Source of the DNA: Halosimplex salinum
GTDB lineage: Archaea > Halobacteriota > Halobacteria > Halobacteriales > Haloarculaceae
Reading direction: 5' to 3'
Assembly (NCBI RefSeq): GCF_003730195.1
Contig: NZ_QWGG01000011.1
Span: forward strand, 62,001-126,000
DNA length: 64,000 nt
The notes under the pieces are model-generated. The model saw only the letters and a list, made by a program, of their open reading frames with translations. It ran no database searches and was not told the DNA's origin. A program made the position numbers and the translations under genes. Below are positions 1-64,000 of this stretch, one piece after another (position 1 is the first letter of the stretch; each line of letters begins with the position of its first letter).

Positions 1-63
1 GGCATACTTCACCTCACGACTGAGTTTATCAGAAGTGGTAAAAAGATTGGTGGTGGTTCGTGA
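1..63 (+). CDS. Possible C-terminal tail of a gene entering from the left
   Basis: Frame 1 is open from the first base to a TGA at 61-63 and would encode about 20 residues ending in Lys-Lys-Ile-Gly-Gly-Gly-Ser. This is too short to recognise, and it could be chance. Confidence 0.2.
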   Translation, partial: GILHLTTEFIRSGKKIGGGS

Positions 64-324
64 TCTCTAAGAGTCGGGGCTCATTGCAGGAACGCGGGTG
101 TCAGAGGTGAGTTGGATGATCCTCAAGAAGGAATTCGGTCACCCTCAACGCACTGATTGTGTGCTGGGGCATGTAAGCAGGAGCACCGATGAAGCTGAGC
201 CCACCGATTTCTGGATTTCGGAAAATTCTGTTTGAGGGACTGAATTCATCTACTGATCTAATCCTTTGTACTTACCGATCCTCTCAGTAGCTAACAGATT
301 CTGAGAATTTAACTCGAGTGGATA
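64..324. other. Intergenic region, nothing recognised
   Basis: This stretch is AT-richer than its surroundings and has no convincing ORF. It lies beyond the 3' end of the minus-strand reductase gene. I see no strong hairpin, repeat or RNA gene. Confidence 0.4.
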
Positions 325-1500
325 TCAATCAATTAACTCCCACTGGTTAGTCATTCCTCCATAGACACGGTTTAAAACTCGTCGTCTCGAGAAAATACGG
401 GCAAATAAAACAGGGTGGCGGAGGAGACGCAGTAGAACTGCACTCGGAGACCGGTCAACGTCTTCAATATCGATCCCGGCAGCGGCACGAATTGCTGCTC
501 CCAGAACCTTGGGATTACGAGTTTCAAGAAAGTATCTCACAACTGTGGCGAAAATGTACTCCGTTTTCATCCTCTGATATAATCTATCAGGATAATTGTG
601 TAATTGGCTTCTGTTAGCCAGCTCTGCGGCCAAGAATCCCGATTCAACGGCCTGTGAGATCCCCTTTCCGGTGAGTCGGTTTGCTATACCTGCAGCATCA
701 CCCACTCGTACGACTGAATGCTCCGGTAGATGGGTTCTGTCGGGATCAAGGCTTGGTCCCTCGGGAATGATTGCGACGTTCGTCCGTTCCTGCGACGGGA
801 CTGGCCACCCATTCCGCTCACAGGCTTCCCTCAATGCCTTCATATAATCATTAGGCCGGTCACTGACCGTCCAGCCGATACCAACGTTGGCTCGTTGCGA
901 TGTCTTCGGGAATGCCCACGAGTACCCTGTATAGTTCTCCAGAATTATCCGGCTGTTCGGGTACAACTCGGTGAAGTCCCCTTCGACATCACTGTTAAGC
1001 GCTACCATATATCCTGAATACTCGTTGGTTGTTCCGAGCGCTTTACTAGAGAGTGATGGCTGACCGGTTGCATCAACGACGAGATCATACTCATCGGTGA
1101 ACTCGTGGAAATCTGTCCGTGTGATAGACTGGTTTTCGTGGATGTCAACACCCTTCTCTGAGAGTTGTTCTGCCCAGGACTGCTCAACGACATTTCGGTC
1201 CGTTATATATGTATCCGCAGCAGGAAAGGTGCCGGCTCCAGTGCGGTGGCGATCGGCGTCGATTCCGTCATACACCTCCACTTCCATCGCTGGCAGCGGG
1301 TTGAGAAAGCCGTTCTCTACAGTCGGTTCGAGTGGGATCTTCGATACCGCTGTCATCGCTTCTCCGCAATTAACGCCTTTGCTATCGTAGGACTGCCGCT
1401 CATATAGTTCGACGACGAATCCAGCGTCGTCGAATCCAGCAGCTGCTGCAAGCCCGGCCATCCCTCCACCTATTACCGCAATTTTGGACGTTCGAGTCAT
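325..1500 (-). CDS. FAD-dependent geranylgeranyl-reductase-family oxidoreductase
   Basis: The 391-aa protein begins with a Rossmann dinucleotide motif (VIGGGMAGLAAAA, residues about 8-20), followed by an acidic residue ending strand 2 (ELYER). It has the late FAD-contacting GDAAGIANRLTGKG motif typical of geranylgeranyl reductase and related flavoproteins. The family saturates isoprenoid chains of archaeal lipids or quinones; the substrate here is unknown. A longer reading from 1560 exists, but the ATG at 1500 sits just before the Rossmann strand and is preferred. It is the last gene of a tight minus-strand run (copA, HTH, DUF63, reductase), 28 nt after the DUF63 gene. Grouping with copper export is positional only. 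Confidence 0.8.
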   Translation of the reverse strand: MTRTSKIAVIGGGMAGLAAAAGFDDAGFVVELYERQSYDSKGVNCGEAMTAVSKIPLEPTVENGFLNPLPAMEVEVYDGIDADRHRTGAGTFPAADTYITDRNVVEQSWAEQLSEKGVDIHENQSITRTDFHEFTDEYDLVVDATGQPSLSSKALGTTNEYSGYMVALNSDVEGDFTELYPNSRIILENYTGYSWAFPKTSQRANVGIGWTVSDRPNDYMKALREACERNGWPVPSQERTNVAIIPEGPSLDPDRTHLPEHSVVRVGDAAGIANRLTGKGISQAVESGFLAAELANRSQLHNYPDRLYQRMKTEYIFATVVRYFLETRNPKVLGAAIRAAAGIDIEDVDRSPSAVLLRLLRHPVLFARIFSRRRVLNRVYGGMTNQWELID

Positions 1501-1528
1501 CGGTTTTTGCCAATCTTTGAGGCCATCG

Positions 1529-2530
1529 TTAAGCTCCCAACAGCATCCGAAGTGACCCACGAACGCCCATCGGGAGTCCGATCGCTCCGATGAAGAACGT
1601 CATAAGCCACCACCACGTGTGATTCATCTCCTCTTTCGCATCGGCGAGATACCACACGATGCCGACAGTCACGACGAGTTTCAGCACGAACGTCGATCCG
1701 GAGAATCCAGTCGCCTGGTACACGAGATTCGTCACGACCAGCTTTGGGGAGTAGCCGAGGAACGTCACACCGATGAGATTCTGCGCAGCGTCCCACAACT
1801 GGCCGAAAACGGCCAGCAGAATTAGCGGGTGTCGAAGGTGGGTGATATTGGCGAAACTCGTGCCCCAGTAGTAGAGTGCGGTTACGCCGAGCGCTATCCC
1901 CGTCGTCGCGACAGGAACCCATAGGCGGAGTGGGGTCGATGTCGAGAGGCCGTGCCAAACAGCCCACCAGACGGCCCCGACAGCCCACACCGACCCGACG
2001 AGCCCGACTGTTAGCGGGATAGATCCGATATTTTGGTCACGCAAGAGTGCACCGACACCGAGCGCGAGGATGGTGACAGCGGTGACGACGATGTAAATCG
2101 ATGGCGTGATGAACCACACCGCGTAGTCCCCGAGCAGCCCGAGATCCTCGAGGGCGCGCATCGCCCCACCTGCGATGATGATCGGAGCGAACCCGTAGGC
2201 CAGTCGTGCGTCGAACGTGACGTCGAGTTGGTCGAGATACGCACGTAGTCCGGGGAGGCTGTATACGACTGCCGCGAGGTAGATTACCGTGTTCACCGCG
2301 TTGTAGCCCTGGACAGCACGAATCCCCTCGTGCGTGACTGGCTGACTAACGGCGTCGGCGACGACTGGCCCCCAGAGGTACTGCCAGATGAACCGGTCGT
2401 AGACCAGCGTCGGGAACACAAGGAGGCCCGCACCGACGAGGACGAGCGGGGCGAGCAGGTACAGCGCCCACCACTCGCGTGAGCCGGTCTCCGGAAGGAC
2501 GGTTTCGACGCGTCGGGTGACAGTACTCAC
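1529..2530 (-). CDS. DUF63-family polytopic membrane protein
   Basis: The 333-aa protein has about eight hydrophobic segments. It carries signatures I associate with the archaeal DUF63 family: an early WQYLWGPVVAD stretch, GYNAVNTVIY, and FAPIIIAGGAMRALEDLG. Function of the family is unknown. The start is taken as the GTG at 2530, because it overlaps the stop of the upstream HTH gene in a GTGA arrangement, which suggests translational coupling. An upstream ATG at 2578 would add 16 residues inside the HTH gene. It lies between the small HTH gene and the reductase gene. Confidence 0.8.
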   Translation of the reverse strand: MSTVTRRVETVLPETGSREWWALYLLAPLVLVGAGLLVFPTLVYDRFIWQYLWGPVVADAVSQPVTHEGIRAVQGYNAVNTVIYLAAVVYSLPGLRAYLDQLDVTFDARLAYGFAPIIIAGGAMRALEDLGLLGDYAVWFITPSIYIVVTAVTILALGVGALLRDQNIGSIPLTVGLVGSVWAVGAVWWAVWHGLSTSTPLRLWVPVATTGIALGVTALYYWGTSFANITHLRHPLILLAVFGQLWDAAQNLIGVTFLGYSPKLVVTNLVYQATGFSGSTFVLKLVVTVGIVWYLADAKEEMNHTWWWLMTFFIGAIGLPMGVRGSLRMLLGA

Positions 2531-2751
2531 GACTCGTTCACCTCCAATCGCCACGTCGTACTCTTCGAGCGCCCCCACTGTTCGAGTGAGACGTTTGAGA
2601 GGTCGTCCTGAAGTTGGCTGAGGTACTGTGCAACGGCCTTCGGCGATCCGTCAAGGTCGCCGGCGATCTCGCGAGCCCGGAGGTATGTCGGTTCGCTACT
2701 GGCTGTCTCGACGAGGTACCTCCGAACCGTTTGGCGGGAAATATTTGACAT
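2527..2751 (-). CDS. Small winged-helix protein (DUF7123-like)
   Basis: A 74-aa protein. The sequence reads as one winged helix: TVRRYLVETASSEPTYLRA, then a recognition-helix-like SPKAVAQYLSQLQ, then a wing ending KSTTWRLE. This resembles the small haloarchaeal DUF7123 group, which carries the same W-x-x-S-K-x-T-T-W ending. It starts 17 nt after the copA stop and is coupled to the DUF63 gene by GTGA overlap, so it is probably in the copA transcript. A DNA-binding role is inferred, with unknown target. Confidence 0.7.
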   Translation of the reverse strand: MSNISRQTVRRYLVETASSEPTYLRAREIAGDLDGSPKAVAQYLSQLQDDLSNVSLEQWGRSKSTTWRLEVNES

Positions 2752-2768
2752 TGATATAGAGGTGACGT

Positions 2769-5375
2769 TCAGCGGAGGCGACCGAAGAGCTTGTAGTCGT
2801 GATCGGGGGTGTACCGCCGGAACAACAGGCTGTTCGTCAGCACCGACACGCTGGAGAACGCCATTGCTGCTGCAGCGAGTACGGGCTGGAGCAGGCCGAG
2901 CGATGCTAACGGGATCATCGCCGTGTTGTAGCCGAACGCCCACACGAGGTTCTGCTTGATCTTCTTGAGTGTCGCGTCCGAGATCCGGATCGCCTTCACC
3001 ACGTCGAGCGGATCATCGCGCATCAGCGTAAGGTCCGCAGCCTCAATGGCGACGTCCGTGCCGGAGCCGATGGCTGTCCCGACGTGTGCGACCGCGAGCG
3101 CCGGCGCGTCGTTGACGCCGTCACCGACCATCATCGCCTGCCGACCCTCGTCCTGAATACTGTCGACGGCGTTGGACTTGTCCTCGGGAAGGACCTCTGC
3201 TCGGACATTCTCCGGATCGATACCGACCTGTTTGGCGACCGCACGAGCAGTTCGTTCGTTGTCGCCCGTAATCATCATCACGTCAACGCCCCGTTGTTGT
3301 AGGGCCGTAACGGCCTGCTTGGAGCTCTCTTTGATTGTGTCGGCGTCAGCCACTACACCAACCAGTTCGCCCTCGAAAGCGACGAGCATCGCCGTCTTCC
3401 CCTCGTTTTCGAGGCGTTCCATCGTCTCTTCGGCGGGAGACGGGTCGATGTCGTTGTCTCGCAGCAACTTGCGGTTGCCGACTAGTACCTCGCTGTCACC
3501 AACGACTGCTTTGATGCCGTGACCGGGGACGTTCTCGAAGTCGTCGGGCTCAGTCACGTCTAGTCCGCGTTCTTCAGCCCCTTCGACGATTGCTTGGGCA
3601 AGCGGGTGTTCGCTGCCGCTTTCGGCTATCGCCGCCAGCCGAAGCACATCATCCTCAGAGAGGCGCTCACGAGTGCTGAGCTGTCCACCATCTGGTGCCG
3701 GCTCACCTCCATCAGTCACCGCATTTCCATCGCTATCGAAGACGACCACGTCGGTGAGTTCCATCTCACCCTCGGTGAGCGTACCCGTTTTGTCGAAGAC
3801 GACTGTATCGACGTCCTTGGCGCGTTCGAGGATGTCACCGCCCTTGAACAGGACGCCGTTCTGGGCCCCAATGGTCGTCCCGACCATCGTCGCCGCGGGC
3901 GTCGCCAGCCCCAGCGCACAGGGGCAGGCAATGAGGATCGAGGACGCGAAGACGATGATTGCGAACTCGAAGACGGTGACCGTGCCGCCCGCCGCTGCCG
4001 GGCCGCCCGCCACCTGCCCCCATAGCGGGAGCCAGTCAACGAAGCCAGCCAGCACCTCCGGGAACAGGAACCAAATAACGCTCCAGAGGATAGCGTTCGC
4101 GATAACTGCCGGCACGAAATACGCCGAGATGCGGTCTGCTAGATTCTGGATATCTGGCTGGCGCGATTGTGCTTCCTTGACGGTCTGAACGATTTGCTGG
4201 AGGGCAGTATCTTCGCCGACGTTAGTGGCCTCCACGAGAAGAACGCCGTTCTCGTTAATCGTCGAGCCGACGACCTCATCTCCCTCCTCTTTTTCTACAG
4301 GGACAGACTCACCGGTAACCATCGACTCGTCGACGGCGGACTGCCCGTCAACGACGACCCCGTCGGTTGGGATCTTCTCACCGGGGCGGACTTTCATCTG
4401 GTCACCCGTTGTGACCTCTTCAAGTGGAATCTCTTCCTCACTACCATCCTCACGGACAATGGTCGCCGTTTCGGCTTCCATTTCGAGGAGCTTCCGGAGG
4501 GCCTCGCCCGCTTGACCCTTTGAACGAGCTTCGAGATAGTTACCGAGCGTAATGAACACGAGGATGAGGGCTGCCGTGTCGAAGTAGAGCCCACCCGCGA
4601 TGAGTTCAGCAAGGACTGCCACAGAGTATAGATAGGCCGTTGTCGACCCGATCGCGATCAGCACGTCCATGTTGGCGCGGCCATTCTTCACGATCGCCTT
4701 GTACGAGTTCTTATAGAACGGCCAGCCGAGGATCGCCTGTACCGGCGTGGCGAGCAGGAACTCGACCCAGCCGAGTTCCACGCCGAAAACGGTTTCAGGG
4801 ACGAACACGCCACCGAGAAGATAGCTGTCGATGAGGAAGAAGAGCAGTGGAACTGATAATACTGCCCCAAAGAGGGTTAGCCTGAGCTGTTTCCGTATCT
4901 CAGCCTGGCGGGCGGCATCACGCGCATCCTGCCCCGAGCCCTCATCGCCACTGTCTTCGCGAACTGGCGAATAGCCGGCGTCTTCGATGGCATCGTACAG
5001 CGCATCGAGAGACACCTCTGCCGGATTGTAGGTCACCTGCGCCTCGTCAGTCGCGTAGTTTACCTCCGCGGTAATGACTCCGAGTGTACTTTCGAGAGCA
5101 GTTTCGTTAGTTTCGGCGCAGTTGGCACACGTCATATCGGAGATGGCAATCGTTACCGTCTCCGAGACTGCACCGTAGCCCGCCCCGTCGATTGCGTCGT
5201 AGATTTCGTGAAGCGATACTGTCTCGGGATCGTAGGTAACAGACCCCTCATCGGTGGCGAAGTTCGCATCCGCCTCCGATACTCCGTCAAGGGATTCGAG
5301 AGTGTCCTGGATTGTCGCCGAGCAGTTGGCGCAGGACATCCCCGTGATGTCGAGATGAGTTGTTCGGCTTGTCAT
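2769..5375 (-). CDS. copA: Copper-exporting P1B-type ATPase, CPC type
   Basis: The 868-aa protein pumps copper(I) out of the cytoplasm using ATP. Two N-terminal heavy-metal domains carry M-x-C-A-N-C sites (Cys15/Cys18 and Cys83/Cys86). The transmembrane copper site is CPC ([12 protein letters not shown]). Downstream are the phosphorylated aspartate in [10 protein letters not shown], an HP motif (SEHPLA) in the nucleotide domain, and the hinge [11 protein letters not shown]. The last helices carry the expected YN and MxxS-type residues. Length is normal for two-HMA CopA. The regulator gene lies 94 nt upstream on the same strand, and a CopZ chaperone gene lies beyond it, so this is a copper homeostasis locus. 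Confidence 0.96.
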
Positions 5376-5449
5376 GCTCGTTCTACTATACGGGGTCTAT
5401 GTTTAGGCGGTTTACTGTTGCGAGATGGTGGTTATCGACCCCAATGAAA

Positions 5450-5462
5450 TTTGGAATCCAAA
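5450..5462. promoter_or_regulatory. Dyad TTTGGAATCCAAA upstream of copA
   Basis: A 13-bp palindrome with 5-bp arms about 75 nt upstream of the copA start, between the regulator gene and copA. Near-identical dyads occur at 12530-12541 and 16026-16037. It may be an operator or metal-responsive element; this is inferred only from symmetry and recurrence. Confidence 0.4.
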
Positions 5463-5469
5463 GAGCGTA

Positions 5470-6060
5470 CTATACTCCCTCTTCGAGCCGCTGATAGCGG
5501 TCTTCAAATCGTGCGAGACAAGACGGACAACAGAAGTGATAGATCTCCCCATCGATGCGCGTCGTCTCACCTTCATTGTCGACGGTATTGTTGCATTCGG
5601 TACAGGTGAGGGCAAATTCGACGCCGTCAATTGAAGGTGTCCATTCAGTTTCGTCGATCAAGGTGACTGAATATCCCGATATCTCAAGACCATCAAAAAG
5701 GCTGTCTACCCACTGGCGGACGTTCTGTGCCTCAACACGGGCATAGAACCAGAGATCGCCTTCGGCTGTCGCAAAGACGTGTTCGATGCCATCCGATCCG
5801 CGAACTCGCGTGCGGGCCTCCTCGAGTGATCCCGGTTCGATTTCGGCTTGAATGAACACAGGAACCCCGGCCCGAAGGTGCGCCCGGTTTACGTCGATTG
5901 TGAAATTGTTGATAATATCTGCTTCCTGTAATCGTTTGACCCGGTCGGAAACAGCTGGGCCTGATAAATCAACTTCTTCCCCGATCGCACTGAATGGACG
6001 GCGGGCGTTTTCGGCCAGTAACGAGAGTATCTCCAGATCGGTTTCGTCCAGATTGCGCAT
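5470..6060 (-). CDS. Lrp/AsnC-family copper-sensing regulator with C-terminal TRASH domain
   Basis: The 196-aa protein starts with an AsnC helix-turn-helix (DETDLEILSLLAENARRPF, then SGPAVSDRVKRLQEADII), followed by a RAM-like effector domain. It ends in a TRASH metal-binding domain (residues about 150-196) with Cys-x-x-Cys (LTCTECN) and FCCPSC. Proteins of this architecture in Halobacterium respond to copper and control an efflux ATPase gene. Its place between copA and copZ fits that role. A TATA-like TATAAA lies on the minus strand near 6101-6106, so the leader is short. The next plus-strand gene is copZ, with a shared 128-134 nt control region. Confidence 0.9.
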   Translation of the reverse strand: MRNLDETDLEILSLLAENARRPFSAIGEEVDLSGPAVSDRVKRLQEADIINNFTIDVNRAHLRAGVPVFIQAEIEPGSLEEARTRVRGSDGIEHVFATAEGDLWFYARVEAQNVRQWVDSLFDGLEISGYSVTLIDETEWTPSIDGVEFALTCTECNNTVDNEGETTRIDGEIYHFCCPSCLARFEDRYQRLEEGV

Positions 6061-6143
6061 ACTACTGCCTCATTACGCTGGATACATTATTGTTACGCAC
6101 TATAAACTTTGGAAGGTTGGGATTAGGGGTGGAGAATACATTT

Positions 6144-6171
6144 GCTTCTAAGTGGAAAACCACATAGAAGC
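6144..6171. promoter_or_regulatory. Long palindrome over the copZ core promoter (candidate operator)
   Basis: GCTTCTAAGTGG, then AAAA, then CCACATAGAAGC. The two 12-nt arms are inverse complements with a single mismatch. The element sits 24 nt upstream of the preferred copZ ATG at 6195, where a haloarchaeal TATA/BRE would fall for a near-leaderless transcript. A dimeric regulator such as the adjacent Lrp/TRASH protein could bind here. Confidence 0.5.
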
Positions 6172-6194
6172 ACATCCTCTATCTGTAGATGGCT

Positions 6195-6392
6195 ATGAGC
6201 CAGACCATCACCGTCGAAGGGATGACCTGTGAACACTGCGAACAGACCGTCGAAGACGCACTTGAAGATGTCAAGGGCGTTTCCGCGGCGACTGCTGATC
6301 GAAACGCCGAGTCTGCGACGATCGAGGGGTCCGCTGATTCAGATACACTCGTCAGCTCCGTCAAGGACGCTGGATACGACGCGTCTGCGTAA
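6195..6392 (+). CDS. copZ: CopZ-like copper chaperone (HMA domain)
   Basis: A 65-aa single HMA domain with the copper-binding G-M-T-C-E-H-C-E motif near the N-terminus and the C-terminal DAGYDASA typical of the fold. It would bind copper(I) in the cytoplasm and pass it to the HMA domains of CopA. The start at 6195 is chosen because it aligns exactly with the second copy at 16109; an ATG at 6189 would add two residues. It is divergent from the copper regulator gene and has its own candidate operator at 6144-6171. Confidence 0.92.
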   Translation: MSQTITVEGMTCEHCEQTVEDALEDVKGVSAATADRNAESATIEGSADSDTLVSSVKDAGYDASA

Positions 6393-6447
6393 TCCGACCA
6401 CGCCACAACTGAAGGGCAGCGACACTCTGTCACAGCGGAATATACCG

Positions 6448-7185
6448 TTAGAACAGTCGATCGAGTACGTCTGAGACCGATTCAACCGGTGTCAGACGAA
6501 CCCCCTCGATAGTTCCGCCTGAATCGGCACCGCTCGGAACGACTAATTCGGTCGCTCCGAACGCCCGAGCACTCCGGGCTTTTGCTTCGATTCCGCCAAC
6601 TGGAAGCAGGTGTCCATTGTCGTCAACGATTCCAGTAATGAGTGTCTCAGACGACAACGGCTGCTGACGGAGACCAGCGATAAGTGCGACTGTGAGGCCA
6701 GCCTCCCAACTTTTCCCCTGGAGTGCAAGGGTGTCGGACTCGGGTGACACGAACGATACGTGTATGGCTATATCTGCCAACGATCGTCCGGTGAGACGAG
6801 TCGCAGTTTGCTTTGCTTCGTCAAGTGCGCGCTGGAGGTCGTGTCGAAGTTCAATCCCGTTCAGATTGACGAACAACTCACCATCGCCAGCAGCGAATTT
6901 GAAGGTGGTCTCGACGACAAGGCCAGCGCCATCTGCGTCCACCGCTGGAAGATAGTACCGAGTATCCAACGGGGTCGTCGCCCCACCTGCCAGTGTCGCC
7001 AGCGACTGGAAGCCTGTATCCATTCGAGTAAGGGTGACTGTTGCCCCGACACCGCTTATCGATCCAAGACCAACTCCAGCAAGAAACGCCCGTCGGGAGA
7101 GGACCTCCCGCTCAATACGATCAACGATGTCGCCACTAGGCCCAGATGCGGAATCGCATGTGTCGCCTTGTTCTGAGGAGCCCAT
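6448..7185 (-). CDS. Tat-signal Lon-like (S16) serine protease domain protein
   Basis: The 245-aa protein has an N-terminal Ser-Arg-Arg-Ala-Phe-Leu followed by a hydrophobic stretch, a Tat-type signal, so it probably acts outside the cytoplasm or is membrane-anchored. The C-terminal half matches the Lon proteolytic domain: a candidate nucleophile Ser in GKSWEAGLTVALIAGL and a Lys in PVGGIEAKA. These are 43 residues apart, the same spacing as the Ser-Lys dyad of bacterial Lon. There is no AAA ATPase domain, so it is an ATP-independent relative or a non-proteolytic derivative. The start at 7185 is the ATG nearest the signal; upstream codons read as leader. It is divergent from a PrsW-like gene. 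Confidence 0.75.
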   Translation of the reverse strand: MGSSEQGDTCDSASGPSGDIVDRIEREVLSRRAFLAGVGLGSISGVGATVTLTRMDTGFQSLATLAGGATTPLDTRYYLPAVDADGAGLVVETTFKFAAGDGELFVNLNGIELRHDLQRALDEAKQTATRLTGRSLADIAIHVSFVSPESDTLALQGKSWEAGLTVALIAGLRQQPLSSETLITGIVDDNGHLLPVGGIEAKARSARAFGATELVVPSGADSGGTIEGVRLTPVESVSDVLDRLF

Positions 7186-7306
7186 GCTGGAATAGCTTAT
7201 TGTGGCAGATGACAGATCCTGTGGTAACAGGTAACACGCGTATGGGTATAAGAGTGGTGTCGTCAGGGTGCCGAGGCAAAACAACTGTCACTGCGAGAAA
7301 GTCCCC

Positions 7307-7873
7307 ATGACTATCTTGTTGGACCGCTATTGGTCGAGCGTGTCCGCTCGGTACCGGTCGCTCTTCGGGCTCGCGACTTTCAGTGCTCTAGTGACAGCCC
7401 TCGGTGTTTTAATCGCCTATCGGGTTGAACTCGTACTACTATCAGCGACAACTTCTCGACTCTGGATGTGGCTCGCTGGCTTCATCGAGGAAGCGTTCGT
7501 CAGATTGCTCCCTTTGATACTCGTCTTTTACGTCTGGAGCTACGCCCGAGATCGATTGCTCTCAAAAACTGAGGGACTCCTTGCAACTGTCGCATCTGGA
7601 CTCACCGTTGGTGGGTTAGAACTGGTCCTCAAACTCGAGTATCTGTCCCGTCTCGAAAGGACCGCCCAGTTCGATTCCATACTCCTCCCCCTACTATTCG
7701 TTCATCTTCCGTTCGCGCTGCTGGCAGGACGCTTCGTTTACACACTCGGCGAGCGAATCCACGGAACCGATACCGTTGGGTTACCGTCTCTATCCCGGAG
7801 AACTCTCGGTTTACTTCTGGGGGGCTATCTCGTCCTTGGGCTGGCTCACGTCGTGTTCAATCTCCTCATCTAA
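7307..7873 (+). CDS. Polytopic membrane protein, possible PrsW-like intramembrane protease
   Basis: The 188-aa protein has about five to six hydrophobic segments. A Glu-Glu pair begins a membrane segment (FIEEAFVRLLPLI), and a late membrane segment carries His (LAHVVFN). This EE...H layout is reminiscent of PrsW/CPBP-type intramembrane metalloproteases, but the usual motifs are incomplete. The ATG at 7307 is preferred over 7268. It is divergent from the Lon-like gene and 24 nt before the converging halocyanin gene. The protease assignment is tentative. Confidence 0.45.
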   Translation: MTILLDRYWSSVSARYRSLFGLATFSALVTALGVLIAYRVELVLLSATTSRLWMWLAGFIEEAFVRLLPLILVFYVWSYARDRLLSKTEGLLATVASGLTVGGLELVLKLEYLSRLERTAQFDSILLPLLFVHLPFALLAGRFVYTLGERIHGTDTVGLPSLSRRTLGLLLGGYLVLGLAHVVFNLLI

Positions 7874-7897
7874 TAAAGAACGTAGTCGAAGTGGTAA

Positions 7898-8545
7898 TTA
7901 GTGGTCGTCGCCGAGCGCCGTCCGAACTATCTCATTCAGCTCGGTGAGTTTCTCGCGGACGGTCTCCGGTTTATCAGCGGGCGGGTCTTCGAGCGCGACC
8001 TGTTCGTGCGGGTCCGGATCACCGACAATAACGCTCCCGAGCATGCCGAGCGACTCGTGGGGCGTACAGTAGTAGTGGTAGACACCTTCGGTCTCGAAGG
8101 TGTGCTCGAACGTCGCGCCTTCCTCCGAGCGAAGGCCACTATCCCATGATGCAGCCCCATCAGGAACGAGCTGGGGTTGGTCGTTGTCTGGATGGTAGGC
8201 CGTCGTCGAGTGGCTGCCGCTCTCATTGGTCCACGTGACCGTCCCGCCGACATTAACGCGGACGACGTGCGGTTCGAAGTGATACCCCCCGTCCTCGGTG
8301 ATCATGGAGACATCAACCGAATCGCTCGGTGCACCGACAGCTTCATCGTGGCCACCTTCATCGTTGTGCCCCGATTCACCGCCGTCCTCGGTGTGGCTTC
8401 CCTCTTCAGTACTTGTGGAGGTACTGTCTGCCCCGCCGCCACTATCGTCTGTTTGCGTCCCGGTACATCCCGCGAGCCCAACGACAGCTGCACCGCCGGT
8501 CAATTGGAGCATCCGCCGACGCGTTAGTCCTGAATTAGTTGTCAT
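7898..8545 (-). CDS. Halocyanin-like blue copper lipoprotein
   Basis: The 215-aa protein starts with a twin-arginine signal (TRRRMLQLTGG) ending in a lipobox (LAGC), so it is a Tat-exported lipoprotein. An acidic Ser/Glu/His-rich linker follows, then a plastocyanin-like domain with type 1 copper ligands: His in GSHSTT, Cys in YHYYC, His in TPHES, and Met in LGMLG. It would carry electrons on the outer face of the membrane. A copper protein within the copper island is sensible cargo. The ATG at 8545 is directly before the Tat signal. Confidence 0.92.
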   Translation of the reverse strand: MTTNSGLTRRRMLQLTGGAAVVGLAGCTGTQTDDSGGGADSTSTSTEEGSHTEDGGESGHNDEGGHDEAVGAPSDSVDVSMITEDGGYHFEPHVVRVNVGGTVTWTNESGSHSTTAYHPDNDQPQLVPDGAASWDSGLRSEEGATFEHTFETEGVYHYYCTPHESLGMLGSVIVGDPDPHEQVALEDPPADKPETVREKLTELNEIVRTALGDDH

Positions 8546-8604
8546 AGCGTGGGTCACCTCACAGATGGACGTATGAGAGCTGTGGAAAAAGGTGGAAGAC
8601 CTGT

Positions 8605-8621
8605 TTTGCACGCCACGCAAA
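8605..8621. promoter_or_regulatory. Dyad TTTGC-N7-GCAAA between divergent genes
   Basis: Perfect 5-bp arms with a 7-bp centre in the 131-bp control region between the halocyanin gene and the divergent winged-helix gene. It is a candidate operator for the adjacent regulator; symmetry is the only evidence. Confidence 0.3.
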
Positions 8622-8676
8622 TCTGGCTGTTACTTACGTCTCGGCGGGAAAGCATCTGGTATTGCGAGGAATAGCT

Positions 8677-9027
8677 GTGTCCACGGACGACAGCGCTGAC
8701 GAACTGTTGGAGCTCCTCGGAGAGGAGCGGGTTCGTCAGATTCTGGCCGCGACGAGCCGTGAACCACTCTCGGCGAAGGAATTGAGTGAAGAGTGCGACG
8801 TTGCTCTTTCGACGATTTATCGCCGAGTCGAGGATATGGTTGCCCACGACCTGCTCGTCGAACGGACACAGATGGAGGCCGACGGGAGCCATCATAGCGT
8901 CTATGAAGCGAACGTCGACCACCTCAACGTCGACGTCGAAGATGGAACCATCGCCGTGAAGATGCACGTTCGTGAGGACGCCGCACAGCGGTTCTCGCGG
9001 ATCTGGAGCGACATCCGGGACACCTAA
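8677..9027 (+). CDS. Winged-helix transcriptional regulator (ArsR-like)
   Basis: The 116-aa protein contains a winged HTH: ELLELLGEERVRQILAA, then SAKELSEECDVALSTIYRRVEDM, then a wing. The start is taken as the GTG at 8677; a TTG lies 15 nt upstream. It is followed after 2 nt by two small membrane-protein genes. A paralogous regulator plus membrane protein sits at 14800-15429, and the two regulators share the SAKELSEECD segment. It probably regulates its own operon and perhaps the divergent halocyanin gene (inference). Confidence 0.8.
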   Translation: MSTDDSADELLELLGEERVRQILAATSREPLSAKELSEECDVALSTIYRRVEDMVAHDLLVERTQMEADGSHHSVYEANVDHLNVDVEDGTIAVKMHVREDAAQRFSRIWSDIRDT

Positions 9028-9029
9028 TC

Positions 9030-9329
9030 ATGCACATCGAACTCGTCATCGCAAAGCTCGTCACAGTCGGACTGGGACTGCTAATAACGTACCAAGCGTT
9101 TCGTGGGTACAGAGTCCACGGTAGCGAACCGATGCTGTACGTCGCTATCGGGTTCCTTTTCATCAGTGTCGGGTCCGTAATCGAAGGCATCCTCTTCGAC
9201 GTCGTCGGGCTGTCCATCTTCGTGGCCGGGACGATTCAGACTGCTATTGTCGCGGTGGGCATGCTTATCATCCTCTACTCGTTATACGGACGAATGTCTC
9301 AACCGACAGATGGAGGGGGTGACTCATGA
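9030..9329 (+). CDS. Small membrane protein (DUF7521-like)
   Basis: The 99-aa protein has three transmembrane segments. Shared features with the copies at 9326 and 15154 include I-T/A-Y-Q-A-F/Y-R-G-Y near the end of helix 1 and a Gly-rich third segment. This family occurs in haloarchaea next to winged-helix regulators; function is unknown. It lies 2 nt after the regulator, and its stop overlaps the next ATG by 4 nt, so it is one transcription unit. Confidence 0.75.
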   Translation: MHIELVIAKLVTVGLGLLITYQAFRGYRVHGSEPMLYVAIGFLFISVGSVIEGILFDVVGLSIFVAGTIQTAIVAVGMLIILYSLYGRMSQPTDGGGDS

Positions 9330-9601
9330 CTAGTGGGTGGGAAGTTACGCTAATTGGAGTCCGTGTCTTTCTCCTCTTATTGGGCGTTGCGACGACAACA
9401 ATCAGTTTTCGCGCCTATCGTCAGGAACAGACTCGATACTTACGTGATGCAACGATCGGCTTCGGATTCATTACACTCGGCGTCCTCATAGAGGGGTTTC
9501 TCTATCAATTTTCAGCATTAACACTCACACAGGTTCATATCGCTGAATCCGTCGCGTTGGTATGTGGATTCACTGTCCTCCTCTGGTCTTTTATTCGGTG
9601 A
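9326..9601 (+). CDS. Small membrane protein, paralogue of the preceding gene
   Basis: A 91-aa protein with three hydrophobic segments and the same layout as the upstream DUF7521-like protein (SFRAYRQEQTRYLRDATIGFGFI aligns with its second-helix entry). The ATG overlaps the previous stop codon (ATGA), so the two are probably co-translated and may form a hetero-oligomer. Function is unknown. Confidence 0.7.
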   Translation: MTSGWEVTLIGVRVFLLLLGVATTTISFRAYRQEQTRYLRDATIGFGFITLGVLIEGFLYQFSALTLTQVHIAESVALVCGFTVLLWSFIR

Positions 9602-9697
9602 GTCCAGGGACATCCTCACAGAAAACTGAATCCTGATTCCCATCGAATCGGATTCGGGGGGAGATTGATATCGTTGCCTATCACATATTCAACTACT

Positions 9698-12481
9698 GTG
9701 ACTGATCCGCTCCCATTCGATGCTGTCCGCGAACTCGACGTCGACGGGACGACGTACAAGATAGCCGATCTTCGAGCACTCGAAGAACAGGGCCTCTGTG
9801 ACCTCGACACGCTCCCGGTGAGCATCCGTATCCTCCTCGAGTCGGTGCTCCGAAACGCCAACGGCGAAACCGTTACTGCGGCGGATGTCAGGAATGCTGC
9901 TGGCTGGGAGCCAGACGTACCGGACGCAGAGGTTCCGTTCTCTCCATCACGAGTCGTCCTACAGGATCTCACCGGCGTGCCCGCGGTCGTCGACCTGGCG
10001 GCCCTTCGATCCGAAGTCGACCGCAAAGACCGGGATCCTACCCTGGTCGAACCGGAGATTCCTATTGATCTCGTGATCGACCACAGCGTCCAGGTCGACT
10101 ACTTCGACTCCGAGGACGCCTACGAAAAGAACGTCGAACTGGAGTACGAGCGAAACGCCGAACGGTATCGCGCGATCAAGTGGGCGCAGAACGCCTTCGA
10201 GAACTTCAACGTCGTCCCGCCGGGAACCGGTATCGTCCACCAGGTGAATCTCGAGCATCTGGGTCGGGTCGTCCACGCCCGCGAGCAAAACGGCGAGAAC
10301 TGGCTCCTGCCGGACACGCTCGTCGGCACGGACAGCCACACCCCGATGATCGGTGGCATCGGTGTGGTCGGGTGGGGCGTCGGCGGCATCGAAGCGGAAG
10401 CGGCGATGCTCGGTCAGCCGGTCACGATGAAACTCCCCGAGGTCGTCGGCGTCCGTCTCGAAGGCGAATTACCCGAGGGTGCGACGGCGACGGATCTCGT
10501 GCTCCACATTACCGAACGGCTCCGCGAGGTCGGCGTCGTCGACCGGTTCGTGGAATTCTTCGGTCCTGGTGTGGAGAACCTCACAGTCCCCGACCGGGCC
10601 ACGATCGCCAATATGGCGCCCGAACAGGGCTCGACGATCAGTATGTTCCCGGTCGACGAGCAGACGCTCGAGTATCTCGAACTCACCGGGCGTGATCCCG
10701 ACCACGTCGACCTCGTTCGCGAGTACCTCGAATCTCAAGGTCTATTCGGGGAACAGGAACCAGAATATACTGAGGTCATCGAGTTCGACCTCTCGACAGT
10801 CGAACCGAGTCTAGCCGGACACAAGCGGCCACAGGACCGGATTCCGATGGGGGACGTTAAACAGAGCTTCCGGGGACTTCTCCACGGGGAGTTCGAGGAC
10901 GACCTCGATGATGTCGACGAGGACGCATTGCAGCGGTGGCTCGGTGAGGGTGGTACAGCTGGTGCGGAGACCGATGGCGGCGTTCAGGTTGAACCCGAAT
11001 CGGAACTGCACCCGTTAACCAAACGCGTCGAGGTCGACCTCGACGGTGAGACGGTCGAAATTGGACACGGAGATGTCCTCGTCAGCGCCATCACGAGCTG
11101 TACGAACACGTCGAACCCGTCGGTGATGATCGCTGCTGGACTGCTCGCCCAGAACGCCGTCGAGAAAGGCCTGGACATCCCGCCGTACGTCAAGACGAGT
11201 CTCGCACCGGGTAGCCGTGTCGTCACGCAGTATCTCGAAGAATCGGGGCTGCTTCCGTATCTCGAAGAGCTCGGGTACGCCGTCGTCGGTTACGGCTGTA
11301 CCACCTGTATCGGCAACGCCGGACCACTTCCCGACCCGATCGAACAGGCCATCGACGACCACGACCTCTGGACGACGAGCGTTCTCTCCGGGAACCGGAA
11401 CTTCGAGGCGCGTATCCACCCGAAGATCCGCGCAAACTACCTCGCAAGTCCGCCGCTCGTCGTCGCCTACGGACTCGCAGGACGGATGGATATCGATCTC
11501 GAACACGAGCCGCTGGGCACCGACGCTGAGGGTAACCCAGTCTATCTGGCGGACATCTGGCCGGACGCAGCGGACGTACAGGCCACAATCCACGAGAACG
11601 TCTCTCCGGAGATGTTCGAGGAGAAGTACGCCTCCGTGTTCGAGGGCGATGAGCGATGGGCTGCTCTCGACGCGCCCACGGGTGACGTCTACGAGTGGGA
11701 TGAGGACTCGACGTACATCCGTGAACCGCCGTTCTTCAAGGACTTCCCGGTAGAGAAACCCGGCGTCGCCGATATCGAGGACGCACGCTGTCTACTGAGG
11801 CTCGGCGATACTGTTACGACCGACCACATCAGTCCAGCCGGCCCGTTCGGTCCCGACCTCCCCGCAGGTCAGTGGCTGCTCGATCACGGTGTCGAGCCAC
11901 ACGAGTTCAACACCTACGGCGCACGTCGGGGCAATCACGAGGTGATGATGCGGGGGACGTTCGCCAACGTCCGAATCGAGAACGAGATGCTCGACGACGT
12001 CGAGGGTGGCTACACGATCCACCACCCGACCGACGAACAAGCCACGGTGTTCGAAGCTAGTCGACGCTATCGGGACGAGGGGATACCGCTCGTCGTGATG
12101 GCTGGCGAGGAGTTCGGAACTGGGTCTAGCCGGGACTGGGCGGCGAAAGGAACGGACCTGCTCGGTGTTCGCGCAACCATCGCCGGGAGTTATGAGCGCA
12201 TCTATCGCGACAACCTCGTTGGCATGGGTGTGCTCCCCCTACAGTTCGATGATGGCGACTCGTGGGAATCTCTCGGTCTGGATGGGTCGGAAGTCTTCAC
12301 GATCTACGGTCTCGATGAGGGGCTCGATGTGATGGACGAACTGACCGTTATCGCCGAGCGCGCGGACGGGTCGACTGTCGAGTTCCCGGTCACAGCACAG
12401 GTCGGCACGCCGGCCGCCGTGACCTATATCGAACACGGCGGCATCCTCCACTACGTCCTTAGACGGCTCCTCATGCGATAA
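9698..12481 (+). CDS. acnA: Aconitate hydratase (AcnA/IRP1 type)
   Basis: The 927-aa protein isomerises citrate and isocitrate in the TCA cycle using a [4Fe-4S] cluster. Visible family signatures are GTDSHTPMIGGIGVVGWGVGG, the first cluster cysteine in SCTNTSNPSV, the other two in YGCTTCIGNAGPL, and the C-terminal swivel-domain GSSRDWAAKGT. The length is typical of AcnA. The GTG at 9698 is preferred to a TTG at 9665. It is not obviously in an operon with its neighbours. Aconitase is normally a chromosomal core gene, so this copy may be a second or copper/oxidation-tolerant isoenzyme, or the window's left part may be chromosome-like. That last point is inference. Confidence 0.95.
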   Translation: MTDPLPFDAVRELDVDGTTYKIADLRALEEQGLCDLDTLPVSIRILLESVLRNANGETVTAADVRNAAGWEPDVPDAEVPFSPSRVVLQDLTGVPAVVDLAALRSEVDRKDRDPTLVEPEIPIDLVIDHSVQVDYFDSEDAYEKNVELEYERNAERYRAIKWAQNAFENFNVVPPGTGIVHQVNLEHLGRVVHAREQNGENWLLPDTLVGTDSHTPMIGGIGVVGWGVGGIEAEAAMLGQPVTMKLPEVVGVRLEGELPEGATATDLVLHITERLREVGVVDRFVEFFGPGVENLTVPDRATIANMAPEQGSTISMFPVDEQTLEYLELTGRDPDHVDLVREYLESQGLFGEQEPEYTEVIEFDLSTVEPSLAGHKRPQDRIPMGDVKQSFRGLLHGEFEDDLDDVDEDALQRWLGEGGTAGAETDGGVQVEPESELHPLTKRVEVDLDGETVEIGHGDVLVSAITSCTNTSNPSVMIAAGLLAQNAVEKGLDIPPYVKTSLAPGSRVVTQYLEESGLLPYLEELGYAVVGYGCTTCIGNAGPLPDPIEQAIDDHDLWTTSVLSGNRNFEARIHPKIRANYLASPPLVVAYGLAGRMDIDLEHEPLGTDAEGNPVYLADIWPDAADVQATIHENVSPEMFEEKYASVFEGDERWAALDAPTGDVYEWDEDSTYIREPPFFKDFPVEKPGVADIEDARCLLRLGDTVTTDHISPAGPFGPDLPAGQWLLDHGVEPHEFNTYGARRGNHEVMMRGTFANVRIENEMLDDVEGGYTIHHPTDEQATVFEASRRYRDEGIPLVVMAGEEFGTGSSRDWAAKGTDLLGVRATIAGSYERIYRDNLVGMGVLPLQFDDGDSWESLGLDGSEVFTIYGLDEGLDVMDELTVIAERADGSTVEFPVTAQVGTPAAVTYIEHGGILHYVLRRLLMR

Positions 12482-12529
12482 TCTCTCTCAACTGACTCTA
12501 TTTCTGGAAGCACAAGCAACACGAAAAAC

Positions 12530-12541
12530 TTTGAGTCCAAA
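12530..12541. promoter_or_regulatory. Dyad TTTGAGTCCAAA in a convergent intergenic gap
   Basis: Resembles the dyads at 5450-5462 and 16026-16037 (consensus TTTGRRTCYAAA). Here it lies between two converging gene ends, where a promoter role is unlikely, which weakens the operator reading of the family. Confidence 0.25.
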
Positions 12542-12549
12542 TTAGCGTT

Positions 12550-13050
12550 TCAATCGTGCGTAGACTCTGTTCGGATGATGCCCGCTACGTTATCCATCTG
12601 AGCTGAAACGTGTGCGCTCTCACCAGCAACATGCGTAATTAAATCGTCCAGAGTGATCATCCCGATAACGCTCCCGTCTTCAACAACCGGGACGTGTCGA
12701 GCACCCGCTTCGTTCATTTGTCTCAGGACTTTTGGAATCTCAGCATCTGCTGGCACAGTAAGTGGGTCACGCGTCATCACGTCAGCAGCTCGTACGTCGT
12801 CTCCACTCGTCTCGGCTGTGAGCACACTTAACTCGCTTTCCTCGGTGAGCAGGTTAGCAATCAGGTCTCGATCGGTGATGATACCAGAGATCTGATCGGA
12901 TTCTTCGACGACCACGTACCTGGCACACCGCGATTGGGAGATCATCGTGTGAGCGATCTCGGCAACCGTGGCGTCAGGCGTGACACGGGCGACCGACTCA
13001 TCAGCAATACGACCAATATCCATCCGGAGGTCAGTTGGTCTGGTACCCAT
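12550..13050 (-). CDS. Tandem CBS-domain protein
   Basis: The 166-aa protein consists of two CBS motifs. Each has the characteristic pattern: D-A-T-V-A-E-I-A...YVVVEESDQISGIITDRDLI, and D-A-E-I-P-K-V-L-R-Q-M...HVPVVEDGSVIGMITLDDLI. Stand-alone CBS pairs bind adenine nucleotides and act as energy or stress sensors; the partner is unknown. It is divergent from the universal stress protein gene, with a 184-bp shared control region, which suggests joint stress control. Confidence 0.9.
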   Translation of the reverse strand: MGTRPTDLRMDIGRIADESVARVTPDATVAEIAHTMISQSRCARYVVVEESDQISGIITDRDLIANLLTEESELSVLTAETSGDDVRAADVMTRDPLTVPADAEIPKVLRQMNEAGARHVPVVEDGSVIGMITLDDLITHVAGESAHVSAQMDNVAGIIRTESTHD

Positions 13051-13234
13051 GCTAATCAGTACGACTCATAACAGGAAATAGCTTAGCATCAGCTGGTCGT
13101 CATAGAAATCCTCCACTCTTCAACCGTGAGAGACGACAATCTCCAAACTTTGTGAAGTTACAAAAAGTGTTACCAGCTACGCCACTATCCAAGAGCGCTG
13201 GCTTTTATAATCTAGTCTCAATAAGTAAAGAGAA

Positions 13235-13684
13235 ATGTACGATACGGTTTTGCTCTCGACTGACGGGACAGTTGCTTCTGAGGAAGCTGAATCCCATGCT
13301 ATCGCGCTAGCAGAGGCCCATAATGCCGATCTCCATGTTCTGTATGTAGTCGATGAGGACGTCGTAACAGCATACAGCGGTGACGAGTACGTTGATGAAG
13401 CCGAAGGCCCAGAACATGGCCTCGAAGAACTTGGAACGGAAACAATCGCAGACATCCAATATAAAGCGAAGGAGGTCGGTGTCAATGTTGTCAAAGCAAT
13501 TGAGCACGGCCGACCGGCTGAGACGATTGTACGGTATGCTGATGCCGAAGATATGGATCTACTTGTACTTGGAACGAAACACCGGCCGGAAGAATACCGG
13601 GCCTTGCTCGGAAGCGTGACCGACCGCGTCCTTCGATTGACGACCCGCCCAGCGACCGTCGTGAAGACGGAAGTCGACGAATAG
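13235..13684 (+). CDS. UspA-family universal stress protein
   Basis: The 149-aa protein has the Usp fold: an N-terminal strand YDTVLLSTDG and a C-terminal nucleotide-binding segment beginning L-V-L-G-T-K-H and ending L-L-G-S-V-T-D-R-V-L, approximating the G-x2-G-x9-G-S/T ATP motif with one glycine changed. A TATA-like TTTTATAATC near 13203 precedes the ATG by about 30 nt, which fits a leaderless or nearly leaderless haloarchaeal transcript. It is a stress-associated nucleotide-binding protein of unknown precise task. Confidence 0.9.
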   Translation: MYDTVLLSTDGTVASEEAESHAIALAEAHNADLHVLYVVDEDVVTAYSGDEYVDEAEGPEHGLEELGTETIADIQYKAKEVGVNVVKAIEHGRPAETIVRYADAEDMDLLVLGTKHRPEEYRALLGSVTDRVLRLTTRPATVVKTEVDE

Positions 13685-13695
13685 GGGAAGAACAG

Positions 13696-14094
13696 TCAGT
13701 AACGGCCGCCGTCAGGCGTGAGTCGGGCGCGCCGGCGTTCGAACTCCTCGTCGTCGATTTCGCCGCGAGCGTACCGTTCCTGGAGGACAGCGAGTGCGCT
13801 ATCCTCGGTGGGGCCGTCCGATGGCGACCGCGTTGTCAGCCAGTAGACGATGTAGACGGGAAGGGCGATCAGAAGTGCCATCCACAGCAAACCGATCAAC
13901 ATCATCCCCCAGCTCCATATTCCCCACCCGGCCATGTGACCATCATTCCACATCCCGTCATGCCAGTCCCACATCACTGTATCTGGAACAGCAGCGTGCG
14001 TCAGAGTCATTCCAATGATGACGGCTAGCGTCAGTGCTCCGATGACGATGAGTCCCAGAGAACGAATCCCGCGTGCTTGAATTGGATTTTGCAT
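13696..14094 (-). CDS. Membrane protein with C-terminal SHOCT domain
   Basis: The 132-aa protein has two transmembrane segments: one near residues 10-30, and one at about 58-85 after a Trp/His/Met-rich segment (MWDWHDGMWNDGHMAGWGIW). It ends in a SHOCT oligomerisation motif (LQERYARGEIDDEEFERRRARL). The Met/His/Trp-rich external loop could bind metal, which would suit the copper island; that is inference. It lies 30 nt after the DoxX gene on the same strand and is probably in the same transcript. Confidence 0.8.
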   Translation of the reverse strand: MQNPIQARGIRSLGLIVIGALTLAVIIGMTLTHAAVPDTVMWDWHDGMWNDGHMAGWGIWSWGMMLIGLLWMALLIALPVYIVYWLTTRSPSDGPTEDSALAVLQERYARGEIDDEEFERRRARLTPDGGRY

Positions 14095-14124
14095 TATTGT
14101 ACTCCTGAAGAGAGTTCGGCGTGG

Positions 14125-14685
14125 TTAGCCGAGGATGTATTCGAGGGCGGGGTAGCGCTCAACGAGCGTCTCGCCACCGACGTCGTAGTTCTCGATGTAC
14201 TGGTCGAGGCCCAGGATGCGGCCCGCGGCGAACGCGGCGACCGCGAGGAACACGAGCATGTACGCGAAGTCCCCGTTGATGAACCCGTGGCTCATGTCCC
14301 AGTTCCCGAAGTAGAACATGAGCATCATGAGCGCGCCGAAGAACGCCGCGAGGCGGACGAACGCGCCGACGAGCAGGCCGAGGCCGATGAACAGCTCGCC
14401 CCACGGGACGGCCACGTTCGCGAACTCGACGAACCACGGCGTACTCCCCATCCACGCGAACATCCCCGCGAGCGGGTTGCCGTTCGTCGCCGCGACGTTC
14501 GTGAGGTAACCGCCCGCGGCGAACTCGCCGGTGATCTTCGTGAACCCGGAGTACGCGAACGCGTAGCCCATCATGAGACGGAGCGCGAGCACGAACCACG
14601 CACTGAGACTGTGAACTTTCCCGCCGACGGTCAGACCGCCGACTCTGCTCTCGAGCTGATTCATGCCGGAGTCGAGTGTGGACAT
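14125..14685 (-). CDS. DoxX-family membrane protein
   Basis: The 186-aa protein has four main transmembrane segments and DoxX-type features: RLMMGYAFAYSGFTKITG in the first segment and PWGELFIGLGLLVGAFVRLAA in the second. DoxX proteins are associated with quinone/thiosulfate redox or membrane stress responses; the role here is unknown. It is divergent from the second winged-helix/membrane-protein module and precedes the SHOCT gene. Confidence 0.85.
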   Translation of the reverse strand: MSTLDSGMNQLESRVGGLTVGGKVHSLSAWFVLALRLMMGYAFAYSGFTKITGEFAAGGYLTNVAATNGNPLAGMFAWMGSTPWFVEFANVAVPWGELFIGLGLLVGAFVRLAAFFGALMMLMFYFGNWDMSHGFINGDFAYMLVFLAVAAFAAGRILGLDQYIENYDVGGETLVERYPALEYILG

Positions 14686-14799
14686 AGTTATTGCACCTTC
14701 AACTATCAGTACGGAGGCAGAGACGATATAACGGCGAGCCGGCGTTCTGGGTCAGAAAATCGGCGGGCTATATTACGCTCCTGTCGCGAGTAGAGACGT

Positions 14800-15150
14800 G
14801 TGACTGAGGAGGCCGACCCGTCGGAAATCTTCGCGACACTCGACGACGAGTACGCCCGCGACATCCTCGTGGCGACGAAGACCGACCGCCTGTCTGCGAA
14901 GGAGCTCAGCGAGGAATGTGACATGTCACGCCCGACCGTCTCGCGCCGTGTCACCCGCCTCGTCGAGCAGGGCCTCCTCGAGGAGTATACGCACGTCGAC
15001 CCCGGGGGACGGCACTACAGCGAGTATGAGGCGCGCCTCGAACGCATCGAAATCCTCCTGCAGGCGGAGGGCTTCGACGTCAACATCGACATCCAGCCTG
15101 ACCCCGCCGACCGGATTACGACCATCTTCGAGGAAATGCGGGGAGACTGA
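14800..15150 (+). CDS. Winged-helix transcriptional regulator, paralogue of the 8677 gene
   Basis: The 116-aa protein starts at GTG. The HTH (ILVATKTDRLSAKELSEECD, then SRPTVSRRVTRLVEQGLLEEY) and a C-terminal FDVNIDIQPDPADRITTIFEEMR match the regulator at 8677 in layout and length. It is followed 3 nt later by a DUF7521-like membrane protein gene, so the regulator/membrane-protein module is present twice in this island. It is divergent from DoxX. Confidence 0.8.
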   Translation: MTEEADPSEIFATLDDEYARDILVATKTDRLSAKELSEECDMSRPTVSRRVTRLVEQGLLEEYTHVDPGGRHYSEYEARLERIEILLQAEGFDVNIDIQPDPADRITTIFEEMRGD

Positions 15151-15153
15151 ATC

Positions 15154-15429
15154 ATGGACCACACGCTATTCGTCATCGGCAAACTGTTCACGACCGCGTT
15201 AGCACTGGTCATCGCATATCAGGCCTATCGCGGGTACCAACGACATCACACGCAGTTACTCCTGTACGTCGCCGCCGGCTTCGCATTGGTCGGGCTTGGC
15301 GGCCTCCTTGAAGGCGTCCTCTTCGAACTCCTCCAGGTGTCGATCTTCGAAGCAGGATTCGTCGCAGCACTCGTCACCGCAGCCGGGATGCTGTCTATCC
15401 TCTACGCCCTGTATGCCCCGAATCCATAA
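15154..15429 (+). CDS. Small membrane protein (DUF7521-like)
   Basis: The 91-aa protein has three hydrophobic segments and is closely similar to the 9030 product: AYQAYRGYQRH versus TYQAFRGYRVH, GLLEGVLFELLQVSIFEAG versus SVIEGILFDVVGLSIFVAG. It is cotranscribed with the preceding regulator gene. Function is unknown. Confidence 0.75.
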   Translation: MDHTLFVIGKLFTTALALVIAYQAYRGYQRHHTQLLLYVAAGFALVGLGGLLEGVLFELLQVSIFEAGFVAALVTAAGMLSILYALYAPNP

Positions 15430-15566
15430 GGATTCAGGACGCCCATTCGACAAGCGGCCTCTGCGCGTCGTGCCCGGTTCGAAGCCGCTACTGTTCGGAC
15501 TCCCCTCGTTCTCGATAGTGTAGCGTCGCAGTGGGAGTTATATCCATATCGGTCGTACCATATCGT

Positions 15567-15962
15567 ATGATTCGAACACTCGTCGGTGTCCTCGGCGCTA
15601 TCTCAGCGCTGTTCCCGGACGAAATCGTCGAGCTCTTCGAGAAACTCGCCATTTCGAATCCAGACGAGGGAACAGTGAGAGGGTGGATACGTCCAGCAGT
15701 CCGGTCGGAGGGTGTTCTGATAGCTGCGCTTTCACTCTTTAACGGGCGAGCATACGCATTGCTGATGAATCTTACCGGCGTGTTCGGTGCGATAGTCCTC
15801 TTATTCCCCGACCTGTATCAGAGATTTGCCACCGCGTTCCTGTACGAGCGTCCAGAGTCGATAGAATGGAACGAGCGATTCCGCTTGGGCATTCGGGCTA
15901 TCGGCGCACTCTATGTCTTTTTAGCGGCGAAGACGTACAGGGAGCGTCACAACGATACTTGA
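15567..15962 (+). CDS. Membrane protein of unknown function
   Basis: The 131-aa protein has about three hydrophobic segments (residues 1-20, 57-90, 115-128) and is unrecognised. The ATG at 15567 is chosen because the upstream codons from the GTG at 15531 read as leader. No operon partner is evident: 138 nt separate it from the DUF7521 gene, and 146 nt separate it from the second copZ. Confidence 0.6.
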   Translation: MIRTLVGVLGAISALFPDEIVELFEKLAISNPDEGTVRGWIRPAVRSEGVLIAALSLFNGRAYALLMNLTGVFGAIVLLFPDLYQRFATAFLYERPESIEWNERFRLGIRAIGALYVFLAAKTYRERHNDT

Positions 15963-16025
15963 GCCTTCTCGCTATTGACACCTGGCGCATCCGATGTCTA
16001 GTTCGTTACGGCCGCAGGTATCACT

Positions 16026-16037
16026 TTGAATCTAAAG
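16026..16037. promoter_or_regulatory. Dyad TTTGAATCTAAA upstream of the second copZ
   Basis: Part of a longer inverted repeat ACTTTGAATCTAAAGT (16023-16038), about 72 nt upstream of the second copZ ATG. It matches the dyad upstream of copA at 5450-5462, which supports a common copper or metal operator. Confidence 0.4.
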
Positions 16038-16108
16038 TTTGAGTCCCACGATATCAGTATGTTCGAAGGGGAAATCCGCTAAAGAGAGGAGGCCGTGTGT
16101 ATCCCTGT

Positions 16109-16306
16109 ATGACGACGACGATCATCGTGGAAGGCATGACGTGCGGTCACTGTGAGCAGACGGTCGAAGAGGCCCTCGAAGAGGTATCCGGCGTGACTGA
16201 CGTGACCGTCGACAGGGAGAGCGAACAGGCGAGCGTCGATGGTGAGGCAAATGTCACAGCTCTCGTGGAGGCCGTCGAAGACGCCGGGTACACCGCTTAC
16301 GCCTGA
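16109..16306 (+). CDS. copZ: Second CopZ-like copper chaperone (HMA domain)
   Basis: A 65-aa HMA domain with G-M-T-C-G-H-C-E at the metal site, the same length and organisation as the chaperone at 6195. The ATG at 16109 is preferred over an upstream GTG. It is followed by the second metal ATPase gene after about 130 nt. It would deliver copper to that pump or to CopA. Confidence 0.9.
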   Translation: MTTTIIVEGMTCGHCEQTVEEALEEVSGVTDVTVDRESEQASVDGEANVTALVEAVEDAGYTAYA

Positions 16307-16438
16307 GAATCGCGCGGACCACTCCGAGACAACGGCCAACCGTTGTCTTTGAAGCTTCGCTACGCTGGTCCTGCTGTACAGTTTCAGTGGGGAAGATTCA
16401 GGGGGCCAGCGGATCCACCTCTACAGAGAATATGGGCT

Positions 16439-18721
16439 ATGGACGACCACAAAGATACAAATGAGAATCCCCCTGGAGGGGAACACCAGCAGGACGACAG
16501 CAGTCACCAGCACGAACACGGCGAGCAGGATGAATCGGACGCCGAGTCGGACGAGCAGCGGGTAGAACAGGAGCTACTGGAAGAAGAGGCACACCCTGCT
16601 GCGGAGAGTGAGACGGTGCTCGACGAGCAGCACGAGCACGCTGGACACGAGGGCGAAGGACACGACCACGGTTCCCATGAGGGCCACGGTGAGGGGCATG
16701 GCGGGATGCACGAGGGCCACGAGCAGATGTTCCGCCGGCGCTTCTTCGTCTCGACGCTCCTGTCGATCCCAGTCCTGCTATACAGCGAAATGCTGCAGGA
16801 GTGGCTCGGGTTCTCCGTCCCCGCGTTCCCGGGCAGCGAGTGGATCAACCCCGTCTTCGCGGTCATCGTCTTCGCGTACGGTGGGATGCCGTTCCTCCAG
16901 ATGGCGGTGCCGGAGCTGAAAGACCGGTCGCCGGGGATGATGACGTTGATCTCGATGGCGATCACCGTCGCGTTCGTCTACAGTCTCGCGAGCGTGGTCT
17001 TCCCGACGCAGTCTGCGTTTTTCTGGGAACTCGTCACGCTGATCGACATCATGCTGCTGGGCCACTGGATCGAGATGCGGTCGGTCCGGCGGGCCTCCAG
17101 CGCGGTCGACGAACTGGCGAAACTGATGCCAGACACCGCCGAGCGTATTACCGACGACGGAGAAACCGAGGAGGTTCCCGTCAGGGAGCTCTCGGAAGGC
17201 GATCTCGTGCTCGTCCGGCCGGGCGCAAGTGTCCCTGCTGACGGCACCGTCGAGGAAGGTGATTCGGACGTCAACGAGTCGATGATCACTGGCGAGTCCA
17301 AGCCCGTCTCGAAGGAGCCTGGCGACGAGGTCATCGGCGGCACCATCAACGGCGATGGTAGTCTCCGCGTCCGTGTTGGCGCGACGGGCGAGGAGACGAC
17401 GCTGGCGGGCATCATGCGTCTCGTCGAGGAAGCCCAGCAGAGCAAGTCCAAGACGCAGGTACTGGCCGACCGGGCGGCAGGCTGGCTGTTCTACGTCGCG
17501 CTCGGGGCGGCAGTCGTGACGGCGATTGCGTGGACCGTCGCGGTCTCGTTCGACGCGACCGTCATCGAGCGAGTCGTGACGGTGCTCGTCATCGCCTGCC
17601 CGCACGCCCTCGGGCTCGCCATTCCGCTGGTCGTCGCGATCAACACGTCGCTCGCCGCTCGCAACGGGATGCTCGTTCGCGACCGCATCGCGATGGAAGA
17701 CGCACGGAATCTGGACGCGATCATCTTCGACAAGACAGGGACGCTTACCGAGGGCGAACACGGCGTCGTGGATATGGCGACCGTCAACGGCGTCGACGAG
17801 GACGACGCGCTCGGGCTGGCGGCAGCCGTCGAGAGTGACTCCGAACACATGATCGCGCGAGCGATTCGCGAGGCCGCCGACGAGCGAGACCTAACTACTC
17901 CCGACGCGACCGCCTTCGAGGCGATCAAAGGGCGAGGGGTTCGCGCAAACGTCGATGGAAACGAGGTGTACGTCGGTGGGCCGAACCTGTTGACCCAGCT
18001 CGATAGCGAGATCCCCGCCCATCTCCAGCGCTTCGCTGACGAGGCGGGACAGAACGCTCAAACGGTGGTGTATCTCGTTCGTGACAGTGAGTTGATCGCC
18101 GCGTTCGCGATGGCCGACGTAATCCGTGAAGAGAGTTTCCGCGTCGTCGACGCCCTCCACGATCTGGGAATCGAAGTGGCGATGCTGACTGGCGACTCCC
18201 AGGACGTCGCCAACGCTGTCGCTGACGAACTGGGCATCGACACGGTGTTCGCCGAGGTCCTCCCTGAAGACAAAGACGAGAAAGTCCAGGAACTCCAAGA
18301 CCAGGGGAAGCTCGTGGGGATGGTTGGTGACGGTGTAAACGATGCGCCGGCGCTGACGCGAGCCGACGTCGGGATCGCCATCGGGAGCGGCACCGACGTC
18401 GCCGTCCAGTCGGCGGATGTCATTCTCGTGCAGAACAACCCGATGGATGTAGTGCGACTCGTGAAACTCAGTAAGGCGAGCTACCGGAAGATGCAGGAGA
18501 ACATCGTCTGGGCCGCCGGCTACAACGTGTTCGCGATTCCGCTCGCAGCAGGCGTGTTGGCACCGATCGGGATTCTGCTGTCTCCCGCTGTGGGTGCGCT
18601 TCTGATGTCGTTGAGTACAGTAATCGTCGCCATCAACGCGCAACTGCTCCGCCGGGTGGATCTATCCATCCCCGAGCTTCCAGGAGTGACACCATCCACT
18701 AGCACCCAAACTGCAGACTGA
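16439..18721 (+). CDS. copB: CopB-like P1B-type ATPase, CPH type, His-rich N-terminus
   Basis: The 760-aa protein is a heavy-metal translocating ATPase. Instead of HMA domains it has an N-terminal His/Glu-rich tail (residues about 1-95, with [20 protein letters not shown]) expected to bind metal. The transmembrane site is CPH ([12 protein letters not shown]), the P1B-3 signature, usually linked with copper(II) or silver. The phosphorylation motif [17 protein letters not shown] in place of SEHP, and [11 protein letters not shown] are present. It has the expected eight transmembrane segments. The ATG at 16439 is preferred to 16343, because the intervening codons look non-coding. It complements CopA at 2769-5375. 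Confidence 0.93.
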
Positions 18722-19125
18722 AACTCTGCCTGATCGCTTTAGGAGGGGTTTTTCGATTGCATACGGTTGGTATTCGGAATCAGAAAATCGGTGCAGTTTG
18801 GATAGATGGCACTCTGTAAACCGATTTAACGGGCTATAGATGCCAGTTTTCCCACTCACGCCGCGCCTCTTCTTGAGAAGCTGGTTGTCCTCACACGAGT
18901 TATCTCAGCATAGTTGATTCCAGAATCTCCCGACCAGTTTCTCACCCTCAACGTCGAGCAGGATGATTGAGTCATCATCAATGAAGGTGTTAGCTATGAG
19001 TGAACGAAGCGTAGCTGCGAGACTTACAGAGTACTTGTTTGTGCTGACCGATTCAACAGCAGCGGTTCCTGCGCAAAGAGGATGGGATCGCGCCGCTTGT
19101 GTGACTGGCTGATGGGATAGCTCAC
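18722..19125. other. Junction region before the transposase, with an ORF fragment
   Basis: There is no complete gene here. A T-rich run after the ATPase stop (about 18747-18753) could terminate it. On the minus strand, about 18905-19060 reads as a plausible protein fragment (KYSVSLAATLRSLIANTF, then DDSIILLDVEGEKL) lacking a clear start. It may be the remnant of a gene cut by the insertion sequence. The left end of the insertion sequence should lie here, but I could not define terminal inverted repeats. Confidence 0.35.
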
Positions 19126-20712
19126 ATGACTTCTCAGGAGCACCGATTGACCGACGCCTACCTTGTCGGGTTGACACTCACAGAGGCACTCAAAGCCGAT
19201 CAGTCCCTCTGCACGGCTCTTCGAACTCTGGAGGGGCCGTTCGATTCGCTCAATGACGGCTACCCAGAGTGGCATCCAGCACCGCACTCGTTCGAGGGGA
19301 TGGTACGCTTGTTACTCTACCGCGAACTCACTGGCGAAAGCTACCGTTCGCTCGCCCAGTATCCCGAACTCGCAGTTGTCTTCGACTTGGAGAAAATCCC
19401 CGACGAATCGGTGCTCTCGCGGACCTGGCGTAACCGGTTCGACGAGGCGACCCGGGAGTTCGTCACCACAGCCGCCCACTACGTCATCAAGGAAGTCCAC
19501 GATCGCGACATCTCAGCGCCGGAGGTGCGGCCTAAGGCAGAGATCGTCGACGATGAGCAAGAAGCCGCAGATCCAGTAGAAGACAAATCCTTCTCACAGG
19601 AGGAGATCATCCAGACAACGCGCCTCGCGCGTGATCACGCCTTCGGTCACTTCGACTCTGGTCGGGCGTCGAACGCCTCGTACGAGGACACACAATTCTT
19701 TGAGCTACAGACGTTCATGGGGATGGTCCACTGTGGAACTGCGCAGGGAGCGACTCGCTTCCAATATCGCCATGGCGAAGAGTACAGCCCCCATGGTGAT
19801 ACCCACCTCCGCGCCGTCAAGCAGTTCGATCCCGAAGAACTCGTGAACGGATTCAACGAGACAACGGATCGCTTGCTCTCCGTGATCGCCTCGGAAGCAT
19901 CCTTTCGAAGGCCGGTCACCGCTGCAATCGATATCACGACTATTCCCTATTACGGAGAGGTCGAAGGAATGCCGATGGTCAGCGGGACCAAGGACAGAGA
20001 CGGTCGAGCATTCAAATTCGCAACCCTCTCGATCATCGGGCAGAACATCCCGCTCGTTCTGGCGGTTGAGCCGGTCCGTGAGAGTTCCGAGTGGGATGAG
20101 AACCCGTCGAATCAGATCCATCGTACTGTGCGACGGCTCGTTCGACGAGCGAAAGAACAAGTTCCGATCGAGACGGTGCTGTGTGATCGAGAGTTTGACT
20201 CGATACAAGTGTTCCAGACACTCTCAAACCTCGATGTGAACTACCTCATTCCGAAGCGAGTCTCAAGCTCCGAACGGGATGTGCTCGAACAAATGGAGGG
20301 AGACGACCAAGAGGTGGCTGTTGAGTCGGCTTCTATCCATGTAGAATCTGGATCGCATCCAATGCGGCTCCTGTACGTGCCGTCGACGAGTGGGGAGGGA
20401 ACGGCCGTCTTCGCGACGAATCTACGAGTCGGTCCTGAGGAAGCCGAGACATTCTGTCAGCGCTACAGCCGCCGGTGGCAGATCGAGAGTGAGTACAAAT
20501 CGATCAAAGGTGATTTTCTCGCGAAGACCTCCTCGAAAGACTACCGCATTCGTTTGTTCTACTTCGTTTTCGCGGTCCTCTTGTACAATATCTGGCGGCT
20601 CACCGACTTCCTGCTGAAAGCGAGTGTGGGAGGTGAGATGGACTACGCACCTGTGATTACTGCGGGTGAGTGTGTTGAGCTCGTTGCCTCGTCGTTGATT
20701 CCACACGACTAA
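19126..20712 (+). mobile_element. DDE transposase of an insertion sequence (IS4-like, family uncertain)
   Basis: The 528-aa protein is a DDE-type transposase. The first catalytic Asp is likely in TAAIDITTIPYYG, the second in VLCDREFDS, and the Glu in YSRRWQIESEYKSIK, the Y-x6-E-x-K/R-type signature of IS4-like enzymes. It is longer than common haloarchaeal ISH transposases because of an inserted stretch near residues 115-170. The reading frame is intact, so the element could be active. Terminal repeats and target duplication were not resolved by eye. Confidence 0.85.
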
Positions 20713-21159
20713 CCGGCTGATCCCCCTGAGTCCGCCGTTTGGGAGTGACAACCCTAATCAGGAGCGGCAGAATCTACGCAATTTCGCACGTCCGCCCAGT
20801 AGATGCGATCGGTAAGGATCCAAATCAGGACTGGTCGGTGAGAAGAACCACGAAGTGATGTTAATTCGATCTGAAACTGGGCTATCCTCCGAAACTGTGA
20901 GCGTCACAAGCCGAATTTGGATATAGCGCTATACAGTTTATTCCTGTGGTGTATTATTTTGATGGGTATTGTCCGTTTGCCGTTTTCCCACGTGGAAAAC
21001 AGTAGAGGACAACCTATAAGTAAATCGAACGAAACGCTCTATCCACCGAAACCATCAGACTTAGAATCGCTACTGCACGGAGCACGTCCACTCCTGCTGG
21101 CGATTTCACTCGCGCTCACACTCGAGTCTCTCACTGACCGAGACGACTACACGAACACT
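20713..21159. other. Intergenic region upstream of the recombinase, two palindromes
   Basis: No gene is evident. The stretch contains TATAGCGCTATA, a perfect 12-bp palindrome at 20922-20933. It also contains TTTTCCCACGTGGAAAA, a near-palindrome centred on CCACGTGG at 20984-21000. Both lie upstream of the tyrosine recombinase gene and could be operators, recombination sites, or the right end of the insertion sequence. Confidence 0.4.
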
Positions 21160-22443
21160 ATGACCGAGACGACCGACACTCCACGCTACAGCACGATGGA
21201 CCTCGAGGACGCCGAGATCTTCTACCACGACGAGATTACGCCGCAGATGCGCGCCGAGGGCCTCGCTCCTGAGCACGAAACCCCCACCTATTCGTGGCTC
21301 GAATCGCATTTTCCGGGATTCATCAAACATCTCTCGCGGCGATTCGACCTCTCACCGGGTGACTTCTACGAGAAGATCGACGTTCCGGTTGAGTCCAAGC
21401 CGGAGGAGGGGCCGTTTGACTTCGTCGACGACGATGAGACGCGTACCGCCCTCGAAGACTATCTCGTCGAGCTGCGCGATCGGCAGGGACGGGCGGAGTC
21501 GACGGTCGCCACACGCCGCTCTGCGCTCCGTCTGTACGTCCGGACGTACAAGGACGTCAATGGCACCGATGATCTGCTTGGACCGCTTCACGACGACGCT
21601 TCGCGGGCCGACGAGATGGATCGCGTCGCGGATACGTTCGACGTCCTGCGTCGCCGCGAGGATACGCTGACAACGCACGCGTCGCGACGGAAGTACGTCC
21701 AGGAAGTTCGGCAGTTCTACACCCATCAGGTGACGTTCAAGCGTGCACGTCACAACCCAACCGATCAGCTGGAACGTCGCTTTGGGTGGGATTCGACGCC
21801 TGAGTGGGACAATCAGGCTCTTGAGGCTGATCAGATACGAACACTCTATCAGACAGCCACCGATCCGGTCGACCGCCTCATCGTGATTGGGGTCTGCGGG
21901 TGGGGGCTTCGACCGAGCGAGGTTGCGTCGCTACGCGTTGACCAGCTGGTTCTCGACCCACCAGAAGACGATACGGAGGCCGGACCGTACATCGAATTCG
22001 GGAGTGAGCGGAAGAACGGACCCGGGACGGTCGCACTCCTCACAGGTGTTGAAGATGCAACCGCACGGATCGACACCGTCGTTGAGGAGGCCGGCGACGA
22101 CTGGATGGGCGCTGTGTTCCCGTCTTCGTCGGCGGAGAGCGGGCACCTGTCGACGTCGACGGTTCGACGTCGATTCAAGAACCTCGCAGAACGCGCTGGA
22201 GTGGCTGTCGATGGGGAGGTCCCGACGCCGAAGATGGGGCGACGATATTGGTACACGGCATACGGAGAGGCGGTACGTCGTGTGGCCGAGCGGTTTGCAG
22301 ATGTCGCTGAGGAGCAGGGGTCGAAGTCAGCGGAGGTCGTGTTGGATAACTATCTCTCAGAAGCGGAGAAGCGCCGACATCGCCGCGAGGAGATGCGAGA
22401 GGATCTTGAGGGCTTATTCACAAAAGAAACCGCTGTCCAGTGA
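21160..22443 (+). CDS. Tyrosine recombinase / integrase
   Basis: The 427-aa protein has an N-terminal core-binding helical domain, including TALEDYLVELRDRQGRAEST, and a catalytic domain with the first Arg in GWGLRPSEVASLR. The second box is diverged (PKMGRRYWYTAYGEAV instead of HxLR), and the probable nucleophile Tyr is in VVLDNYLSEAEKR. The divergent HxxR box is what I expect for plasmid-borne haloarchaeal recombinases. The ATG at 21160 is preferred to 20917. It may resolve multimers of the replicon or mediate integration. The partition genes follow on the opposite strand. Confidence 0.82.
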   Translation: MTETTDTPRYSTMDLEDAEIFYHDEITPQMRAEGLAPEHETPTYSWLESHFPGFIKHLSRRFDLSPGDFYEKIDVPVESKPEEGPFDFVDDDETRTALEDYLVELRDRQGRAESTVATRRSALRLYVRTYKDVNGTDDLLGPLHDDASRADEMDRVADTFDVLRRREDTLTTHASRRKYVQEVRQFYTHQVTFKRARHNPTDQLERRFGWDSTPEWDNQALEADQIRTLYQTATDPVDRLIVIGVCGWGLRPSEVASLRVDQLVLDPPEDDTEAGPYIEFGSERKNGPGTVALLTGVEDATARIDTVVEEAGDDWMGAVFPSSSAESGHLSTSTVRRRFKNLAERAGVAVDGEVPTPKMGRRYWYTAYGEAVRRVAERFADVAEEQGSKSAEVVLDNYLSEAEKRRHRREEMREDLEGLFTKETAVQ

Positions 22444-22526
22444 GTAGGGTTCGGATACGCTAAGACCTGAAACAGAGGAATACGAGCTCCTTCTCTCGAT
22501 TTTGTGAATAGATCCGACGGGAGCAG

Positions 22527-23099
22527 TCAGTCAATCTCAAGCTCTTCTTTCAGCTGAGGGCTCTGGAGTCCGGCCCGAAAGACGGCGTTGAAGAAGTCCT
22601 TGTTCTTCGAGAGATCCTCGCCGTGTGCGGCGAAATACTCGGTATCGAGCTCCTTGTACTTCACACGCATCTCCTGATAGACGCTTTCGTAGAGATAGAC
22701 GTTCACGTTGTGAAGGTCGCGAACAACAAGACCCTTCGCGTCTGCGTCAAGGGCCATCTGTCGGACAGTCTCCCCCTCGGCTTGCATAGCAGTGTCGTCG
22801 ATCTCATCTGCTGTGTCTGGTATATCTGAGGTATCTGCCATATCTTCAGCATCTTCGACATCGGACGTGGTGGATGAGGATTCGTCGTCAGAGGTATCTT
22901 CTATATCTGAGGTATCTGATGTATCTGGGGTGTCTGCGTCTTCCGCAGTATTGGACGTAATGGATGCCGATTCTTCGTCGGCTGTATCTGAGGTATCTTC
23001 TGTGTCTTTCGTCTTTGTACCGCCGCCTCGAACTTCGTCCATACTCCAAACGTCGCTTTTCCGCTCCTCGAGTTCGTCGTCGCCGTCATTGCTGCTCAT
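22527..23099 (-). CDS. ParA partner protein with Asp/Ser/Thr repeat region (candidate centromere-binding protein)
   Basis: The 190-aa protein has an acidic low-complexity region (residues about 25-95) of D-T-S/D-T-A/D-T-P tripeptides. A folded C-terminal domain follows (VVRDLHNVNVYLYESVYQEM onwards), which looks like a small DNA-binding or adaptor domain. Its ATG overlaps the parA stop (ATGA), so it is the second gene of the partition operon. The tripeptide region is encoded by 9-bp repeats matching the noncoding array at 23907-24271. The ParB-like role is inferred from position only. Confidence 0.7.
   Translation of the reverse strand: MSSNDGDDELEERKSDVWSMDEVRGGGTKTKDTEDTSDTADEESASITSNTAEDADTPDTSDTSDIEDTSDDESSSTTSDVEDAEDMADTSDIPDTADEIDDTAMQAEGETVRQMALDADAKGLVVRDLHNVNVYLYESVYQEMRVKYKELDTEYFAAHGEDLSKNKDFFNAVFRAGLQSPQLKEELEID
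22813..23010. repeat. 9-bp repeats RTATCTGAG inside the parA-partner gene
   Basis: Three in-phase clusters, around 22813-22860, 22892-22938 and 22983-23010, repeat nonamers such as ATATCTGAG, GTATCTGAG and GTATCTTCT read on the plus strand. They are the same nonamers as in the noncoding array at 23907-24271, and on the minus strand they encode Asp-Thr-Ser/Asp-Ile-Glu tripeptides. Confidence 0.75.
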
Positions 23100-23896
23100 G
23101 CTTCCACCTCCGTAGTGTGACGTTCGAGCATTTTCGCGATCTCGGTGTAGGCTTCGCGTGCGTCCTCGGTCTTCGCGTCGTCCTCGTGAAGGAAGATAGA
23201 GACGCCGTTGTTCCAAGCACGCCGGATAGCGACGCGCTCAGGCACCTGGAAGACGTCGTATGGAGCGTCATTGAAGAACTCGATCATCTGCTTGGTATCG
23301 TTGTTCTGGACGCTCTCGACAGCGTTGATGACAATCCCAAGGATGTCGATGGTATCGATCTGGCCCGGGAAACTGTTTGAGAGATAGGCGATTTCCTCGT
23401 TCATCTTCTCGATCGCACGGATGGAACGTCGGGTTGGTTCAACAGGGATGAGGACTTGTTCGGCAGTGAGGAGGGCATTATCAAGGATTTGACTGAGATC
23501 AGGCGGGCAGTCAATGAGGATGAAGTCATAGTCGTGGTCAAGCTCGTCGACGGCAATTTTGAGTCGCATTTCGCTGTTTGCGACCTGGGTGACGAGCATA
23601 TCTTTGAGCCCGTCCATTGCTTTATTGGACGGAATGACGTCAAATTCGTCGTGATGCTCGATGATCTCATTGATCTCCTCGGTGCGTGTTGGTTCGACCA
23701 TCACTTGGTGGAGTGATGGTATCTTCTGATCGTAGAGGTCACGGAAGCCCGTGCCTTCGGTGAGGGTTCCCTGCGGGTCGGCATCGATGAGGAGGACATC
23801 GTGGCCTTGGTTCGCGAGCGCACCACCGAGGTTGATGGTGGTAGTGGTCTTTCCGACCCCACCAGCTTGATTTGAGATGGCGATTATCTGCGTCAT
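23096..23896 (-). CDS. parA: ParA/Soj-family partition ATPase
   Basis: The 266-aa protein has the deviant Walker A motif QAGGVGKTTTTINL at the N-terminus, Walker A' LLIDADPQGTLTEG, and Walker B FILIDCPPDLS. It is a type Ia-like ParA without an N-terminal HTH. It drives segregation of the replicon with a centromere-binding partner, here likely the overlapping downstream gene. The upstream 9-bp repeat array is the natural candidate for the centromere and for autoregulation. Confidence 0.95.
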   Translation of the reverse strand: MTQIIAISNQAGGVGKTTTTINLGGALANQGHDVLLIDADPQGTLTEGTGFRDLYDQKIPSLHQVMVEPTRTEEINEIIEHHDEFDVIPSNKAMDGLKDMLVTQVANSEMRLKIAVDELDHDYDFILIDCPPDLSQILDNALLTAEQVLIPVEPTRRSIRAIEKMNEEIAYLSNSFPGQIDTIDILGIVINAVESVQNNDTKQMIEFFNDAPYDVFQVPERVAIRRAWNNGVSIFLHEDDAKTEDAREAYTEIAKMLERHTTEVEA

Positions 23897-23906
23897 GTGT
23901 CCTATG

Positions 23907-24271
23907 TATCTGAGGCGTCTGATATAATTGTTTGTCAGACGTACCTGCTATATCTTATGTATCTGAGATGGATGATTGAGTGAAGAGGCGGGTTGAGAGA
24001 GTCTCGAGGGATTCCTATCTGGTGTATCTGAGATGTCTGACGTATCTACCTCTACACCGCAAACTCGCCATCTCACTTCTATATCTGAGATAACTGACGG
24101 TTCGTTCGTAAGTAGCGGGACTGAGGTAACTGATGTATCTGAGAGTTCTGAGAATAAGCCAATTGGATCAGTAGTGGCTCACTCCGCTTACTGATATATC
24201 TGCTATATCTGAGGTTACGGATGTACCAAACGTGATAAATCTTTGATGACGGCATATCTGATGTATCTGAG
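23907..24271. repeat. Noncoding 9-bp repeat array upstream of parA (candidate centromere/iterons)
   Basis: About 20 copies of a degenerate nonamer, consensus RTATCTGAG, fall in six runs of two to four units with strict 9-bp phasing. The runs are 23907-23924, 23941-23967, 24015-24050, 24081-24098, 24117-24152 and 24187-24222, with a final pair at 24254-24271. The array lies between parA and the divergent histidine kinase gene. Phased short repeats beside parA are typical of plasmid centromeres; an origin role is also possible. Confidence 0.75.
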
Positions 24272-24371
24272 GGAAACGGTGTGTGATAATGGTGGTGGAC
24301 TGGGAAATCCCAATTGATTGGATATCTCCACTGGCGGAACAAATAGGTGTATCCCGAATTAGCATCCCTGT

Positions 24372-25946
24372 ATGAGCGAACGAGAACGGCCGCTACAGCA
24401 GAATGAGGCGTATTCAGAGCTGTATGAAATAATGCGAAGTGACCAGTCTCTGTTTGAACGGTTCGAAGCCGTCCTTCAGCTTGGCGTTGAGTATTTTGGA
24501 GTTGACCAAGGGTACATCACACAGATCGATCAAGAAACGAATGAGTGGACGGCGATCGTCAGTACCGACTCCTCAGATGGCCTAGTTCCTCCCGGTCTTG
24601 AACTCGATCTCACGACGTCATACTGTCGACGGACTGTCCAAGAAGAAAAGATCGTCTCGTTCGCAGATGCTATCGAAGCAGGGTGGGAAGACGACCCTGC
24701 CTTCCAAACACACCAACTCAGCTGTTATCATGGGGCTCCAATCGTCGTCGACGATGAACCATTTGGGACGGTGTGTTTCTCATCGCGAGATCCGCGGGCA
24801 GAAGCCTTCTCAGAAGCCGAAAAGTCATTCACGTATTTGATTGCCCAGATGGTAGGCTATGAGATTGAGCAGCGGAACTACGAAAGAGATCTCGCGGAAC
24901 AGGAACAAACACTCGAGGAACGACGAGAGATTTATCGAGCCGTCATCGATGCTAGCTTCGATTTACTGTTTCGCATCGATCTCGATGGGGAATTCACCTA
25001 CCACTCGCCGGGAGTTGAGGAGATGCTGGGGTATACTGCTGATGAGCTCAACGGACATCCCTTCACGGTTGTCCTTCCGGATATAGAGACAGAGGAAGCC
25101 GCGTGGGGATTATTCGAACGGGTGTTAGCTGGTGAAACTGTCGAGGAGACATACCTCCCGCTCGAAACGAAATCTGGTGAGGTCATCTATGCTGACATCC
25201 GGGTCACGCCGATATACGGTGCTGATGTGCCACAGGCAAACCAAACGCCAGCCGATATCGTTGCAGTCCAGGGGATGACGCGAGATGCGACAGACCGGAA
25301 GCGGCGCGATCGACTGATCAGCGTGATTCATCGGGTACTTCGGCACAACCTCCGGAATGATATGGGGGTTATTCGAGGATATGCTGAACTCTTGGAGGAA
25401 ACGGTGGATGATGACGACGTAGAACTAGCCCAGCGAATTCATAATACAGCCGACCGGCTAATCGATCTCAGCGAGACAGTACAGAAACTCGAGGAGAATA
25501 TCGACTCCCCACCGCAGCTTGAACCGATTGATGTTGTGCCTCTTGTCACCCGAGTTGTTACTCAGATTGATGAGGCGCACTCTGACGCCTCGATTACGAT
25601 CGACGCCTCTGATACTGCCGTTGCACAAACCGCTCCACGATTAGAGACGGCGATTTGGGAGCTCGTCGATAACGCAGCTACGCACGCCGGCGATACACCG
25701 ACTATCGAGGTTGAGGTGTGTGTCACTGCCAACGATGTTGTGATTCGTGTCATAGACGATGGACCTGGACTACCCGACCTAGAGCGGTCGGTGCTTCTTT
25801 CGGGTGAAGAGACACCCCTAGTCCATGGCAAACGACTGGGGATCTGGCTCGTCTACTGGATCGTGACGAGTCTTGATGGTGAACTCGATGTACTAGAGGA
25901 TCGACCGGGTGCAGCCATCGAGATCCAACTGCCGGCAGCTTCGTGA
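24372..25946 (+). CDS. Sensor histidine kinase (GAF-PAS-HisKA-HATPase)
   Basis: The 524-aa soluble kinase has a GAF domain (residues about 30-175), a PAS domain (about 190-310, YRAVIDASFDLLFRIDLDGEF), and an H-box with the phospho-accepting His in VIHRVLRHNLRNDM. The ATP-binding domain has an N-box (WELVDNAATHAG), a G1 box (DDGPGLP) and a late GLIWL-type G2. It lacks transmembrane segments, so it senses a cytoplasmic signal. No response regulator is adjacent. Confidence 0.92.
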   Translation: MSERERPLQQNEAYSELYEIMRSDQSLFERFEAVLQLGVEYFGVDQGYITQIDQETNEWTAIVSTDSSDGLVPPGLELDLTTSYCRRTVQEEKIVSFADAIEAGWEDDPAFQTHQLSCYHGAPIVVDDEPFGTVCFSSRDPRAEAFSEAEKSFTYLIAQMVGYEIEQRNYERDLAEQEQTLEERREIYRAVIDASFDLLFRIDLDGEFTYHSPGVEEMLGYTADELNGHPFTVVLPDIETEEAAWGLFERVLAGETVEETYLPLETKSGEVIYADIRVTPIYGADVPQANQTPADIVAVQGMTRDATDRKRRDRLISVIHRVLRHNLRNDMGVIRGYAELLEETVDDDDVELAQRIHNTADRLIDLSETVQKLEENIDSPPQLEPIDVVPLVTRVVTQIDEAHSDASITIDASDTAVAQTAPRLETAIWELVDNAATHAGDTPTIEVEVCVTANDVVIRVIDDGPGLPDLERSVLLSGEETPLVHGKRLGIWLVYWIVTSLDGELDVLEDRPGAAIEIQLPAAS

Positions 25947-25968
25947 ATGCTTGCGTGCTCAAACCGAG

Positions 25969-26871
25969 TTACTGATGATAGAGCCGCCAGAGCCAGCCAG
26001 GTGTTGACGCAGTGATTTCGTCGATAACTGACGTCCACGGGTGGTTGCCGTGGAACGCCCGGGCATAGGGAGCCGAAACGTCCGCTGTCTCACTTACAAG
26101 GAGCAATGAGCCGAAGAGAGCGTATTCAGGGAGGAACGCAACGTCGCTCCACCAGTATCGAGGGCGAAGATATCCGAGAGGCCGCCACAAACGGTGAGAT
26201 CGAAGCGCAGCCAGCTCCTCGTCGGTAACACCGAGTTCACGAACGGCCGTCGGTGTGATCCCGCCTCGACGCGTTCCGTGAGCAAGGACGCCCTCCAAGA
26301 GTATCTTCGTATGCTGTCTCTCCGCGAGATGAGTCAAGAAGTCGTACTGTAGCTCAGTGGCGAAATGTGCTTGCGTACGGACTGACACTGCCTGCTCGAA
26401 ACCTTCCTGCAGGTACGGGTGTTTCCACGTTGGTGAGTCGAACTGGTGCTGATACGCGTGGCACAACTCCGACGCTAAATACGTGTACGCCGTCGTCTCG
26501 GGGAGCTGCCCTGGGCTCACGCCGATTCTGCCCGTCCGCGCGGAATATCGCCCGCCGATGAACACGAGCGTTAATGAGGCCGGCAGATCGCTCGTGAAAA
26601 GTGCGAGACGCTCCCTACGCGAACAGTCGTACACAAGATGTTCACGCCACATCTCGCGGTACGGTGTGGAATCGACATCGAGAAGGTCGTCGTAAAATCG
26701 CGTGAGTTCATCGAAGCGTTCGTGAAGGTCAGCCTCGCTTGCGAGAGGACCATCGGAACTCTGTAGGAGTGAATCGGTTAGGGGTGGTGCGTCCGGGTAC
26801 TCCTTCCGGTACGCATCAACAGCATCTGAACAAATTGACCGTAGCTGTTCGAAGAACGCCTCGTCGTGCAT
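25969..26871 (-). CDS. Putative zinc metallopeptidase-like protein
   Basis: The 300-aa protein has the segment ASELCHAYQHQFDSPTW, followed about ten residues on by YLQEGFEQAV. This resembles an H-x3-H plus downstream Glu zinc site seen in gluzincin-like peptidases, although the canonical HExxH glutamate is replaced. I do not recognise a named family. The ATG at 26871 is chosen over 26985. It converges with the histidine kinase gene and is 68 nt downstream of the padR gene. Function is uncertain. Confidence 0.5.
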   Translation of the reverse strand: MHDEAFFEQLRSICSDAVDAYRKEYPDAPPLTDSLLQSSDGPLASEADLHERFDELTRFYDDLLDVDSTPYREMWREHLVYDCSRRERLALFTSDLPASLTLVFIGGRYSARTGRIGVSPGQLPETTAYTYLASELCHAYQHQFDSPTWKHPYLQEGFEQAVSVRTQAHFATELQYDFLTHLAERQHTKILLEGVLAHGTRRGGITPTAVRELGVTDEELAALRSHRLWRPLGYLRPRYWWSDVAFLPEYALFGSLLLVSETADVSAPYARAFHGNHPWTSVIDEITASTPGWLWRLYHQ

Positions 26872-26939
26872 CTGAATGGATATAATGGTGGAGGGGAGTA
26901 ACCTTCGTTCGATAGGTTGGATCGGCTGTTTAAGCGTAT

Positions 26940-27233
26940 CTATGCAGGAGCGGACTCTGCGGGTTCGACGTACTGGTACTCCCACTCGCGTCGAGCCTCA
27001 ATTTCACGACGGCCACGACGCGTGAGCGTATAGACGTTCGTTCGCCGGTCTTTCTCGCCTTTCTCGACGAGTCCCTTCTCAACAAGCGTGTCGAGGTTCG
27101 GGTAGAGTCGGCCGTGATGGATCTCTTTCTCGTAGTAGTCTTCGAGTTCCTCCTTGATGGCGAGGCCGTGGGGCTCATCAAGGCCAGCAATCACGTACAG
27201 GAGGTCCCGTTGGAATCCGGTCAGGTCGTGCAT
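26940..27233 (-). CDS. PadR-family transcriptional regulator
   Basis: The 97-aa protein shows the PadR winged helix: TGFQRDLLYVIAGLDEPHGLAI, then HHGRLYPNLDTLVEKGLVEKG, then YTLTRRGRREIEARREWE. It is divergent from the histone-fold/TBP genes. The inverted repeat at 27322-27337 between them is a plausible operator, so it may control the plasmid's own TBP supply (inference). Confidence 0.9.
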   Translation of the reverse strand: MHDLTGFQRDLLYVIAGLDEPHGLAIKEELEDYYEKEIHHGRLYPNLDTLVEKGLVEKGEKDRRTNVYTLTRRGRREIEARREWEYQYVEPAESAPA

Positions 27234-27321
27234 CGTCCCGCTCCCTGATACGAAGTGCTATCCCATACGTCTGTTGTCCTGCAGATGGCGGTAAAACCTC
27301 TGCAAGCGCCGAATCGGATAC

Positions 27322-27337
27322 CTGTATGTTTATACAG
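27322..27337. promoter_or_regulatory. Inverted repeat CTGTAT-GTTT-ATACAG over a TATA region
   Basis: Perfect 6-bp arms with a 4-bp centre containing a TATA-like TTTATA, 25 nt upstream of the ATG at 27362. Binding here would block the core promoter of the histone-fold gene. The PadR product encoded divergently is the obvious candidate. Confidence 0.5.
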
Positions 27338-27361
27338 AGGACGGGAGAAGTGCCGCTGCGT

Positions 27362-27529
27362 ATGACAGACCTGATCGTCAAATCGGCTGTAAAAGAAGCG
27401 CTCAATGACCACAACGTCTCGGCGGATTTCTACGAAGCACTGGACGACGAAGTAACTGAAGTGCTCGAAGATGCAGCCCGGCGTGCCGAGGAAAACGATC
27501 GGAAAACTGTCCAGCCCCGCGACCTCTAG
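27362..27529 (+). CDS. Small histone-fold protein (DUF1931-like)
   Basis: The 55-aa protein reads LIVKSAVKEALNDHNVSADFY...LDDEVTEVLEDAARRAEENDRKTVQPRDL. The ending resembles archaeal histones and the DUF1931 group, where the helix after a long central helix carries R-K-T-V-Q-P-R-D-L. It probably binds DNA as a dimer. The ATG at 27362 is used because it aligns with family N-termini; an upstream ATG at 27326 lies inside the inverted repeat. It is followed by the TBP gene on the same strand. Confidence 0.8.
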   Translation: MTDLIVKSAVKEALNDHNVSADFYEALDDEVTEVLEDAARRAEENDRKTVQPRDL

Positions 27530-27607
27530 CTCGGCTGGAAAGTACTACACCCATTGCTCGAATTCACCCACCTGTTTTTAAGACACTCGTGACTGGTAGA
27601 TATCTCT

Positions 27608-28168
27608 ATGAGTATGACAGCGGAGTCAATTCAAGTCGAGAACGTCGTTGCCTCATCCGATATCGGTCAAGAACTCGACCTCGAAACGCTCTCTGGAGAC
27701 TTAGGAGCGACCGACTACGATCCCGATAACTTCCCGGGACTCGTCTATCGGATGCACGATCCCAAAGCTGCAGCACTCATATTCCGCTCGGGAAAAGTCG
27801 TCTGTACGGGAGCAAACAGCGTTGACGACGTGACGAATGCGCTTAACCACGTCTTCGACGAACTCCGCAAGTTGGGGGTCGATGTCGTAGCCTCGCCAGA
27901 GATTGAAATCCAGAATATTGTCTCAAGTGGGGATCTCGACCACACCCTCAATTTGAACGCCATCGCGATCGGTCTGGGCCTCGAAAGCGTCGAATACGAA
28001 CCTGAACAGTTCCCGGGGCTTGTCTACCGACTCGATGACCCGGACGTGGTCGCACTCCTCTTTGGAAGTGGGAAACTCGTCATCACTGGTGGAACACAAC
28101 TCGATGACGCTGAAAAAGCCCTGGTAAACATCGAAGACCGACTCAACGATCTTGGATTACTGAGCTAA
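27608..28168 (+). CDS. tbp: TATA-box-binding protein
   Basis: The 186-aa protein contains two direct repeats of the TBP saddle: IQVENVVASSDIGQELDLE...FPGLVYRMHDPKAAALIFRSGKVVCTGA and IEIQNIVSSGDLDHTLNLN...FPGLVYRLDDPDVVALLFGSGKLVITGG. It recruits TFB and RNA polymerase to promoters. Haloarchaea carry several TBPs, often on plasmids. With the TFB at 45390 it could form an element-specific pair for the unusual upstream element found on many genes here (inference). Confidence 0.97.
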   Translation: MSMTAESIQVENVVASSDIGQELDLETLSGDLGATDYDPDNFPGLVYRMHDPKAAALIFRSGKVVCTGANSVDDVTNALNHVFDELRKLGVDVVASPEIEIQNIVSSGDLDHTLNLNAIAIGLGLESVEYEPEQFPGLVYRLDDPDVVALLFGSGKLVITGGTQLDDAEKALVNIEDRLNDLGLLS

Positions 28169-28242
28169 TCTGATTTCTCGATAGAATCCATCGAAGTGGT
28201 CGGCCGGAGACAGATGAGAATGGGGGCGGTAGATGATAGTGT

Positions 28243-29052
28243 TCAGATGTCAGCAGGAGATTGGGAGACGCCACTACTACTTGTGACGTCCCCGCTGTTG
28301 TCTTCCTCAACCGATTCGAAGTCCGTTGTATCGTCGCCTTCTACTCCGAGTGCGTTGCACGCTTCGGTCGAATCAGCATCCATTTGGAGATGATCGAAGC
28401 GAAGGGATTCCTTCTCGCAGAGCCAGCAGTCACACTTCTCAAAGGGAATCTCTTCTTTGCTCGTCGGGTAGCCCTCGTCGATAATTGTGGCGGCGATGTG
28501 CTTGCCTTTCTCGAGAAGGTCCTGGACGCGCCCCGGGTCGGGACCGAAGCCATCAATGCCAGCACTCTCCGGTGGCCACGTCCGAACTTCGAGATCGGAC
28601 TTCGCGAGGTACACGATCTGGCCCTGAGACGCACCAAGCGCCTTCATATAGAGATTGATCTGATCTAGATGGCGCTCGATGGGTGGATTGAACCGATACC
28701 AGTTTGCTCGCGACTTGTAGTCGTAGACAGTGTTGGTGCCGGGCTCGTACAGGTCGGCATGGCCGATAATCGTGAGCCCATCCATCTCCATCTCGATTGC
28801 GACTTCGCTCTGGGTTTCGACGTCAAGGTCCGGGGTGACCTCGTTTTCCATAAACTCGTGGATGGTGGTTCCCGTGTGGAAGGTACCAAGCGCGTCGGTA
28901 TGGTCGAGAAGACCGAGTTTTGAGTTGTAGCATTGGCGGGGGCACTTCGCGAGCTGACTCGGGTGGAAGGTGTAGGGGTCGAGCTCGGTGTGGCTATGCT
29001 CGTTGTTGAGCTGGATGAGTGTGGACTGGATTGCGGACTCGAAGTCGATCAT
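28243..29052 (-). CDS. Cas4/RecB-like PD-(D/E)XK nuclease
   Basis: The 269-aa protein carries a RecB-family nuclease core: GTTIHEFMENEV, the metal-binding Asp in IIGHADLYEP, the D-x-K of VYDYKSRANW, and the QINLYMKAL helix. One cysteine pair near the N-terminus (CPRQC) and a C-terminal CDCWLCEK suggest a Cas4-type iron-sulfur cluster. There are no CRISPR genes nearby, so it is more likely a plasmid or virus replication/recombination nuclease. The shared upstream element lies at 29112-29124. Confidence 0.85.
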   Translation of the reverse strand: MIDFESAIQSTLIQLNNEHSHTELDPYTFHPSQLAKCPRQCYNSKLGLLDHTDALGTFHTGTTIHEFMENEVTPDLDVETQSEVAIEMEMDGLTIIGHADLYEPGTNTVYDYKSRANWYRFNPPIERHLDQINLYMKALGASQGQIVYLAKSDLEVRTWPPESAGIDGFGPDPGRVQDLLEKGKHIAATIIDEGYPTSKEEIPFEKCDCWLCEKESLRFDHLQMDADSTEACNALGVEGDDTTDFESVEEDNSGDVTSSSGVSQSPADI

Positions 29053-29111
29053 AGCGAATCTCCTCTTCGAACGGCGTCGCAGCGATGGATGCGAGGCCCG
29101 TTCGTCGGTAT

Positions 29112-29124
29112 GCGGGCGAAAAAC
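29112..29124 (-). promoter_or_regulatory. Shared backbone upstream element (nuclease gene)
   Basis: The minus strand reads GTTTTTCGCCCGC about 60 nt before the ATG at 29052. It matches the T-run then C-rich element seen before many backbone genes. Confidence 0.45.
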
Positions 29125-29190
29125 AAGACTAATTCAATATTTTGAACTAGGATTCAAAACAGTAATGGTGCTGGAGATCCGAATACGTGT

Positions 29191-29709
29191 ATGAGCGACT
29201 CTGGAACCACGGATCACACGGCAAAGGTCGCCCGGATTCGGGAGGTTGCGATGACGGTTCGTGAACCAAAGAATGCGGGAGAGATAGCTGAGGCTGCTGG
29301 TGTTGCCCGAAACACGGCTGAAAAGTATCTCACGCAACTGGTCGAAGCGGATAAACTCGCGACGATCCAGCGAGGCCGCGAGACCCGCTACTATCCAGAT
29401 CCAGTCACCCAGTATTTCGATCAGATCCGTGACCTCGTCAACGACCATCGAAAAGACGAACTCACGGCTGAATTAGATGCAATCCGGGACGATATCGACG
29501 AGTGGAAAGAGGAGTACGATGTGGAGTCCGCTGACGAACTTCGGGCGACCGTCGGTGATGATATTCCGGCATCCGAACGCCAGCAGCGGCGCCACGACGC
29601 GGAGGATTGGGACTACTATGAGCACCAAGCGATGCTCATTAAGCAGGCGATTCAGCTCTATGATACGATTGAGGCGACTCGTGAGAGTCGTATTGCCTCC
29701 GCCAACTGA
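29191..29709 (+). CDS. Winged-helix regulator (DUF7342-like), possible antitoxin
   Basis: The 172-aa protein has an N-terminal HTH (NAGEIAEAAGVARNTAEKYLTQLVEADKL) with a short wing (RETRYYPD). A long helical region follows, rich in Asp/Glu/Arg (residues about 75-160), probably coiled or dimerising. It is followed 15 nt later by a TumE-like gene, the usual haloarchaeal pairing. An antitoxin/regulator role is inferred from the pairing. Confidence 0.75.
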   Translation: MSDSGTTDHTAKVARIREVAMTVREPKNAGEIAEAAGVARNTAEKYLTQLVEADKLATIQRGRETRYYPDPVTQYFDQIRDLVNDHRKDELTAELDAIRDDIDEWKEEYDVESADELRATVGDDIPASERQQRRHDAEDWDYYEHQAMLIKQAIQLYDTIEATRESRIASAN

Positions 29710-29724
29710 CTCGGTGACAGTAAA

Positions 29725-30198
29725 ATGGGAAATCCACCGATTTCTGGAGACACGCATCTCCACCGATACGAGGTCCACAAACGGGTTACAAATCGACTTC
29801 AACGGGAAGCTGGCGTGACGACCGTAGAAGCCAAACCAAGTCCGATGCGGCCAGTCCGTCTCGTAGCGACCCTCGATCGCGCGGTCTTTTTTGACCAAAA
29901 CACGGATGCTGGCGACGCGACACTTGAATTCGAGTGGCGCCCCCATTCCAAGCGCGATGAGTTCCGCATTCAGTATAATGAACCGGGGACCCCGTGGTCA
30001 TGTGGCTGGCATCAAGACAAAACCCACGAGAAGCTCGGCCCAAGCCATTTCCAAGTTGACCACGAAGCGTGGCCAGCACCGCACCGTGAGTCTGCATCCT
30101 TCACAGACTCGAATCCGATGGCAATCCTCGAAACTTGCCTCACTGAGCTTCGTGACCGTGTCCCGAGTCTCCCGGACAGCGTTCGCCCGAGTCCGTAG
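29725..30198 (+). CDS. TumE-like protein, possible toxin partner
   Basis: The 157-aa protein has a central motif with FRIQYNEPGTPWSCGWHQDKT and GPSHFQVDHE. Conserved W-H-x-D and H-F-Q resemble the haloarchaeal TumE/DUF7718 group that accompanies small HTH proteins. Biochemical activity is unknown. It forms a two-gene unit with the HTH gene 15 nt upstream and converges with the next minus-strand HTH gene after only 4 nt. Confidence 0.6.
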   Translation: MGNPPISGDTHLHRYEVHKRVTNRLQREAGVTTVEAKPSPMRPVRLVATLDRAVFFDQNTDAGDATLEFEWRPHSKRDEFRIQYNEPGTPWSCGWHQDKTHEKLGPSHFQVDHEAWPAPHRESASFTDSNPMAILETCLTELRDRVPSLPDSVRPSP

Positions 30199-30202
30199 GT
30201 CG

Positions 30203-30562
30203 CTACGCGATGGGTTCGGCGACGACAGTGTCGTGCTTGAGGTAGGAGATTTTGCGTTGGTCGTCGGTATCGAACTCGATGATATCGGCCTCAAAGAGAA
30301 GATTGAGGTCGCGACTGACGCCGGAGACGTCGCGATCGAGGTCATCGGCGAGGGCGAGGACGAACTTGATGTCACCTTCACGGATGCGGGAGATGAGTTG
30401 CTGGCGCTTCTCTGTGAGGACCTTCTTGGCGGTCTCTCGGGCGGTGACGAGGACGTCCTCGAAACCGCTGGTAGCGAGGGCACGGGCCAGTCGGGACCGT
30501 AGTTCAGCGTCCCCGTCTGCGTTGGTGTGGCGGTTGGGGCCGTCGTCTTGTGTTGTAGTCAG
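30203..30562 (-). CDS. Small HTH DNA-binding protein, HVO_A0114-like
   Basis: About 119 aa. The C-terminal part (VLTEKRQQLISRIREGDI, then DLDRDVSGVSRDLNLLFEADII, then KISYLKHDTVV) is a winged helix like the haloarchaeal HVO_A0114 group that accompanies TumE proteins. No ATG, GTG or TTG occurs in frame between the upstream gene's stop and this domain, so the start is unresolved. The CTG at 30562 is given as the boundary. It is the last gene of a three-gene minus-strand set. Confidence 0.6.
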   Translation of the reverse strand: MTTTQDDGPNRHTNADGDAELRSRLARALATSGFEDVLVTARETAKKVLTEKRQQLISRIREGDIKFVLALADDLDRDVSGVSRDLNLLFEADIIEFDTDDQRKISYLKHDTVVAEPIA

Positions 30563-30596
30563 ACCGCAACAAAAACGGGTGTTTCGACGTACCCAA

Positions 30597-30953
30597 TCAG
30601 TAGCGCGTGTCGCGAGGTCGCCGCCCGCGAAGGCGGCGCGGTGTCTTCCCCGGAGGCTTCGGCGACGGAGTGTTACGATCGACATAACTGTCCCAGTGCT
30701 CGACCGCGAAGCGACCGTCGTGTGTTTCGTAAATATAGCCCACGTACTCCCGGTAGGTCGGCGAGTAGAGCGTCTCTTTTCGCGTGAACCGGAACTTCGC
30801 GTCGGCGTTCGGCTTGCTCTCTTGATCCTCGGTGATTCGCTTGTCCTGGTAGGCATAGCTGTAGCCGTCTCGTTCCTGCTCGCGACACCATCCGTCGATG
30901 AACGCTTCGAGGGCGTCCTCTGGGCTGTCGCCGATGAATCTGTCTCGTGGCAT
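30597..30953 (-). CDS. Hypothetical 118-aa protein in an HTH cassette
   Basis: It is rich in aromatic and charged residues (GYSYAYQDKRI, YSPTYREYVGYIYETHDGRF) with a basic Pro/Arg tail. It sits between the 138-aa protein and the HVO_A0114-like HTH gene in a tightly packed set, so it is a candidate toxin or effector of a small cassette. No family was recognised. Confidence 0.5.
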   Translation of the reverse strand: MPRDRFIGDSPEDALEAFIDGWCREQERDGYSYAYQDKRITEDQESKPNADAKFRFTRKETLYSPTYREYVGYIYETHDGRFAVEHWDSYVDRNTPSPKPPGKTPRRLRGRRPRDTRY

Positions 30954-30967
30954 CTGTCTGTGGGTGG

Positions 30968-31384
30968 TTAGGCGGTGATCTGGTGGTCGTCGACGGTCAT
31001 CCAGATGTTCTCGTCGGGGCCGCGGCGTTCGTGAACAACCTCGAAGCCGTTGTCGGCTTCAATAGTACGAATAACGATGCGATGCTCGGTGTCGTTCCGG
31101 TGGCTTGCCATCGCGATCCCTCGGTCGTAGCGCGTTTTTGTCCACGTACAGAGCGTGGTTTCACCTCGGTGAACGAGTGGGTGAACTTCCTCGAGATCCG
31201 CGGCCTGCCAGTCGTCGCCTGCGCCAACGCGCTGCTCGTGGACGACGTCGGTTTGGAGGCGGTCGGGCCATTCGCGGATGACGACGCGATGGGACTGGTC
31301 GTTCGAGTCGATGGTGACGTTGGTCGTAGTGTCGACCATCGTCGACCAGTGGCAGAGGATCTTCGTCGGGAGGTGTGTGGACAT
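30968..31384 (-). CDS. Hypothetical 138-aa protein with an internal duplication
   Basis: Two copies of a module of about 50 residues are visible: HRVVIREWPDRLQTDVVHEQR...DDW in the first half and HRIVIRTIEADNGFEVVHERR...IWMTVDD in the second. It is probably an all-beta pseudo-dimer. The ATG at 31384 is preceded by the shared upstream element at 31411-31426; an ATG at 31339 is an alternative start. It is the first gene of the three-gene set ending at 30203. Function is unknown. Confidence 0.55.
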   Translation of the reverse strand: MSTHLPTKILCHWSTMVDTTTNVTIDSNDQSHRVVIREWPDRLQTDVVHEQRVGAGDDWQAADLEEVHPLVHRGETTLCTWTKTRYDRGIAMASHRNDTEHRIVIRTIEADNGFEVVHERRGPDENIWMTVDDHQITA

Positions 31385-31410
31385 AGTTCGATCGAACCGT
31401 TCGACTCAGT

Positions 31411-31426
31411 GTGGGGGAGGAGAAAT
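31411..31426 (-). promoter_or_regulatory. Shared backbone upstream element (138-aa gene)
   Basis: The minus strand reads CATTTCTCCTCCCCCA, 26 nt before the ATG at 31384. Confidence 0.45.
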
Positions 31427-31488
31427 GCGAGGATAGGGCGGTTCTTGGCCTAGTCATTAAGACAGCTGTGGGAAAGAAACTCAGTACC

Positions 31489-31626
31489 TCACAAGGCATC
31501 GCCAGTTAGCTTGACCTGAGCCACCTGTTCTGTTGTGATGAGTCGTCGGTAACGGTCGAGCAACGCTGATCGAAGACGGAACTGTCGCGTCGGCGGCTGA
31601 CCGATAGTCCGGATAATCGGTTTCAC
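31489..31626 (-). CDS. 45-aa ORF coupled to the Cap15 gene (possible third CBASS gene)
   Basis: A GTG start overlaps the Cap15 stop codon as GTGA, the same coupling used elsewhere in this window. The 45-aa product is basic and helical-looking (TRQFRLRSALLDRYRRL, then TTEQVAQVKLTGDAL). The second CBASS operon has no equivalent. It could be a small accessory protein, or a leftover C-terminus of a lost gene that happens to be in frame. It is too short for any family assignment. Confidence 0.45.
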   Translation of the reverse strand: MKPIIRTIGQPPTRQFRLRSALLDRYRRLITTEQVAQVKLTGDAL

Positions 31627-32309
31627 TTCTGGGGTTCGTCGCTCTCGCGAGTGAACACCATCGTGCCATACGTCGTTTTCTGGCTACCACCCTGCTCAGA
31701 AGCACGGGCAGGGCCAGTGTAGTAGTAACCCGCCAACCGGTCCTCTGACTCCTGGTATGTGAGTCGCGCCGTTCCGTCATATGGCCCTTCATCTTCCGCC
31801 TGCTCATCGACGTCTGCACCTTCGTTTTCGAATAGATAGGCGAGTTTTGTGTGTAGCGTTCCGTCGGTCTGGAAACTGGCACCCGTGCTGACCGAGGGTG
31901 ACCGCTCGGTTTCGAAGTGAACAATGATCTTGCTCCATGTCTGCTCGATATCCAGGGTTGCCGACATCGGCTGGTGCCCGCCGTCAGCGAGGTAGTCGTC
32001 CGGAATCTCGCCATCGTAGCTGGATTTGATCTCGCCCTCCCAGTGACCGGTCAGATCGGGAACGGCGACGATGAGATCGGGCATCCAGGGCTTGTTCCAT
32101 AACCGCCGGTCGAACACTCGATGGATCAGCCCAAGTACGACTCCGAAGGCCAGCCCCGGAACGATCAGCGGCGGGATCTCGAACGGAACCTGCTGGTAGA
32201 GCCACGGGAAGACATAGGCGTTCAATACAAACACGATGACGAACGCGATCACGCCCAGGATCGCCAGGAACGTCGACCGGAACTCGTTATCGCTGGAATA
32301 GACGTGCAT
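31623..32309 (-). CDS. cap15: Cap15-like CBASS effector (membrane beta-barrel)
   Basis: The 228-aa protein has two N-terminal transmembrane helices (residues about 15-35 and 45-65). A cytosolic beta-barrel domain begins PDLTGHWEGEIKSSYDG, the typical entry of the Cap15 cyclic-nucleotide receptor, and ends around YYYTGPAR and TMVFTRE. Cap15 proteins oligomerise when they bind a cyclic dinucleotide and disrupt the inner membrane, killing the infected cell. The start overlaps the 3' end of the cyclase gene by 23 nt, so the two are one operon. The same pair is repeated divergently at 33337-34860. Confidence 0.85.
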   Translation of the reverse strand: MHVYSSDNEFRSTFLAILGVIAFVIVFVLNAYVFPWLYQQVPFEIPPLIVPGLAFGVVLGLIHRVFDRRLWNKPWMPDLIVAVPDLTGHWEGEIKSSYDGEIPDDYLADGGHQPMSATLDIEQTWSKIIVHFETERSPSVSTGASFQTDGTLHTKLAYLFENEGADVDEQAEDEGPYDGTARLTYQESEDRLAGYYYTGPARASEQGGSQKTTYGTMVFTRESDEPQK

Positions 32310-33201
32310 TCATGCTATTGGACTCGGCGTTCTCCCAGTACGTTTCCAGAGCGTCGATGAACAGCTTGGCGTGCCAGGTGTCCCACTTCGTCGACCCGTT
32401 GCCGAAGAGATCGGTCACGCCGTTCTGGCACCGCCAGTCGGAGTAGTCGGTCTCCTGCAGGTAGGAGATGATCTTGAGATACCGTTCTTGGAGGTCGTCG
32501 ACGTACCGGCCCGGTGGCACTCTGTAGAGGAGACACTCGATGAAATAGGACGCAACGATATCGTTAGTGATGTAGCCGTCCGCGACGATCTCCTTGCGGG
32601 CGTTCTTGAACATCCGCACCGTCTCCTTGAACCGGTCGTCGGTGTCGTCCTGCTTGTCCGACCCGTGGTCTCGGTGGCGCGTCGGGTAGTTCACGACCGA
32701 GGATATCGAGTCGGTCGGCCAGAAGACGATCCCCTCGTAGTAACCCTGCGGATAGTTGTAGTAGTGCTTGTACTGGACGCAGACCACGACGTCGGCGTCA
32801 AGTGGGAGCCCCGGTGCGGAGATCTCGATCGCATTCCCGGACGGGTCGAACGTCCCCTCAGGATATGTGTCCTGTAGAACGCTCAGCACGTCGGTGCGGA
32901 ACTCGTCGTAGCCGTAGTCGAAATCCTCGACGTCCACGTCCTCCTGGTCTTCCGGGTCAAGGTCGTGGAGATTGAAGTACTCGAACTCGTCGAGGCGAAC
33001 GACGATATCGACGTCGCTTGAGTCGCGGATGATCGTGTTGTTCGCATACGAGCCCTGGAGGAAGTCGTGGAAGTCGATGTCGTCTAACGTATCGCTGTCG
33101 TTGAGCGCGTTCCGGATCTTCGTGTGGGTATCCTGCGCGGACTGGAGGGCGGCTCGTTTCGGATCCGTCCAGCTTTCGAGGGTGTCCTCATCAATGGCCA
33201 T
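32287..33201 (-). CDS. CBASS CD-NTase (cyclic oligonucleotide synthase), copy 1
   Basis: The 304-aa nucleotidyltransferase belongs to the cGAS/DncV-like superfamily. The active site shows G-S in FLQGSYANNTII, D-x-D in SSDVDIVVRL, and a third acidic residue in LDADVVVCVQ. A conserved C-terminal region includes DRFKETVRMFKNAR and ETDYSDWRCQNGVTDLFG. It should make a cyclic nucleotide signal on phage infection. It is followed by an overlapping Cap15 gene, so this is a minimal (type I) CBASS. The N-terminus MAID-x-TLESW is shared with copy 2. Confidence 0.9.
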   Translation of the reverse strand: MAIDEDTLESWTDPKRAALQSAQDTHTKIRNALNDSDTLDDIDFHDFLQGSYANNTIIRDSSDVDIVVRLDEFEYFNLHDLDPEDQEDVDVEDFDYGYDEFRTDVLSVLQDTYPEGTFDPSGNAIEISAPGLPLDADVVVCVQYKHYYNYPQGYYEGIVFWPTDSISSVVNYPTRHRDHGSDKQDDTDDRFKETVRMFKNARKEIVADGYITNDIVASYFIECLLYRVPPGRYVDDLQERYLKIISYLQETDYSDWRCQNGVTDLFGNGSTKWDTWHAKLFIDALETYWENAESNSMNARLFQR

Positions 33202-33336
33202 GGGAGCCTCCGAGAGAAAGCGTGTCGTTCATAGACGTAGGTAATGCTTACCGGCTTTTAATGGTTCGCACAGCGGGGTGAAAGTGATACCGGGAAGTCT
33301 TTGCCCGTCCACGGGGAAGATACCCATACCCGACTT
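33202..33336. promoter_or_regulatory. Divergent control region between the two CBASS operons
   Basis: The 135-bp gap drives two back-to-back defence operons. A TATA-like CTTTTAATGG lies at 33254-33263, about 75 nt before the plus-strand ATG. The region is too short for fully separate promoters with distal elements, so joint regulation is likely. I see no strong palindrome. Confidence 0.4.
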
Positions 33337-34212
33337 ATGGCTATCGACCCAGGGACGCTCGAATCGTGGTCCCAATACGATAACGGCCCCATCGAATCGG
33401 CGAAACGCACTCAGAACCGAATTCAGAACGAGCTACAGTCGAGTGATACGCTCGCCGACCCGGATTTTGACACGTATCTGCAGGGCTCCTACGCGAACTA
33501 CACCATCGTGCGGGCGAGCAGCGACGTGGACATCGTTGTCCAGCTCACGGACATGTACTATGCCGATGTATCTGCGCTCAGTCCAGACGAGCGAGACAGA
33601 TGGCGACGAACCTCCGGCGACCCGGACTACAGCTGGAACGAGTTCCGCACCGATGTCGTCGACGTGCTGGAGTCCCGATTCGGCTCCGCGGCTATCGACC
33701 CGGTCGGGAAGGCCATCGAGGTCGACACGAGCAATTTCAACGCCGACGTGCTCGTCTGCGCGAACCACCGGGACTACTATCACTACCCGAACGGCTACCA
33801 CTCGGGGATCGCGTTCTTCGACCTCAGCAATACGAAGATCGTCAACTACCCGAAGCAGCACATCGACAAGGGGGGCACCAAGCAGTCGAGCACGAACAAC
33901 CGCTTCAAGGAGACCGTCCGGATCTTCAAGCGAGCCCGAAACTACCTCGTCGACAACAACACGCTGGACAAGGAGAACGTCCCGTCGTACTTCATTGAGA
34001 ATCTGCTGTACAACGTCCCGGATGGGCGCTACACGTACGACAAGCAGGACCGGGTGTTGAAGATTATCCGCTACCTGAACGAGACCGACTACAGCGACTG
34101 GACCTGCCAGAACGGCATCACCGACATATTCGGCTCGGGACCTGCCGAGTGGAACACCCGGTACGCGGACCAGTACGTCGACGCGATGATCAACCTTTGG
34201 GACAATTGGTAA
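33337..34212 (+). CDS. CBASS CD-NTase, copy 2
   Basis: The 291-aa paralogue of the 32287 product has all catalytic residues: LQGSYANYTIV, SSDVDIVVQL and FNADVLVC. By eye the C-terminal third is about half identical to copy 1 (ETDYSDWTCQNGITDIFG). The ATG at 33337 gives the shared MAID-x-TLESW start; an upstream frame from 33301 is not used. It is followed 3 nt later by its own Cap15 gene. Sequence divergence suggests an old duplication, possibly with a different nucleotide product or trigger. Confidence 0.9.
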   Translation: MAIDPGTLESWSQYDNGPIESAKRTQNRIQNELQSSDTLADPDFDTYLQGSYANYTIVRASSDVDIVVQLTDMYYADVSALSPDERDRWRRTSGDPDYSWNEFRTDVVDVLESRFGSAAIDPVGKAIEVDTSNFNADVLVCANHRDYYHYPNGYHSGIAFFDLSNTKIVNYPKQHIDKGGTKQSSTNNRFKETVRIFKRARNYLVDNNTLDKENVPSYFIENLLYNVPDGRYTYDKQDRVLKIIRYLNETDYSDWTCQNGITDIFGSGPAEWNTRYADQYVDAMINLWDNW

Positions 34213-34215
34213 GCC

Positions 34216-34860
34216 ATGCACACGTACTCCACGGACAACGACCTCCGCCCGAAGGTCTACGGCGTCCTGGCACTGCTCGCATACGGGCTCACGATCCTCG
34301 TTGAGCTTATGACCTCGGAGCTTTCGACTGTTCTTCCGTTTGCGGCTGGATTCGTTGTCTCGTGGGGTCTCGCCTTCGCCGTCGTCTGGAAAGCCCATGT
34401 CGGGTGGTTCTGGAAGACCTGGCCTGCGCGAGCGCTGGGCATCACTCGTGTTCCGAACCTCAACGGGGAGTGGGAGGGCTGGATCGTCACGTCGTATGAG
34501 GGAGACATCGACGATGAGGCGCTCCATTCCGACGACAATCCCAGCGAGGACGGCCAGAAACTGAAGGCGTGGCTCGACATCGACCAGACGTGGCGTAAGA
34601 TCAACGTCCACTTCAGAACCACACAGTCGCGCTCGGACAGTAACGGTGCGACCATGCTGACCGAGGAGGGAAAGTGGCCGAGCATCAGTTACCAGTACGA
34701 GAACGAGGGCTCCACGCTGGTCGAGGGCCTGGACATGCACTTCGGCACCGCCTCTCTCGAGTACCGCGACGAGGGAGACACAGAGACACTCGAAGGCCTC
34801 TACTACACCGGCCCAGGCCGTGAGAACAACGGGCACATGTATTTTGAGCGGGTTGAGTAA
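34216..34860 (+). CDS. cap15: Cap15-like CBASS effector, copy 2
   Basis: The 214-aa protein has two N-terminal transmembrane helices, then VPNLNGEWEGWIVTSYEG, the Cap15 barrel entry, and LYYTGPGRENNGHMYF at the end, matching copy 1. The N-termini MHTYSTDNDLR and MHVYSSDNEFR also align. The gap to the cyclase stop is 3 nt. It is the effector of the second CBASS operon. Confidence 0.85.
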   Translation: MHTYSTDNDLRPKVYGVLALLAYGLTILVELMTSELSTVLPFAAGFVVSWGLAFAVVWKAHVGWFWKTWPARALGITRVPNLNGEWEGWIVTSYEGDIDDEALHSDDNPSEDGQKLKAWLDIDQTWRKINVHFRTTQSRSDSNGATMLTEEGKWPSISYQYENEGSTLVEGLDMHFGTASLEYRDEGDTETLEGLYYTGPGRENNGHMYFERVE

Positions 34861-34898
34861 CCGGAACAACTTTGCCGTTCTGACGGCCATTATGGTGC

Positions 34899-35174
34899 AT
34901 GGGCGAGACGAAGAAGTGCCCCTCCTGTAACGGGAGTGGCGCAACGACCGATCCGCAAACAGGCTTTGGGGACTGTCCGAAGTGCGACGGCACGGGGACA
35001 GTCAGCCTGGGGATGCACGAAAAAATGACACAGGGCCAGCGCCAGGCCATTGGGACTGGTGGTGGCGCTGCAATGGGGTTCGCTGCTGGCGGACCGATAG
35101 GTGCGGTAATAGGTGGTGGGGTCGGCTTCCTTCTCTCGCGAGATGATGACGATGAAGGCGTTGGTGGCGCTTAG
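34899..35174 (+). CDS. DnaJ-type zinc-finger small protein with glycine-rich membrane-like tail
   Basis: The 91-aa protein carries two C-x-x-C-x-G-x-G repeats (CPSCNGSG and CPKCDGTG) that would form one DnaJ-like zinc centre. A Gly/Ala-rich hydrophobic stretch (IGTGGGAAMGFAAGGPIGAV) follows, reminiscent of glycine-zipper segments, and then an acidic tail. It starts 38 nt after the second Cap15 and may belong to that transcript. Its role is unknown. Confidence 0.65.
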   Translation: MGETKKCPSCNGSGATTDPQTGFGDCPKCDGTGTVSLGMHEKMTQGQRQAIGTGGGAAMGFAAGGPIGAVIGGGVGFLLSRDDDDEGVGGA

Positions 35175-35450
35175 GATTGGGCGACACCGATAATTTCGAA
35201 CCGTGCACCGCCGTCACTGCCTTCGGTCACATAGATCTCCCAGCCGTGGGCCTCAACGATCCGCTTGACAATCGCGAGTCCAAATCCGGTTCCCTCTCGT
35301 TTCGTCGTGTACCCGCTATCTAATACATCGTCACGTTCATTTTCAGGAATACCAGGTCCAGTGTCCTCAACGCAGAAGCCGTCTCTTGTACGGCCAACTC
35401 TCACAGTCACGTCGTCCTGACCATACTCGATTGCGTCGTGGAAGACAACC
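35171..35450 (-). pseudogene. Truncated histidine kinase (C-terminal ATPase domain only)
   Basis: The frame is open from a TAG at 35451-35453 and begins with a remnant N-box (FHDAIEYGQDDVTVRVG). It continues through the G1 box (EDTGPGIPENERDD) and G2 box (GTGFGLAIVKRIVEAHGW). All sensor and H-box sequence is missing. It abuts a TnpB-like remnant, so insertion-mediated deletion is likely. The last bases overlap the zinc-finger gene's end. Confidence 0.75.
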
Positions 35451-35455
35451 TAGGA

Positions 35456-35581
35456 GTTGAATACTCCGAATTAACGCCTGTGAAGACTGCGCTTCCTGCG
35501 GACACTGCGGTTGTGCCTGCAAAGCGCGTCCTTGAAACAGGAAGTCCCTGCCCCAAAGAGCGAGCGTCAGCGAGTAAGTAG
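35456..35581 (+). pseudogene. Remnant of an IS605/IS1341-type TnpB C-terminus
   Basis: In frame to a TAG at 35579-35581, the plus strand reads VEYSELTPVKTALP, then VVPAKRVLETGSPCPKERAS. This is the characteristic tail of haloarchaeal TnpB proteins (ETALP...VVEAGSPCLKE...). The rest of the gene is gone. It marks a scar between the kinase remnant and the VWA gene. Confidence 0.6.
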
Positions 35582-35591
35582 CAGGGGTAGC

Positions 35592-38500
35592 TCACAGCCC
35601 GTCAAACATCACGGCGAACTGGTCGAGGCGGCGGTCGAGGTCGATGGCGTCGTGGACGTAGAGGTGGCGATCGTAGAACTGCTCGACGTCCTTCGCGCGC
35701 TCTGGAGCCTGCCCGCGGGGTAAATCGAGAGCGAGCGTGAGCCCGCATACAGGCGCGTACGTCTGTTGGAGTTCCTCTTGGTAGTCACCAGGAGAGCCGG
35801 GCTTGCCGTCGGTGATGATGAGGACAAGGGGGGAGTCGCGGCGCTGCTCGAGGAGGCGGCGGGCGAGTCCGAGAGCATCAGTGAGAGGCGTACCGCCGCC
35901 CGTCTTGCCGCTCAGCAGACTCGCTTGGACGTGTTCGGTCTCGACGCTGAATGGTTTGATGAGGCGGGCGTCCCCATGGACGAAGTCCATAATGGCGACG
36001 TTGATGCCGAGGTCCTCGCAGGCCAGAGCGAACCGTGCAACGGCGTCTTCGGCGGTGTCGATGAGATTGCTCATCGAGCTGGAGCGGTCAAGGACGAGGA
36101 CGAGGTCGTACTGTTTCTCGTCGCCCTGCTGGCGGACGCTGAAGGCGTCGACGTCGCCGCGGGCGAGAGTGCCAGCGCGGCGTCGGTCGAAGCTCCCGCT
36201 GGTGACACCGCTGCGGGTCTGGTCACGGCGACTCTCTCGGAGCGCCATCCGGAGAGTGCCACCGACGGCGTCTGCACCCGCGGTCGCAGCTTGCCACCTC
36301 GCGGGAGGTGCCTGCTCACCGATCTGCGGGAGGACCGAGAGCGAGTCGAGACTTCCCTTTCCTGCGCCGGTGCCGCCACGTCGCCGTGCGGTCGACGTGT
36401 CGGGACTCTCGCCGCTCTCGTCGGTGTCGCCGTCGCTCGCGAGATCTTCGAGGGCGGCTAGGGTTTCTTCGAGGTCGCGTTCGAGCGCGTCCTGCTCGGG
36501 AGTGGCGCGGTCGGCTTCCTCGTGAGCGGCGGCGTGGTCCGCGCTGAGCGCGTCGGCTCGTTCGTCAAGGGAATCATCGTACGCTGGCTCGGCGAGCGGC
36601 GCTGCGGCTTCCTCGGCCGGCTTGCCGGTGTTGTCCGTCTCGCCGTCTTCTGTAGTGCCGTCAGCGGCGGGGTCGTCGAGCGTGTTTGAGTCGGCGTCCT
36701 CTCCATCCTTACCTGCCGTGCCGGTGCTTCCGTCCCCCGTGTCGTCCGTGTCGCCCCCGTCCGTGCCGCCAGTCGCGTCTCTGGCCTCGCCATCGTCTTC
36801 AGATGGAACGCCGTCAGCGCGATCGTCGGGCGCTCCTGCGCCATCCGTGTTTCCACCGGTCGTGTCGGACGTATCTGAGGTATCTGAGCCGTCTGAGGTC
36901 GCCTCCTCGTCGGTACTCGCGGCCTCACCGCTGTCGCGCCCGGCGCTGTCACCGCCGAGGAAGTCCGAAATCGACGCCTGCCCGTTCGACGGGCCACTCG
37001 ACGCATCGGACGCTCCGCTACTGTCTGCGGCGCCCTCGGTGGGCCCTCCGTCTCCCTGCTCCTCAATGCCGCTCTCTTCGGCCGCCGACCCTCCGATCTC
37101 GTCGGACGTGGATTCAAGATCTTTGGCGCTGGACGCTCCAACACCACTGTCACGTTCTCCGTCCACGGAGTCTGCACCGCTAGCATCCGTCCCCGACTCG
37201 TCCGACGGATCGTCGCTCTCGCCCTCGTCCGGGGAGGTGTCCATCGACTCGGCCTGGGGGTTAGGCTCGGCATCGGACTCCACATCGGACTCGGACGAGG
37301 CTCCGTCGTCGTGTGCAGAGGCCCCGGCGTCGTCGGGCGCGAGCTCGTCAGCGGTGTCTGCCGTCCCGATATCCGGGTAGGCGAGGACGTCTGCGGAGGG
37401 GCCATCCTGAGTTTGCTCGAGGGAGACGTTCTCTGGGTCGAAGTCCGCCGGCGGCTCCGCGGAAGCGTCATCACCCGATGCCTCCGAGGGGTCGCGGTCA
37501 GCGGGCGACTCACCCTGCTCGCCGTTAGGAGTATCTCCGGACGTCTCCGGACTGCCGCCGGTTGGCGACTCCGAGACGTCACTCGGGTCGGCGTCTGCGG
37601 CGCCGTCCCCACTGGGTGCATCCTCCGGCGACTCATCGATTGCCTCTGCGTCCGTGTCGGGGTCAGCGGACGGTTCGATCGACTCGCCCTGTTCGCACTC
37701 GTCTGGCGTCGAGGAGTCGGACTGAGAGGGCGACGGGGGCGTGTTCGGACTACTGCCACCCGTTGCGGCGGTGTTTTCGTCTTCTTGACCCTGCTGGTGG
37801 TTGTCCTCGTCCATCTGGTTGAGGAGCGGCTTGATAGTCTGTTCCCAGCAGTCGAGCACGGCATCCCCACGCTTCACGGAGTCGGGTTCTCTGAGGACGG
37901 TCGCGAGGAGGTCATCGAGCGCGTCCTGTGTCTGCGCGAAGGCCGCCGCGTCATCCTGGGACTGGAAGGTGATCCGGAGGTCGGCCGGGTCAAGGAGGAC
38001 GTCACTCTTCCCAGAGTCGTAGATGCCGTGGTCGTAGAGGTAGGACTGGATCGCGTCCCGGTAGGTGAAGGTGATAGTAGCGGTGTCGGGGAGATCGCTC
38101 GCCATCTGAGTGAGACTCCGGTTGACGAGCTCGAGGCGGTCGGCGGCGAGCTGACTTTGTGCCGCTCGGAGTTGGTGTTCGATTGCGGCGTCCTCGGCGT
38201 AGTTGATGAGGCCATGAACGAACTCCTGGTACTCCTCGTCGACGCGCTCGTTGAGATGGTCGGCGACGACCGAGATGTTCGTGTAACGGATGTGGCCGAG
38301 TTCGTGTAGTGAGAGACCGAACTGCTGGGCGCGGTCGGCCGTGAGCTGGTCGTCGAGCGGGAGGTTATCGAGATTCGCCGGATTCGTGGAGATGAGGACG
38401 AGGTAGTCGCCGTCGACGGCATCGACGAGCTGCTGGGCGGCCTGCTGGTCGAAGTCGGTCGCATCGGCGTCGATTAGGCGATCGGCGTCTGTCGGGAGAA

Positions 38501-38678
38501 CGCACGCAGTCTGGACGTGTGATGTGAGGACGACTTCGATGTTTTCGCCGGTGTGAGCCTGGATGTACTCGGTCAACCGTCGGGTTCGCTGTTGGGAGCG
38601 GCGGGCTTGCGCTGGACGGTCGGGGAGAACGGACCGTGCGGTGTCGGCGCCGCTCGACGCGGCTGTGAGTGATGGCAT
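35592..38678 (-). CDS. Giant acidic VWA-domain protein with N-terminal HELGH motif
   Basis: The 1028-aa protein has three parts. The N-terminal domain (about 1-290) includes LSLHELGHIRYT, a zinc-protease-like HExxH, with a downstream acidic NYAEDAAIEHQ. A disordered middle (about 290-760) is almost entirely Asp/Glu/Ser/Thr/Pro/Gly. A C-terminal VWA domain has the MIDAS motif DRSSSMS and a Thr in GGGTPLTDAL and Asp in IITDGKPG. The layout recalls CobT/CoxE-type partners of MoxR ATPases. The MoxR-like gene is directly upstream. The ATG at 38678 is preceded by a GAGGTGA Shine-Dalgarno. Confidence 0.85.
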   Translation of the reverse strand: MPSLTAASSGADTARSVLPDRPAQARRSQQRTRRLTEYIQAHTGENIEVVLTSHVQTACVLPTDADRLIDADATDFDQQAAQQLVDAVDGDYLVLISTNPANLDNLPLDDQLTADRAQQFGLSLHELGHIRYTNISVVADHLNERVDEEYQEFVHGLINYAEDAAIEHQLRAAQSQLAADRLELVNRSLTQMASDLPDTATITFTYRDAIQSYLYDHGIYDSGKSDVLLDPADLRITFQSQDDAAAFAQTQDALDDLLATVLREPDSVKRGDAVLDCWEQTIKPLLNQMDEDNHQQGQEDENTAATGGSSPNTPPSPSQSDSSTPDECEQGESIEPSADPDTDAEAIDESPEDAPSGDGAADADPSDVSESPTGGSPETSGDTPNGEQGESPADRDPSEASGDDASAEPPADFDPENVSLEQTQDGPSADVLAYPDIGTADTADELAPDDAGASAHDDGASSESDVESDAEPNPQAESMDTSPDEGESDDPSDESGTDASGADSVDGERDSGVGASSAKDLESTSDEIGGSAAEESGIEEQGDGGPTEGAADSSGASDASSGPSNGQASISDFLGGDSAGRDSGEAASTDEEATSDGSDTSDTSDTTGGNTDGAGAPDDRADGVPSEDDGEARDATGGTDGGDTDDTGDGSTGTAGKDGEDADSNTLDDPAADGTTEDGETDNTGKPAEEAAAPLAEPAYDDSLDERADALSADHAAAHEEADRATPEQDALERDLEETLAALEDLASDGDTDESGESPDTSTARRRGGTGAGKGSLDSLSVLPQIGEQAPPARWQAATAGADAVGGTLRMALRESRRDQTRSGVTSGSFDRRRAGTLARGDVDAFSVRQQGDEKQYDLVLVLDRSSSMSNLIDTAEDAVARFALACEDLGINVAIMDFVHGDARLIKPFSVETEHVQASLLSGKTGGGTPLTDALGLARRLLEQRRDSPLVLIITDGKPGSPGDYQEELQQTYAPVCGLTLALDLPRGQAPERAKDVEQFYDRHLYVHDAIDLDRRLDQFAVMFDGL
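36862..36897. repeat. Three RTATCTGAG nonamers inside the VWA gene
   Basis: GTATCTGAG, GTATCTGAG and CCGTCTGAG in strict 9-bp phase, encoding Ser-Asp-Thr on the minus strand. They are identical to units of the array at 23907-24271. They may be a secondary binding site for the partition system, or simply a coding repeat. Confidence 0.4.
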
Positions 38679-38728
38679 AACTGGAATCACCTCTGATGAA
38701 GACGGTTGGACGCGGCTACGTGCCGTCG

Positions 38729-38743
38729 CGCGAGAGAAACCCC
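38729..38743 (-). promoter_or_regulatory. Shared backbone upstream element (VWA gene)
   Basis: The minus strand reads GGGGTTTCTCTCGCG, about 50 nt before the ATG at 38678. Confidence 0.4.
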
Positions 38744-38768
38744 TTGCTGGCGACGGCAGGCCGGGGAG

Positions 38769-40295
38769 TCAGGTGTCTTCGAGTTTGTCGTAGGTATCGT
38801 CGGGGTTCTGGTGGGGTTCGGCGCTCGCCTTCACGACGTGCTTGAGGGCACCGCGAACGCTCGCCCCCATATCGTACCAGTCGATGGCATCTTCGAGCTT
38901 CCGGGTGGAGAGCGTCGGCCACGTTTCGTTGTCGCGGGTGGCGTTCGCGAACTCGACCATCCGACGGAGGCTGTCTCGGTCGATGCGCTGGCGACTTGTG
39001 TTGTACTTCTGATCGAGAAAGTCGATCTCGTCCTGGGGGTCCATATAGTCGAAGAAGATGGTTTGGAAGCGGTCACGAGTCGCGGCGTTCATCGGTTCGC
39101 TCCCTCGGTATTCGCGCGTTGGTGGGTTCATCGTGACGACAATCCGAGCGGCCGGGTGCGGGATGATCTCCTCGCCGGATTCCTTGACCGTCAGGACGTT
39201 CTGATTGAGAACCTTCTGGAGCGCCATCATCACACCCGCCGGCGCGGCGTTCACCTCGTTGATGACGATCGTGTAGCCGTGCTTCATCGCTTTCGTGAGA
39301 ATGCCGTCGCGGAAGACGACGATGCGGTCCTCGTTGACCGTAGAGATTCCGAGGAGGTCCTGGGCGAGCATCGAGGCGTCGGCGTCGACGCTGACGAGGA
39401 CGCGATTTGTCTTGTAGTGGAGGTATTTGAGGAGGTAGTTCTTCCCGGCGCCGTGAGGGCCGACCAGTCGGAGGCCGCGGTTGCCGCGGGCGAGCTTCAT
39501 CGCAGTCGCTTCAAGCGTGTCGAGCTGGACATCCTCCATCGTCGTCGTCTTCGGTACGATTACCTCATCGGCCCGCGTAGGCATATCGCGCTTCCGGACG
39601 ATGTGTGGGTGGTCGTTGTCCTCGAGAATGGGGAGTCCGTAGAAGGTTGCCTCTTCGACCGGCATCGAGGAGTCGACAACTGCGAGCGGGTCGCCGACGT
39701 CCTGATCGACGTCAGTGATGGAGTAGACGGTCGCCGAACCGGAGGTGTCATCGCCGAGGCGTTCACGGTACCGAGTGAGGGCGTCTTCGGCGATCTTTGT
39801 CTCGACCTGGACGTGCTGACCGGCCTGTTGAACGATGAGCTGGGCTTTGCTCCCTGTGAGGGTTGGGATATCTGTGAGGTTCTCAGGGTCTGCACGGTGG
39901 AGTTCGCCGAACGTGGTGTACCCCGCGTCGATGAGGTTCTGCTCGACGCTGTCGCCGACGCCGTCCAGGATGGTGAAATCAATACTGTCGGCAGAGGCAG
40001 TGAGAGCGTCGACGTGTGCGGCGAGTTCAGTCGGGCAGTCGCCTTCTGGGGTAACGCTCGTGATGCGCTGACCGCCGTCGCTGTCACGGTCGAGCGTGTA
40101 GATTCCGTTGCTAGCCCCGTCCTCGACGAGCCGGGTGACGGTGTCGCCATCGAGGTCGAGATAATCGCTGGCGCGGAGGTGAAGTGTCTCGATTGGGAGA
40201 TCTCCGCCGGTTTCTTTGATGAGGCCGGCAGCGAGGTGGCTGAGGAACCGTTGCTGGTCGTCGGTACTCATGGACTGTGGGGCTACTTGTGACAT
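38769..40295 (-). CDS. MoxR-type AAA ATPase with helix-hairpin-helix region
   Basis: The 508-aa protein has an N-terminal half with a HhH-like segment (ILDGVGDSVEQNLIDAGY, then NLTDIPTLTGSKAQ). A AAA module follows: Walker A GPHGAGKNYLL with Asn in place of the usual Ser/Thr, Walker B-like TIVINEVNAAP, sensor MNPPTREYRG, and a DRFQTIFFDY arginine-finger region. MoxR ATPases remodel proteins together with VWA partners, matching the gene just downstream. The HhH segment hints at DNA contact. Confidence 0.85.
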   Translation of the reverse strand: MSQVAPQSMSTDDQQRFLSHLAAGLIKETGGDLPIETLHLRASDYLDLDGDTVTRLVEDGASNGIYTLDRDSDGGQRITSVTPEGDCPTELAAHVDALTASADSIDFTILDGVGDSVEQNLIDAGYTTFGELHRADPENLTDIPTLTGSKAQLIVQQAGQHVQVETKIAEDALTRYRERLGDDTSGSATVYSITDVDQDVGDPLAVVDSSMPVEEATFYGLPILEDNDHPHIVRKRDMPTRADEVIVPKTTTMEDVQLDTLEATAMKLARGNRGLRLVGPHGAGKNYLLKYLHYKTNRVLVSVDADASMLAQDLLGISTVNEDRIVVFRDGILTKAMKHGYTIVINEVNAAPAGVMMALQKVLNQNVLTVKESGEEIIPHPAARIVVTMNPPTREYRGSEPMNAATRDRFQTIFFDYMDPQDEIDFLDQKYNTSRQRIDRDSLRRMVEFANATRDNETWPTLSTRKLEDAIDWYDMGASVRGALKHVVKASAEPHQNPDDTYDKLEDT

Positions 40296-40324
40296 AACTG
40301 GTCAATCGCGTTCACGGAGCGAAG

Positions 40325-40337
40325 TGCGGGAAAAATG
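40325..40337 (-). promoter_or_regulatory. Shared backbone upstream element (AAA gene)
   Basis: The minus strand reads ACATTTTTCCCGC, 29 nt before the ATG at 40295. Confidence 0.45.
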
Positions 40338-40489
40338 TTCGACTGTGAGACCGTAACAGGATGGTGGTCGCAGTTGGCGCGCTGGTTAGTCGAAGTGGGA
40401 GATAGGATCTCGTGGGGGATAATCTCTGTAGTAGGCGACGCGGTCAGTCTTGAGAGGTGATGGAGGGTGACGGGAACGCATCTCTCAGA

Positions 40490-42007
40490 CTACTGGTTCA
40501 GGGATTCTTGGATGGTGTTCTGGACGCGCTGGGCGTCAGTATCTGAGAGGTCGCGCTCAGAGGCGACTTCGACGCCGGGAATAGCGAATGCCTCACCGAG
40601 AGCATCACTGAGCGTCTGCTGGTCAGGCGCGATGCTCGGTTCGTCGTCATCGGCCTGCAGGTCGTGCTCGCGGGCGGCAAGCTGGATGGATTTGCCGGGT
40701 GAAAAGAGAATGTCGCGGGCAACCTCATTGTAAGCCTGGAAGGTGTCGGAGGCTCGGGCGCCCTCGAATTCACCGAGGGCAACGAGGAGCGACAACTGGA
40801 GATTCCAGAGTGTGGGACAGGAGTCAGGCATCGCGATGCGCGTAGCTCGAGTACTCGCACTCTCAGCGTACGTGCTGGGGATTCCGAGGTAGACGTAGAA
40901 GTCGTCGACATCGAAGGGGAGTTCCTCGAAGTCGATCGCAACCGAGCGGGCACGAACGAGGACATCGTCGACGGTGGTCGTTCGCTCGTCGAGATCGTCG
41001 TAGATGTTTCCCCACCACTCCATAATGGGGACGCGGTCATGAGCGCGTTCGTGCGCAGCGTTCGTGACATCGCCGACGTGTCTCCGCGAGTACCGCTGGC
41101 CGACACCGTACATAACCGTGCCCGACCCCGGGAAGAAGAGGAGGGGCTTCGCCCACATCGTCTGGGAGCCACGGAAGTCGTATCCGGTCTGGATGCCGCC
41201 GTAGACCGTCACGGTCGCCGTCTCGTCGTCCTCGTCGCTACCATCGCTCATCGCGGGGTCGACATCGGCAAGCGCATCGTGTTCGCGAATAGCGGCCTTC
41301 GTCGAGCCATCCGACTGGCTCATATCGAGTTCGCGGCGGAAGCCCGGGACGATGACGGTGAGTTTCGCGACGCCACCCCAGTCCCGCATATCCGCCCATC
41401 CGAACGCCTCGTCAGCGCCGTGTTTCTGGAGCGCCCCCATCAGTGGGAGGTAGGCCTCCTCGGGGTTGACGATCGAGTACGTGGAGGTCGCGATCTGCCA
41501 GCGGAACTTGACGGGGTAGCCGAGTGCTGCGAGGGCGAGGCGACGGCGGTCGATAATGTCCTGGTGATCGGTGACGTCAAGGAGACGGTCACTTGGCGCG
41601 TTCGCGGCGAGCTCCTCGATGGACTGGCCGGTCGCAGCTTCGAGGAGGTCAGCGTTGAGTCCGTCGACATCACGAATCTCTTCGGGGTCGACCGTCTCGT
41701 CCGCTGGATCAACGAATTCGTTGACCGCGTGGAGTTCTCCGCTGCTGGCCTGCGGGAGCGCCTTGATGACGACCTTCAGGGAGCGGGACTCGCTTGCGTC
41801 CGTGTTGAGAAAGCGGCGACCAGTGGGCTCGATACCGTCCGGATAGTCGGCTGTTGTCGCGTCCGCGGGGGTGAGCCCGAGGAAGGGTAGTGTCTGCTCC
41901 TTCGCGATGAGTGATCGGACGTCGATGCTCTCGTCGACTGCGAAGTCACGGTCGCTCCGTGGCGTCTCGCGGTGCTCTGAGCTGGGGTGAGTTTCAGCTG
42001 ACATCAT
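40490..42007 (-). CDS. Hypothetical 505-aa protein of the plasmid backbone
   Basis: I do not recognise this protein. It is acidic, without membrane segments, and well structured by composition. Residues such as YPVKFRWQIATSTYSIVNPEEAYLPLMGAL and GGIQTGYDFRGSQTMWAKPLLFFPGSGTVMYG argue for a real globular fold. It is upstream of the AAA/VWA pair on the same strand with its own shared upstream element, so it may work with them. The start is one of two adjacent ATGs. Confidence 0.7.
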   Translation of the reverse strand: MMSAETHPSSEHRETPRSDRDFAVDESIDVRSLIAKEQTLPFLGLTPADATTADYPDGIEPTGRRFLNTDASESRSLKVVIKALPQASSGELHAVNEFVDPADETVDPEEIRDVDGLNADLLEAATGQSIEELAANAPSDRLLDVTDHQDIIDRRRLALAALGYPVKFRWQIATSTYSIVNPEEAYLPLMGALQKHGADEAFGWADMRDWGGVAKLTVIVPGFRRELDMSQSDGSTKAAIREHDALADVDPAMSDGSDEDDETATVTVYGGIQTGYDFRGSQTMWAKPLLFFPGSGTVMYGVGQRYSRRHVGDVTNAAHERAHDRVPIMEWWGNIYDDLDERTTTVDDVLVRARSVAIDFEELPFDVDDFYVYLGIPSTYAESASTRATRIAMPDSCPTLWNLQLSLLVALGEFEGARASDTFQAYNEVARDILFSPGKSIQLAAREHDLQADDDEPSIAPDQQTLSDALGEAFAIPGVEVASERDLSDTDAQRVQNTIQESLNQ

Positions 42008-42095
42008 GGATGACCTCCTGGATTAGGGTCTGCGTGGGGTGGTGGCTGCCCGCCTGTGTGTGGACGGGCGTTTGCACCGCCCTCTGCCACCCGAT

Positions 42096-42111
42096 CGGGG
42101 GGAAGAAAACT
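42096..42111 (-). promoter_or_regulatory. Shared backbone upstream element (505-aa gene)
   Basis: The minus strand reads AGTTTTCTTCCCCCCG, followed by the dyad CCCGATCGGG. The leader to the ATG at 42007 is about 90 nt. Confidence 0.5.
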
Positions 42112-42174
42112 GCCTACGTCGTGCGGTGCTGTGCAGGGGGCGGGGCGGTGGGGGTTCGGTCGGTCGTGGAGCGC

Positions 42175-42471
42175 CTACGTCCGTTCGGGGTGGTGCTCGA
42201 CGACCTCGTCGCGCTCCAGAGACCGACGAAGCACGGTGCCGTCTTCGAGGACGGCCGCGTTCGGGTTGGTGACGTCCATAATTCGGTTCTCGAGTGACTT
42301 CCGGTTCGCGAGGTTCGTCTTCCGGACACCTCCCTTTGAAGCGTCCCAGCCTCGGAAGTGCGGGTGGTCGGCTGCCAGCTCGCGGACCGCGGCTTCGCTC
42401 TCGCCTTCGATAAAGCACGCAAGCCGCGTCGCGCCTGCGCCGACGTCGGAAAATCGGACTCTATAGTACAT
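42175..42471 (-). CDS. Hypothetical 98-aa protein
   Basis: A small soluble protein (MYYRVRFSDVGAGATRLACF) with an Asn-rich middle (KTNLANRKSLENRIMDVTNP). No family was recognised. Its own upstream element at 42494-42510 lies 23 nt before the ATG, which supports expression. Confidence 0.55.
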   Translation of the reverse strand: MYYRVRFSDVGAGATRLACFIEGESEAAVRELAADHPHFRGWDASKGGVRKTNLANRKSLENRIMDVTNPNAAVLEDGTVLRRSLERDEVVEHHPERT

Positions 42472-42493
42472 TTTTGAATACGCCTCACCTCTC

Positions 42494-42510
42494 GTGGGGG
42501 GAAAGAAAAC
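42494..42510 (-). promoter_or_regulatory. Shared backbone upstream element (98-aa gene)
   Basis: The minus strand reads GTTTTCTTTCCCCCCAC, then GAGAGGTGAGG, then the ATG at 42471. It is one of the clearest examples. Confidence 0.55.
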
Positions 42511-42575
42511 CGGAGGGAAGCGTCGAGATTAGTCAGTAGGCGGTTCGGTGTTTTGTAGTCAAGATGGCAAGCCAG

Positions 42576-43043
42576 TCACCCGATGCTTCGATGCTCGCCG
42601 CAGCTCGTACAGCGTTGGGCAACCGAACCTGCTGGCCTCGACGAGGATGAGATTTCACCCCCGCAGTAGGGGCACTCAGCGTCGTCATCGGGCGTGCTGG
42701 GAAGGTCGTCACGACTGACGTTGTCGGCGATGGCCTGCCGGTAGAGAGTGAAGGCTTCAGCGAGGTTCCCTGCTCTCCACTCGTCCGTTGGGACGGCGAG
42801 GCCTTCGCCGAGAGAACCGTGCCAGAGGTAGATGCGACCATCAAAGCCGTAGAGATCGATGGTGAAGACACGCCATTCGGAAGTTTTCGCGAGCAGAGTG
42901 ATGTAGTCCTCGTGGAGTGCATCGGCGTGGATGTCCGGGTCAAGCTGGGGATGGTTTTCGGCGAACGCCGCGACCTCGTTTTCGTCGAGTGGGAGCGGGT
43001 GCTCTGTCAGTACTGTGAAGGCCCGTGGTCTGGTGTTGGTCAT
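42576..43043 (-). CDS. Hypothetical protein with C-terminal zinc ribbon
   Basis: The 155-aa protein ends in a C4 zinc ribbon: CPYCGGE, then RCTSCGEH. The N-terminal part (FTIDLYGFDGRIYLWHG) is unrecognised. Such ribbons usually bind nucleic acid or protein. The upstream element at 43073-43088 lies 29 nt from the ATG. Confidence 0.6.
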   Translation of the reverse strand: MTNTRPRAFTVLTEHPLPLDENEVAAFAENHPQLDPDIHADALHEDYITLLAKTSEWRVFTIDLYGFDGRIYLWHGSLGEGLAVPTDEWRAGNLAEAFTLYRQAIADNVSRDDLPSTPDDDAECPYCGGEISSSSRPAGSVAQRCTSCGEHRSIG

Positions 43044-43072
43044 ACTGAGTTATCTCGCGGGTCACCTGTAAT

Positions 43073-43088
43073 GGCCGGAGAGAAATCC
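43073..43088 (-). promoter_or_regulatory. Shared backbone upstream element (zinc-ribbon gene)
   Basis: The minus strand reads GGATTTCTCTCCGGCC, then ACAGGTGACC, before the ATG at 43043. Confidence 0.45.
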
Positions 43089-43153
43089 GACGGAATGATG
43101 GAAAATTCTTGTCGTCGGGTTCGCTCTCGGAGCCACACACGGGGCCCGCCGAG

Positions 43154-44380
43154 TCACGAACGGACGTCACGGATTCGAGCGGCAAGTTCTCGACGAAGAG
43201 TGACGAGTTCGTCTCTGTGCTGGTTTCGCTCGATGGTTTTCTCTCTGAGTTCGCGGTGGAGGTCCCGCAGCGACCGGCCGGATGTCGGGGATGGGGAGGG
43301 GGCAGGTTGGTCGGACACCTCCTCGTGGTCGGAGTCGGCTTCGTACTCGGGGATGTCCGCGCCACGAGCGCGGAGTTCGTCGACGGCCTCCCAGAAATCC
43401 TTCCCGGATGGATACTCGCCGGCGGTCGTGATGATGTCTTCCTCGAGAGCGACGACCTGGAGGGCGTCGAGAACGATGAGTCCGTCCCGATAGATCCAGC
43501 CGTCATCCATCTCGGCGAGGCGGGTCCCGGAGTCCGAATTCGTCCAACAGGGGTTCCGTGATTTCGTGCCGTCACTACGAGTTTCCGTAATTGGCGAGGC
43601 AAGGCGGATTTCGGACGGTCGCGTCGTCTCGACCGCCCGGTAGACATCTTCGATATTGGTCGTGAATGTTGGCGGTGACCGTTGAGATGGAGACGGCGAG
43701 GGGGCCTCAGACAACGCGTCCGTGGGCGGCTCTGAGACCTCAGATGAGGTATCTGCCTGTGGCTGCGGGGCCGTGAACGCATCGACAACGTCGTCGATGA
43801 ATGCCTGCGCTGGCTGCGTTTCGGTAGGCGTCCCGACGAGATGTTGGCCGGACATCGCGACGAAACGGGCGGAGTCGTAGACTTCGATAGAGGGGTTCGG
43901 AAAGGTGTCATAGGTGGGAAGATCGTCGGTAACAGTCGTGACGTCATCGGGGAGCTGACCACGGCAGAGGATGTGAACGCCGGTTCCAGAGGGGGAGACA
44001 TCGGCGTACGAATCTGCAGTATGCAAATGTTCGTGGACGACGGGGTGGATAGCGCCAGTTCCCGGATCACGAGCATCGTCGTAGTCGACGACGACGAGGT
44101 TTTCGTCGGGGTACTTGTCACGGTTGCGGATGACGTACGCAAGCGCGAAGCCGGCGGAGAGTTTCTCGACCCAGTCTTGGGCGGTGTCGAAGTCCGTCCA
44201 AACCGCCGGGTTCTGAGCATTGACGTACCGCTTGGGCCAGTCCGGATAGGCGTAGGGCGCTCGTGGGATCTTTCTGGCGTTGTCGGTTGGCTTCCAGGTC
44301 AACCACTGGTCGTGGTCACGACAGTCTGCTGGATAAGTGGCCGTCTCAAACGCGGGGGTTGGGGGACTCGTGAATGGCAT
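43154..44380 (-). CDS. PrimPol-like (archaeo-eukaryotic primase superfamily) protein A
   Basis: The 408-aa protein has an N-terminal domain with DQWLTWKPTDNARKIPRAPY, the acidic metal motif NLVVVDYDDARDP, and SPSGTGVHILCRGQL, the pattern of bifunctional primase-polymerase domains such as NrS-1 type. SIEVYDSARFVAMSGQHLVG follows. The C-terminal part has a separate HTH-like region (GTRLAEMDDGWIYRDGLI) and a short coiled coil. It probably primes or copies plasmid DNA. A longer paralogue is at 46562-48121. Confidence 0.82.
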   Translation of the reverse strand: MPFTSPPTPAFETATYPADCRDHDQWLTWKPTDNARKIPRAPYAYPDWPKRYVNAQNPAVWTDFDTAQDWVEKLSAGFALAYVIRNRDKYPDENLVVVDYDDARDPGTGAIHPVVHEHLHTADSYADVSPSGTGVHILCRGQLPDDVTTVTDDLPTYDTFPNPSIEVYDSARFVAMSGQHLVGTPTETQPAQAFIDDVVDAFTAPQPQADTSSEVSEPPTDALSEAPSPSPSQRSPPTFTTNIEDVYRAVETTRPSEIRLASPITETRSDGTKSRNPCWTNSDSGTRLAEMDDGWIYRDGLIVLDALQVVALEEDIITTAGEYPSGKDFWEAVDELRARGADIPEYEADSDHEEVSDQPAPSPSPTSGRSLRDLHRELREKTIERNQHRDELVTLRRELAARIRDVRS

Positions 44381-44431
44381 AGTGGGATATGACGAGGGGA
44401 GGTGACGATGTTATCTGCGCGTCTATTCCGG

Positions 44432-44447
44432 TCGCGCGGGAGAAATT
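44432..44447 (-). promoter_or_regulatory. Shared backbone upstream element (PrimPol A)
   Basis: The minus strand reads TAATTTCTCCCGCGCG, about 52 nt before the ATG at 44380. Confidence 0.45.
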
Positions 44448-44648
44448 AGTAGAGGAATCGACGAGGGTACAGGGGTAACAATTCAGAGGTCGCCGTCGGA
44501 CCCCCTAACGCGGTGGCTTAGAGGAGAAAATCAATACGTCGACAGTCGTGTGGATTAGCCTACGGCTGTATATTTTGAAATGATCAAATCTCTTGATTGT
44601 TCGGAGTCGATGTGGTCGGCTTGAAATTAGATTCAGAAGCATCCATAT

Positions 44649-45287
44649 TCAGGGAGAACTGAACTTATTTGACCAGTATGCGATGAGGGGAACGCCGAGG
44701 AGGGTTGGCCATAACCACGCGATAATCCCCAGTTCGGACGTGAGGTTGACAGCTGAAACGGCACTAACCGTAGCAATAAACGCGCCAATCATCCGTTGGA
44801 GGTGGTTGACCATCCATTCTCCGGAGTTCTCACCATAGAAGGAACGAATATCCAGTGTTCCGAACGCAATTCCGATTCCACCGAAGACGATCATTACGAC
44901 CCCGAAAGAATTCCCATCAAGAAACCAGTTGATGCCCCACAGACCAAGTCCCACACACGCAAGAACGACGCTCCCAGCAGCTCCCCAGTCGACCATATGG
45001 GCAGTGCTGGTCGGCCGTTTCCGAGAGAGTGCACGGTATCCCGAGAACGCAAGGTATCCACTAAAGATCGCGACGAGCGTGAGGATGATGCGGAACGCCA
45101 CAGGGTCGATAGCTACTAGAACGAAGACTGTCGCAACGACAACGCCCATCGATACGAGAAAGACCTTCCCGACTTGTCGATGTCTCCATCCTCCCTTTTT
45201 GGTCACGAGTGCACCGAGGCCAGCGAACAGAGCGACTATGCCTGCAGCAATGTACAACCACAGTGACCACACCTCAACTGTCGGCAT
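44649..45287 (-). CDS. Seven-helix membrane protein, DUF2306-like
   Basis: The 212-aa protein has about seven hydrophobic segments. It has a GLGALVTKKGGWRHRQVGKVFLVSM segment, where the Gly-Gly-x-x-H-x-x-x-G-K pattern resembles DUF2306-type membrane proteins. The role is unknown. It differs in kind from its information-processing neighbours and lacks the shared upstream element, so it may be a later insertion. Confidence 0.65.
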   Translation of the reverse strand: MPTVEVWSLWLYIAAGIVALFAGLGALVTKKGGWRHRQVGKVFLVSMGVVVATVFVLVAIDPVAFRIILTLVAIFSGYLAFSGYRALSRKRPTSTAHMVDWGAAGSVVLACVGLGLWGINWFLDGNSFGVVMIVFGGIGIAFGTLDIRSFYGENSGEWMVNHLQRMIGAFIATVSAVSAVNLTSELGIIAWLWPTLLGVPLIAYWSNKFSSP

Positions 45288-45389
45288 AGCTGAAATTCAG
45301 AAACAGCCTTCATAAAGATTGGTGCGTAATGCAATGTTCCTTGGTTGAGCTTACCAGTCGTCAAAATGTGGTCGCTCACGTTCGAGAGG

Positions 45390-46421
45390 TCAGGCTTCGA
45401 CCATCGGGAAACACGTATCCTGGATGTCGTGGTAGCGGTTGCGAATCGTGACCACACTCACGTTCGCGGCCTCCGCAAGCTCGGATTGCGTACACGAGTC
45501 ACTGGAAGGCGAATCTGAGTGGTGCGTGGCGACGTAGAGGGCAGCGGCGGCGATCCCGACGGGATGTTTCCCGGAATGGATGCCTGCCTCCATAACGTCC
45601 TTGAGGAGTTCTGTCGTAAACCGCTTGGTCTCCTGGCTGAGATCGAGTTCCGAACAGAGACGGGAGAGATAGTCCCGTGGATCGGGTGGCGGGACTTCGA
45701 GTTCGAGTTCACGGACGAGATACCGGTAGGTGCGCTTGATGCGGATTGTATCGTCGATTCGACTGACCTGCGTGAGGGCTTCGAGATCCTGTGGGAGACC
45801 GGCCTGCCGGATAGCGGCGTAGACGGCTGCAGTCGCGACGCCTTCGTAACTCCGACCGGGGAGGAGGTCCTGATTACTGGCCCGGCGGCAGATGACGGCG
45901 GCGATGTCGTAGTCATCGTCGGGGAGATCGAGAGCGGCGGCCATACGCTGAATTTCTGAAAGCATCGCCTTGAGGCCGCGTTCCTTCGAGTTCCCGGTCC
46001 GGGACCGTTGTTGCCACGTGCGAAGTCGGGTCAGCTGCGCTCGCCGTTGTGAGGAGATGGTGTTCCCGTGGGCATCCTTGTTGCGCCAGTCGATCTCGGT
46101 GCTGAGGCCAAAGTCGTGCTGGGTTGGCGTGAGTGGGCTCCCTGTGTGGGACTTCTGTTCGCGTTCGTCCGCAGAGAAGGCCTGCCAGTCGGGGCCGCGG
46201 TCGATAGCATTCTCCGTGACGACGAGTCCACAGTCAGCACACCGGGTTTCTCCATGAACGTGGTCGACGTGAAGATCTCCGTCGCACTCGGGACACGTAG
46301 CGGTCCTAGCAGCGACGGCGGCGTCAGTGGTCTCGGATGGTCCAGTCGTACGCTCCGAGTCGGGTATCTTGCGAGTCCGAATCCGGTTGCTATCGGGAGT
46401 AGATGAATCGTTCTCGGTCAT
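45390..46421 (-). CDS. tfb: Transcription initiation factor TFB
   Basis: The 343-aa protein has an N-terminal zinc ribbon (CPECDGD...CADCGLVV), a B-finger/B-reader region after it, and two cyclin-like repeats (GRSYEGVATAAVYAAIRQAG and GKHPVGIAAAALYVATHHSD) with a C-terminal HTH (TQSELAEAANVSVVTIRNRY). It bridges TBP and RNA polymerase and selects promoters. The ATG at 46421 is preferred to the one at 46460. The gene itself carries the shared upstream element at 46467-46482. Confidence 0.97.
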   Translation of the reverse strand: MTENDSSTPDSNRIRTRKIPDSERTTGPSETTDAAVAARTATCPECDGDLHVDHVHGETRCADCGLVVTENAIDRGPDWQAFSADEREQKSHTGSPLTPTQHDFGLSTEIDWRNKDAHGNTISSQRRAQLTRLRTWQQRSRTGNSKERGLKAMLSEIQRMAAALDLPDDDYDIAAVICRRASNQDLLPGRSYEGVATAAVYAAIRQAGLPQDLEALTQVSRIDDTIRIKRTYRYLVRELELEVPPPDPRDYLSRLCSELDLSQETKRFTTELLKDVMEAGIHSGKHPVGIAAAALYVATHHSDSPSSDSCTQSELAEAANVSVVTIRNRYHDIQDTCFPMVEA

Positions 46422-46466
46422 AGTGAGGGACGGAGAGGGATCGGTGATGACTCCCGCCACCTCACG

Positions 46467-46482
46467 TCGGGGGCGAAAAACA
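46467..46482 (-). promoter_or_regulatory. Shared backbone upstream element (TFB gene)
   Basis: The minus strand reads TGTTTTTCGCCCCCGA, then CGTGAGGTGG, 45 nt before the ATG at 46421. Confidence 0.5.
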
Positions 46483-46561
46483 GGAACCGAGAGGTAAGAC
46501 GGTGGATATGGCTTTAGGATAGGGTGTACACCCCTGGTACCGAGTGAAAATCACCAGGTGC

Positions 46562-48121
46562 TCAGCGGGAAGTTGAGGACGAGGAGTCCGAGCGAAGGAA
46601 GGACTTGAGACGAGCGAGACGTCCACCTGAGTCGTCGGCTGTGGAGTGCTCGAGATTGCCATCGTCGTCAGCGTGGGTGTCGGCGACATATTCAACGATC
46701 GCGACGAGCGTTTGTTCATCCAGGAGGTCGACGAGCGTGTCAGTGTCGAGGGCACGAACTTGGACTTCGGCGTCGTTCTTGAGGGCGTCTTCGAGTTGGG
46801 AGTTACGGACGTGGATACGCCGAAGTTTCTTTGTTCGCTCATCGAGTTCGGCTTCGAGTTCGTCTATCCGCTCCTGTCGAGCTTCGAGTTCGGCTTCAAG
46901 GCGGTCGATTTCTGCCTTGTAGAGTGATTCTGCGCCCTCGCCGCGTCGGGGAGAATCGCGGCCACGCGTCCGACCGCTGCTGTGGGATGACCCCGGGTCG
47001 GACGGTGATGAACTGCCCGTCGCCTGGACGTCGGCGTCGCGGTCAGGGGTGTAGTCGGGGGCAGAGTCGGGAGCAGGCGACCAGTCGCTTGCCGATGGGG
47101 CGGCCTCCGACTTGTCCTCCTCGTACTCGGGGATGTGCGCGCCGCGAGCACGAAGCTCGTCGACGGCCTCCCAGAAGTCCTCCCCAGAGGGATAATCTCG
47201 TTCGTCGGTAATGATGCCTTCCTCGAGGGCGACGACTTGGAGAGCGTCGAGGCCGATGAGACCATCGCGGTACACCCAGCCTTCATCGAGCTGAGCGAGG
47301 CGCGTGCCAGACGAAGAGTTCGCCCAAGATGGATCCAGTGACTGCGTACCGTCAGCGCGCTCCTCAGTGACAGTCGAGCGGAGGCTGATGTCTCTCGGTC
47401 GGACGTGCTGGATGGCGTCGAAGACATCCTGAATGTCGCTCGTGGTCTCGACGTCTTCGATGTCCTCGCGAGTGGTATCCGGTTCAAAGGCGACTTCATC
47501 GGGGGTCGCTGCGGAGACAGTCGCATAGTCCTCGACGAGCCCATCAAGGAAGGTCCGGCAGTCGCGCGTCTCGGTGGGTGTACCGGCGATGTGTCTGCCG
47601 GTCATCGTGATGAAACGCGCGGATTCATAGACCTCGATCGACGCCTCGGGAAAGGCCTGGTGTTCGGAGAGGTCGTCAGAGATGGTCTTGACGCGCTCGG
47701 GGAGCTGACCGCGGCAGAGGATGTGAACGCCGGTTCCAGACGGAGAGACATCGGCGTAGGATTCGGCGTCAGCAAGATGATCGTGGACGAGGGGGTGGAT
47801 TTCACCCGTGTCGGGATCGCGGACGTCGTCGTAGTCGATGACGACGAGGTCGGTCTCGAAGTCGTTGCGGTCGGGAATGACGTACGCAGGTTGGTGATGG
47901 GGGAGTTTATCCGCCCACTCTGCTGCGGTCTCGAAGTCCGCCCAGATGGTTGGGTCCTGCGCGGAGACGTACCGATCTGGCTGATTCGAGTTGTGATAGG
48001 GTGCGCGGGGAATCTTGCGGCCGTCGTCGGCTTGTTTCCAAGTCAGCCACCGTGAGACTTCCATACGGTCCTCGGGATAGACGCCTGACTCGGTCGGTGG
48101 GGCGGGGAGATCGCTCGCCAT
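46562..48121 (-). CDS. PrimPol-like protein B with C-terminal coiled coil
   Basis: The 519-aa paralogue of the 43154 product has the same primase core (RWLTWKQADDGRKIPRAPY, LVVIDYDDVRDP, SPSGTGVHILCRGQL). It then has GTRLAQLDEGWVYRDGLIGLDALQ and AVDELRARGAHIPEYE, shared almost word for word with protein A. It adds a disordered linker and a long coiled coil (about 400-460, YKAEIDRLEAELEARQERI). Two diverged PrimPols on one replicon suggest separate roles or a heteromer. Confidence 0.82.
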   Translation of the reverse strand: MASDLPAPPTESGVYPEDRMEVSRWLTWKQADDGRKIPRAPYHNSNQPDRYVSAQDPTIWADFETAAEWADKLPHHQPAYVIPDRNDFETDLVVIDYDDVRDPDTGEIHPLVHDHLADAESYADVSPSGTGVHILCRGQLPERVKTISDDLSEHQAFPEASIEVYESARFITMTGRHIAGTPTETRDCRTFLDGLVEDYATVSAATPDEVAFEPDTTREDIEDVETTSDIQDVFDAIQHVRPRDISLRSTVTEERADGTQSLDPSWANSSSGTRLAQLDEGWVYRDGLIGLDALQVVALEEGIITDERDYPSGEDFWEAVDELRARGAHIPEYEEDKSEAAPSASDWSPAPDSAPDYTPDRDADVQATGSSSPSDPGSSHSSGRTRGRDSPRRGEGAESLYKAEIDRLEAELEARQERIDELEAELDERTKKLRRIHVRNSQLEDALKNDAEVQVRALDTDTLVDLLDEQTLVAIVEYVADTHADDDGNLEHSTADDSGGRLARLKSFLRSDSSSSTSR

Positions 48122-48173
48122 GAGCAGTCAACTCACCAGAATATATGCAGTTCTCTGACTTTAGTCCATGGGA

Positions 48174-48190
48174 GGGTATCGCGAAAAGGA
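48174..48190 (-). promoter_or_regulatory. Weak shared backbone upstream element (PrimPol B)
   Basis: The minus strand reads TCCTTTTCGCGATACCC, about 52 nt before the ATG at 48121. The C-run is interrupted. Confidence 0.3.
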
Positions 48191-48201
48191 TGATGTAATG
48201 G

Positions 48202-50820
48202 TCAGGCTGCCTGCGTATCGTCGAGGAGGAGTTCCGCAAGGAGGCGCGCGCCGACCTTGTCGAGCGTCTGGTTGCTCGAGGCGTCGTGAGGGTGGTGGAT
48301 ACAGGCCGGGCACCCCTCATCACATTCGCAGTCGGCAACGCGAGTCCGTGCGAATTCGAGGGCATCCTCGAGATGCTGGAAGACGCTACGAGCGAGGCCG
48401 ACGCCACCAGGATGGTCGTCGTAGAGGACAATCGTAGGGTGGCCGGTTGTGTCGAGACGCGAGATTGCGAGCCCGCGCATATCACTGCGGTCGCAGAGGA
48501 CGGTTGCTGGAAGGACGCCCAGCAGTGCGTTCGTGAGGGCGTAGAGGCTCCCCTCGAAGGACGGCGATGGCGCGTCAGTGTCATCGGCGTTGGGATGCTC
48601 CTCGGTGAAGGCATCCCGAATGGTGGGCGGGATGCTGATGACGAGACCATCCGAGGCGAGTTCGGTTTCCGGAAGGTCGGTCTCAATGGGAACAGGTCCA
48701 TTCGAACTCCCGGACTGGTGGGTGTAGTAGCTAACGACGGTTTCGCTGACGGTCAACTCGGTGAGCTGAACGGCGGGAGGTGCTGTGTCGGCGCTTGCGT
48801 CACCGCCGTCAGTCGCAACCTCAGGGTCGGCTGTGCCGGGAAGGCCGCGTGACTCGTCGGCGTCTTGGAGCGTGAGCGTGCGGTCTGTGACTGCGCTAGT
48901 CGTGTAGGTCGCGTTTGTAGGCTCGACCCACGCGATTGGCGAGGCAGAACCGGATGCTCCCGGCGAGGTTTCCGGATCGAGATCGACGTCGATGACGCGG
49001 TATCGCTGGCCTTGATGGAAGTAGATCGCGCCGGGGTGGGCATCACGAAGACCGGAGGCGAGTGGAAGTTCACCGAGAACGTCGAGCTCGTTACTCGCGG
49101 GGATATCCGGAGAGGACTGGTCGTCCGGTGTCACAACGATACGGAGCGAGCGCGAGTTGATCGACCGGAGGGAAACGTGCTGGCTCGGCGGCGGTCCCCC
49201 GTCGGGGACGTACGTCCACGTGAGATCTGTCGATGTGAGCGAGCGGTCGAGGACGCCGGCATCGGTGAGTGCTGAGACGTACTTCGGGAGGTCGTCGCCA
49301 AACCAAGTGTTGTCGTCGGTGGAGAGGGGGGCTTCGGCGGCGGCTGCCGGGAGGTGTTCGGTAAGGACACGTGGGTTCTGGGGGTTGCATTCGACGGATT
49401 CGACGCTGCCGTCAAGGAGATCGTCCGGATGGTCGAGTGCGTATTGGTCGAGGGGATCTGCGCCGCCCACGAGGCCGACAATGCTCGGGTCGGTCCCCCG
49501 GCCGGCGCGGCCGGCTTGCTGGAAGAGTTCCATCCGTGTTCCCGGATAGCCGTCGACGAGGACAGCGTCGAGGTTCCCGATGTTGACCCCGACCTCAAGG
49601 GCGTTCGTACTCCAGACGACGCGGATGTCGCCGGAATGCAGCCCGGCTTCAAGTTCTTCTCGCCGCTCGTCCGAGAGTGCGCCCTGATATGCGGCCACGT
49701 CGGCGGCGAGGCTGGGATAACCGTCACGCTGGAGGCGGCGAGCGGTGGCCTGAGCGTACTGTTCGGCCGCTTGTCGACTTCGGGTGAAGACGATGGTCTG
49801 GAGACCGCGTTCGACGAGCGCCGCTGCGAGACGTGCGGTCGTCCGGTGTGTCGATCGAGCTTGCCCCTGCTGGCCGCGGGGTGGTTGCCAGAAGAGCCAG
49901 TGCGTTGAGCCGCCGGCACTTGTGTCCTGGTCGACGACGTGAACGTCGGCCGGGTCGACGCCAGTCAGCTGGACAGTGTGCTGTCGGGGGTTGTCGATGG
50001 TGGCTGAGCAGGCGACGATTGTCGGGTCAGCGTCGAAGGTTTTCGCAAGCCGGCGGAGTCGTCGAAGGACGACGCCGACGTGACTACCAAAGACGCCACG
50101 GTACTGATGCTGTTCGTCGATGACGATCAGGTCCAAGTTGGAGAGGAACCAGCCCCAGAGTTTGTGGGCGAACGGGAGGATGGAGTAGTTGATCATATCA
50201 GGCGTCGTCGCGAGAACGTGCGGTTGCCGCTCGCGGACGCGACGTTTCTGGTGTCGAGAGAGTCCGCCCGTGTAGCGCCCTGCGTCAAGACTGGAGTCGA
50301 CGTTCTGGAAGAAGTCGTAGAGATCGTCGGCTTGGTTGTTGATGAGAGCGCGCGTCGGTGCGATATAGAGAGTACGGGCGTCGTCGACGAGGGCGCGCTC
50401 GGCCGCCAGAATCGAATACGGGAGTGATTTCCCCGACCCGGTCGGGGTCGCGAGGGTGACGTGTTTGCGGAGTCGAGCGTGCCGAATCGCTTCCGCCTGA
50501 TGGTCGTAGACTTGATCGATGCCCTTCTTGCGGATCGCCTCGGAGAGCTCCGGGCGCAGAGGGACATCCGTAGTCTGCGCTGACCGTCCAGTCATCACGC
50601 GGTGGTTCACGAGGGTTCCACCGACGGTGGCCTCGTTCTCGGCAAGCCAGTCGACAGTATCGTGGATCGAGGGGCGTTCGCCGGCTGATCCATCGAAGGC
50701 GCGTGTCCCTGTTTTGAGCTCTACGTGCTGGGAGACTGCCGCGTCGGTGCTCGGCTTGGAGCGACTCTTCGAGCCGGCACGCGATACGTTCGACTCTGAC
50801 GGTGGTGACTCCTTCGTCAT
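48202..50820 (-). CDS. MrfA/YprA-type DEXH helicase with C-terminal zinc-binding (DUF1998) domain
   Basis: The 872-aa SF2 helicase has Walker A LATPTGSGKSLPYS, motif II DEQH (VIDEQHQYRG), motif III SATID, motif V WSTNALEVGVNIG and motif VI QQAGRAGRG. The C-terminal domain ends in the MrfA zinc-binding pattern CECDEGCPACIHHP and includes LYDDHPGGVGLA. Relatives unwind 3'-5' and act in repair of cross-linked DNA. The start at 50820 follows a strong GGAGGTGA. Confidence 0.9.
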   Translation of the reverse strand: MTKESPPSESNVSRAGSKSRSKPSTDAAVSQHVELKTGTRAFDGSAGERPSIHDTVDWLAENEATVGGTLVNHRVMTGRSAQTTDVPLRPELSEAIRKKGIDQVYDHQAEAIRHARLRKHVTLATPTGSGKSLPYSILAAERALVDDARTLYIAPTRALINNQADDLYDFFQNVDSSLDAGRYTGGLSRHQKRRVRERQPHVLATTPDMINYSILPFAHKLWGWFLSNLDLIVIDEQHQYRGVFGSHVGVVLRRLRRLAKTFDADPTIVACSATIDNPRQHTVQLTGVDPADVHVVDQDTSAGGSTHWLFWQPPRGQQGQARSTHRTTARLAAALVERGLQTIVFTRSRQAAEQYAQATARRLQRDGYPSLAADVAAYQGALSDERREELEAGLHSGDIRVVWSTNALEVGVNIGNLDAVLVDGYPGTRMELFQQAGRAGRGTDPSIVGLVGGADPLDQYALDHPDDLLDGSVESVECNPQNPRVLTEHLPAAAAEAPLSTDDNTWFGDDLPKYVSALTDAGVLDRSLTSTDLTWTYVPDGGPPPSQHVSLRSINSRSLRIVVTPDDQSSPDIPASNELDVLGELPLASGLRDAHPGAIYFHQGQRYRVIDVDLDPETSPGASGSASPIAWVEPTNATYTTSAVTDRTLTLQDADESRGLPGTADPEVATDGGDASADTAPPAVQLTELTVSETVVSYYTHQSGSSNGPVPIETDLPETELASDGLVISIPPTIRDAFTEEHPNADDTDAPSPSFEGSLYALTNALLGVLPATVLCDRSDMRGLAISRLDTTGHPTIVLYDDHPGGVGLARSVFQHLEDALEFARTRVADCECDEGCPACIHHPHDASSNQTLDKVGARLLAELLLDDTQAA

Positions 50821-50840
50821 AACGTCCTTCACCTCCAGTG

Positions 50841-50855
50841 GAGGGAGAGAAATGC
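50841..50855 (-). promoter_or_regulatory. Shared backbone upstream element (helicase gene)
   Basis: The minus strand reads GCATTTCTCTCCCTC, followed by CACTGGAGGTGAAGG and the ATG at 50820 within 20 nt. The CTCC and GGAG runs are complementary. Confidence 0.5.
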
Positions 50856-50936
50856 CGTGCGGGGATGCCGGAGATCAGTGATGGTTCTTCGGATGACGAT
50901 GCCTCGACGAGCGGAGCGAGATGTTCTGGAGGCCGA

Positions 50937-51269
50937 CTACGGAGTAGCCTCAACGAGTGCACTTGTCTCGTCGTCCGTCGACGTCGAGCGACGTGCGCGC
51001 ACCGCCGTCGGGGGAAGGAGTTCGAACGCGATATGGCGGAACTGCACGAGTCCGCACGACTCGTTCGGGCAGACGATAACGTTGGCGTCGGCGTCAATCG
51101 CGCTGCCGGGGACGGCGGGAGCGTCCTCAGGGAGGATGCTGTCCTCACCAGGGTCGCGCTCGTCGTCGTAGAGGGCGAGATCGGTGTAGTAGTAGATCCC
51201 ATTGTGCTCGCAACGGGGGCAGCTGTACGCGAGGATCTGACCAGCGGGGGCAGCAGCAGAGGGTTTCAC
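50937..51269 (-). CDS. Hypothetical zinc-finger protein
   Basis: The 110-aa protein has SCPRCEHNG and VCPNESCGLVQ, a C4 zinc centre split by about 45 residues, with an acidic insert and an Arg/Thr tail. The GTG at 51269 is chosen (TTG at 51275 is also possible). It lies upstream of the helicase gene on the same strand. Function is unknown. Confidence 0.6.
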   Translation of the reverse strand: MKPSAAAPAGQILAYSCPRCEHNGIYYYTDLALYDDERDPGEDSILPEDAPAVPGSAIDADANVIVCPNESCGLVQFRHIAFELLPPTAVRARRSTSTDDETSALVEATP

Positions 51270-51348
51270 GGGCAATCAATCGAAAGTGCGTTGCCCGGAC
51301 GTTTAACCTCAGGGGTGCAGCCGAGGCCGGGCGGTACGAGAGCGGGGA

Positions 51349-51555
51349 TCAGGGATCGGCTTCCCAGTACTGGATGGCGAGGCGGCCGTTGCCGAGATCG
51401 TCGACATCGTAGGCAACGTCGTCGGGGATGTTGAGGTCGACGATGGCTTCACCCTCGACGAGCTGGGAATCATCGAGGCCAGTCTGTTCGGCGCTCGTTT
51501 CGAGTTCAGGATCGAGTGGAGGAGTCGAATCGGACGTCATGGATTCTGGAGACAT
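51349..51555 (-). CDS. Small acidic protein coupled to PCNA
   Basis: The 68-aa protein has a conserved-looking C-terminal half (VDLNIPDDVAYDVDDLGNGRLAIQYWE). Its ATG at 51555 overlaps the PCNA stop as TGATG, so it is translated with PCNA. An internal ATG at 51540 would give 63 aa. It might be a clamp-associated factor (inference from position). Confidence 0.55.
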   Translation of the reverse strand: MSPESMTSDSTPPLDPELETSAEQTGLDDSQLVEGEAIVDLNIPDDVAYDVDDLGNGRLAIQYWEADP

Positions 51556-52514
51556 CAGTCACTTTGAATCCGGGGGGCGAGCATCTGGGTGACAGTGGCG
51601 GCGCCGTCGGCGTACTCGTAGTTGAACTTCGCGGGGAAGTCCTCGCCGAGGAGGATTTCGACTTCGGCGTCCTTCGGGATCGCCTTGTTGAGATCCTTGA
51701 GGTAGTCCAGCGAGAAGAGCGAGTCGGCAGCGCCGATCTCGAGGTCGATGAGGTCGTCGCGACTGAGTTCGAGGTCGACATCGTCGGTATCGCCTTCGGC
51801 GTGGACGCGGAAGGCCTCGTCGTTGGGATCGACGATGAGTTCGACGTGGTCTGAGACCATATCGGCGGCCCGAACAGCACGGTCGATGTCGCGACCTTCG
51901 AGGACGACGCGTGCTGGGAGGTCGAGGTCGGGGATGTCGGGCTCTTGGCGGATCGTGTCGGGGTCGAGGAGTGCGAGCGTGTACTCGAGACCGCCGAACT
52001 CGATGATGAGCTTGCGGGTCTCCGGGTCGAGCGACATCTGGATGAGGTCGTCGTTGTCAGCCATACCGACGACGTCGGCGAGCTTGGTGAGGTCGACGCC
52101 GAGGACGCCACCATCGGCCTGATAAGACTCGAAGGCGGTTTCGGTGATGTTCGTCTCGTCCATCGCGACGTTCGCGGGATCGACAGCGGCGAGGCGAAGG
52201 CCGAGATCGTTCAGGTGGACACGGGATTCGTCGACGAGGACGCTAAGCGTGGTGATCGTCTGGTCGAGGCGGTCAGCCTCGATGATCGCCGAGAACGCCT
52301 GGGGTGGGCGGGAGTCGGACGGCGACTCCTCATCGCTGCCGTCACTATCGGTCTCAGCGTCATCTGCTTCCTCGACGTCTGTCCCGTCGGCGTCAGGGGC
52401 TTCGGCCTCCGTTTCAGAGGCGTCAGCCTCAGTATCGGCCTCGACGTCGATGTCGGGCTCTTCATTTGGGTCGGTGTCGGTACCGTTGGGTGATTCGGGT
52501 GTGGATTCTGCCAT
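51555..52514 (-). CDS. pcn: PCNA sliding clamp with acidic N-terminal extension
   Basis: The 319-aa protein has a PCNA core from about residue 72 ([20 protein letters not shown], then [35 protein letters not shown], and the C-terminal [18 protein letters not shown]). The core is normal length (about 247 aa). It is preceded by about 70 residues of nearly pure Asp/Glu/Ala/Ser/Thr, not a normal PCNA feature. As a plasmid-borne clamp it could replace or compete with the host clamp. Confidence 0.95.
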
Positions 52515-52623
52515 AGGTGTGATGGATTGTGATCGTTGGGATCGTCGTGATTGTCGGTAGACGCGAGTAGACTGTTCTCGAGGGTGGTGTGGGACGTCTC
52601 ACTCGAGCTTACATCTCTCGTGG

Positions 52624-52638
52624 AGTGCGAAAAACGGC
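52624..52638 (-). promoter_or_regulatory. Shared backbone upstream element (PCNA gene)
   Basis: The minus strand reads GCCGTTTTTCGCACT, then CCACGAGAGATG. The leader to the PCNA ATG is about 110 nt. Confidence 0.35.
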
Positions 52639-52689
52639 CGTACTGGACGGACCTGTGAGTCCTTGGTGGAGGCATCGTAGTCTCGACGG

Positions 52690-53064
52690 TCAGTCCAAGT
52701 GGAGGGTCGTCCAGAGATCGAACGCGGCGTCCTTGTAGAGGACAGTCTCGCAGTCCGCGCACTGATACTCGACGGCGCCGAGCCGGTCACCTCCGCCGAG
52801 CCGCGTGACTTTGCCGCCACGATGCCGCGCAATTTCCGTCCCGATGAAGGAGGACACGATCAGTCTCGATCCACAGTGCGGGCACGGCTGCCCCGGCTTC
52901 CAGTCCGGACGGCGACTCGTATGCACGTGATGAGCAATGCCATTCGAGCTCGGCGAAGTGACGGCGTACGGTTTGTACTCCGCGAGGGGGTCGTACTCCT
53001 CATCGGCGAGCACGGAGTTATCCGAGTGCTGGTTCGGAGACTGTCCGTCACGATTGTCGGTCAT
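52690..53064 (-). CDS. Hypothetical zinc-ribbon protein
   Basis: The 124-aa protein has a zinc ribbon made of CPHCGSRL and CADCETVL about 40 residues apart, after a disordered N-terminus. It ends in KDAAFDLWTTLHLD. The ATG at 53064 directly follows the upstream element. No family was recognised. Confidence 0.6.
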   Translation of the reverse strand: MTDNRDGQSPNQHSDNSVLADEEYDPLAEYKPYAVTSPSSNGIAHHVHTSRRPDWKPGQPCPHCGSRLIVSSFIGTEIARHRGGKVTRLGGGDRLGAVEYQCADCETVLYKDAAFDLWTTLHLD

Positions 53065-53082
53065 AGGAAATCCCTCACTCTC

Positions 53083-53099
53083 GGCAGGGGAGAACAAAC
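53083..53099 (-). promoter_or_regulatory. Shared backbone upstream element (zinc-ribbon gene at 53064)
   Basis: The minus strand reads GTTTGTTCTCCCCTGCC, then GAGAGTGAGGG, then the ATG at 53064 after 19 nt in total. Confidence 0.5.
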
Positions 53100-53138
53100 T
53101 ACTGCCTGTCCGATACGCGAGCGGACGGCTCTAGAGGA

Positions 53139-53303
53139 TTAGAGGTACTCGACGGAGATTGAGTAGTCCACGGTCGATTCTTTTTCGTCGACAAATGCGA
53201 GGGACTGCGCTTCGTCGATGAGCCAGTTGTTCGCGGCGTCGACAGCCGCTTCTACATCGTGACCGAGCTCGGGGTGGGTCGGGAGCGTTTGCGAAAAAAT
53301 CTT
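53139..53303 (-). CDS. Possible small gene without a standard start codon
   Basis: The frame ends IDEAQSLAFVDEKESTVDY...EYL, which reads like a real haloarchaeal protein, with ELGHDVEAAVDAANNWL before it. No ATG, GTG or TTG lies in frame after the upstream element at 53301-53318. It is either a gene with an unusual start (an ATT near 53298) or a decayed one. It lies just after the RPA gene on the same strand. Confidence 0.35.
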   Translation of the reverse strand, partial: KIFSQTLPTHPELGHDVEAAVDAANNWLIDEAQSLAFVDEKESTVDYSISVEYL

Positions 53304-53318
53304 GCCGGGGAGAAACCC
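53301..53318 (-). promoter_or_regulatory. Shared backbone upstream element (small ORF at 53139)
   Basis: The minus strand reads GTTTCTCCCCGGCAAG after a G-run. Its presence supports expression of the small downstream ORF. Confidence 0.35.
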
Positions 53319-53397
53319 CCCGAAGCGTGGATATGGAAGTGCGTGAGACGAGTCGAACGACGGAGGGAGAGACAGCGTCAGCGGGGAGTGCGCCGCC

Positions 53398-54963
53398 CTA
53401 CTCGTCGTCCTCTCCTTCGTTGATCTCGCCAGCCTCGAGGTCGTCGAGAGCGTTGCTGACCATCGCCTCGTAGGCATCGATGTCAGGGTCGTAGAGGTCG
53501 ACCGCCATCGCATCGTAGTTGCGCTCGTCGTCGTTCTCGGTGGGGTCGTCGGGGTCGAACGCCTCGAGCCGTGCCTTCGTCTGCTCGGCGGTTTCCGCGA
53601 CCCACGCGTCCCGAGCCTCACCGTCGACAATGTTGATCGACTCGGGACGGATGGAGACGTTGACGTCACCGTCGTCGGTCTCGTAGGTGCGCGCCTTGCC
53701 GACCACTGCGACGTACGCCGGGGCTTCCGCGTTCCGTAGGACGCTGGCAGCCTCGGGCTGGTACTGCCCAGCGTAGGCGAAGAACGTCCCGGTTGGGCCC
53801 ACAATGCGGGCCTGCCAGTACTCGGAGTCGTTGCCGACGTCCGTCGTCTCGGTCAGCGTTCCGACCACGAAGACGCGATTGGCTTTCTCACCCGACGGCA
53901 GCAGCGAGTACACGGGCGCACGGTCTTCGTCGGATTCGGTGAAAGTGCTCGTTGCGTTGTTGAATTCTTCTGCGAAGACGCGCTTGGCGACCTCGCGATC
54001 ACCGTTCGCTGCACTGCCGGGCGAGACAGCGTCTTCGGAAAGGGTGTTCCCCTCCTCGCAGTCGTTGACCACGAGGTAGTTGCCGATGACCGGCCCGGAG
54101 ACCGTGTAGGAGTGTCCGAGGATCTCCTCCTCGACGGCGTCGGCGACGACGCTCGTGTCGAGAGCGTCCATCGCCATCTGCTTGGCCTCCTCGATGGTGA
54201 TGCCGGTGAGATCCTCGGTGGCTTCCTGATTGAAGAGGACGTCGTAGGCCGTCTGGCCGTCGTCGATGACCGCCTTCACGCGGAGATCGAACTCGCCGTC
54301 GACCTCGCCGTGTTCGGAGCAGCGCCCGTTCTGGAGAACGCGCGTGCAGTCCTCGCCGGGACATCGCTTGACGAGGCCGCTTCCGGGTTGGACAGCCACG
54401 ACTGCGCCAGCGGCCTCGACATCGGTCGAGCCGACTTCGAGGCCGGCGGCGTCCTCGTCGTCGACGGAAACGATGTCGGACGCGGAGTTGACCTGGACGC
54501 TGAGTCGGTCCTGATACTCGTCGGAGACGACGTTTTCGAATCGGTACACGCCATCTTCCTCGATGGTCGGTGCGTCGGCGGACTCCCACACGGTCACCTT
54601 GATGGTGCCGGTCTCGTCACCGATGAGGCCGACTTGAGCGATGGAGTCGACGTCGTTGTCCCAGAGCTGGACGACCTTCGCCGTGACCGAGAGCCACTCG
54701 TTCGGACCCTCAACGGTCGCGATCTCGCGCTCGTCGGCCGGACCGCTAGAACCGCTCTGGCCGTCCAGATCGTCGTAGTCGAGTCCGTACGCGTCGAGGA
54801 AGTAGTTCCGCGTGGTGCGGACGGCCTCGTCCTTCGGGACGCGGTACTCGTCGACGAGCATCGAGAATCGCTCGGCGATCTCTGCTTCGTCTACGTCGAC
54901 GTCGTCCGGGAATTGGTCAGCGAGCTCTGCCGCTTCGTCGGGAATGGAATTAGCTACTGCCAT
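53398..54963 (-). CDS. rpa: RPA-like single-stranded DNA-binding protein
   Basis: The 521-aa protein has, in order: an N-terminal helical domain (about 1-65), an OB fold (EWLSVTAKVVQLWDN...ETGTIKVTVWES, about 90-170), a zinc-ribbon OB fold (CPGEDCTRVLQNGRCSEH, about 205-320), and a C-terminal OB-like domain (NRVFVVGTLTETTDV...FFAYAGQY) with an acidic tail. This resembles haloarchaeal RPA fused to its usual COG3390-type partner. It coats ssDNA during replication and repair. The N-terminal helical domain is shared with the 55212 product. Confidence 0.9.
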   Translation of the reverse strand: MAVANSIPDEAAELADQFPDDVDVDEAEIAERFSMLVDEYRVPKDEAVRTTRNYFLDAYGLDYDDLDGQSGSSGPADEREIATVEGPNEWLSVTAKVVQLWDNDVDSIAQVGLIGDETGTIKVTVWESADAPTIEEDGVYRFENVVSDEYQDRLSVQVNSASDIVSVDDEDAAGLEVGSTDVEAAGAVVAVQPGSGLVKRCPGEDCTRVLQNGRCSEHGEVDGEFDLRVKAVIDDGQTAYDVLFNQEATEDLTGITIEEAKQMAMDALDTSVVADAVEEEILGHSYTVSGPVIGNYLVVNDCEEGNTLSEDAVSPGSAANGDREVAKRVFAEEFNNATSTFTESDEDRAPVYSLLPSGEKANRVFVVGTLTETTDVGNDSEYWQARIVGPTGTFFAYAGQYQPEAASVLRNAEAPAYVAVVGKARTYETDDGDVNVSIRPESINIVDGEARDAWVAETAEQTKARLEAFDPDDPTENDDERNYDAMAVDLYDPDIDAYEAMVSNALDDLEAGEINEGEDDE

Positions 54964-55147
54964 CGTTGGTCACTCCGATTCGCGTTCGGGAATCGGCTGG
55001 TGGGACGTCTCGAGTCAGGTCGACGCCCTGCGCGCCTTCCTGCTCACGCCCCTGCACCCCAATCCGGGGGAAATAAACCGCCGTTGCGACGGGAACGCGG
55101 GTGGTGGGTGTCGCCACGCGCGCCGGGATTCGGCTCATTACCTGCAT
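54950..55147 (-). CDS. Small ORF upstream of and overlapping RPA
   Basis: The ATG at 55147 stands 24 nt after a strong copy of the shared upstream element, with GGGGTGAAGGGGG before it. It encodes 65 residues (MQVMSRIPARVATP, then VYFPRIGVQGREQEGAQGVD) and ends 14 nt inside the RPA gene. A second element copy within it (55063-55080) may drive RPA itself. It could be a real small protein or a leader peptide. Confidence 0.4.
   Translation of the reverse strand: MQVMSRIPARVATPTTRVPVATAVYFPRIGVQGREQEGAQGVDLTRDVPPADSRTRIGVTNDGSS
55063..55080 (-). promoter_or_regulatory. Shared backbone upstream element (RPA gene)
   Basis: The minus strand reads CGGTTTATTTCCCCCGGA, then TTGGGGTGCAGGGG. The leader to the RPA ATG is about 100 nt. 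TTTATTT is close to a normal TATA box. Confidence 0.5.
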
Positions 55148-55170
55148 AGTCGTGAGTCCCCCTTCACCCC

Positions 55171-55189
55171 CCGCGGGGGGATAAACCGC
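55171..55189 (-). promoter_or_regulatory. Shared backbone upstream element (65-aa ORF)
   Basis: The minus strand reads GCGGTTTATCCCCCCGCGG, continuing GGGGTGAAGG. CCCCCCGCGGGGGG is a perfect dyad. Confidence 0.5.
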
Positions 55190-55211
55190 GTGCGGTGCGT
55201 TCGGTCGTTGG

Positions 55212-55838
55212 TCAGAGGCGATGCTCGGCCAGCCTCCGGCGAGCGGTGCGGATCGTCGAGGCGAGACGGGCGACAATCCGTGTCCTCCAAATGCGTCTGT
55301 AGGTAGGGGCGGCGGTGCCGTCATCTGTCTCCCGTGAATCGGCGTCGAGGATATCTGAGTCGTCGGGGCCAGGGTCGGCGCGGTCGGATGTGGACGACCA
55401 TTCGTGGTCGTCAAGACTGGGGATCGCAGCCGCGACCTCAGCATCGGTTGCACCCGTTGGAACGCCCGTTGCCGAGTCGAGGCCAGAGTCGGGATCAGCC
55501 GGGTCCACGGGGTCGTACTTCCGGCGGACGACAGCAGAGGCGTCTTCGAGAGGGACACTCCAGTTGGCGAGGAATTCGAGATCCTCGACGACCGCGTCAC
55601 GGGTCGGCGGCGTCTCAGTCGTCCGAGCGAGATGGGTGACGAGGTACTCCGCCACTCCCTCGCGGGACGCAGTGAGGTACTGCCGAGTGGCTGTCTGTGC
55701 ACGATCTACAGAGAGGCCGTAGTCCGCGACGAGTCGCTGCATATGCTGGTCGACGATGTCCTCGGACGCGACGTCAGCCGGAAGGTCGTTCATCAGCTCG
55801 TTGACCGCCCGTTCGATGCGAAGCGTCCGTTCGGTCAT
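55212..55838 (-). CDS. Hypothetical protein sharing the RPA N-terminal helical domain
   Basis: The 208-aa protein. Residues about 10-60 (LPADVASEDIVDQHMQRLVADY, then AQTATRQYLTA) match the layout of the RPA N-terminus (FPDDVDVDEAEIAERFSMLVDEY, then AVRTTRNYFLD). The rest is a disordered acidic linker and a basic C-terminal helix (RTRIVARLASTIRTARRRLAEH). It may be an RPA partner. The ATG overlaps the stop of the 50-aa gene upstream and follows AGGTGAAG. Confidence 0.6.
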   Translation of the reverse strand: MTERTLRIERAVNELMNDLPADVASEDIVDQHMQRLVADYGLSVDRAQTATRQYLTASREGVAEYLVTHLARTTETPPTRDAVVEDLEFLANWSVPLEDASAVVRRKYDPVDPADPDSGLDSATGVPTGATDAEVAAAIPSLDDHEWSSTSDRADPGPDDSDILDADSRETDDGTAAPTYRRIWRTRIVARLASTIRTARRRLAEHRL

Positions 55839-55987
55839 CGATCTTCACCTGCCTTCCCAGGCCACCAGTCGTCGTCCTCGATCGTCGGTGGCTCGTAGAG
55901 CCCCGGTTCGCGGGGTCGCCGACGGAAGTCGGACAGCTGTGCTTGACGCGGTCGCGATCGCTCACGGGGAGCTGCTGCGCTGGACAT
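55835..55987 (-). CDS. 50-aa Arg/Pro-rich small protein
   Basis: The 50-aa product (MSSAAAPRERSRPRQAQLSD, then EPGLYEPPTIEDDDWWPG) has an ATG at 55987, placed right after the shared element with GGGGGTGAGGTGAC. Its stop overlaps the next ATG (ATGA). Coupling on both sides argues it is a real gene. Function is unknown. Confidence 0.55.
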   Translation of the reverse strand: MSSAAAPRERSRPRQAQLSDFRRRPREPGLYEPPTIEDDDWWPGKAGEDR

Positions 55988-56011
55988 CTGTGAAGTCACC
56001 TCACCCCCTGT

Positions 56012-56029
56012 TGGGAGGGACAAACTCAC
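56012..56029 (-). promoter_or_regulatory. Shared backbone upstream element (50-aa gene)
   Basis: The minus strand reads TGAGTTTGTCCCTCCCAA, then CAGGGGGTGAGGTGAC, then the ATG at 55987. Confidence 0.5.
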
Positions 56030-56247
56030 GTCGGTCGCCACGGGTGATGGCGTCGCCGAGCGCCCCCACGGGCCACGCGGTGCTGTCGAGGTTGTGGCTG
56101 CGCGCGCAGCGACGCTCGCGTCGCGAGCACGGAGCGGTGGGCGGGGCGGTGGGTAGTGGGTGCCGGGAGCCACACACGAACCAGCCGGTTGCGATGCCTA
56201 CCTGAGGACTACTCGCGGCACACGCAAAAAAGCGGCCGAGCGATGGC
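56030..56247. other. GC-rich intergenic spacer
   Basis: No supported gene. It contains a small hairpin GCGACG-CTCG-CGTCGC near 56109-56124 and lies downstream of the OB-fold gene. It may hold a terminator or processing site. Confidence 0.3.
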
Positions 56248-57678
56248 CTACTCGTCGTCCCGCCGTCCGAGCGTGACCTCGATCGCCCGCTCCATATCGA
56301 TGTGGTTGATCCACGCGTGCTGGTCGCTATCGGCCGACCACGGAGCGATTGTCGGATCATCCGACTGCCGCTTCCGCCGCGTCATCGGGCCGTCACCCCG
56401 GTCGAGGATGGTGAGGTCCGTATCACCGACGACTGCCAGGGTCGCATCACCCTTGTAGGCGTTGACACGCACCCGCTCCGCCCGAATCCGGTCGCCCACC
56501 GCGAGCGTCGGCTTGTCACCCGCCGCGAACCAGACCGTGAACTTCGCCGTGTCGCCGGCCTCGTCTTGCACCAGTCCCACCTGGTACTGCGACCGATGCT
56601 TCGGCGTCCACAGCGTGGTCACCTCCGCCTCGACCGTCGTCTCCCACTGCTCGTAGGGATCGATCGACCCGATGGGCTGCTTGATCTCGAACATCCGCTC
56701 GAGTGTCTCCTTGACGGCGATCGTCGCGTTCATCACGTCCGACCCGTCCTGGATGTGCCGGGCGATGCACTTCCCGAACGTCGCTCTGGACATCGCTGCT
56801 TCGCCTTGGAAGTGCTCGGCCAGCCGCGCCGCGCCCTTGTTCACCTGGGCGAGCGTCTCCTGGTCAAGTGACGCCCGCGGGTCAGGGCCGTCACTCACGG
56901 ACGTCGTCGTGACCGGTTCGTCGTCTGCCGGATCAACGCGCTTGACGCCGACCGTCTCTGCCGGCGGGCCCTCCCACGGGTCGTCGCTCTCTGAGACGGA
57001 GTGGCGAATCGGCACCCGCGTCCGCATATCGTCTCGCGACCGCGCCGCTCGGTCGATGCCCGCCACCTCTGCCGCGATCGCCTTCGCGCGGTTCCGCTCA
57101 TCGGCCTCGAACTCGCCGCGCATTCGCTCTTCAGTCGCTAGCATGTAGTGCTCCGGGGACACCTCCGCGAACGGCGCTTGCAGGTCGCGTCGAGGCTCGG
57201 GGATGTCCATTTCCGCGAGTGCCTGCTCCCAGTAGACCCCAGTGGAGACACCACGCACCAGCTCGCCGACATCGCCCTCAACGACGTCGCCCAACTGCTG
57301 GCCGTGCATCACTGCCTGAACATCCGCGTAGGTGCCACCTGCGCGGCCGGTCATCTCGCGCCTGTGGGGGAGCCCCGTCTCGTCATCTTGGTCGTCCTCG
57401 TCCGACGTTTCGTGCTGTGAGGCAGCCGCCCGGTACTGCGCGTCCATCCGCGCCGAGCGTTCTCGCGCATAGTTTCCAGGAACGAGTTCCTGCCCCCGGC
57501 TGTCCTCGACCGGTTCGTCGTTCGGGGTCGGGGGGCGTTTGTCGATGTCCACACCGACCACGTTATCGCCGTTCTCCAGATGGGGACTGCTGTAGAGCAG
57601 ATCCATCTCGAGTTCGTCGTACTTGTCAGGCTGTCCAACCGCCGATGGGCTTTTTTGCCCTGAGTTGAAACTATACAT
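56248..57678 (-). CDS. OB-fold protein with disordered N-terminus (RPA-like domain)
   Basis: About 476 aa from the ATG at 57678; a GTG at 57771 would give 507 aa and sits immediately after the shared element. The C-terminal third contains an OB fold (WETTVEAEVTTLWTP, then VGLVQDEAGDTAKFTVWF, then IRAERVRVNAYKGDATLAV), similar to the RPA OB folds. A conserved helical segment (MSRATFGKCIARHIQDG) precedes it. The N-terminal half is acidic and probably disordered. It likely binds ssDNA. Confidence 0.75.
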   Translation of the reverse strand: MYSFNSGQKSPSAVGQPDKYDELEMDLLYSSPHLENGDNVVGVDIDKRPPTPNDEPVEDSRGQELVPGNYARERSARMDAQYRAAASQHETSDEDDQDDETGLPHRREMTGRAGGTYADVQAVMHGQQLGDVVEGDVGELVRGVSTGVYWEQALAEMDIPEPRRDLQAPFAEVSPEHYMLATEERMRGEFEADERNRAKAIAAEVAGIDRAARSRDDMRTRVPIRHSVSESDDPWEGPPAETVGVKRVDPADDEPVTTTSVSDGPDPRASLDQETLAQVNKGAARLAEHFQGEAAMSRATFGKCIARHIQDGSDVMNATIAVKETLERMFEIKQPIGSIDPYEQWETTVEAEVTTLWTPKHRSQYQVGLVQDEAGDTAKFTVWFAAGDKPTLAVGDRIRAERVRVNAYKGDATLAVVGDTDLTILDRGDGPMTRRKRQSDDPTIAPWSADSDQHAWINHIDMERAIEVTLGRRDDE

Positions 57679-57775
57679 TGCTGTTTCACGGGGAGTGATC
57701 CCCTGTTGGGCGCGCTCCACCGCGCCCGCCTTCTGACCGCCGACCGACGGGTGTATTCGTACACCCTTCACCCCG

Positions 57776-57793
57776 CGGAGGGGCGAACAAACT
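57776..57793 (-). promoter_or_regulatory. Shared backbone upstream element (OB-fold gene)
   Basis: The minus strand reads AGTTTGTTCGCCCCTCCG, then CGGGGTGAAGGG. It supports either the GTG at 57771 or a leader of about 100 nt to the ATG at 57678. Confidence 0.5.
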
Positions 57794-57950
57794 CACCGCG
57801 GGGCGCGCCTGAGCGGCCGACGTTCCGCACGCCGACCGCCCGGCGCCGCCTGCCGACGGCCCGACGCCCTGTCACGGGCTACCTGACTCTATGATTTCAA
57901 TCCCCCTCAACAGTTGGAAGGGACTGTGCGTCTTGGCCGCTGGCGCGGCC

Positions 57951-58015
57951 GATTTCGGGAGAAGGGACCCGCGGCGCACCGACCGGATGCGCCGCGGGTA
58001 GTGTCTGCCGGAATC
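57951..58015 (+). repeat. Structured unit 1
   Basis: Outer stem GATTTCGG with CCGGAATC, loop AGGG/AGTG, inner 12-bp stem ACCCGCGGCGCA with TGCGCCGCGGGT. Confidence 0.6.
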
Positions 58016-58079
58016 GAGGCCCGCGCCCAGCGCCACAAGCTGGAAGGCGTCCGGCGGGTGCACCCCTGACGCGGGCGCG

Positions 58080-58122
58080 TTCGGGAGAAGGGACCCGCCG
58101 AAGGCGGGTAGTGTCTGCCGAA
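58080..58122 (+). repeat. Structured unit 2
   Basis: Short outer stem TTCGG/CCGAA, loop AGGG/AGTG, inner stem ACCCGCC-GAA-GGCGGGT. Confidence 0.55.
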
Positions 58123-58265
58123 GGCGGCCGCGATCAGGGGAATGCACGCGCCAGAGGCATCCGGCAAGTGGTCTCCCCAAGACGTGCAGTTCATATCCGA
58201 CAAGTGGGGGGGATGGTTTCCTCTTAAGCGTTCCTTCCGACACGGCGAGAGGTACTGAGGCGGCC

Positions 58266-58318
58266 GATTCCGTGGAGAAGGGGCCCGCGCGAAGCGCGGG
58301 AAGTATCTCCGCGGAATC
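58266..58318 (+). repeat. Structured unit 3
   Basis: Outer stem GATTCCGTGGAGA with TCTCCGCGGAATC (one G-T pair), variant internal loop, inner stem CCCGCGC-GAA-GCGCGGG. Confidence 0.55.
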
Positions 58319-58352
58319 GCGGCCCGCGTCAGGGCCTCGAGCTTGTCGGAAC

Positions 58353-58390
58353 GACGGCGCTCGCGCGTGTGTGATAGCGCGAGCGCCGTC
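58353..58390. repeat. Perfect 14-bp hairpin
   Basis: GACGGCGCTCGCGC, a 10-nt loop, GCGCGAGCGCCGTC. It lies between units 3 and 4 and differs from the unit pattern. Confidence 0.6.
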
Positions 58391-58430
58391 GGGTACCGGC
58401 AGGGGAGCCGGCTGCCGTCGTGAGCTGGCC

Positions 58431-58488
58431 GATGTCAGTGGAAGGGACCCGCGCGAACGTGTGAGCGCGGGTAGGGTCCGCTGAGATC
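58431..58488 (+). repeat. Structured unit 4
   Basis: Outer stem GATGTCAGTGGA with TCCGCTGAGATC (one mismatch), loop AGGG/AGGG, inner stem ACCCGCGC/GCGCGGGT. Confidence 0.6.
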
Positions 58489-58573
58489 GTGCCAGGTCAG
58501 GAACGGCACGGCGGCTTCCCCCGCCCGTCCCGTGGACGCTTAAGAGGAAAGAAATTAATTTTTGCTCGGCGGC

Positions 58574-58601
58574 TTCTGGCGGGTGGCCCGTACCGCCAGA
58601 A
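58574..58601. repeat. Perfect 9-bp hairpin
   Basis: TTCTGGCGG and CCGCCAGAA around a 10-nt loop, between units 4 and 5. Confidence 0.45.
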
Positions 58602-58695
58602 CGAAGCCCGGTGCGGGGCCCTGCCCGCCGAGGTACGGGAGTCGCGAACCCGGCAGATGCGGCCGATGAACAACGTGAACCAGCCGCGCACGGCC

Positions 58696-58744
58696 GATTC
58701 CGGGAGAAGGGACCCGCCGAAGGCGGGTAGTGTCTGCCGGAATC
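58696..58744 (+). repeat. Structured unit 5
   Basis: Outer stem GATTCCGG/CCGGAATC, loop AGGG/AGTG, inner stem ACCCGCC-GAA-GGCGGGT. Confidence 0.6.
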
Positions 58745-58818
58745 GAGGTCCGGGTGCGGGTCGGTGAACGCAGATGAATCGGCCGCATATGGCCGGGCTG
58801 AGTCGTGCGTCGCCGCGC

Positions 58819-58911
58819 GCTGAACCGGTCGATTTCGTGTGGAAGGGGCCCGCGCGAGCTTTCGGGCGCGGGGAGGTGTACGCGCGAAATCGTGACCCGG
58901 TCCGGTTCAGC
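58819..58911 (+). repeat. Structured unit 6 with basal stem
   Basis: A basal 10-bp stem GCTGAACCGG/CCGGTTCAGC encloses GATTTCG/CGAAATC and inner stem CCCGCGC/GCGCGGG. The loop is less regular. Confidence 0.55.
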
Positions 58912-59029
58912 GTGCTGGCGACGTATGACTCAGGCGAACGGAGTGAGCGACGCGATCTCCCGTGCCTTCGGCTCGGCAGGCCCCGTGCCCGGCTTCGCCC
59001 CGACTCGCCGGGAGGCCGACAGAGGCGCC

Positions 59030-59086
59030 CGATTTTCCGTGGAAGGGACCCGCCCCGGTGGGGGCGGGTAGGGTCCGCGGAAATCG
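59030..59086 (+). repeat. Structured unit 7
   Basis: Outer stem CGATTTTCCGTGGA with TCCGCGGAAATCG, loop AGGG/AGGG, inner stem ACCCGCCCC/GGGGCGGGT. Confidence 0.6.
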
Positions 59087-59241
59087 CTGGTGGCTCCGGC
59101 GGCCCCTCCCGGTGAGTGCGCGGCGCGCGCTACTGCACGCGCCAGCGCAAGGGGGCCGACCGAGTGAGGAAACCTGGTCGTAGCACGACCCGATGTCTCC
59201 CGAGGCCGCCGAATCCGCTCGATGAGCGGTGTTACGAGGCG

Positions 59242-59307
59242 CCGTCGCGGACTGGAAGGGGACCCGCGAGCGGGTTGCGCTCGCGGGTAGGGTCCGGTTC
59301 GCGTCGG
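59242..59307 (+). repeat. Structured unit 8
   Basis: Outer stem CCGTCGCGGACTGGA with TCCGGTTCGCGTCGG (imperfect), a slightly longer 5' loop AGGGG opposite AGGG, inner stem ACCCGCGAGC/GCTCGCGGGT. Confidence 0.55.
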
Positions 59308-59388
59308 TGTCTCGTGACCGCGCAATCCGCGGACTTCGGCGGATGAGTGGACGACATCGGCTCCCACGGACTGGCCGGTGAGGCGGCC

Positions 59389-59422
59389 GATTTCGGGGAA
59401 AGCTACGCGATTCCCCGAAATC
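59389..59422 (+). repeat. Structured unit 9 (reduced)
   Basis: Perfect 12-bp stem GATTTCGGGGAA/TTCCCCGAAATC with a 10-nt loop. It keeps the GGCC and GTGGCCCG flanks but lacks the AGGG loop and inner stem. Confidence 0.5.
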
Positions 59423-60226
59423 GTGGCCCGCTGTCAGCGGCCAGAGCGTGTGGAGCAGGTCCCGGAAATCAGCCGCCGCTACGACGCGGTCCTAATTCAC
59501 CCACGGAGACCGTCCGACGAGCTCTGCTCGTCGCGGCGGTCTCGATCCAAAGCGCGCGCGACCCCGACGCGCGCGGCACCCTTCTCGAGACACACCGATT
59601 GGGCATCCATACGCGCCAGAGCAGCGAGCCGACGGCCGTCACGCCGGAACGCGGTGGCGACAGCGACCACTCGGCCGCCGAGGCCACACCACTATGCTCT
59701 ATCGACAGCCCACGGCGTCTCACGACGGCGCGACCCCCCGCCTCGAGTACAGCCGACAGCCCCTCGCGAAGTCGACGTCACCGTGCCCAATCCTCACGCT
59801 GAGAACGAACCACGAGGCGAGAGCCGCGATACGCAGCACGTCCCTAGCCTGTTTGAGATACGCACCCTGACGTCCCCGTGCGATAGCCAGCAGACCCTAG
59901 TGTAGGCACCACCGCGACACGACCATCCACTCCCACTCGCTCGTACGCAAAGCCGTATGTTCCCCACGCGCGCTCGATGCTACACCTCGACGCCACCCAC
60001 CAGCTCCTACGTTACGACAGGCCGCGCTCTCCACGCGACACACAACGGCTATTCACCTCGGCTTCGGCTACCGACTTCTCCACAATCTGATACGCATCAG
60101 ACACTCGTCTTCGACGACCGCCCAGGGGGCAGCCTGTACCCGCTGCCAGGGTACCCGCTCGCCGGAACACATCGGTACCCCCCTTTCACACGAATCTGCC
60201 CCCTCTATACTAGTGGGAAAGGGGGT
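59423..60226. other. Noncoding stretch after the hairpin cluster
   Basis: Open frames here encode basic, Arg/Pro/Ser-rich peptides unlike haloarchaeal proteins, so I do not call genes. No repeats of the unit type were seen after 59430. It could be the remainder of a long noncoding transcript, a replication region, or decayed DNA. Confidence 0.35.
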
Positions 60227-60574
60227 GTTCCAGTTTCTCAATAGCCGGGGATAATCACTAGACTGCGTAGCGTTCCAGTTTCGAGAGTGCGGAGAGTCGC
60301 TCGAAGGGTGTTCTGAGCACGGAGTTGACTATAGGCCCGAAATCGCAAGACTGCGCGGCGTTCCAGTTTATCGAGATGCTGGTGTGTGGTGGTGCGTAGA
60401 TGTGTCCAGGTTTCCGGTGAAAACCGCAAGACTGCACGGTGTTCCAGTTTGCAAAAGGATCCGGTCTTTGCGGGAGTGTATGCTAATGATTGACGTTCCA
60501 GTTTACCATCCCGACGCTATATGGTGATTTTGTGAGTCCTCAGAGATTCGCGTTCCGATTTACCGTTCCAGTTT
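60227..60574. repeat. Degenerate repeats containing GTTCCAGTTT
   Basis: GTTCCAGTTT occurs at 60227, 60272, 60360, 60442, 60495 and 60565, with a variant at 60552. The copies at 60272, 60360 and 60442 have longer shared sequence upstream, close to GCAAGACTGCRYGGYGTTCCAGTTT, including a small hairpin CGCA-AGAC-TGCG. Spacing is irregular (13-88 bp), so this is not an ordinary CRISPR. Iterons or a decayed array are possible. Confidence 0.5.
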
Positions 60575-60745
60575 TGTATTACCGTGCCGTCCGGTGGTTT
60601 CTCCAAAATATGCTATTCAGTAATAGTTCTAGAAAATCGAGGATTAAGTGACACCGTCAGAAGGGAAATTATCGGAAATATAATTTTGAGTTCATAGTAT
60701 TAGACGGGAGATCGAGGCGGTAGACTGAGAAAGAAAATCAAGAGG
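60575..60745. other. AT-rich intergenic segment
   Basis: This is a marked AT-rich stretch between the GTTCCAGTTT repeats and the 3' end of the giant ORF, with TATA-like TTATAT on the minus strand near 60676-60681. An AT-rich block beside repeats is suggestive of an origin, but nothing more specific is visible. Confidence 0.3.
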
Positions 60746-63700
60746 CTACTCGCGCCACTCGAGGTGCGTATAGCACCGCGTAGGCGACCCGTCGATCCGC
60801 CGGCGTTTCCGTTCGACCGAGACGCCGAACAGCGCCGCACCCCAGATTTGGAGGAACCGTTTGAACGTCACACTCGAACCTCGGTCAGGGAGAGACTCGA
60901 ATCCCCAGTCGGTGACGGTGTCGACGTATTCGTCATAGGTTTCCGAACTCGGAAGCGCTCCGTCAGGGTCGGACGTGAGCTGGTTCGCAATGAACGCCGC
61001 ACCACCTGCCGACTGCTCGGGCGCTGCTTCCGTCAAGAACGACGTGTCTTCTTCTGTGGGATCAACCATCTTCACACCCAATATAACGGTTCGAGTGCTG
61101 TCTTCGTTTCCACCTGACGTTGAGACGATATTGAATCCCTCTTCGAGGGCACTGATGACGTCGCGATCGATGTCGAAGAGGTCTCCGTCGATACCGGTGT
61201 CCGTGTCGAACGCATCGAAGAGGGAATCGATCGTTTCTGCGAACTCGTCCTCTGATTCTGGTGGGACGAGGTTGTGCGTGCTCGCGAATTCCTGACAACG
61301 GTCGAAGGCGACATCCACGTCCACGACGTTGTTCGGTGCAGGACGGAGGTAAGCCGCGATGAACGCGGCGGTAGCTGCTTTCCCCTCATCCTGGAGTGGT
61401 TCGGAAGTATCGTCTGTCTCTCCCTCCTCGGACTGCGTTGAGTCAGTATCATCGCCGTCAAGCTCTTCGTCCTTGTTGTCGGATGGCTCGGGAGTGGATT
61501 CGTCTGGTGCCTCGTCCGTCGATGATGACGCGCCAGTGTCTTCCTCATCCACTTCAGAGTCTTGCGCTTCGTCGGTCGAGACTTCGTCTTCGTGAGTCCT
61601 CTCGGGTGCCGTTCCGGGGCCAGCGGACGCCGGCTTGAGTTCGCCCGTCTGAATCGCTTCGATGAGGTCCTCGACGGGCCGAAGCGTCCCCATCTCCTCG
61701 TCGCCCGAGGTCCGATGATCGAACCAGGCGATACGTGCCTGTGCATCGTCGCCGGCGCGGGGCGGCTCGTATCGGACGAGGATGGCATATGCGGTTTCCG
61801 GGTAGTCCGGGTGCCGGAATTCGATGTCGGGTACGAATGGCTTGTTGACGCGGACCCAATCCTCACGGAATCGCTCTTCCGTCTCGTACTTGTACGTCTG
61901 CTCGCTACCCGGAGTCTCGACGATATAGCGAGCTGATTCGTTTGCACTTCCCGGGGGACATGTCGCCCGGTACGGGATGCTCGAGGGAGTGAGGTTCTGG
62001 AAGTCACCGGGAGCGATACGGAGGTGTATATCCTCGTCATCGGGATGGCCGATGTTGTCGGCGGTCGGGGCGACGAGGAGGCAGTCGTCCGAGTCGGGGT
62101 CCGGGTCGCGAGCCCAGATCGACGCGCCGGCGCTCTCTGTGTCCGATCGGGGGACGACAGCGGTGACACCGCCGTCGCGGGCGCCGCCGTCGAAGTCGAT
62201 TGGCGTGTTCGATTGCGAGTAGAACCGGCGACCCGACCACTGAGTGTTCATCGGATCACGGAGGATGTTCGATAATGCGGTGGCAGGTCCAAGGTCGGGG
62301 CCCCCCGCGTCTTCGTCCCACGGTGTTTCGGCGACGAAGATGGGGAGGCGACATTCGCCACTCTTCGTAGTAGTGTTAAGCGCCTTCTTGAGGTTACGGA
62401 GTTTCTTCGTGGGGTGTCGACGTGGGTCGGTCTCCTCTTCGACTGTGCATAAGATGATGTCGTCAGCGAAGCACTCCGTAGGCTCGCTGGCGAAGACTGT
62501 GAGGACGGCGTCCGGGATGTCCCCGGTGTCTTGGTCGATGATCCGGCCACTGACTCGGGTGGGGACTGCGTCTTCGAGTGCCGTCATAGCGTCCCGAAGG
62601 CCGGTATCGTGAGTATCGGTCCCAGCGGTTGCAACCCAGCCAGTCGAAAAGACGTTTTCAAGAAGGAGACGAGCACCCTCGGGAGTCAACCGAATGGCGT
62701 AGCCCTCGTCGCCGGGGACGTCGTCACGGTGCTTCGCGAGTTCGATCTCGAAGATACCGTCTGTTTCCGGGATGGGAGTGTCGCCAGCGACGCCCCGATG
62801 GGTCATAATGGTGCCTAACGCCTCGATCTCATCGGCGCACGCCTTGAGCGAGGGGAGGGCATCGCGGCGACGATTACGTTCTCCCTCGTTGAGGTCCTCT
62901 GTGGCGAGGACTTTCTCGACTTCGAGGCGAAGCCGGCGGTACATCTCGTCAAGGCGCACCCAGCGGTACGTCCCGGGTCGTGGTTCCTCTCCATCGAATG
63001 GGTCGATCCCAACAGAATTGCTCTCACTGGTCCGGCGGCGTTCGATCGCCGCGGACACACTCTCGTTACTCACAGTGGCATTTTGCTGTTCGAGAGCTGA
63101 TTCGTCTGCTGGCGCAGTTTCGGACTTCGTGTCGAGACGATCACGAACCGCAGTCGGTGGCCAGTTCCCGGTATCCCGTGCGAGATCGATGAGTTCCTGA
63201 ATCCGGGCCACTTCATCCTCGGTGAGGATACCTTGGTTAAGGAGAGTCGCGACGCGGCTGTTGAGCGCACGGGCTTGGATGGATTCCTCGTCTTTCCGGT
63301 ACGTCGGGAGGTCGGTGTGAATCGCCCATTCCTCTGGGGAAAGTGATTTCCCCTTCTCGAGGAGGTCGGTAAGCTCCTCCCACTCGTCAGTCGTCATACT
63401 GCCCTTCAGGACGTGATGAAGACTGGACGCAGGCCCTGAGCTCTCAGCGGCCGAGGGAGGAGTCTGGCGCTCGGTATTGGATTGGGTGAGCTCGGTCTTC
63501 GCCTCATCCCACTGGTCGCGAGCCCACCCACCTGAGTCGAACAGCGTATCTGGCTGCTCGCTCGTAGTGGATGGAGAATCGTTCTCGCGACTGGCAGATA
63601 CCGATTCAGCTGTGTATTCATCGGGTCCTGCATCATCCGACAGGACATCTATCGCGCTGACTTCCTCAGCCGGGGAGTCCTCTGCCGTCGAATCATTATT

Positions 63701-64000
63701 TGGTTCAACTGGGTCTTCGAGGTCAGGGAGCTTGCTGTCGGTGTTGGAGACGCTGTGCAGAGTTTCTTCACCGGGCCCGTTGGGTGGGTCACGAGCGACT
63801 ATCCAAGTCGCCCACGCGAGGACAACCGGGAGGAGTGGGTCGTCTATTGTGAGATGGTGGGCGAGTTCGGGGATGTTGAGAATCGCCCGGTTACGGACAG
63901 CCGATTCTGACTCGTCGTCGGGGATTCCGTACTCTTCGTTCGTCTGGTCGATGACGTCGGCACGAACCTCTCGGAAGGCCCCCTCGAAATTTTCGCGAGA
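60746..64000 (-). CDS. Giant protein, 5' end beyond window; primase-like winged-helix C-terminus
   Basis: The minus-strand frame is open from the right window edge to the stop at 60746, giving at least 1084 aa. The ATG at 63397 is internal, because 201 codons upstream stay in frame with normal protein sequence (NIPELAHHLTIDDPLLPVVL, then LAWATWIVARDPP). Long acidic linkers occur near 61400-61600. The C-terminus (AAFIANQLTSDPDGALPSSE, YDEYVDTVTDWGFESLP, FGVSVERKRRRIDG) resembles the winged helix at the end of D5-type plasmid primase/helicases. A similar but weaker copy (AAFIAAYLRPAPNNVVDVDV) precedes it. The central region is unrecognised. A replication role is inferred. Confidence 0.6.
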   Translation of the reverse strand, partial: SRENFEGAFREVRADVIDQTNEEYGIPDDESESAVRNRAILNIPELAHHLTIDDPLLPVVLAWATWIVARDPPNGPGEETLHSVSNTDSKLPDLEDPVEPNNDSTAEDSPAEEVSAIDVLSDDAGPDEYTAESVSASRENDSPSTTSEQPDTLFDSGGWARDQWDEAKTELTQSNTERQTPPSAAESSGPASSLHHVLKGSMTTDEWEELTDLLEKGKSLSPEEWAIHTDLPTYRKDEESIQARALNSRVATLLNQGILTEDEVARIQELIDLARDTGNWPPTAVRDRLDTKSETAPADESALEQQNATVSNESVSAAIERRRTSESNSVGIDPFDGEEPRPGTYRWVRLDEMYRRLRLEVEKVLATEDLNEGERNRRRDALPSLKACADEIEALGTIMTHRGVAGDTPIPETDGIFEIELAKHRDDVPGDEGYAIRLTPEGARLLLENVFSTGWVATAGTDTHDTGLRDAMTALEDAVPTRVSGRIIDQDTGDIPDAVLTVFASEPTECFADDIILCTVEEETDPRRHPTKKLRNLKKALNTTTKSGECRLPIFVAETPWDEDAGGPDLGPATALSNILRDPMNTQWSGRRFYSQSNTPIDFDGGARDGGVTAVVPRSDTESAGASIWARDPDPDSDDCLLVAPTADNIGHPDDEDIHLRIAPGDFQNLTPSSIPYRATCPPGSANESARYIVETPGSEQTYKYETEERFREDWVRVNKPFVPDIEFRHPDYPETAYAILVRYEPPRAGDDAQARIAWFDHRTSGDEEMGTLRPVEDLIEAIQTGELKPASAGPGTAPERTHEDEVSTDEAQDSEVDEEDTGASSSTDEAPDESTPEPSDNKDEELDGDDTDSTQSEEGETDDTSEPLQDEGKAATAAFIAAYLRPAPNNVVDVDVAFDRCQEFASTHNLVPPESEDEFAETIDSLFDAFDTDTGIDGDLFDIDRDVISALEEGFNIVSTSGGNEDSTRTVILGVKMVDPTEEDTSFLTEAAPEQSAGGAAFIANQLTSDPDGALPSSETYDEYVDTVTDWGFESLPDRGSSVTFKRFLQIWGAALFGVSVERKRRRIDGSPTRCYTHLEWRE

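Follow-up and report, generated by a model that had tools for sequence, protein, structure and literature searches.

A probable giant structured RNA encoded beside an OB-fold protein gene on haloarchaeal plasmids and integrated elements

Hairpins that resemble one another are clustered near the right end of the window, by which we mean the whole 64,000-nt stretch of Halosimplex salinum DNA that was analysed, and the question raised by this locus is whether they are separate repeats or parts of one larger molecule, and what such a molecule might do. The sequence-only reading had described nine covarying hairpins sharing one plan. Eight of them, all on the + strand, fit a single covariance model (R1), each with E ≤ 2e-10; R1 was built from these same eight units after alignment, with a hand-written structure. 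The purine internal loop is AGGG/AGTG in unit 1 (57946-58022, 74.5 bits), unit 2 (58072-58130, 58.9 bits) and unit 5 (58691-58751, 75 bits), whose inner stems are 12, 7 and 7 bp long, respectively. It is AGGG/AGGG in unit 4 (58426-58494, 79.1 bits) and unit 7 (59026-59092, 72.6 bits), the latter with a 9-bp inner stem, AGGG/AGTA in unit 3 (58261-58325, 66.6 bits) and AGGG/GGTG in unit 6 (58826-58898, 69.2 bits); unit 8 (59240-59312, 54.9 bits) has one extra G on the 5' side of the loop. The inner-stem lengths originally given for units 1, 2, 5 and 7 held on inspection. The ninth hairpin (59384-59429, + strand; 33 bits, E = 4e-5) belongs to the set only under a relaxed definition: it has the outer stem, a GT bulge and a conserved AGCTACGCGA cap and is without both the AGGG/AGKG purine internal loop and the inner ACCCGC stem. 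The cap is kept in Natribaculum and in the homologue G174, reads AGCAACGCGA in Halohasta and is missing in H. pelagicum. Elsewhere in the window R1 gave a single further match, at 35 kb, which scored at chance level.

Covariation among the units had also been proposed, and this claim held both within the window and between species, where compensatory changes exceed chance as judged by pair counts against shuffles rather than by R-scape. Of the cells in the eight window units, 88% are paired (76% in shuffles), and sliding the partner by one to three columns lowers pairing to 35-51%. Double-changed cells number 21 compared with 7.9 in shuffles, a count reached by 0 of 500 shuffles, and both sides have changed in 12 of 23 pairs. 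The 38 R1 matches in other loci gave 92% paired cells (74% in shuffles) and 132 double-changed cells (37 in shuffles; 0 of 500 as high). These matches were excluded from the building of R1, but their alignment was fitted to it.

The units from other loci define the anatomy of the motif more closely. In 32 of the 35 such units, 12 or 13 bp separate a 2-nt GN bulge from the purine loop, and the inner hairpin beyond varies from 17 to 40 nt. Their loop strands are AGGG/AGGG (15 units), AGGG/AGTG (7), TGGG/GAA (5) and AGGG/GGGA (2), the rest being single variants. The suggestion that A-G and G-A pairs close the ends of the loop fits the AGGG/AGGG and AGGG/AGTG strands; the TGGG/GAA form, seen in H. 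pelagicum and G174, exists as well. A constant spacing of 12-13 bp, approximately one turn of A-form helix, combined with a free cap can be read as a two-point docking surface, an inference for which there are no binding data. As a separate observation, certain hairpin caps, for example GGTGTGGAGAGGC or GGTGCGGAAAAGGC, recur within the RNAs of three other loci (L037, L042 and L169).

The sequence-only reading understated the locus in one respect, in that the long-range helices embedding the units within a single continuous RNA went unnoticed. Our analysis supports the view that the nine hairpins are branches of one ornate RNA of ~1.6 kb (approximately 57890-59480, + strand), which also contains long-range helices and invariant blocks. 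Its borders are approximate, the 5' end lying near a conserved CTATGAT (~57890) and the 3' end near a conserved GTCCCGGAAATCAGCCG (~59475). Five full-length copies (the window, Natribaculum, Halohasta litorea, G174 and H. pelagicum) can be aligned from CTATGAT through GTCCCGGAAATCAGCCG at pairwise identities of 59-93%. Two blocks on the + strand are identical in all five: GTGAGGAAACCT at 59164-59175, within a longer conserved block ending in GGTCGTAGCACGACCCG, and GTCCCGGAAATC at 59459-59470 toward the 3' end.

For a non-circular test, a structure was predicted solely from the window and Natribaculum sequences and then scored on the three remaining relatives (Halohasta litorea, G174 and H. pelagicum; 59-70% identity). 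In these relatives 79% of cells are paired, compared with 61% in shuffles in which partners were permuted within pair type, and 270 cells are doubly compensated, compared with 82 ± 9 in the shuffles (maximum 112) and no more than 99 double changes when partners were slid. A structure predicted from all five homologues, which leans on the same data as its scoring, contains 50 helices of 4 bp or longer, and 31 of these show at least two double-changed pairs together with more than 80% pairing. Some predicted helices bring together parts of the RNA that lie 300-580 nt from each other. The clearest case, on the + strand, pairs 58217-58231 with 58536-58550, arms 300 nt apart that match at 15 of 15 bp in the window. 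Across the five homologues it is 96% paired with compensatory changes at 7 of the 15 pairs, as scored on arms copied from the five-homologue alignment and joined by four N. A second long-range helix on the + strand (57900-57909 with 58205-58214) closes the 5' domain; in Natribaculum one base is missing from each of its arms (at 57902 and 58207). Folding z-scores from dinucleotide shuffles in 300-nt windows range from -3.7 to -12 across 57951-59301, with values close to 0 both before 57350 and after 59600. With conserved structure in five divergent homologues, these z-scores and an unannotated gap at the same place in related plasmids, the locus very likely specifies a real structured RNA.

Decayed repeats or an overlooked protein gene would be the simplest alternative, and short ORFs do overlap the region. 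No conserved reading frame was found in it, no gene is annotated there in the Natronomonas marina and Halorarius halobius plasmids, and single-base indels are present within it relative to Natribaculum (93% identity). The changes are compensatory rather than codon-like, and this alternative is all but excluded. The lack of a conserved reading frame, the single-base indels and the absence of any Rfam match (see below) together argue for a non-coding RNA.

The RNA is likely read from the + strand, although this is not proven and transcription itself is inferred. The + strand folds with an energy 136-186 kcal/mol better than that of the - strand in five of five homologues; its composition (38% G, 31% C) is such that G-richness contributes to this bias, and shuffled z-scores, which favoured the + strand in nine of ten windows, did so mostly by a small margin. 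G-U outnumber A-C combinations by 30 to 7 in the unit alignment of other species, which was fitted to the model, but by only 5 to 4 in the eight window units, and in two of the three comparisons over the full length their numbers are similar. At the Haloarcula loci that carry a related OB-fold gene, TATATAAA drives away from that gene and into a structured region of their own, the same direction as the window RNA. No convincing TATA box was found for the window-type RNA.

These strand data bear on the possibility that the structures form in DNA, as strand-specific single-stranded folds or cruciforms at an origin of replication or transfer that is bound by the SSB-like product of the neighbouring OB-fold gene. 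The nature of that neighbour and the replication genes carried by the elements are consistent with this idea, and covariation alone cannot separate RNA from single-stranded DNA. The better folding of the + strand in every homologue, the excess of G-U over A-C in the model-fitted units, and the invariant blocks and helices with arms hundreds of nucleotides apart, which resemble a folded RNA, speak against it. None of these points is decisive; we consider a DNA element unlikely.

Within the limits of Rfam 15 and of the open-access papers that were searched, the proposal that the RNA is undescribed is supported; no transcript has been seen. At gathering score, no Rfam 15 family, including GOLLD, ROOL and OLE, matched the window or eight related loci. 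A relaxed search (E up to 1) over 57500-60800 returned only a sub-threshold - strand match to 6C RNA (33.8 bits; the cut-off is 47), which we take as chance. The open-licence literature searched contains no description of such an RNA. No match was found among 50,697 phage records or, for two exact patterns, in IMG/VR, which leaves a viral origin unsupported.

GOLLD, ROOL and OLE are the nearest RNAs in kind but not relatives (PMC12286853). GOLLD, from bacterial phages and prophages, is likewise giant (often above 800 nt), ornate, carried on mobile elements and of unknown function; the RNA described here differs in its archaeal hosts, its ~1.6 kb length, its repeated purine-loop units and a linked OB-fold gene in place of the tRNA islands of GOLLD. 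ROOL is also large and ornate, sits on prophages and phages and forms an octameric cage in vitro; its architecture and hosts are different, and it has no identified protein partner. The setting typical of GOLLD and ROOL (phage or prophage, often near tRNA islands) differs from the one seen here: the present elements look like plasmids or integrated plasmids, and the window contains no tRNA genes. OLE, which is found in extremophiles and is likewise large and ornate, assembles with proteins into an RNP; it is ~600 nt long and comes from Gram-positive bacteria. Few molecules in biology are as poorly understood as giant ornate RNAs. Structures have been published for three of them (GOLLD, ROOL and OLE), all bacterial or phage RNAs, and to our knowledge none have been known in archaea. 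Leaving the ribosome aside, few known structured non-coding RNAs would be larger than this one, at ~1.6 kb, and an archaeal counterpart in culturable haloarchaea with a linked candidate protein would offer a direct route to the function of giant ornate RNAs.

The candidate protein is encoded just upstream of the RNA and divergently from it (56248-57678, - strand; 476 aa, although the start codon could differ) and contains an SSB/RPA-like OB-fold. A gene of this one family is adjacent, divergent and just upstream in 16 of 17 RNA loci. The 16 loci are not independent, since several are near-identical copies, and they amount to approximately eight distinct sequences at the RNA level. Salinibaculum sp. 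KK48 is the exception, with units present and no OB match within ~8 kb. A profile of the family matches the archaeal SSB structures 2kbn (E = 8e-10) and 1o7i. Like these archaeal SSB/RPA proteins the linked proteins have an OB-fold domain, and beyond the barrel they include a conserved stretch at the N terminus as well as a helical domain. An AlphaFold model places the barrel at residues 346-426; mean pLDDT for the whole model is 53.5, and confidence is low outside the barrel and helical domain. Members scoring above 300 bits were found in 29 of 391 genomes (counted from the match list), including all ten unit-positive genomes. The converse fails, as at least two OB copies (L112 and L113) lack a recognisable RNA. 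The leader of the OB gene (window 57650-57880) also shows strong predicted structure, especially on the - strand (z about -5.8 compared with -2.3), as might be seen if the OB mRNA were regulated, which remains only a possibility.

Structure, covariation, distribution, synteny and bulge-loop spacing are shown, and the reading that we favour extends beyond them. The locus would encode a ~1.6 kb + strand non-coding RNA with one ornate fold, in which eight units are full and a ninth has the bulge alone. In the full units, each pair of bulge and purine loop (AGGG/AGKG) would present a docking surface, repeated about eight times, and the RNA would act as the multivalent scaffold of an RNP that most likely holds several copies of the divergently encoded OB-fold protein and would help the mobile element to be maintained, replicated or transferred. 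We give this scaffold reading a probability of roughly 0.5; transcription, protein binding, the scaffold role and the benefit to the element are all inferred. Against it stand the lack of transcript or binding data, the missing TATA box, the G-U excess limited to the model-fitted units, the OB genes without a unit RNA, the shorter and different RNA of the Haloarcula OB loci, the Salinibaculum units without an OB gene, and the resemblance of the barrel to ssDNA-binding proteins, such that DNA may be the ligand.

A sponge RNA, in which the units would sequester the OB-fold protein or some other repressor and thereby control copy number or element gene expression, is an alternative by analogy with CsrB and CsrA. 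CsrB and RsmZ are sponge RNAs carrying many copies of one protein-binding hairpin motif. The presence of about eight similar sites per RNA and of an adjoining, divergent gene for a candidate ligand would suit such a role. A sponge, however, needs only repeated sites, whereas here conservation extends beyond the units to long-range helices and invariant blocks; the window RNA is also much larger than CsrB or RsmZ, and the linked protein is OB-fold/SSB-like rather than CsrA/RsmA, being unrelated to CsrA. We regard the sponge as unlikely. An RNA-only homo-oligomer, such as a cage like those of bacterial GOLLD and ROOL, would make the OB protein a neighbour that has a function of its own. The RNA is similar to GOLLD and ROOL in size, ornateness and mobile-element setting (PMC12286853), and the near-palindromic AGGG/AGGG loops with their fixed spacing from the bulge could make RNA-RNA contacts. 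Linkage of the OB gene in nearly every RNA locus would not be expected of a protein-free particle, and this alternative is likewise improbable.

The scaffold RNP reading can be widened. In a bolder form, which we think as apt to fail as to hold, the RNA would be the first archaeal class of giant ornate RNA; it would assemble with a dedicated OB-fold protein into a large, multivalent RNP or RNA particle and would found a wider group of OB-linked plasmid RNAs of differing architectures. Haloarcula plasmids likewise combine the OB gene with a divergent RNA, which suggests a wider, unrecorded RNA group. The structured region there is shorter and different, and its identification as the same RNA (L046, L048) was rejected at the unit level, as there was no confident unit and folding z-scores were modest. 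What these loci have in common with the window type is the OB gene and a separate element of ~117 nt.

Units were found by R1 in 10 of 391 sampled haloarchaeal genomes, and family-wide searches added more. The RNA region is present on four plasmids, at 99% identity in Natronomonas marina and Halorarius halobius and at 90-91% in Natribaculum breve and longum, and a search of genome contigs with the GAGGAAACCT block pattern recovered Halosimplex pelagicum (in the chromosome), Halobellus, Halorubrum and Halohasta. Unit-bearing loci are located on plasmids or are integrated. In the window, large stretches from ~23.9 kb to the end show 95-98% matches to plasmids of 147-149 kb. Genes of chromosomal type, aconitase for example, are found in the left part, and an integrase (20917-22443) lies near the apparent boundary of the putative integrated plasmid (20917-64000). 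From these three features the element appears to be an integrated plasmid copy, with a fused plasmid contig as the alternative. Its gene content includes its own PCNA, a TFB and a helicase.

Several smaller features accompany these loci. A second architecture of unit-bearing RNA (L039, L040 and L169) contains one full unit and is marked by a separate conserved block, TGGAGGAAT.CCCCGGTG.CCCCAAATCCGCGA; covariation between two of these shorter RNAs (L039 and L169; 54% identity) is weak, the alignment being too poor. The ~117-nt structured element (CTGAAAGGGGC...CCCCTATC...GGGGCTTTCA) lies downstream of the unit RNA in L037, L042, L052 and L169 and occurs in the OB-linked region of Haloarcula plasmids (L046, L048 and some 20 Haloarcula loci). 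It matches 20 plasmid records, is found at six places in Halorussus salilacus NZ_CP099994.1, and had no Rfam match in the loci tested. In the window, AT-richer DNA downstream of the RNA contains at least four iteron-like copies of GTTCCAGTTT spaced ~45-90 bp apart (60224-60570). Directly 3' of the RNA is the hairpin GCGCGCGACCCCGACGCGCGCG (59550-59577); the Haloarcula and L042 loci have close copies of it toward their end.
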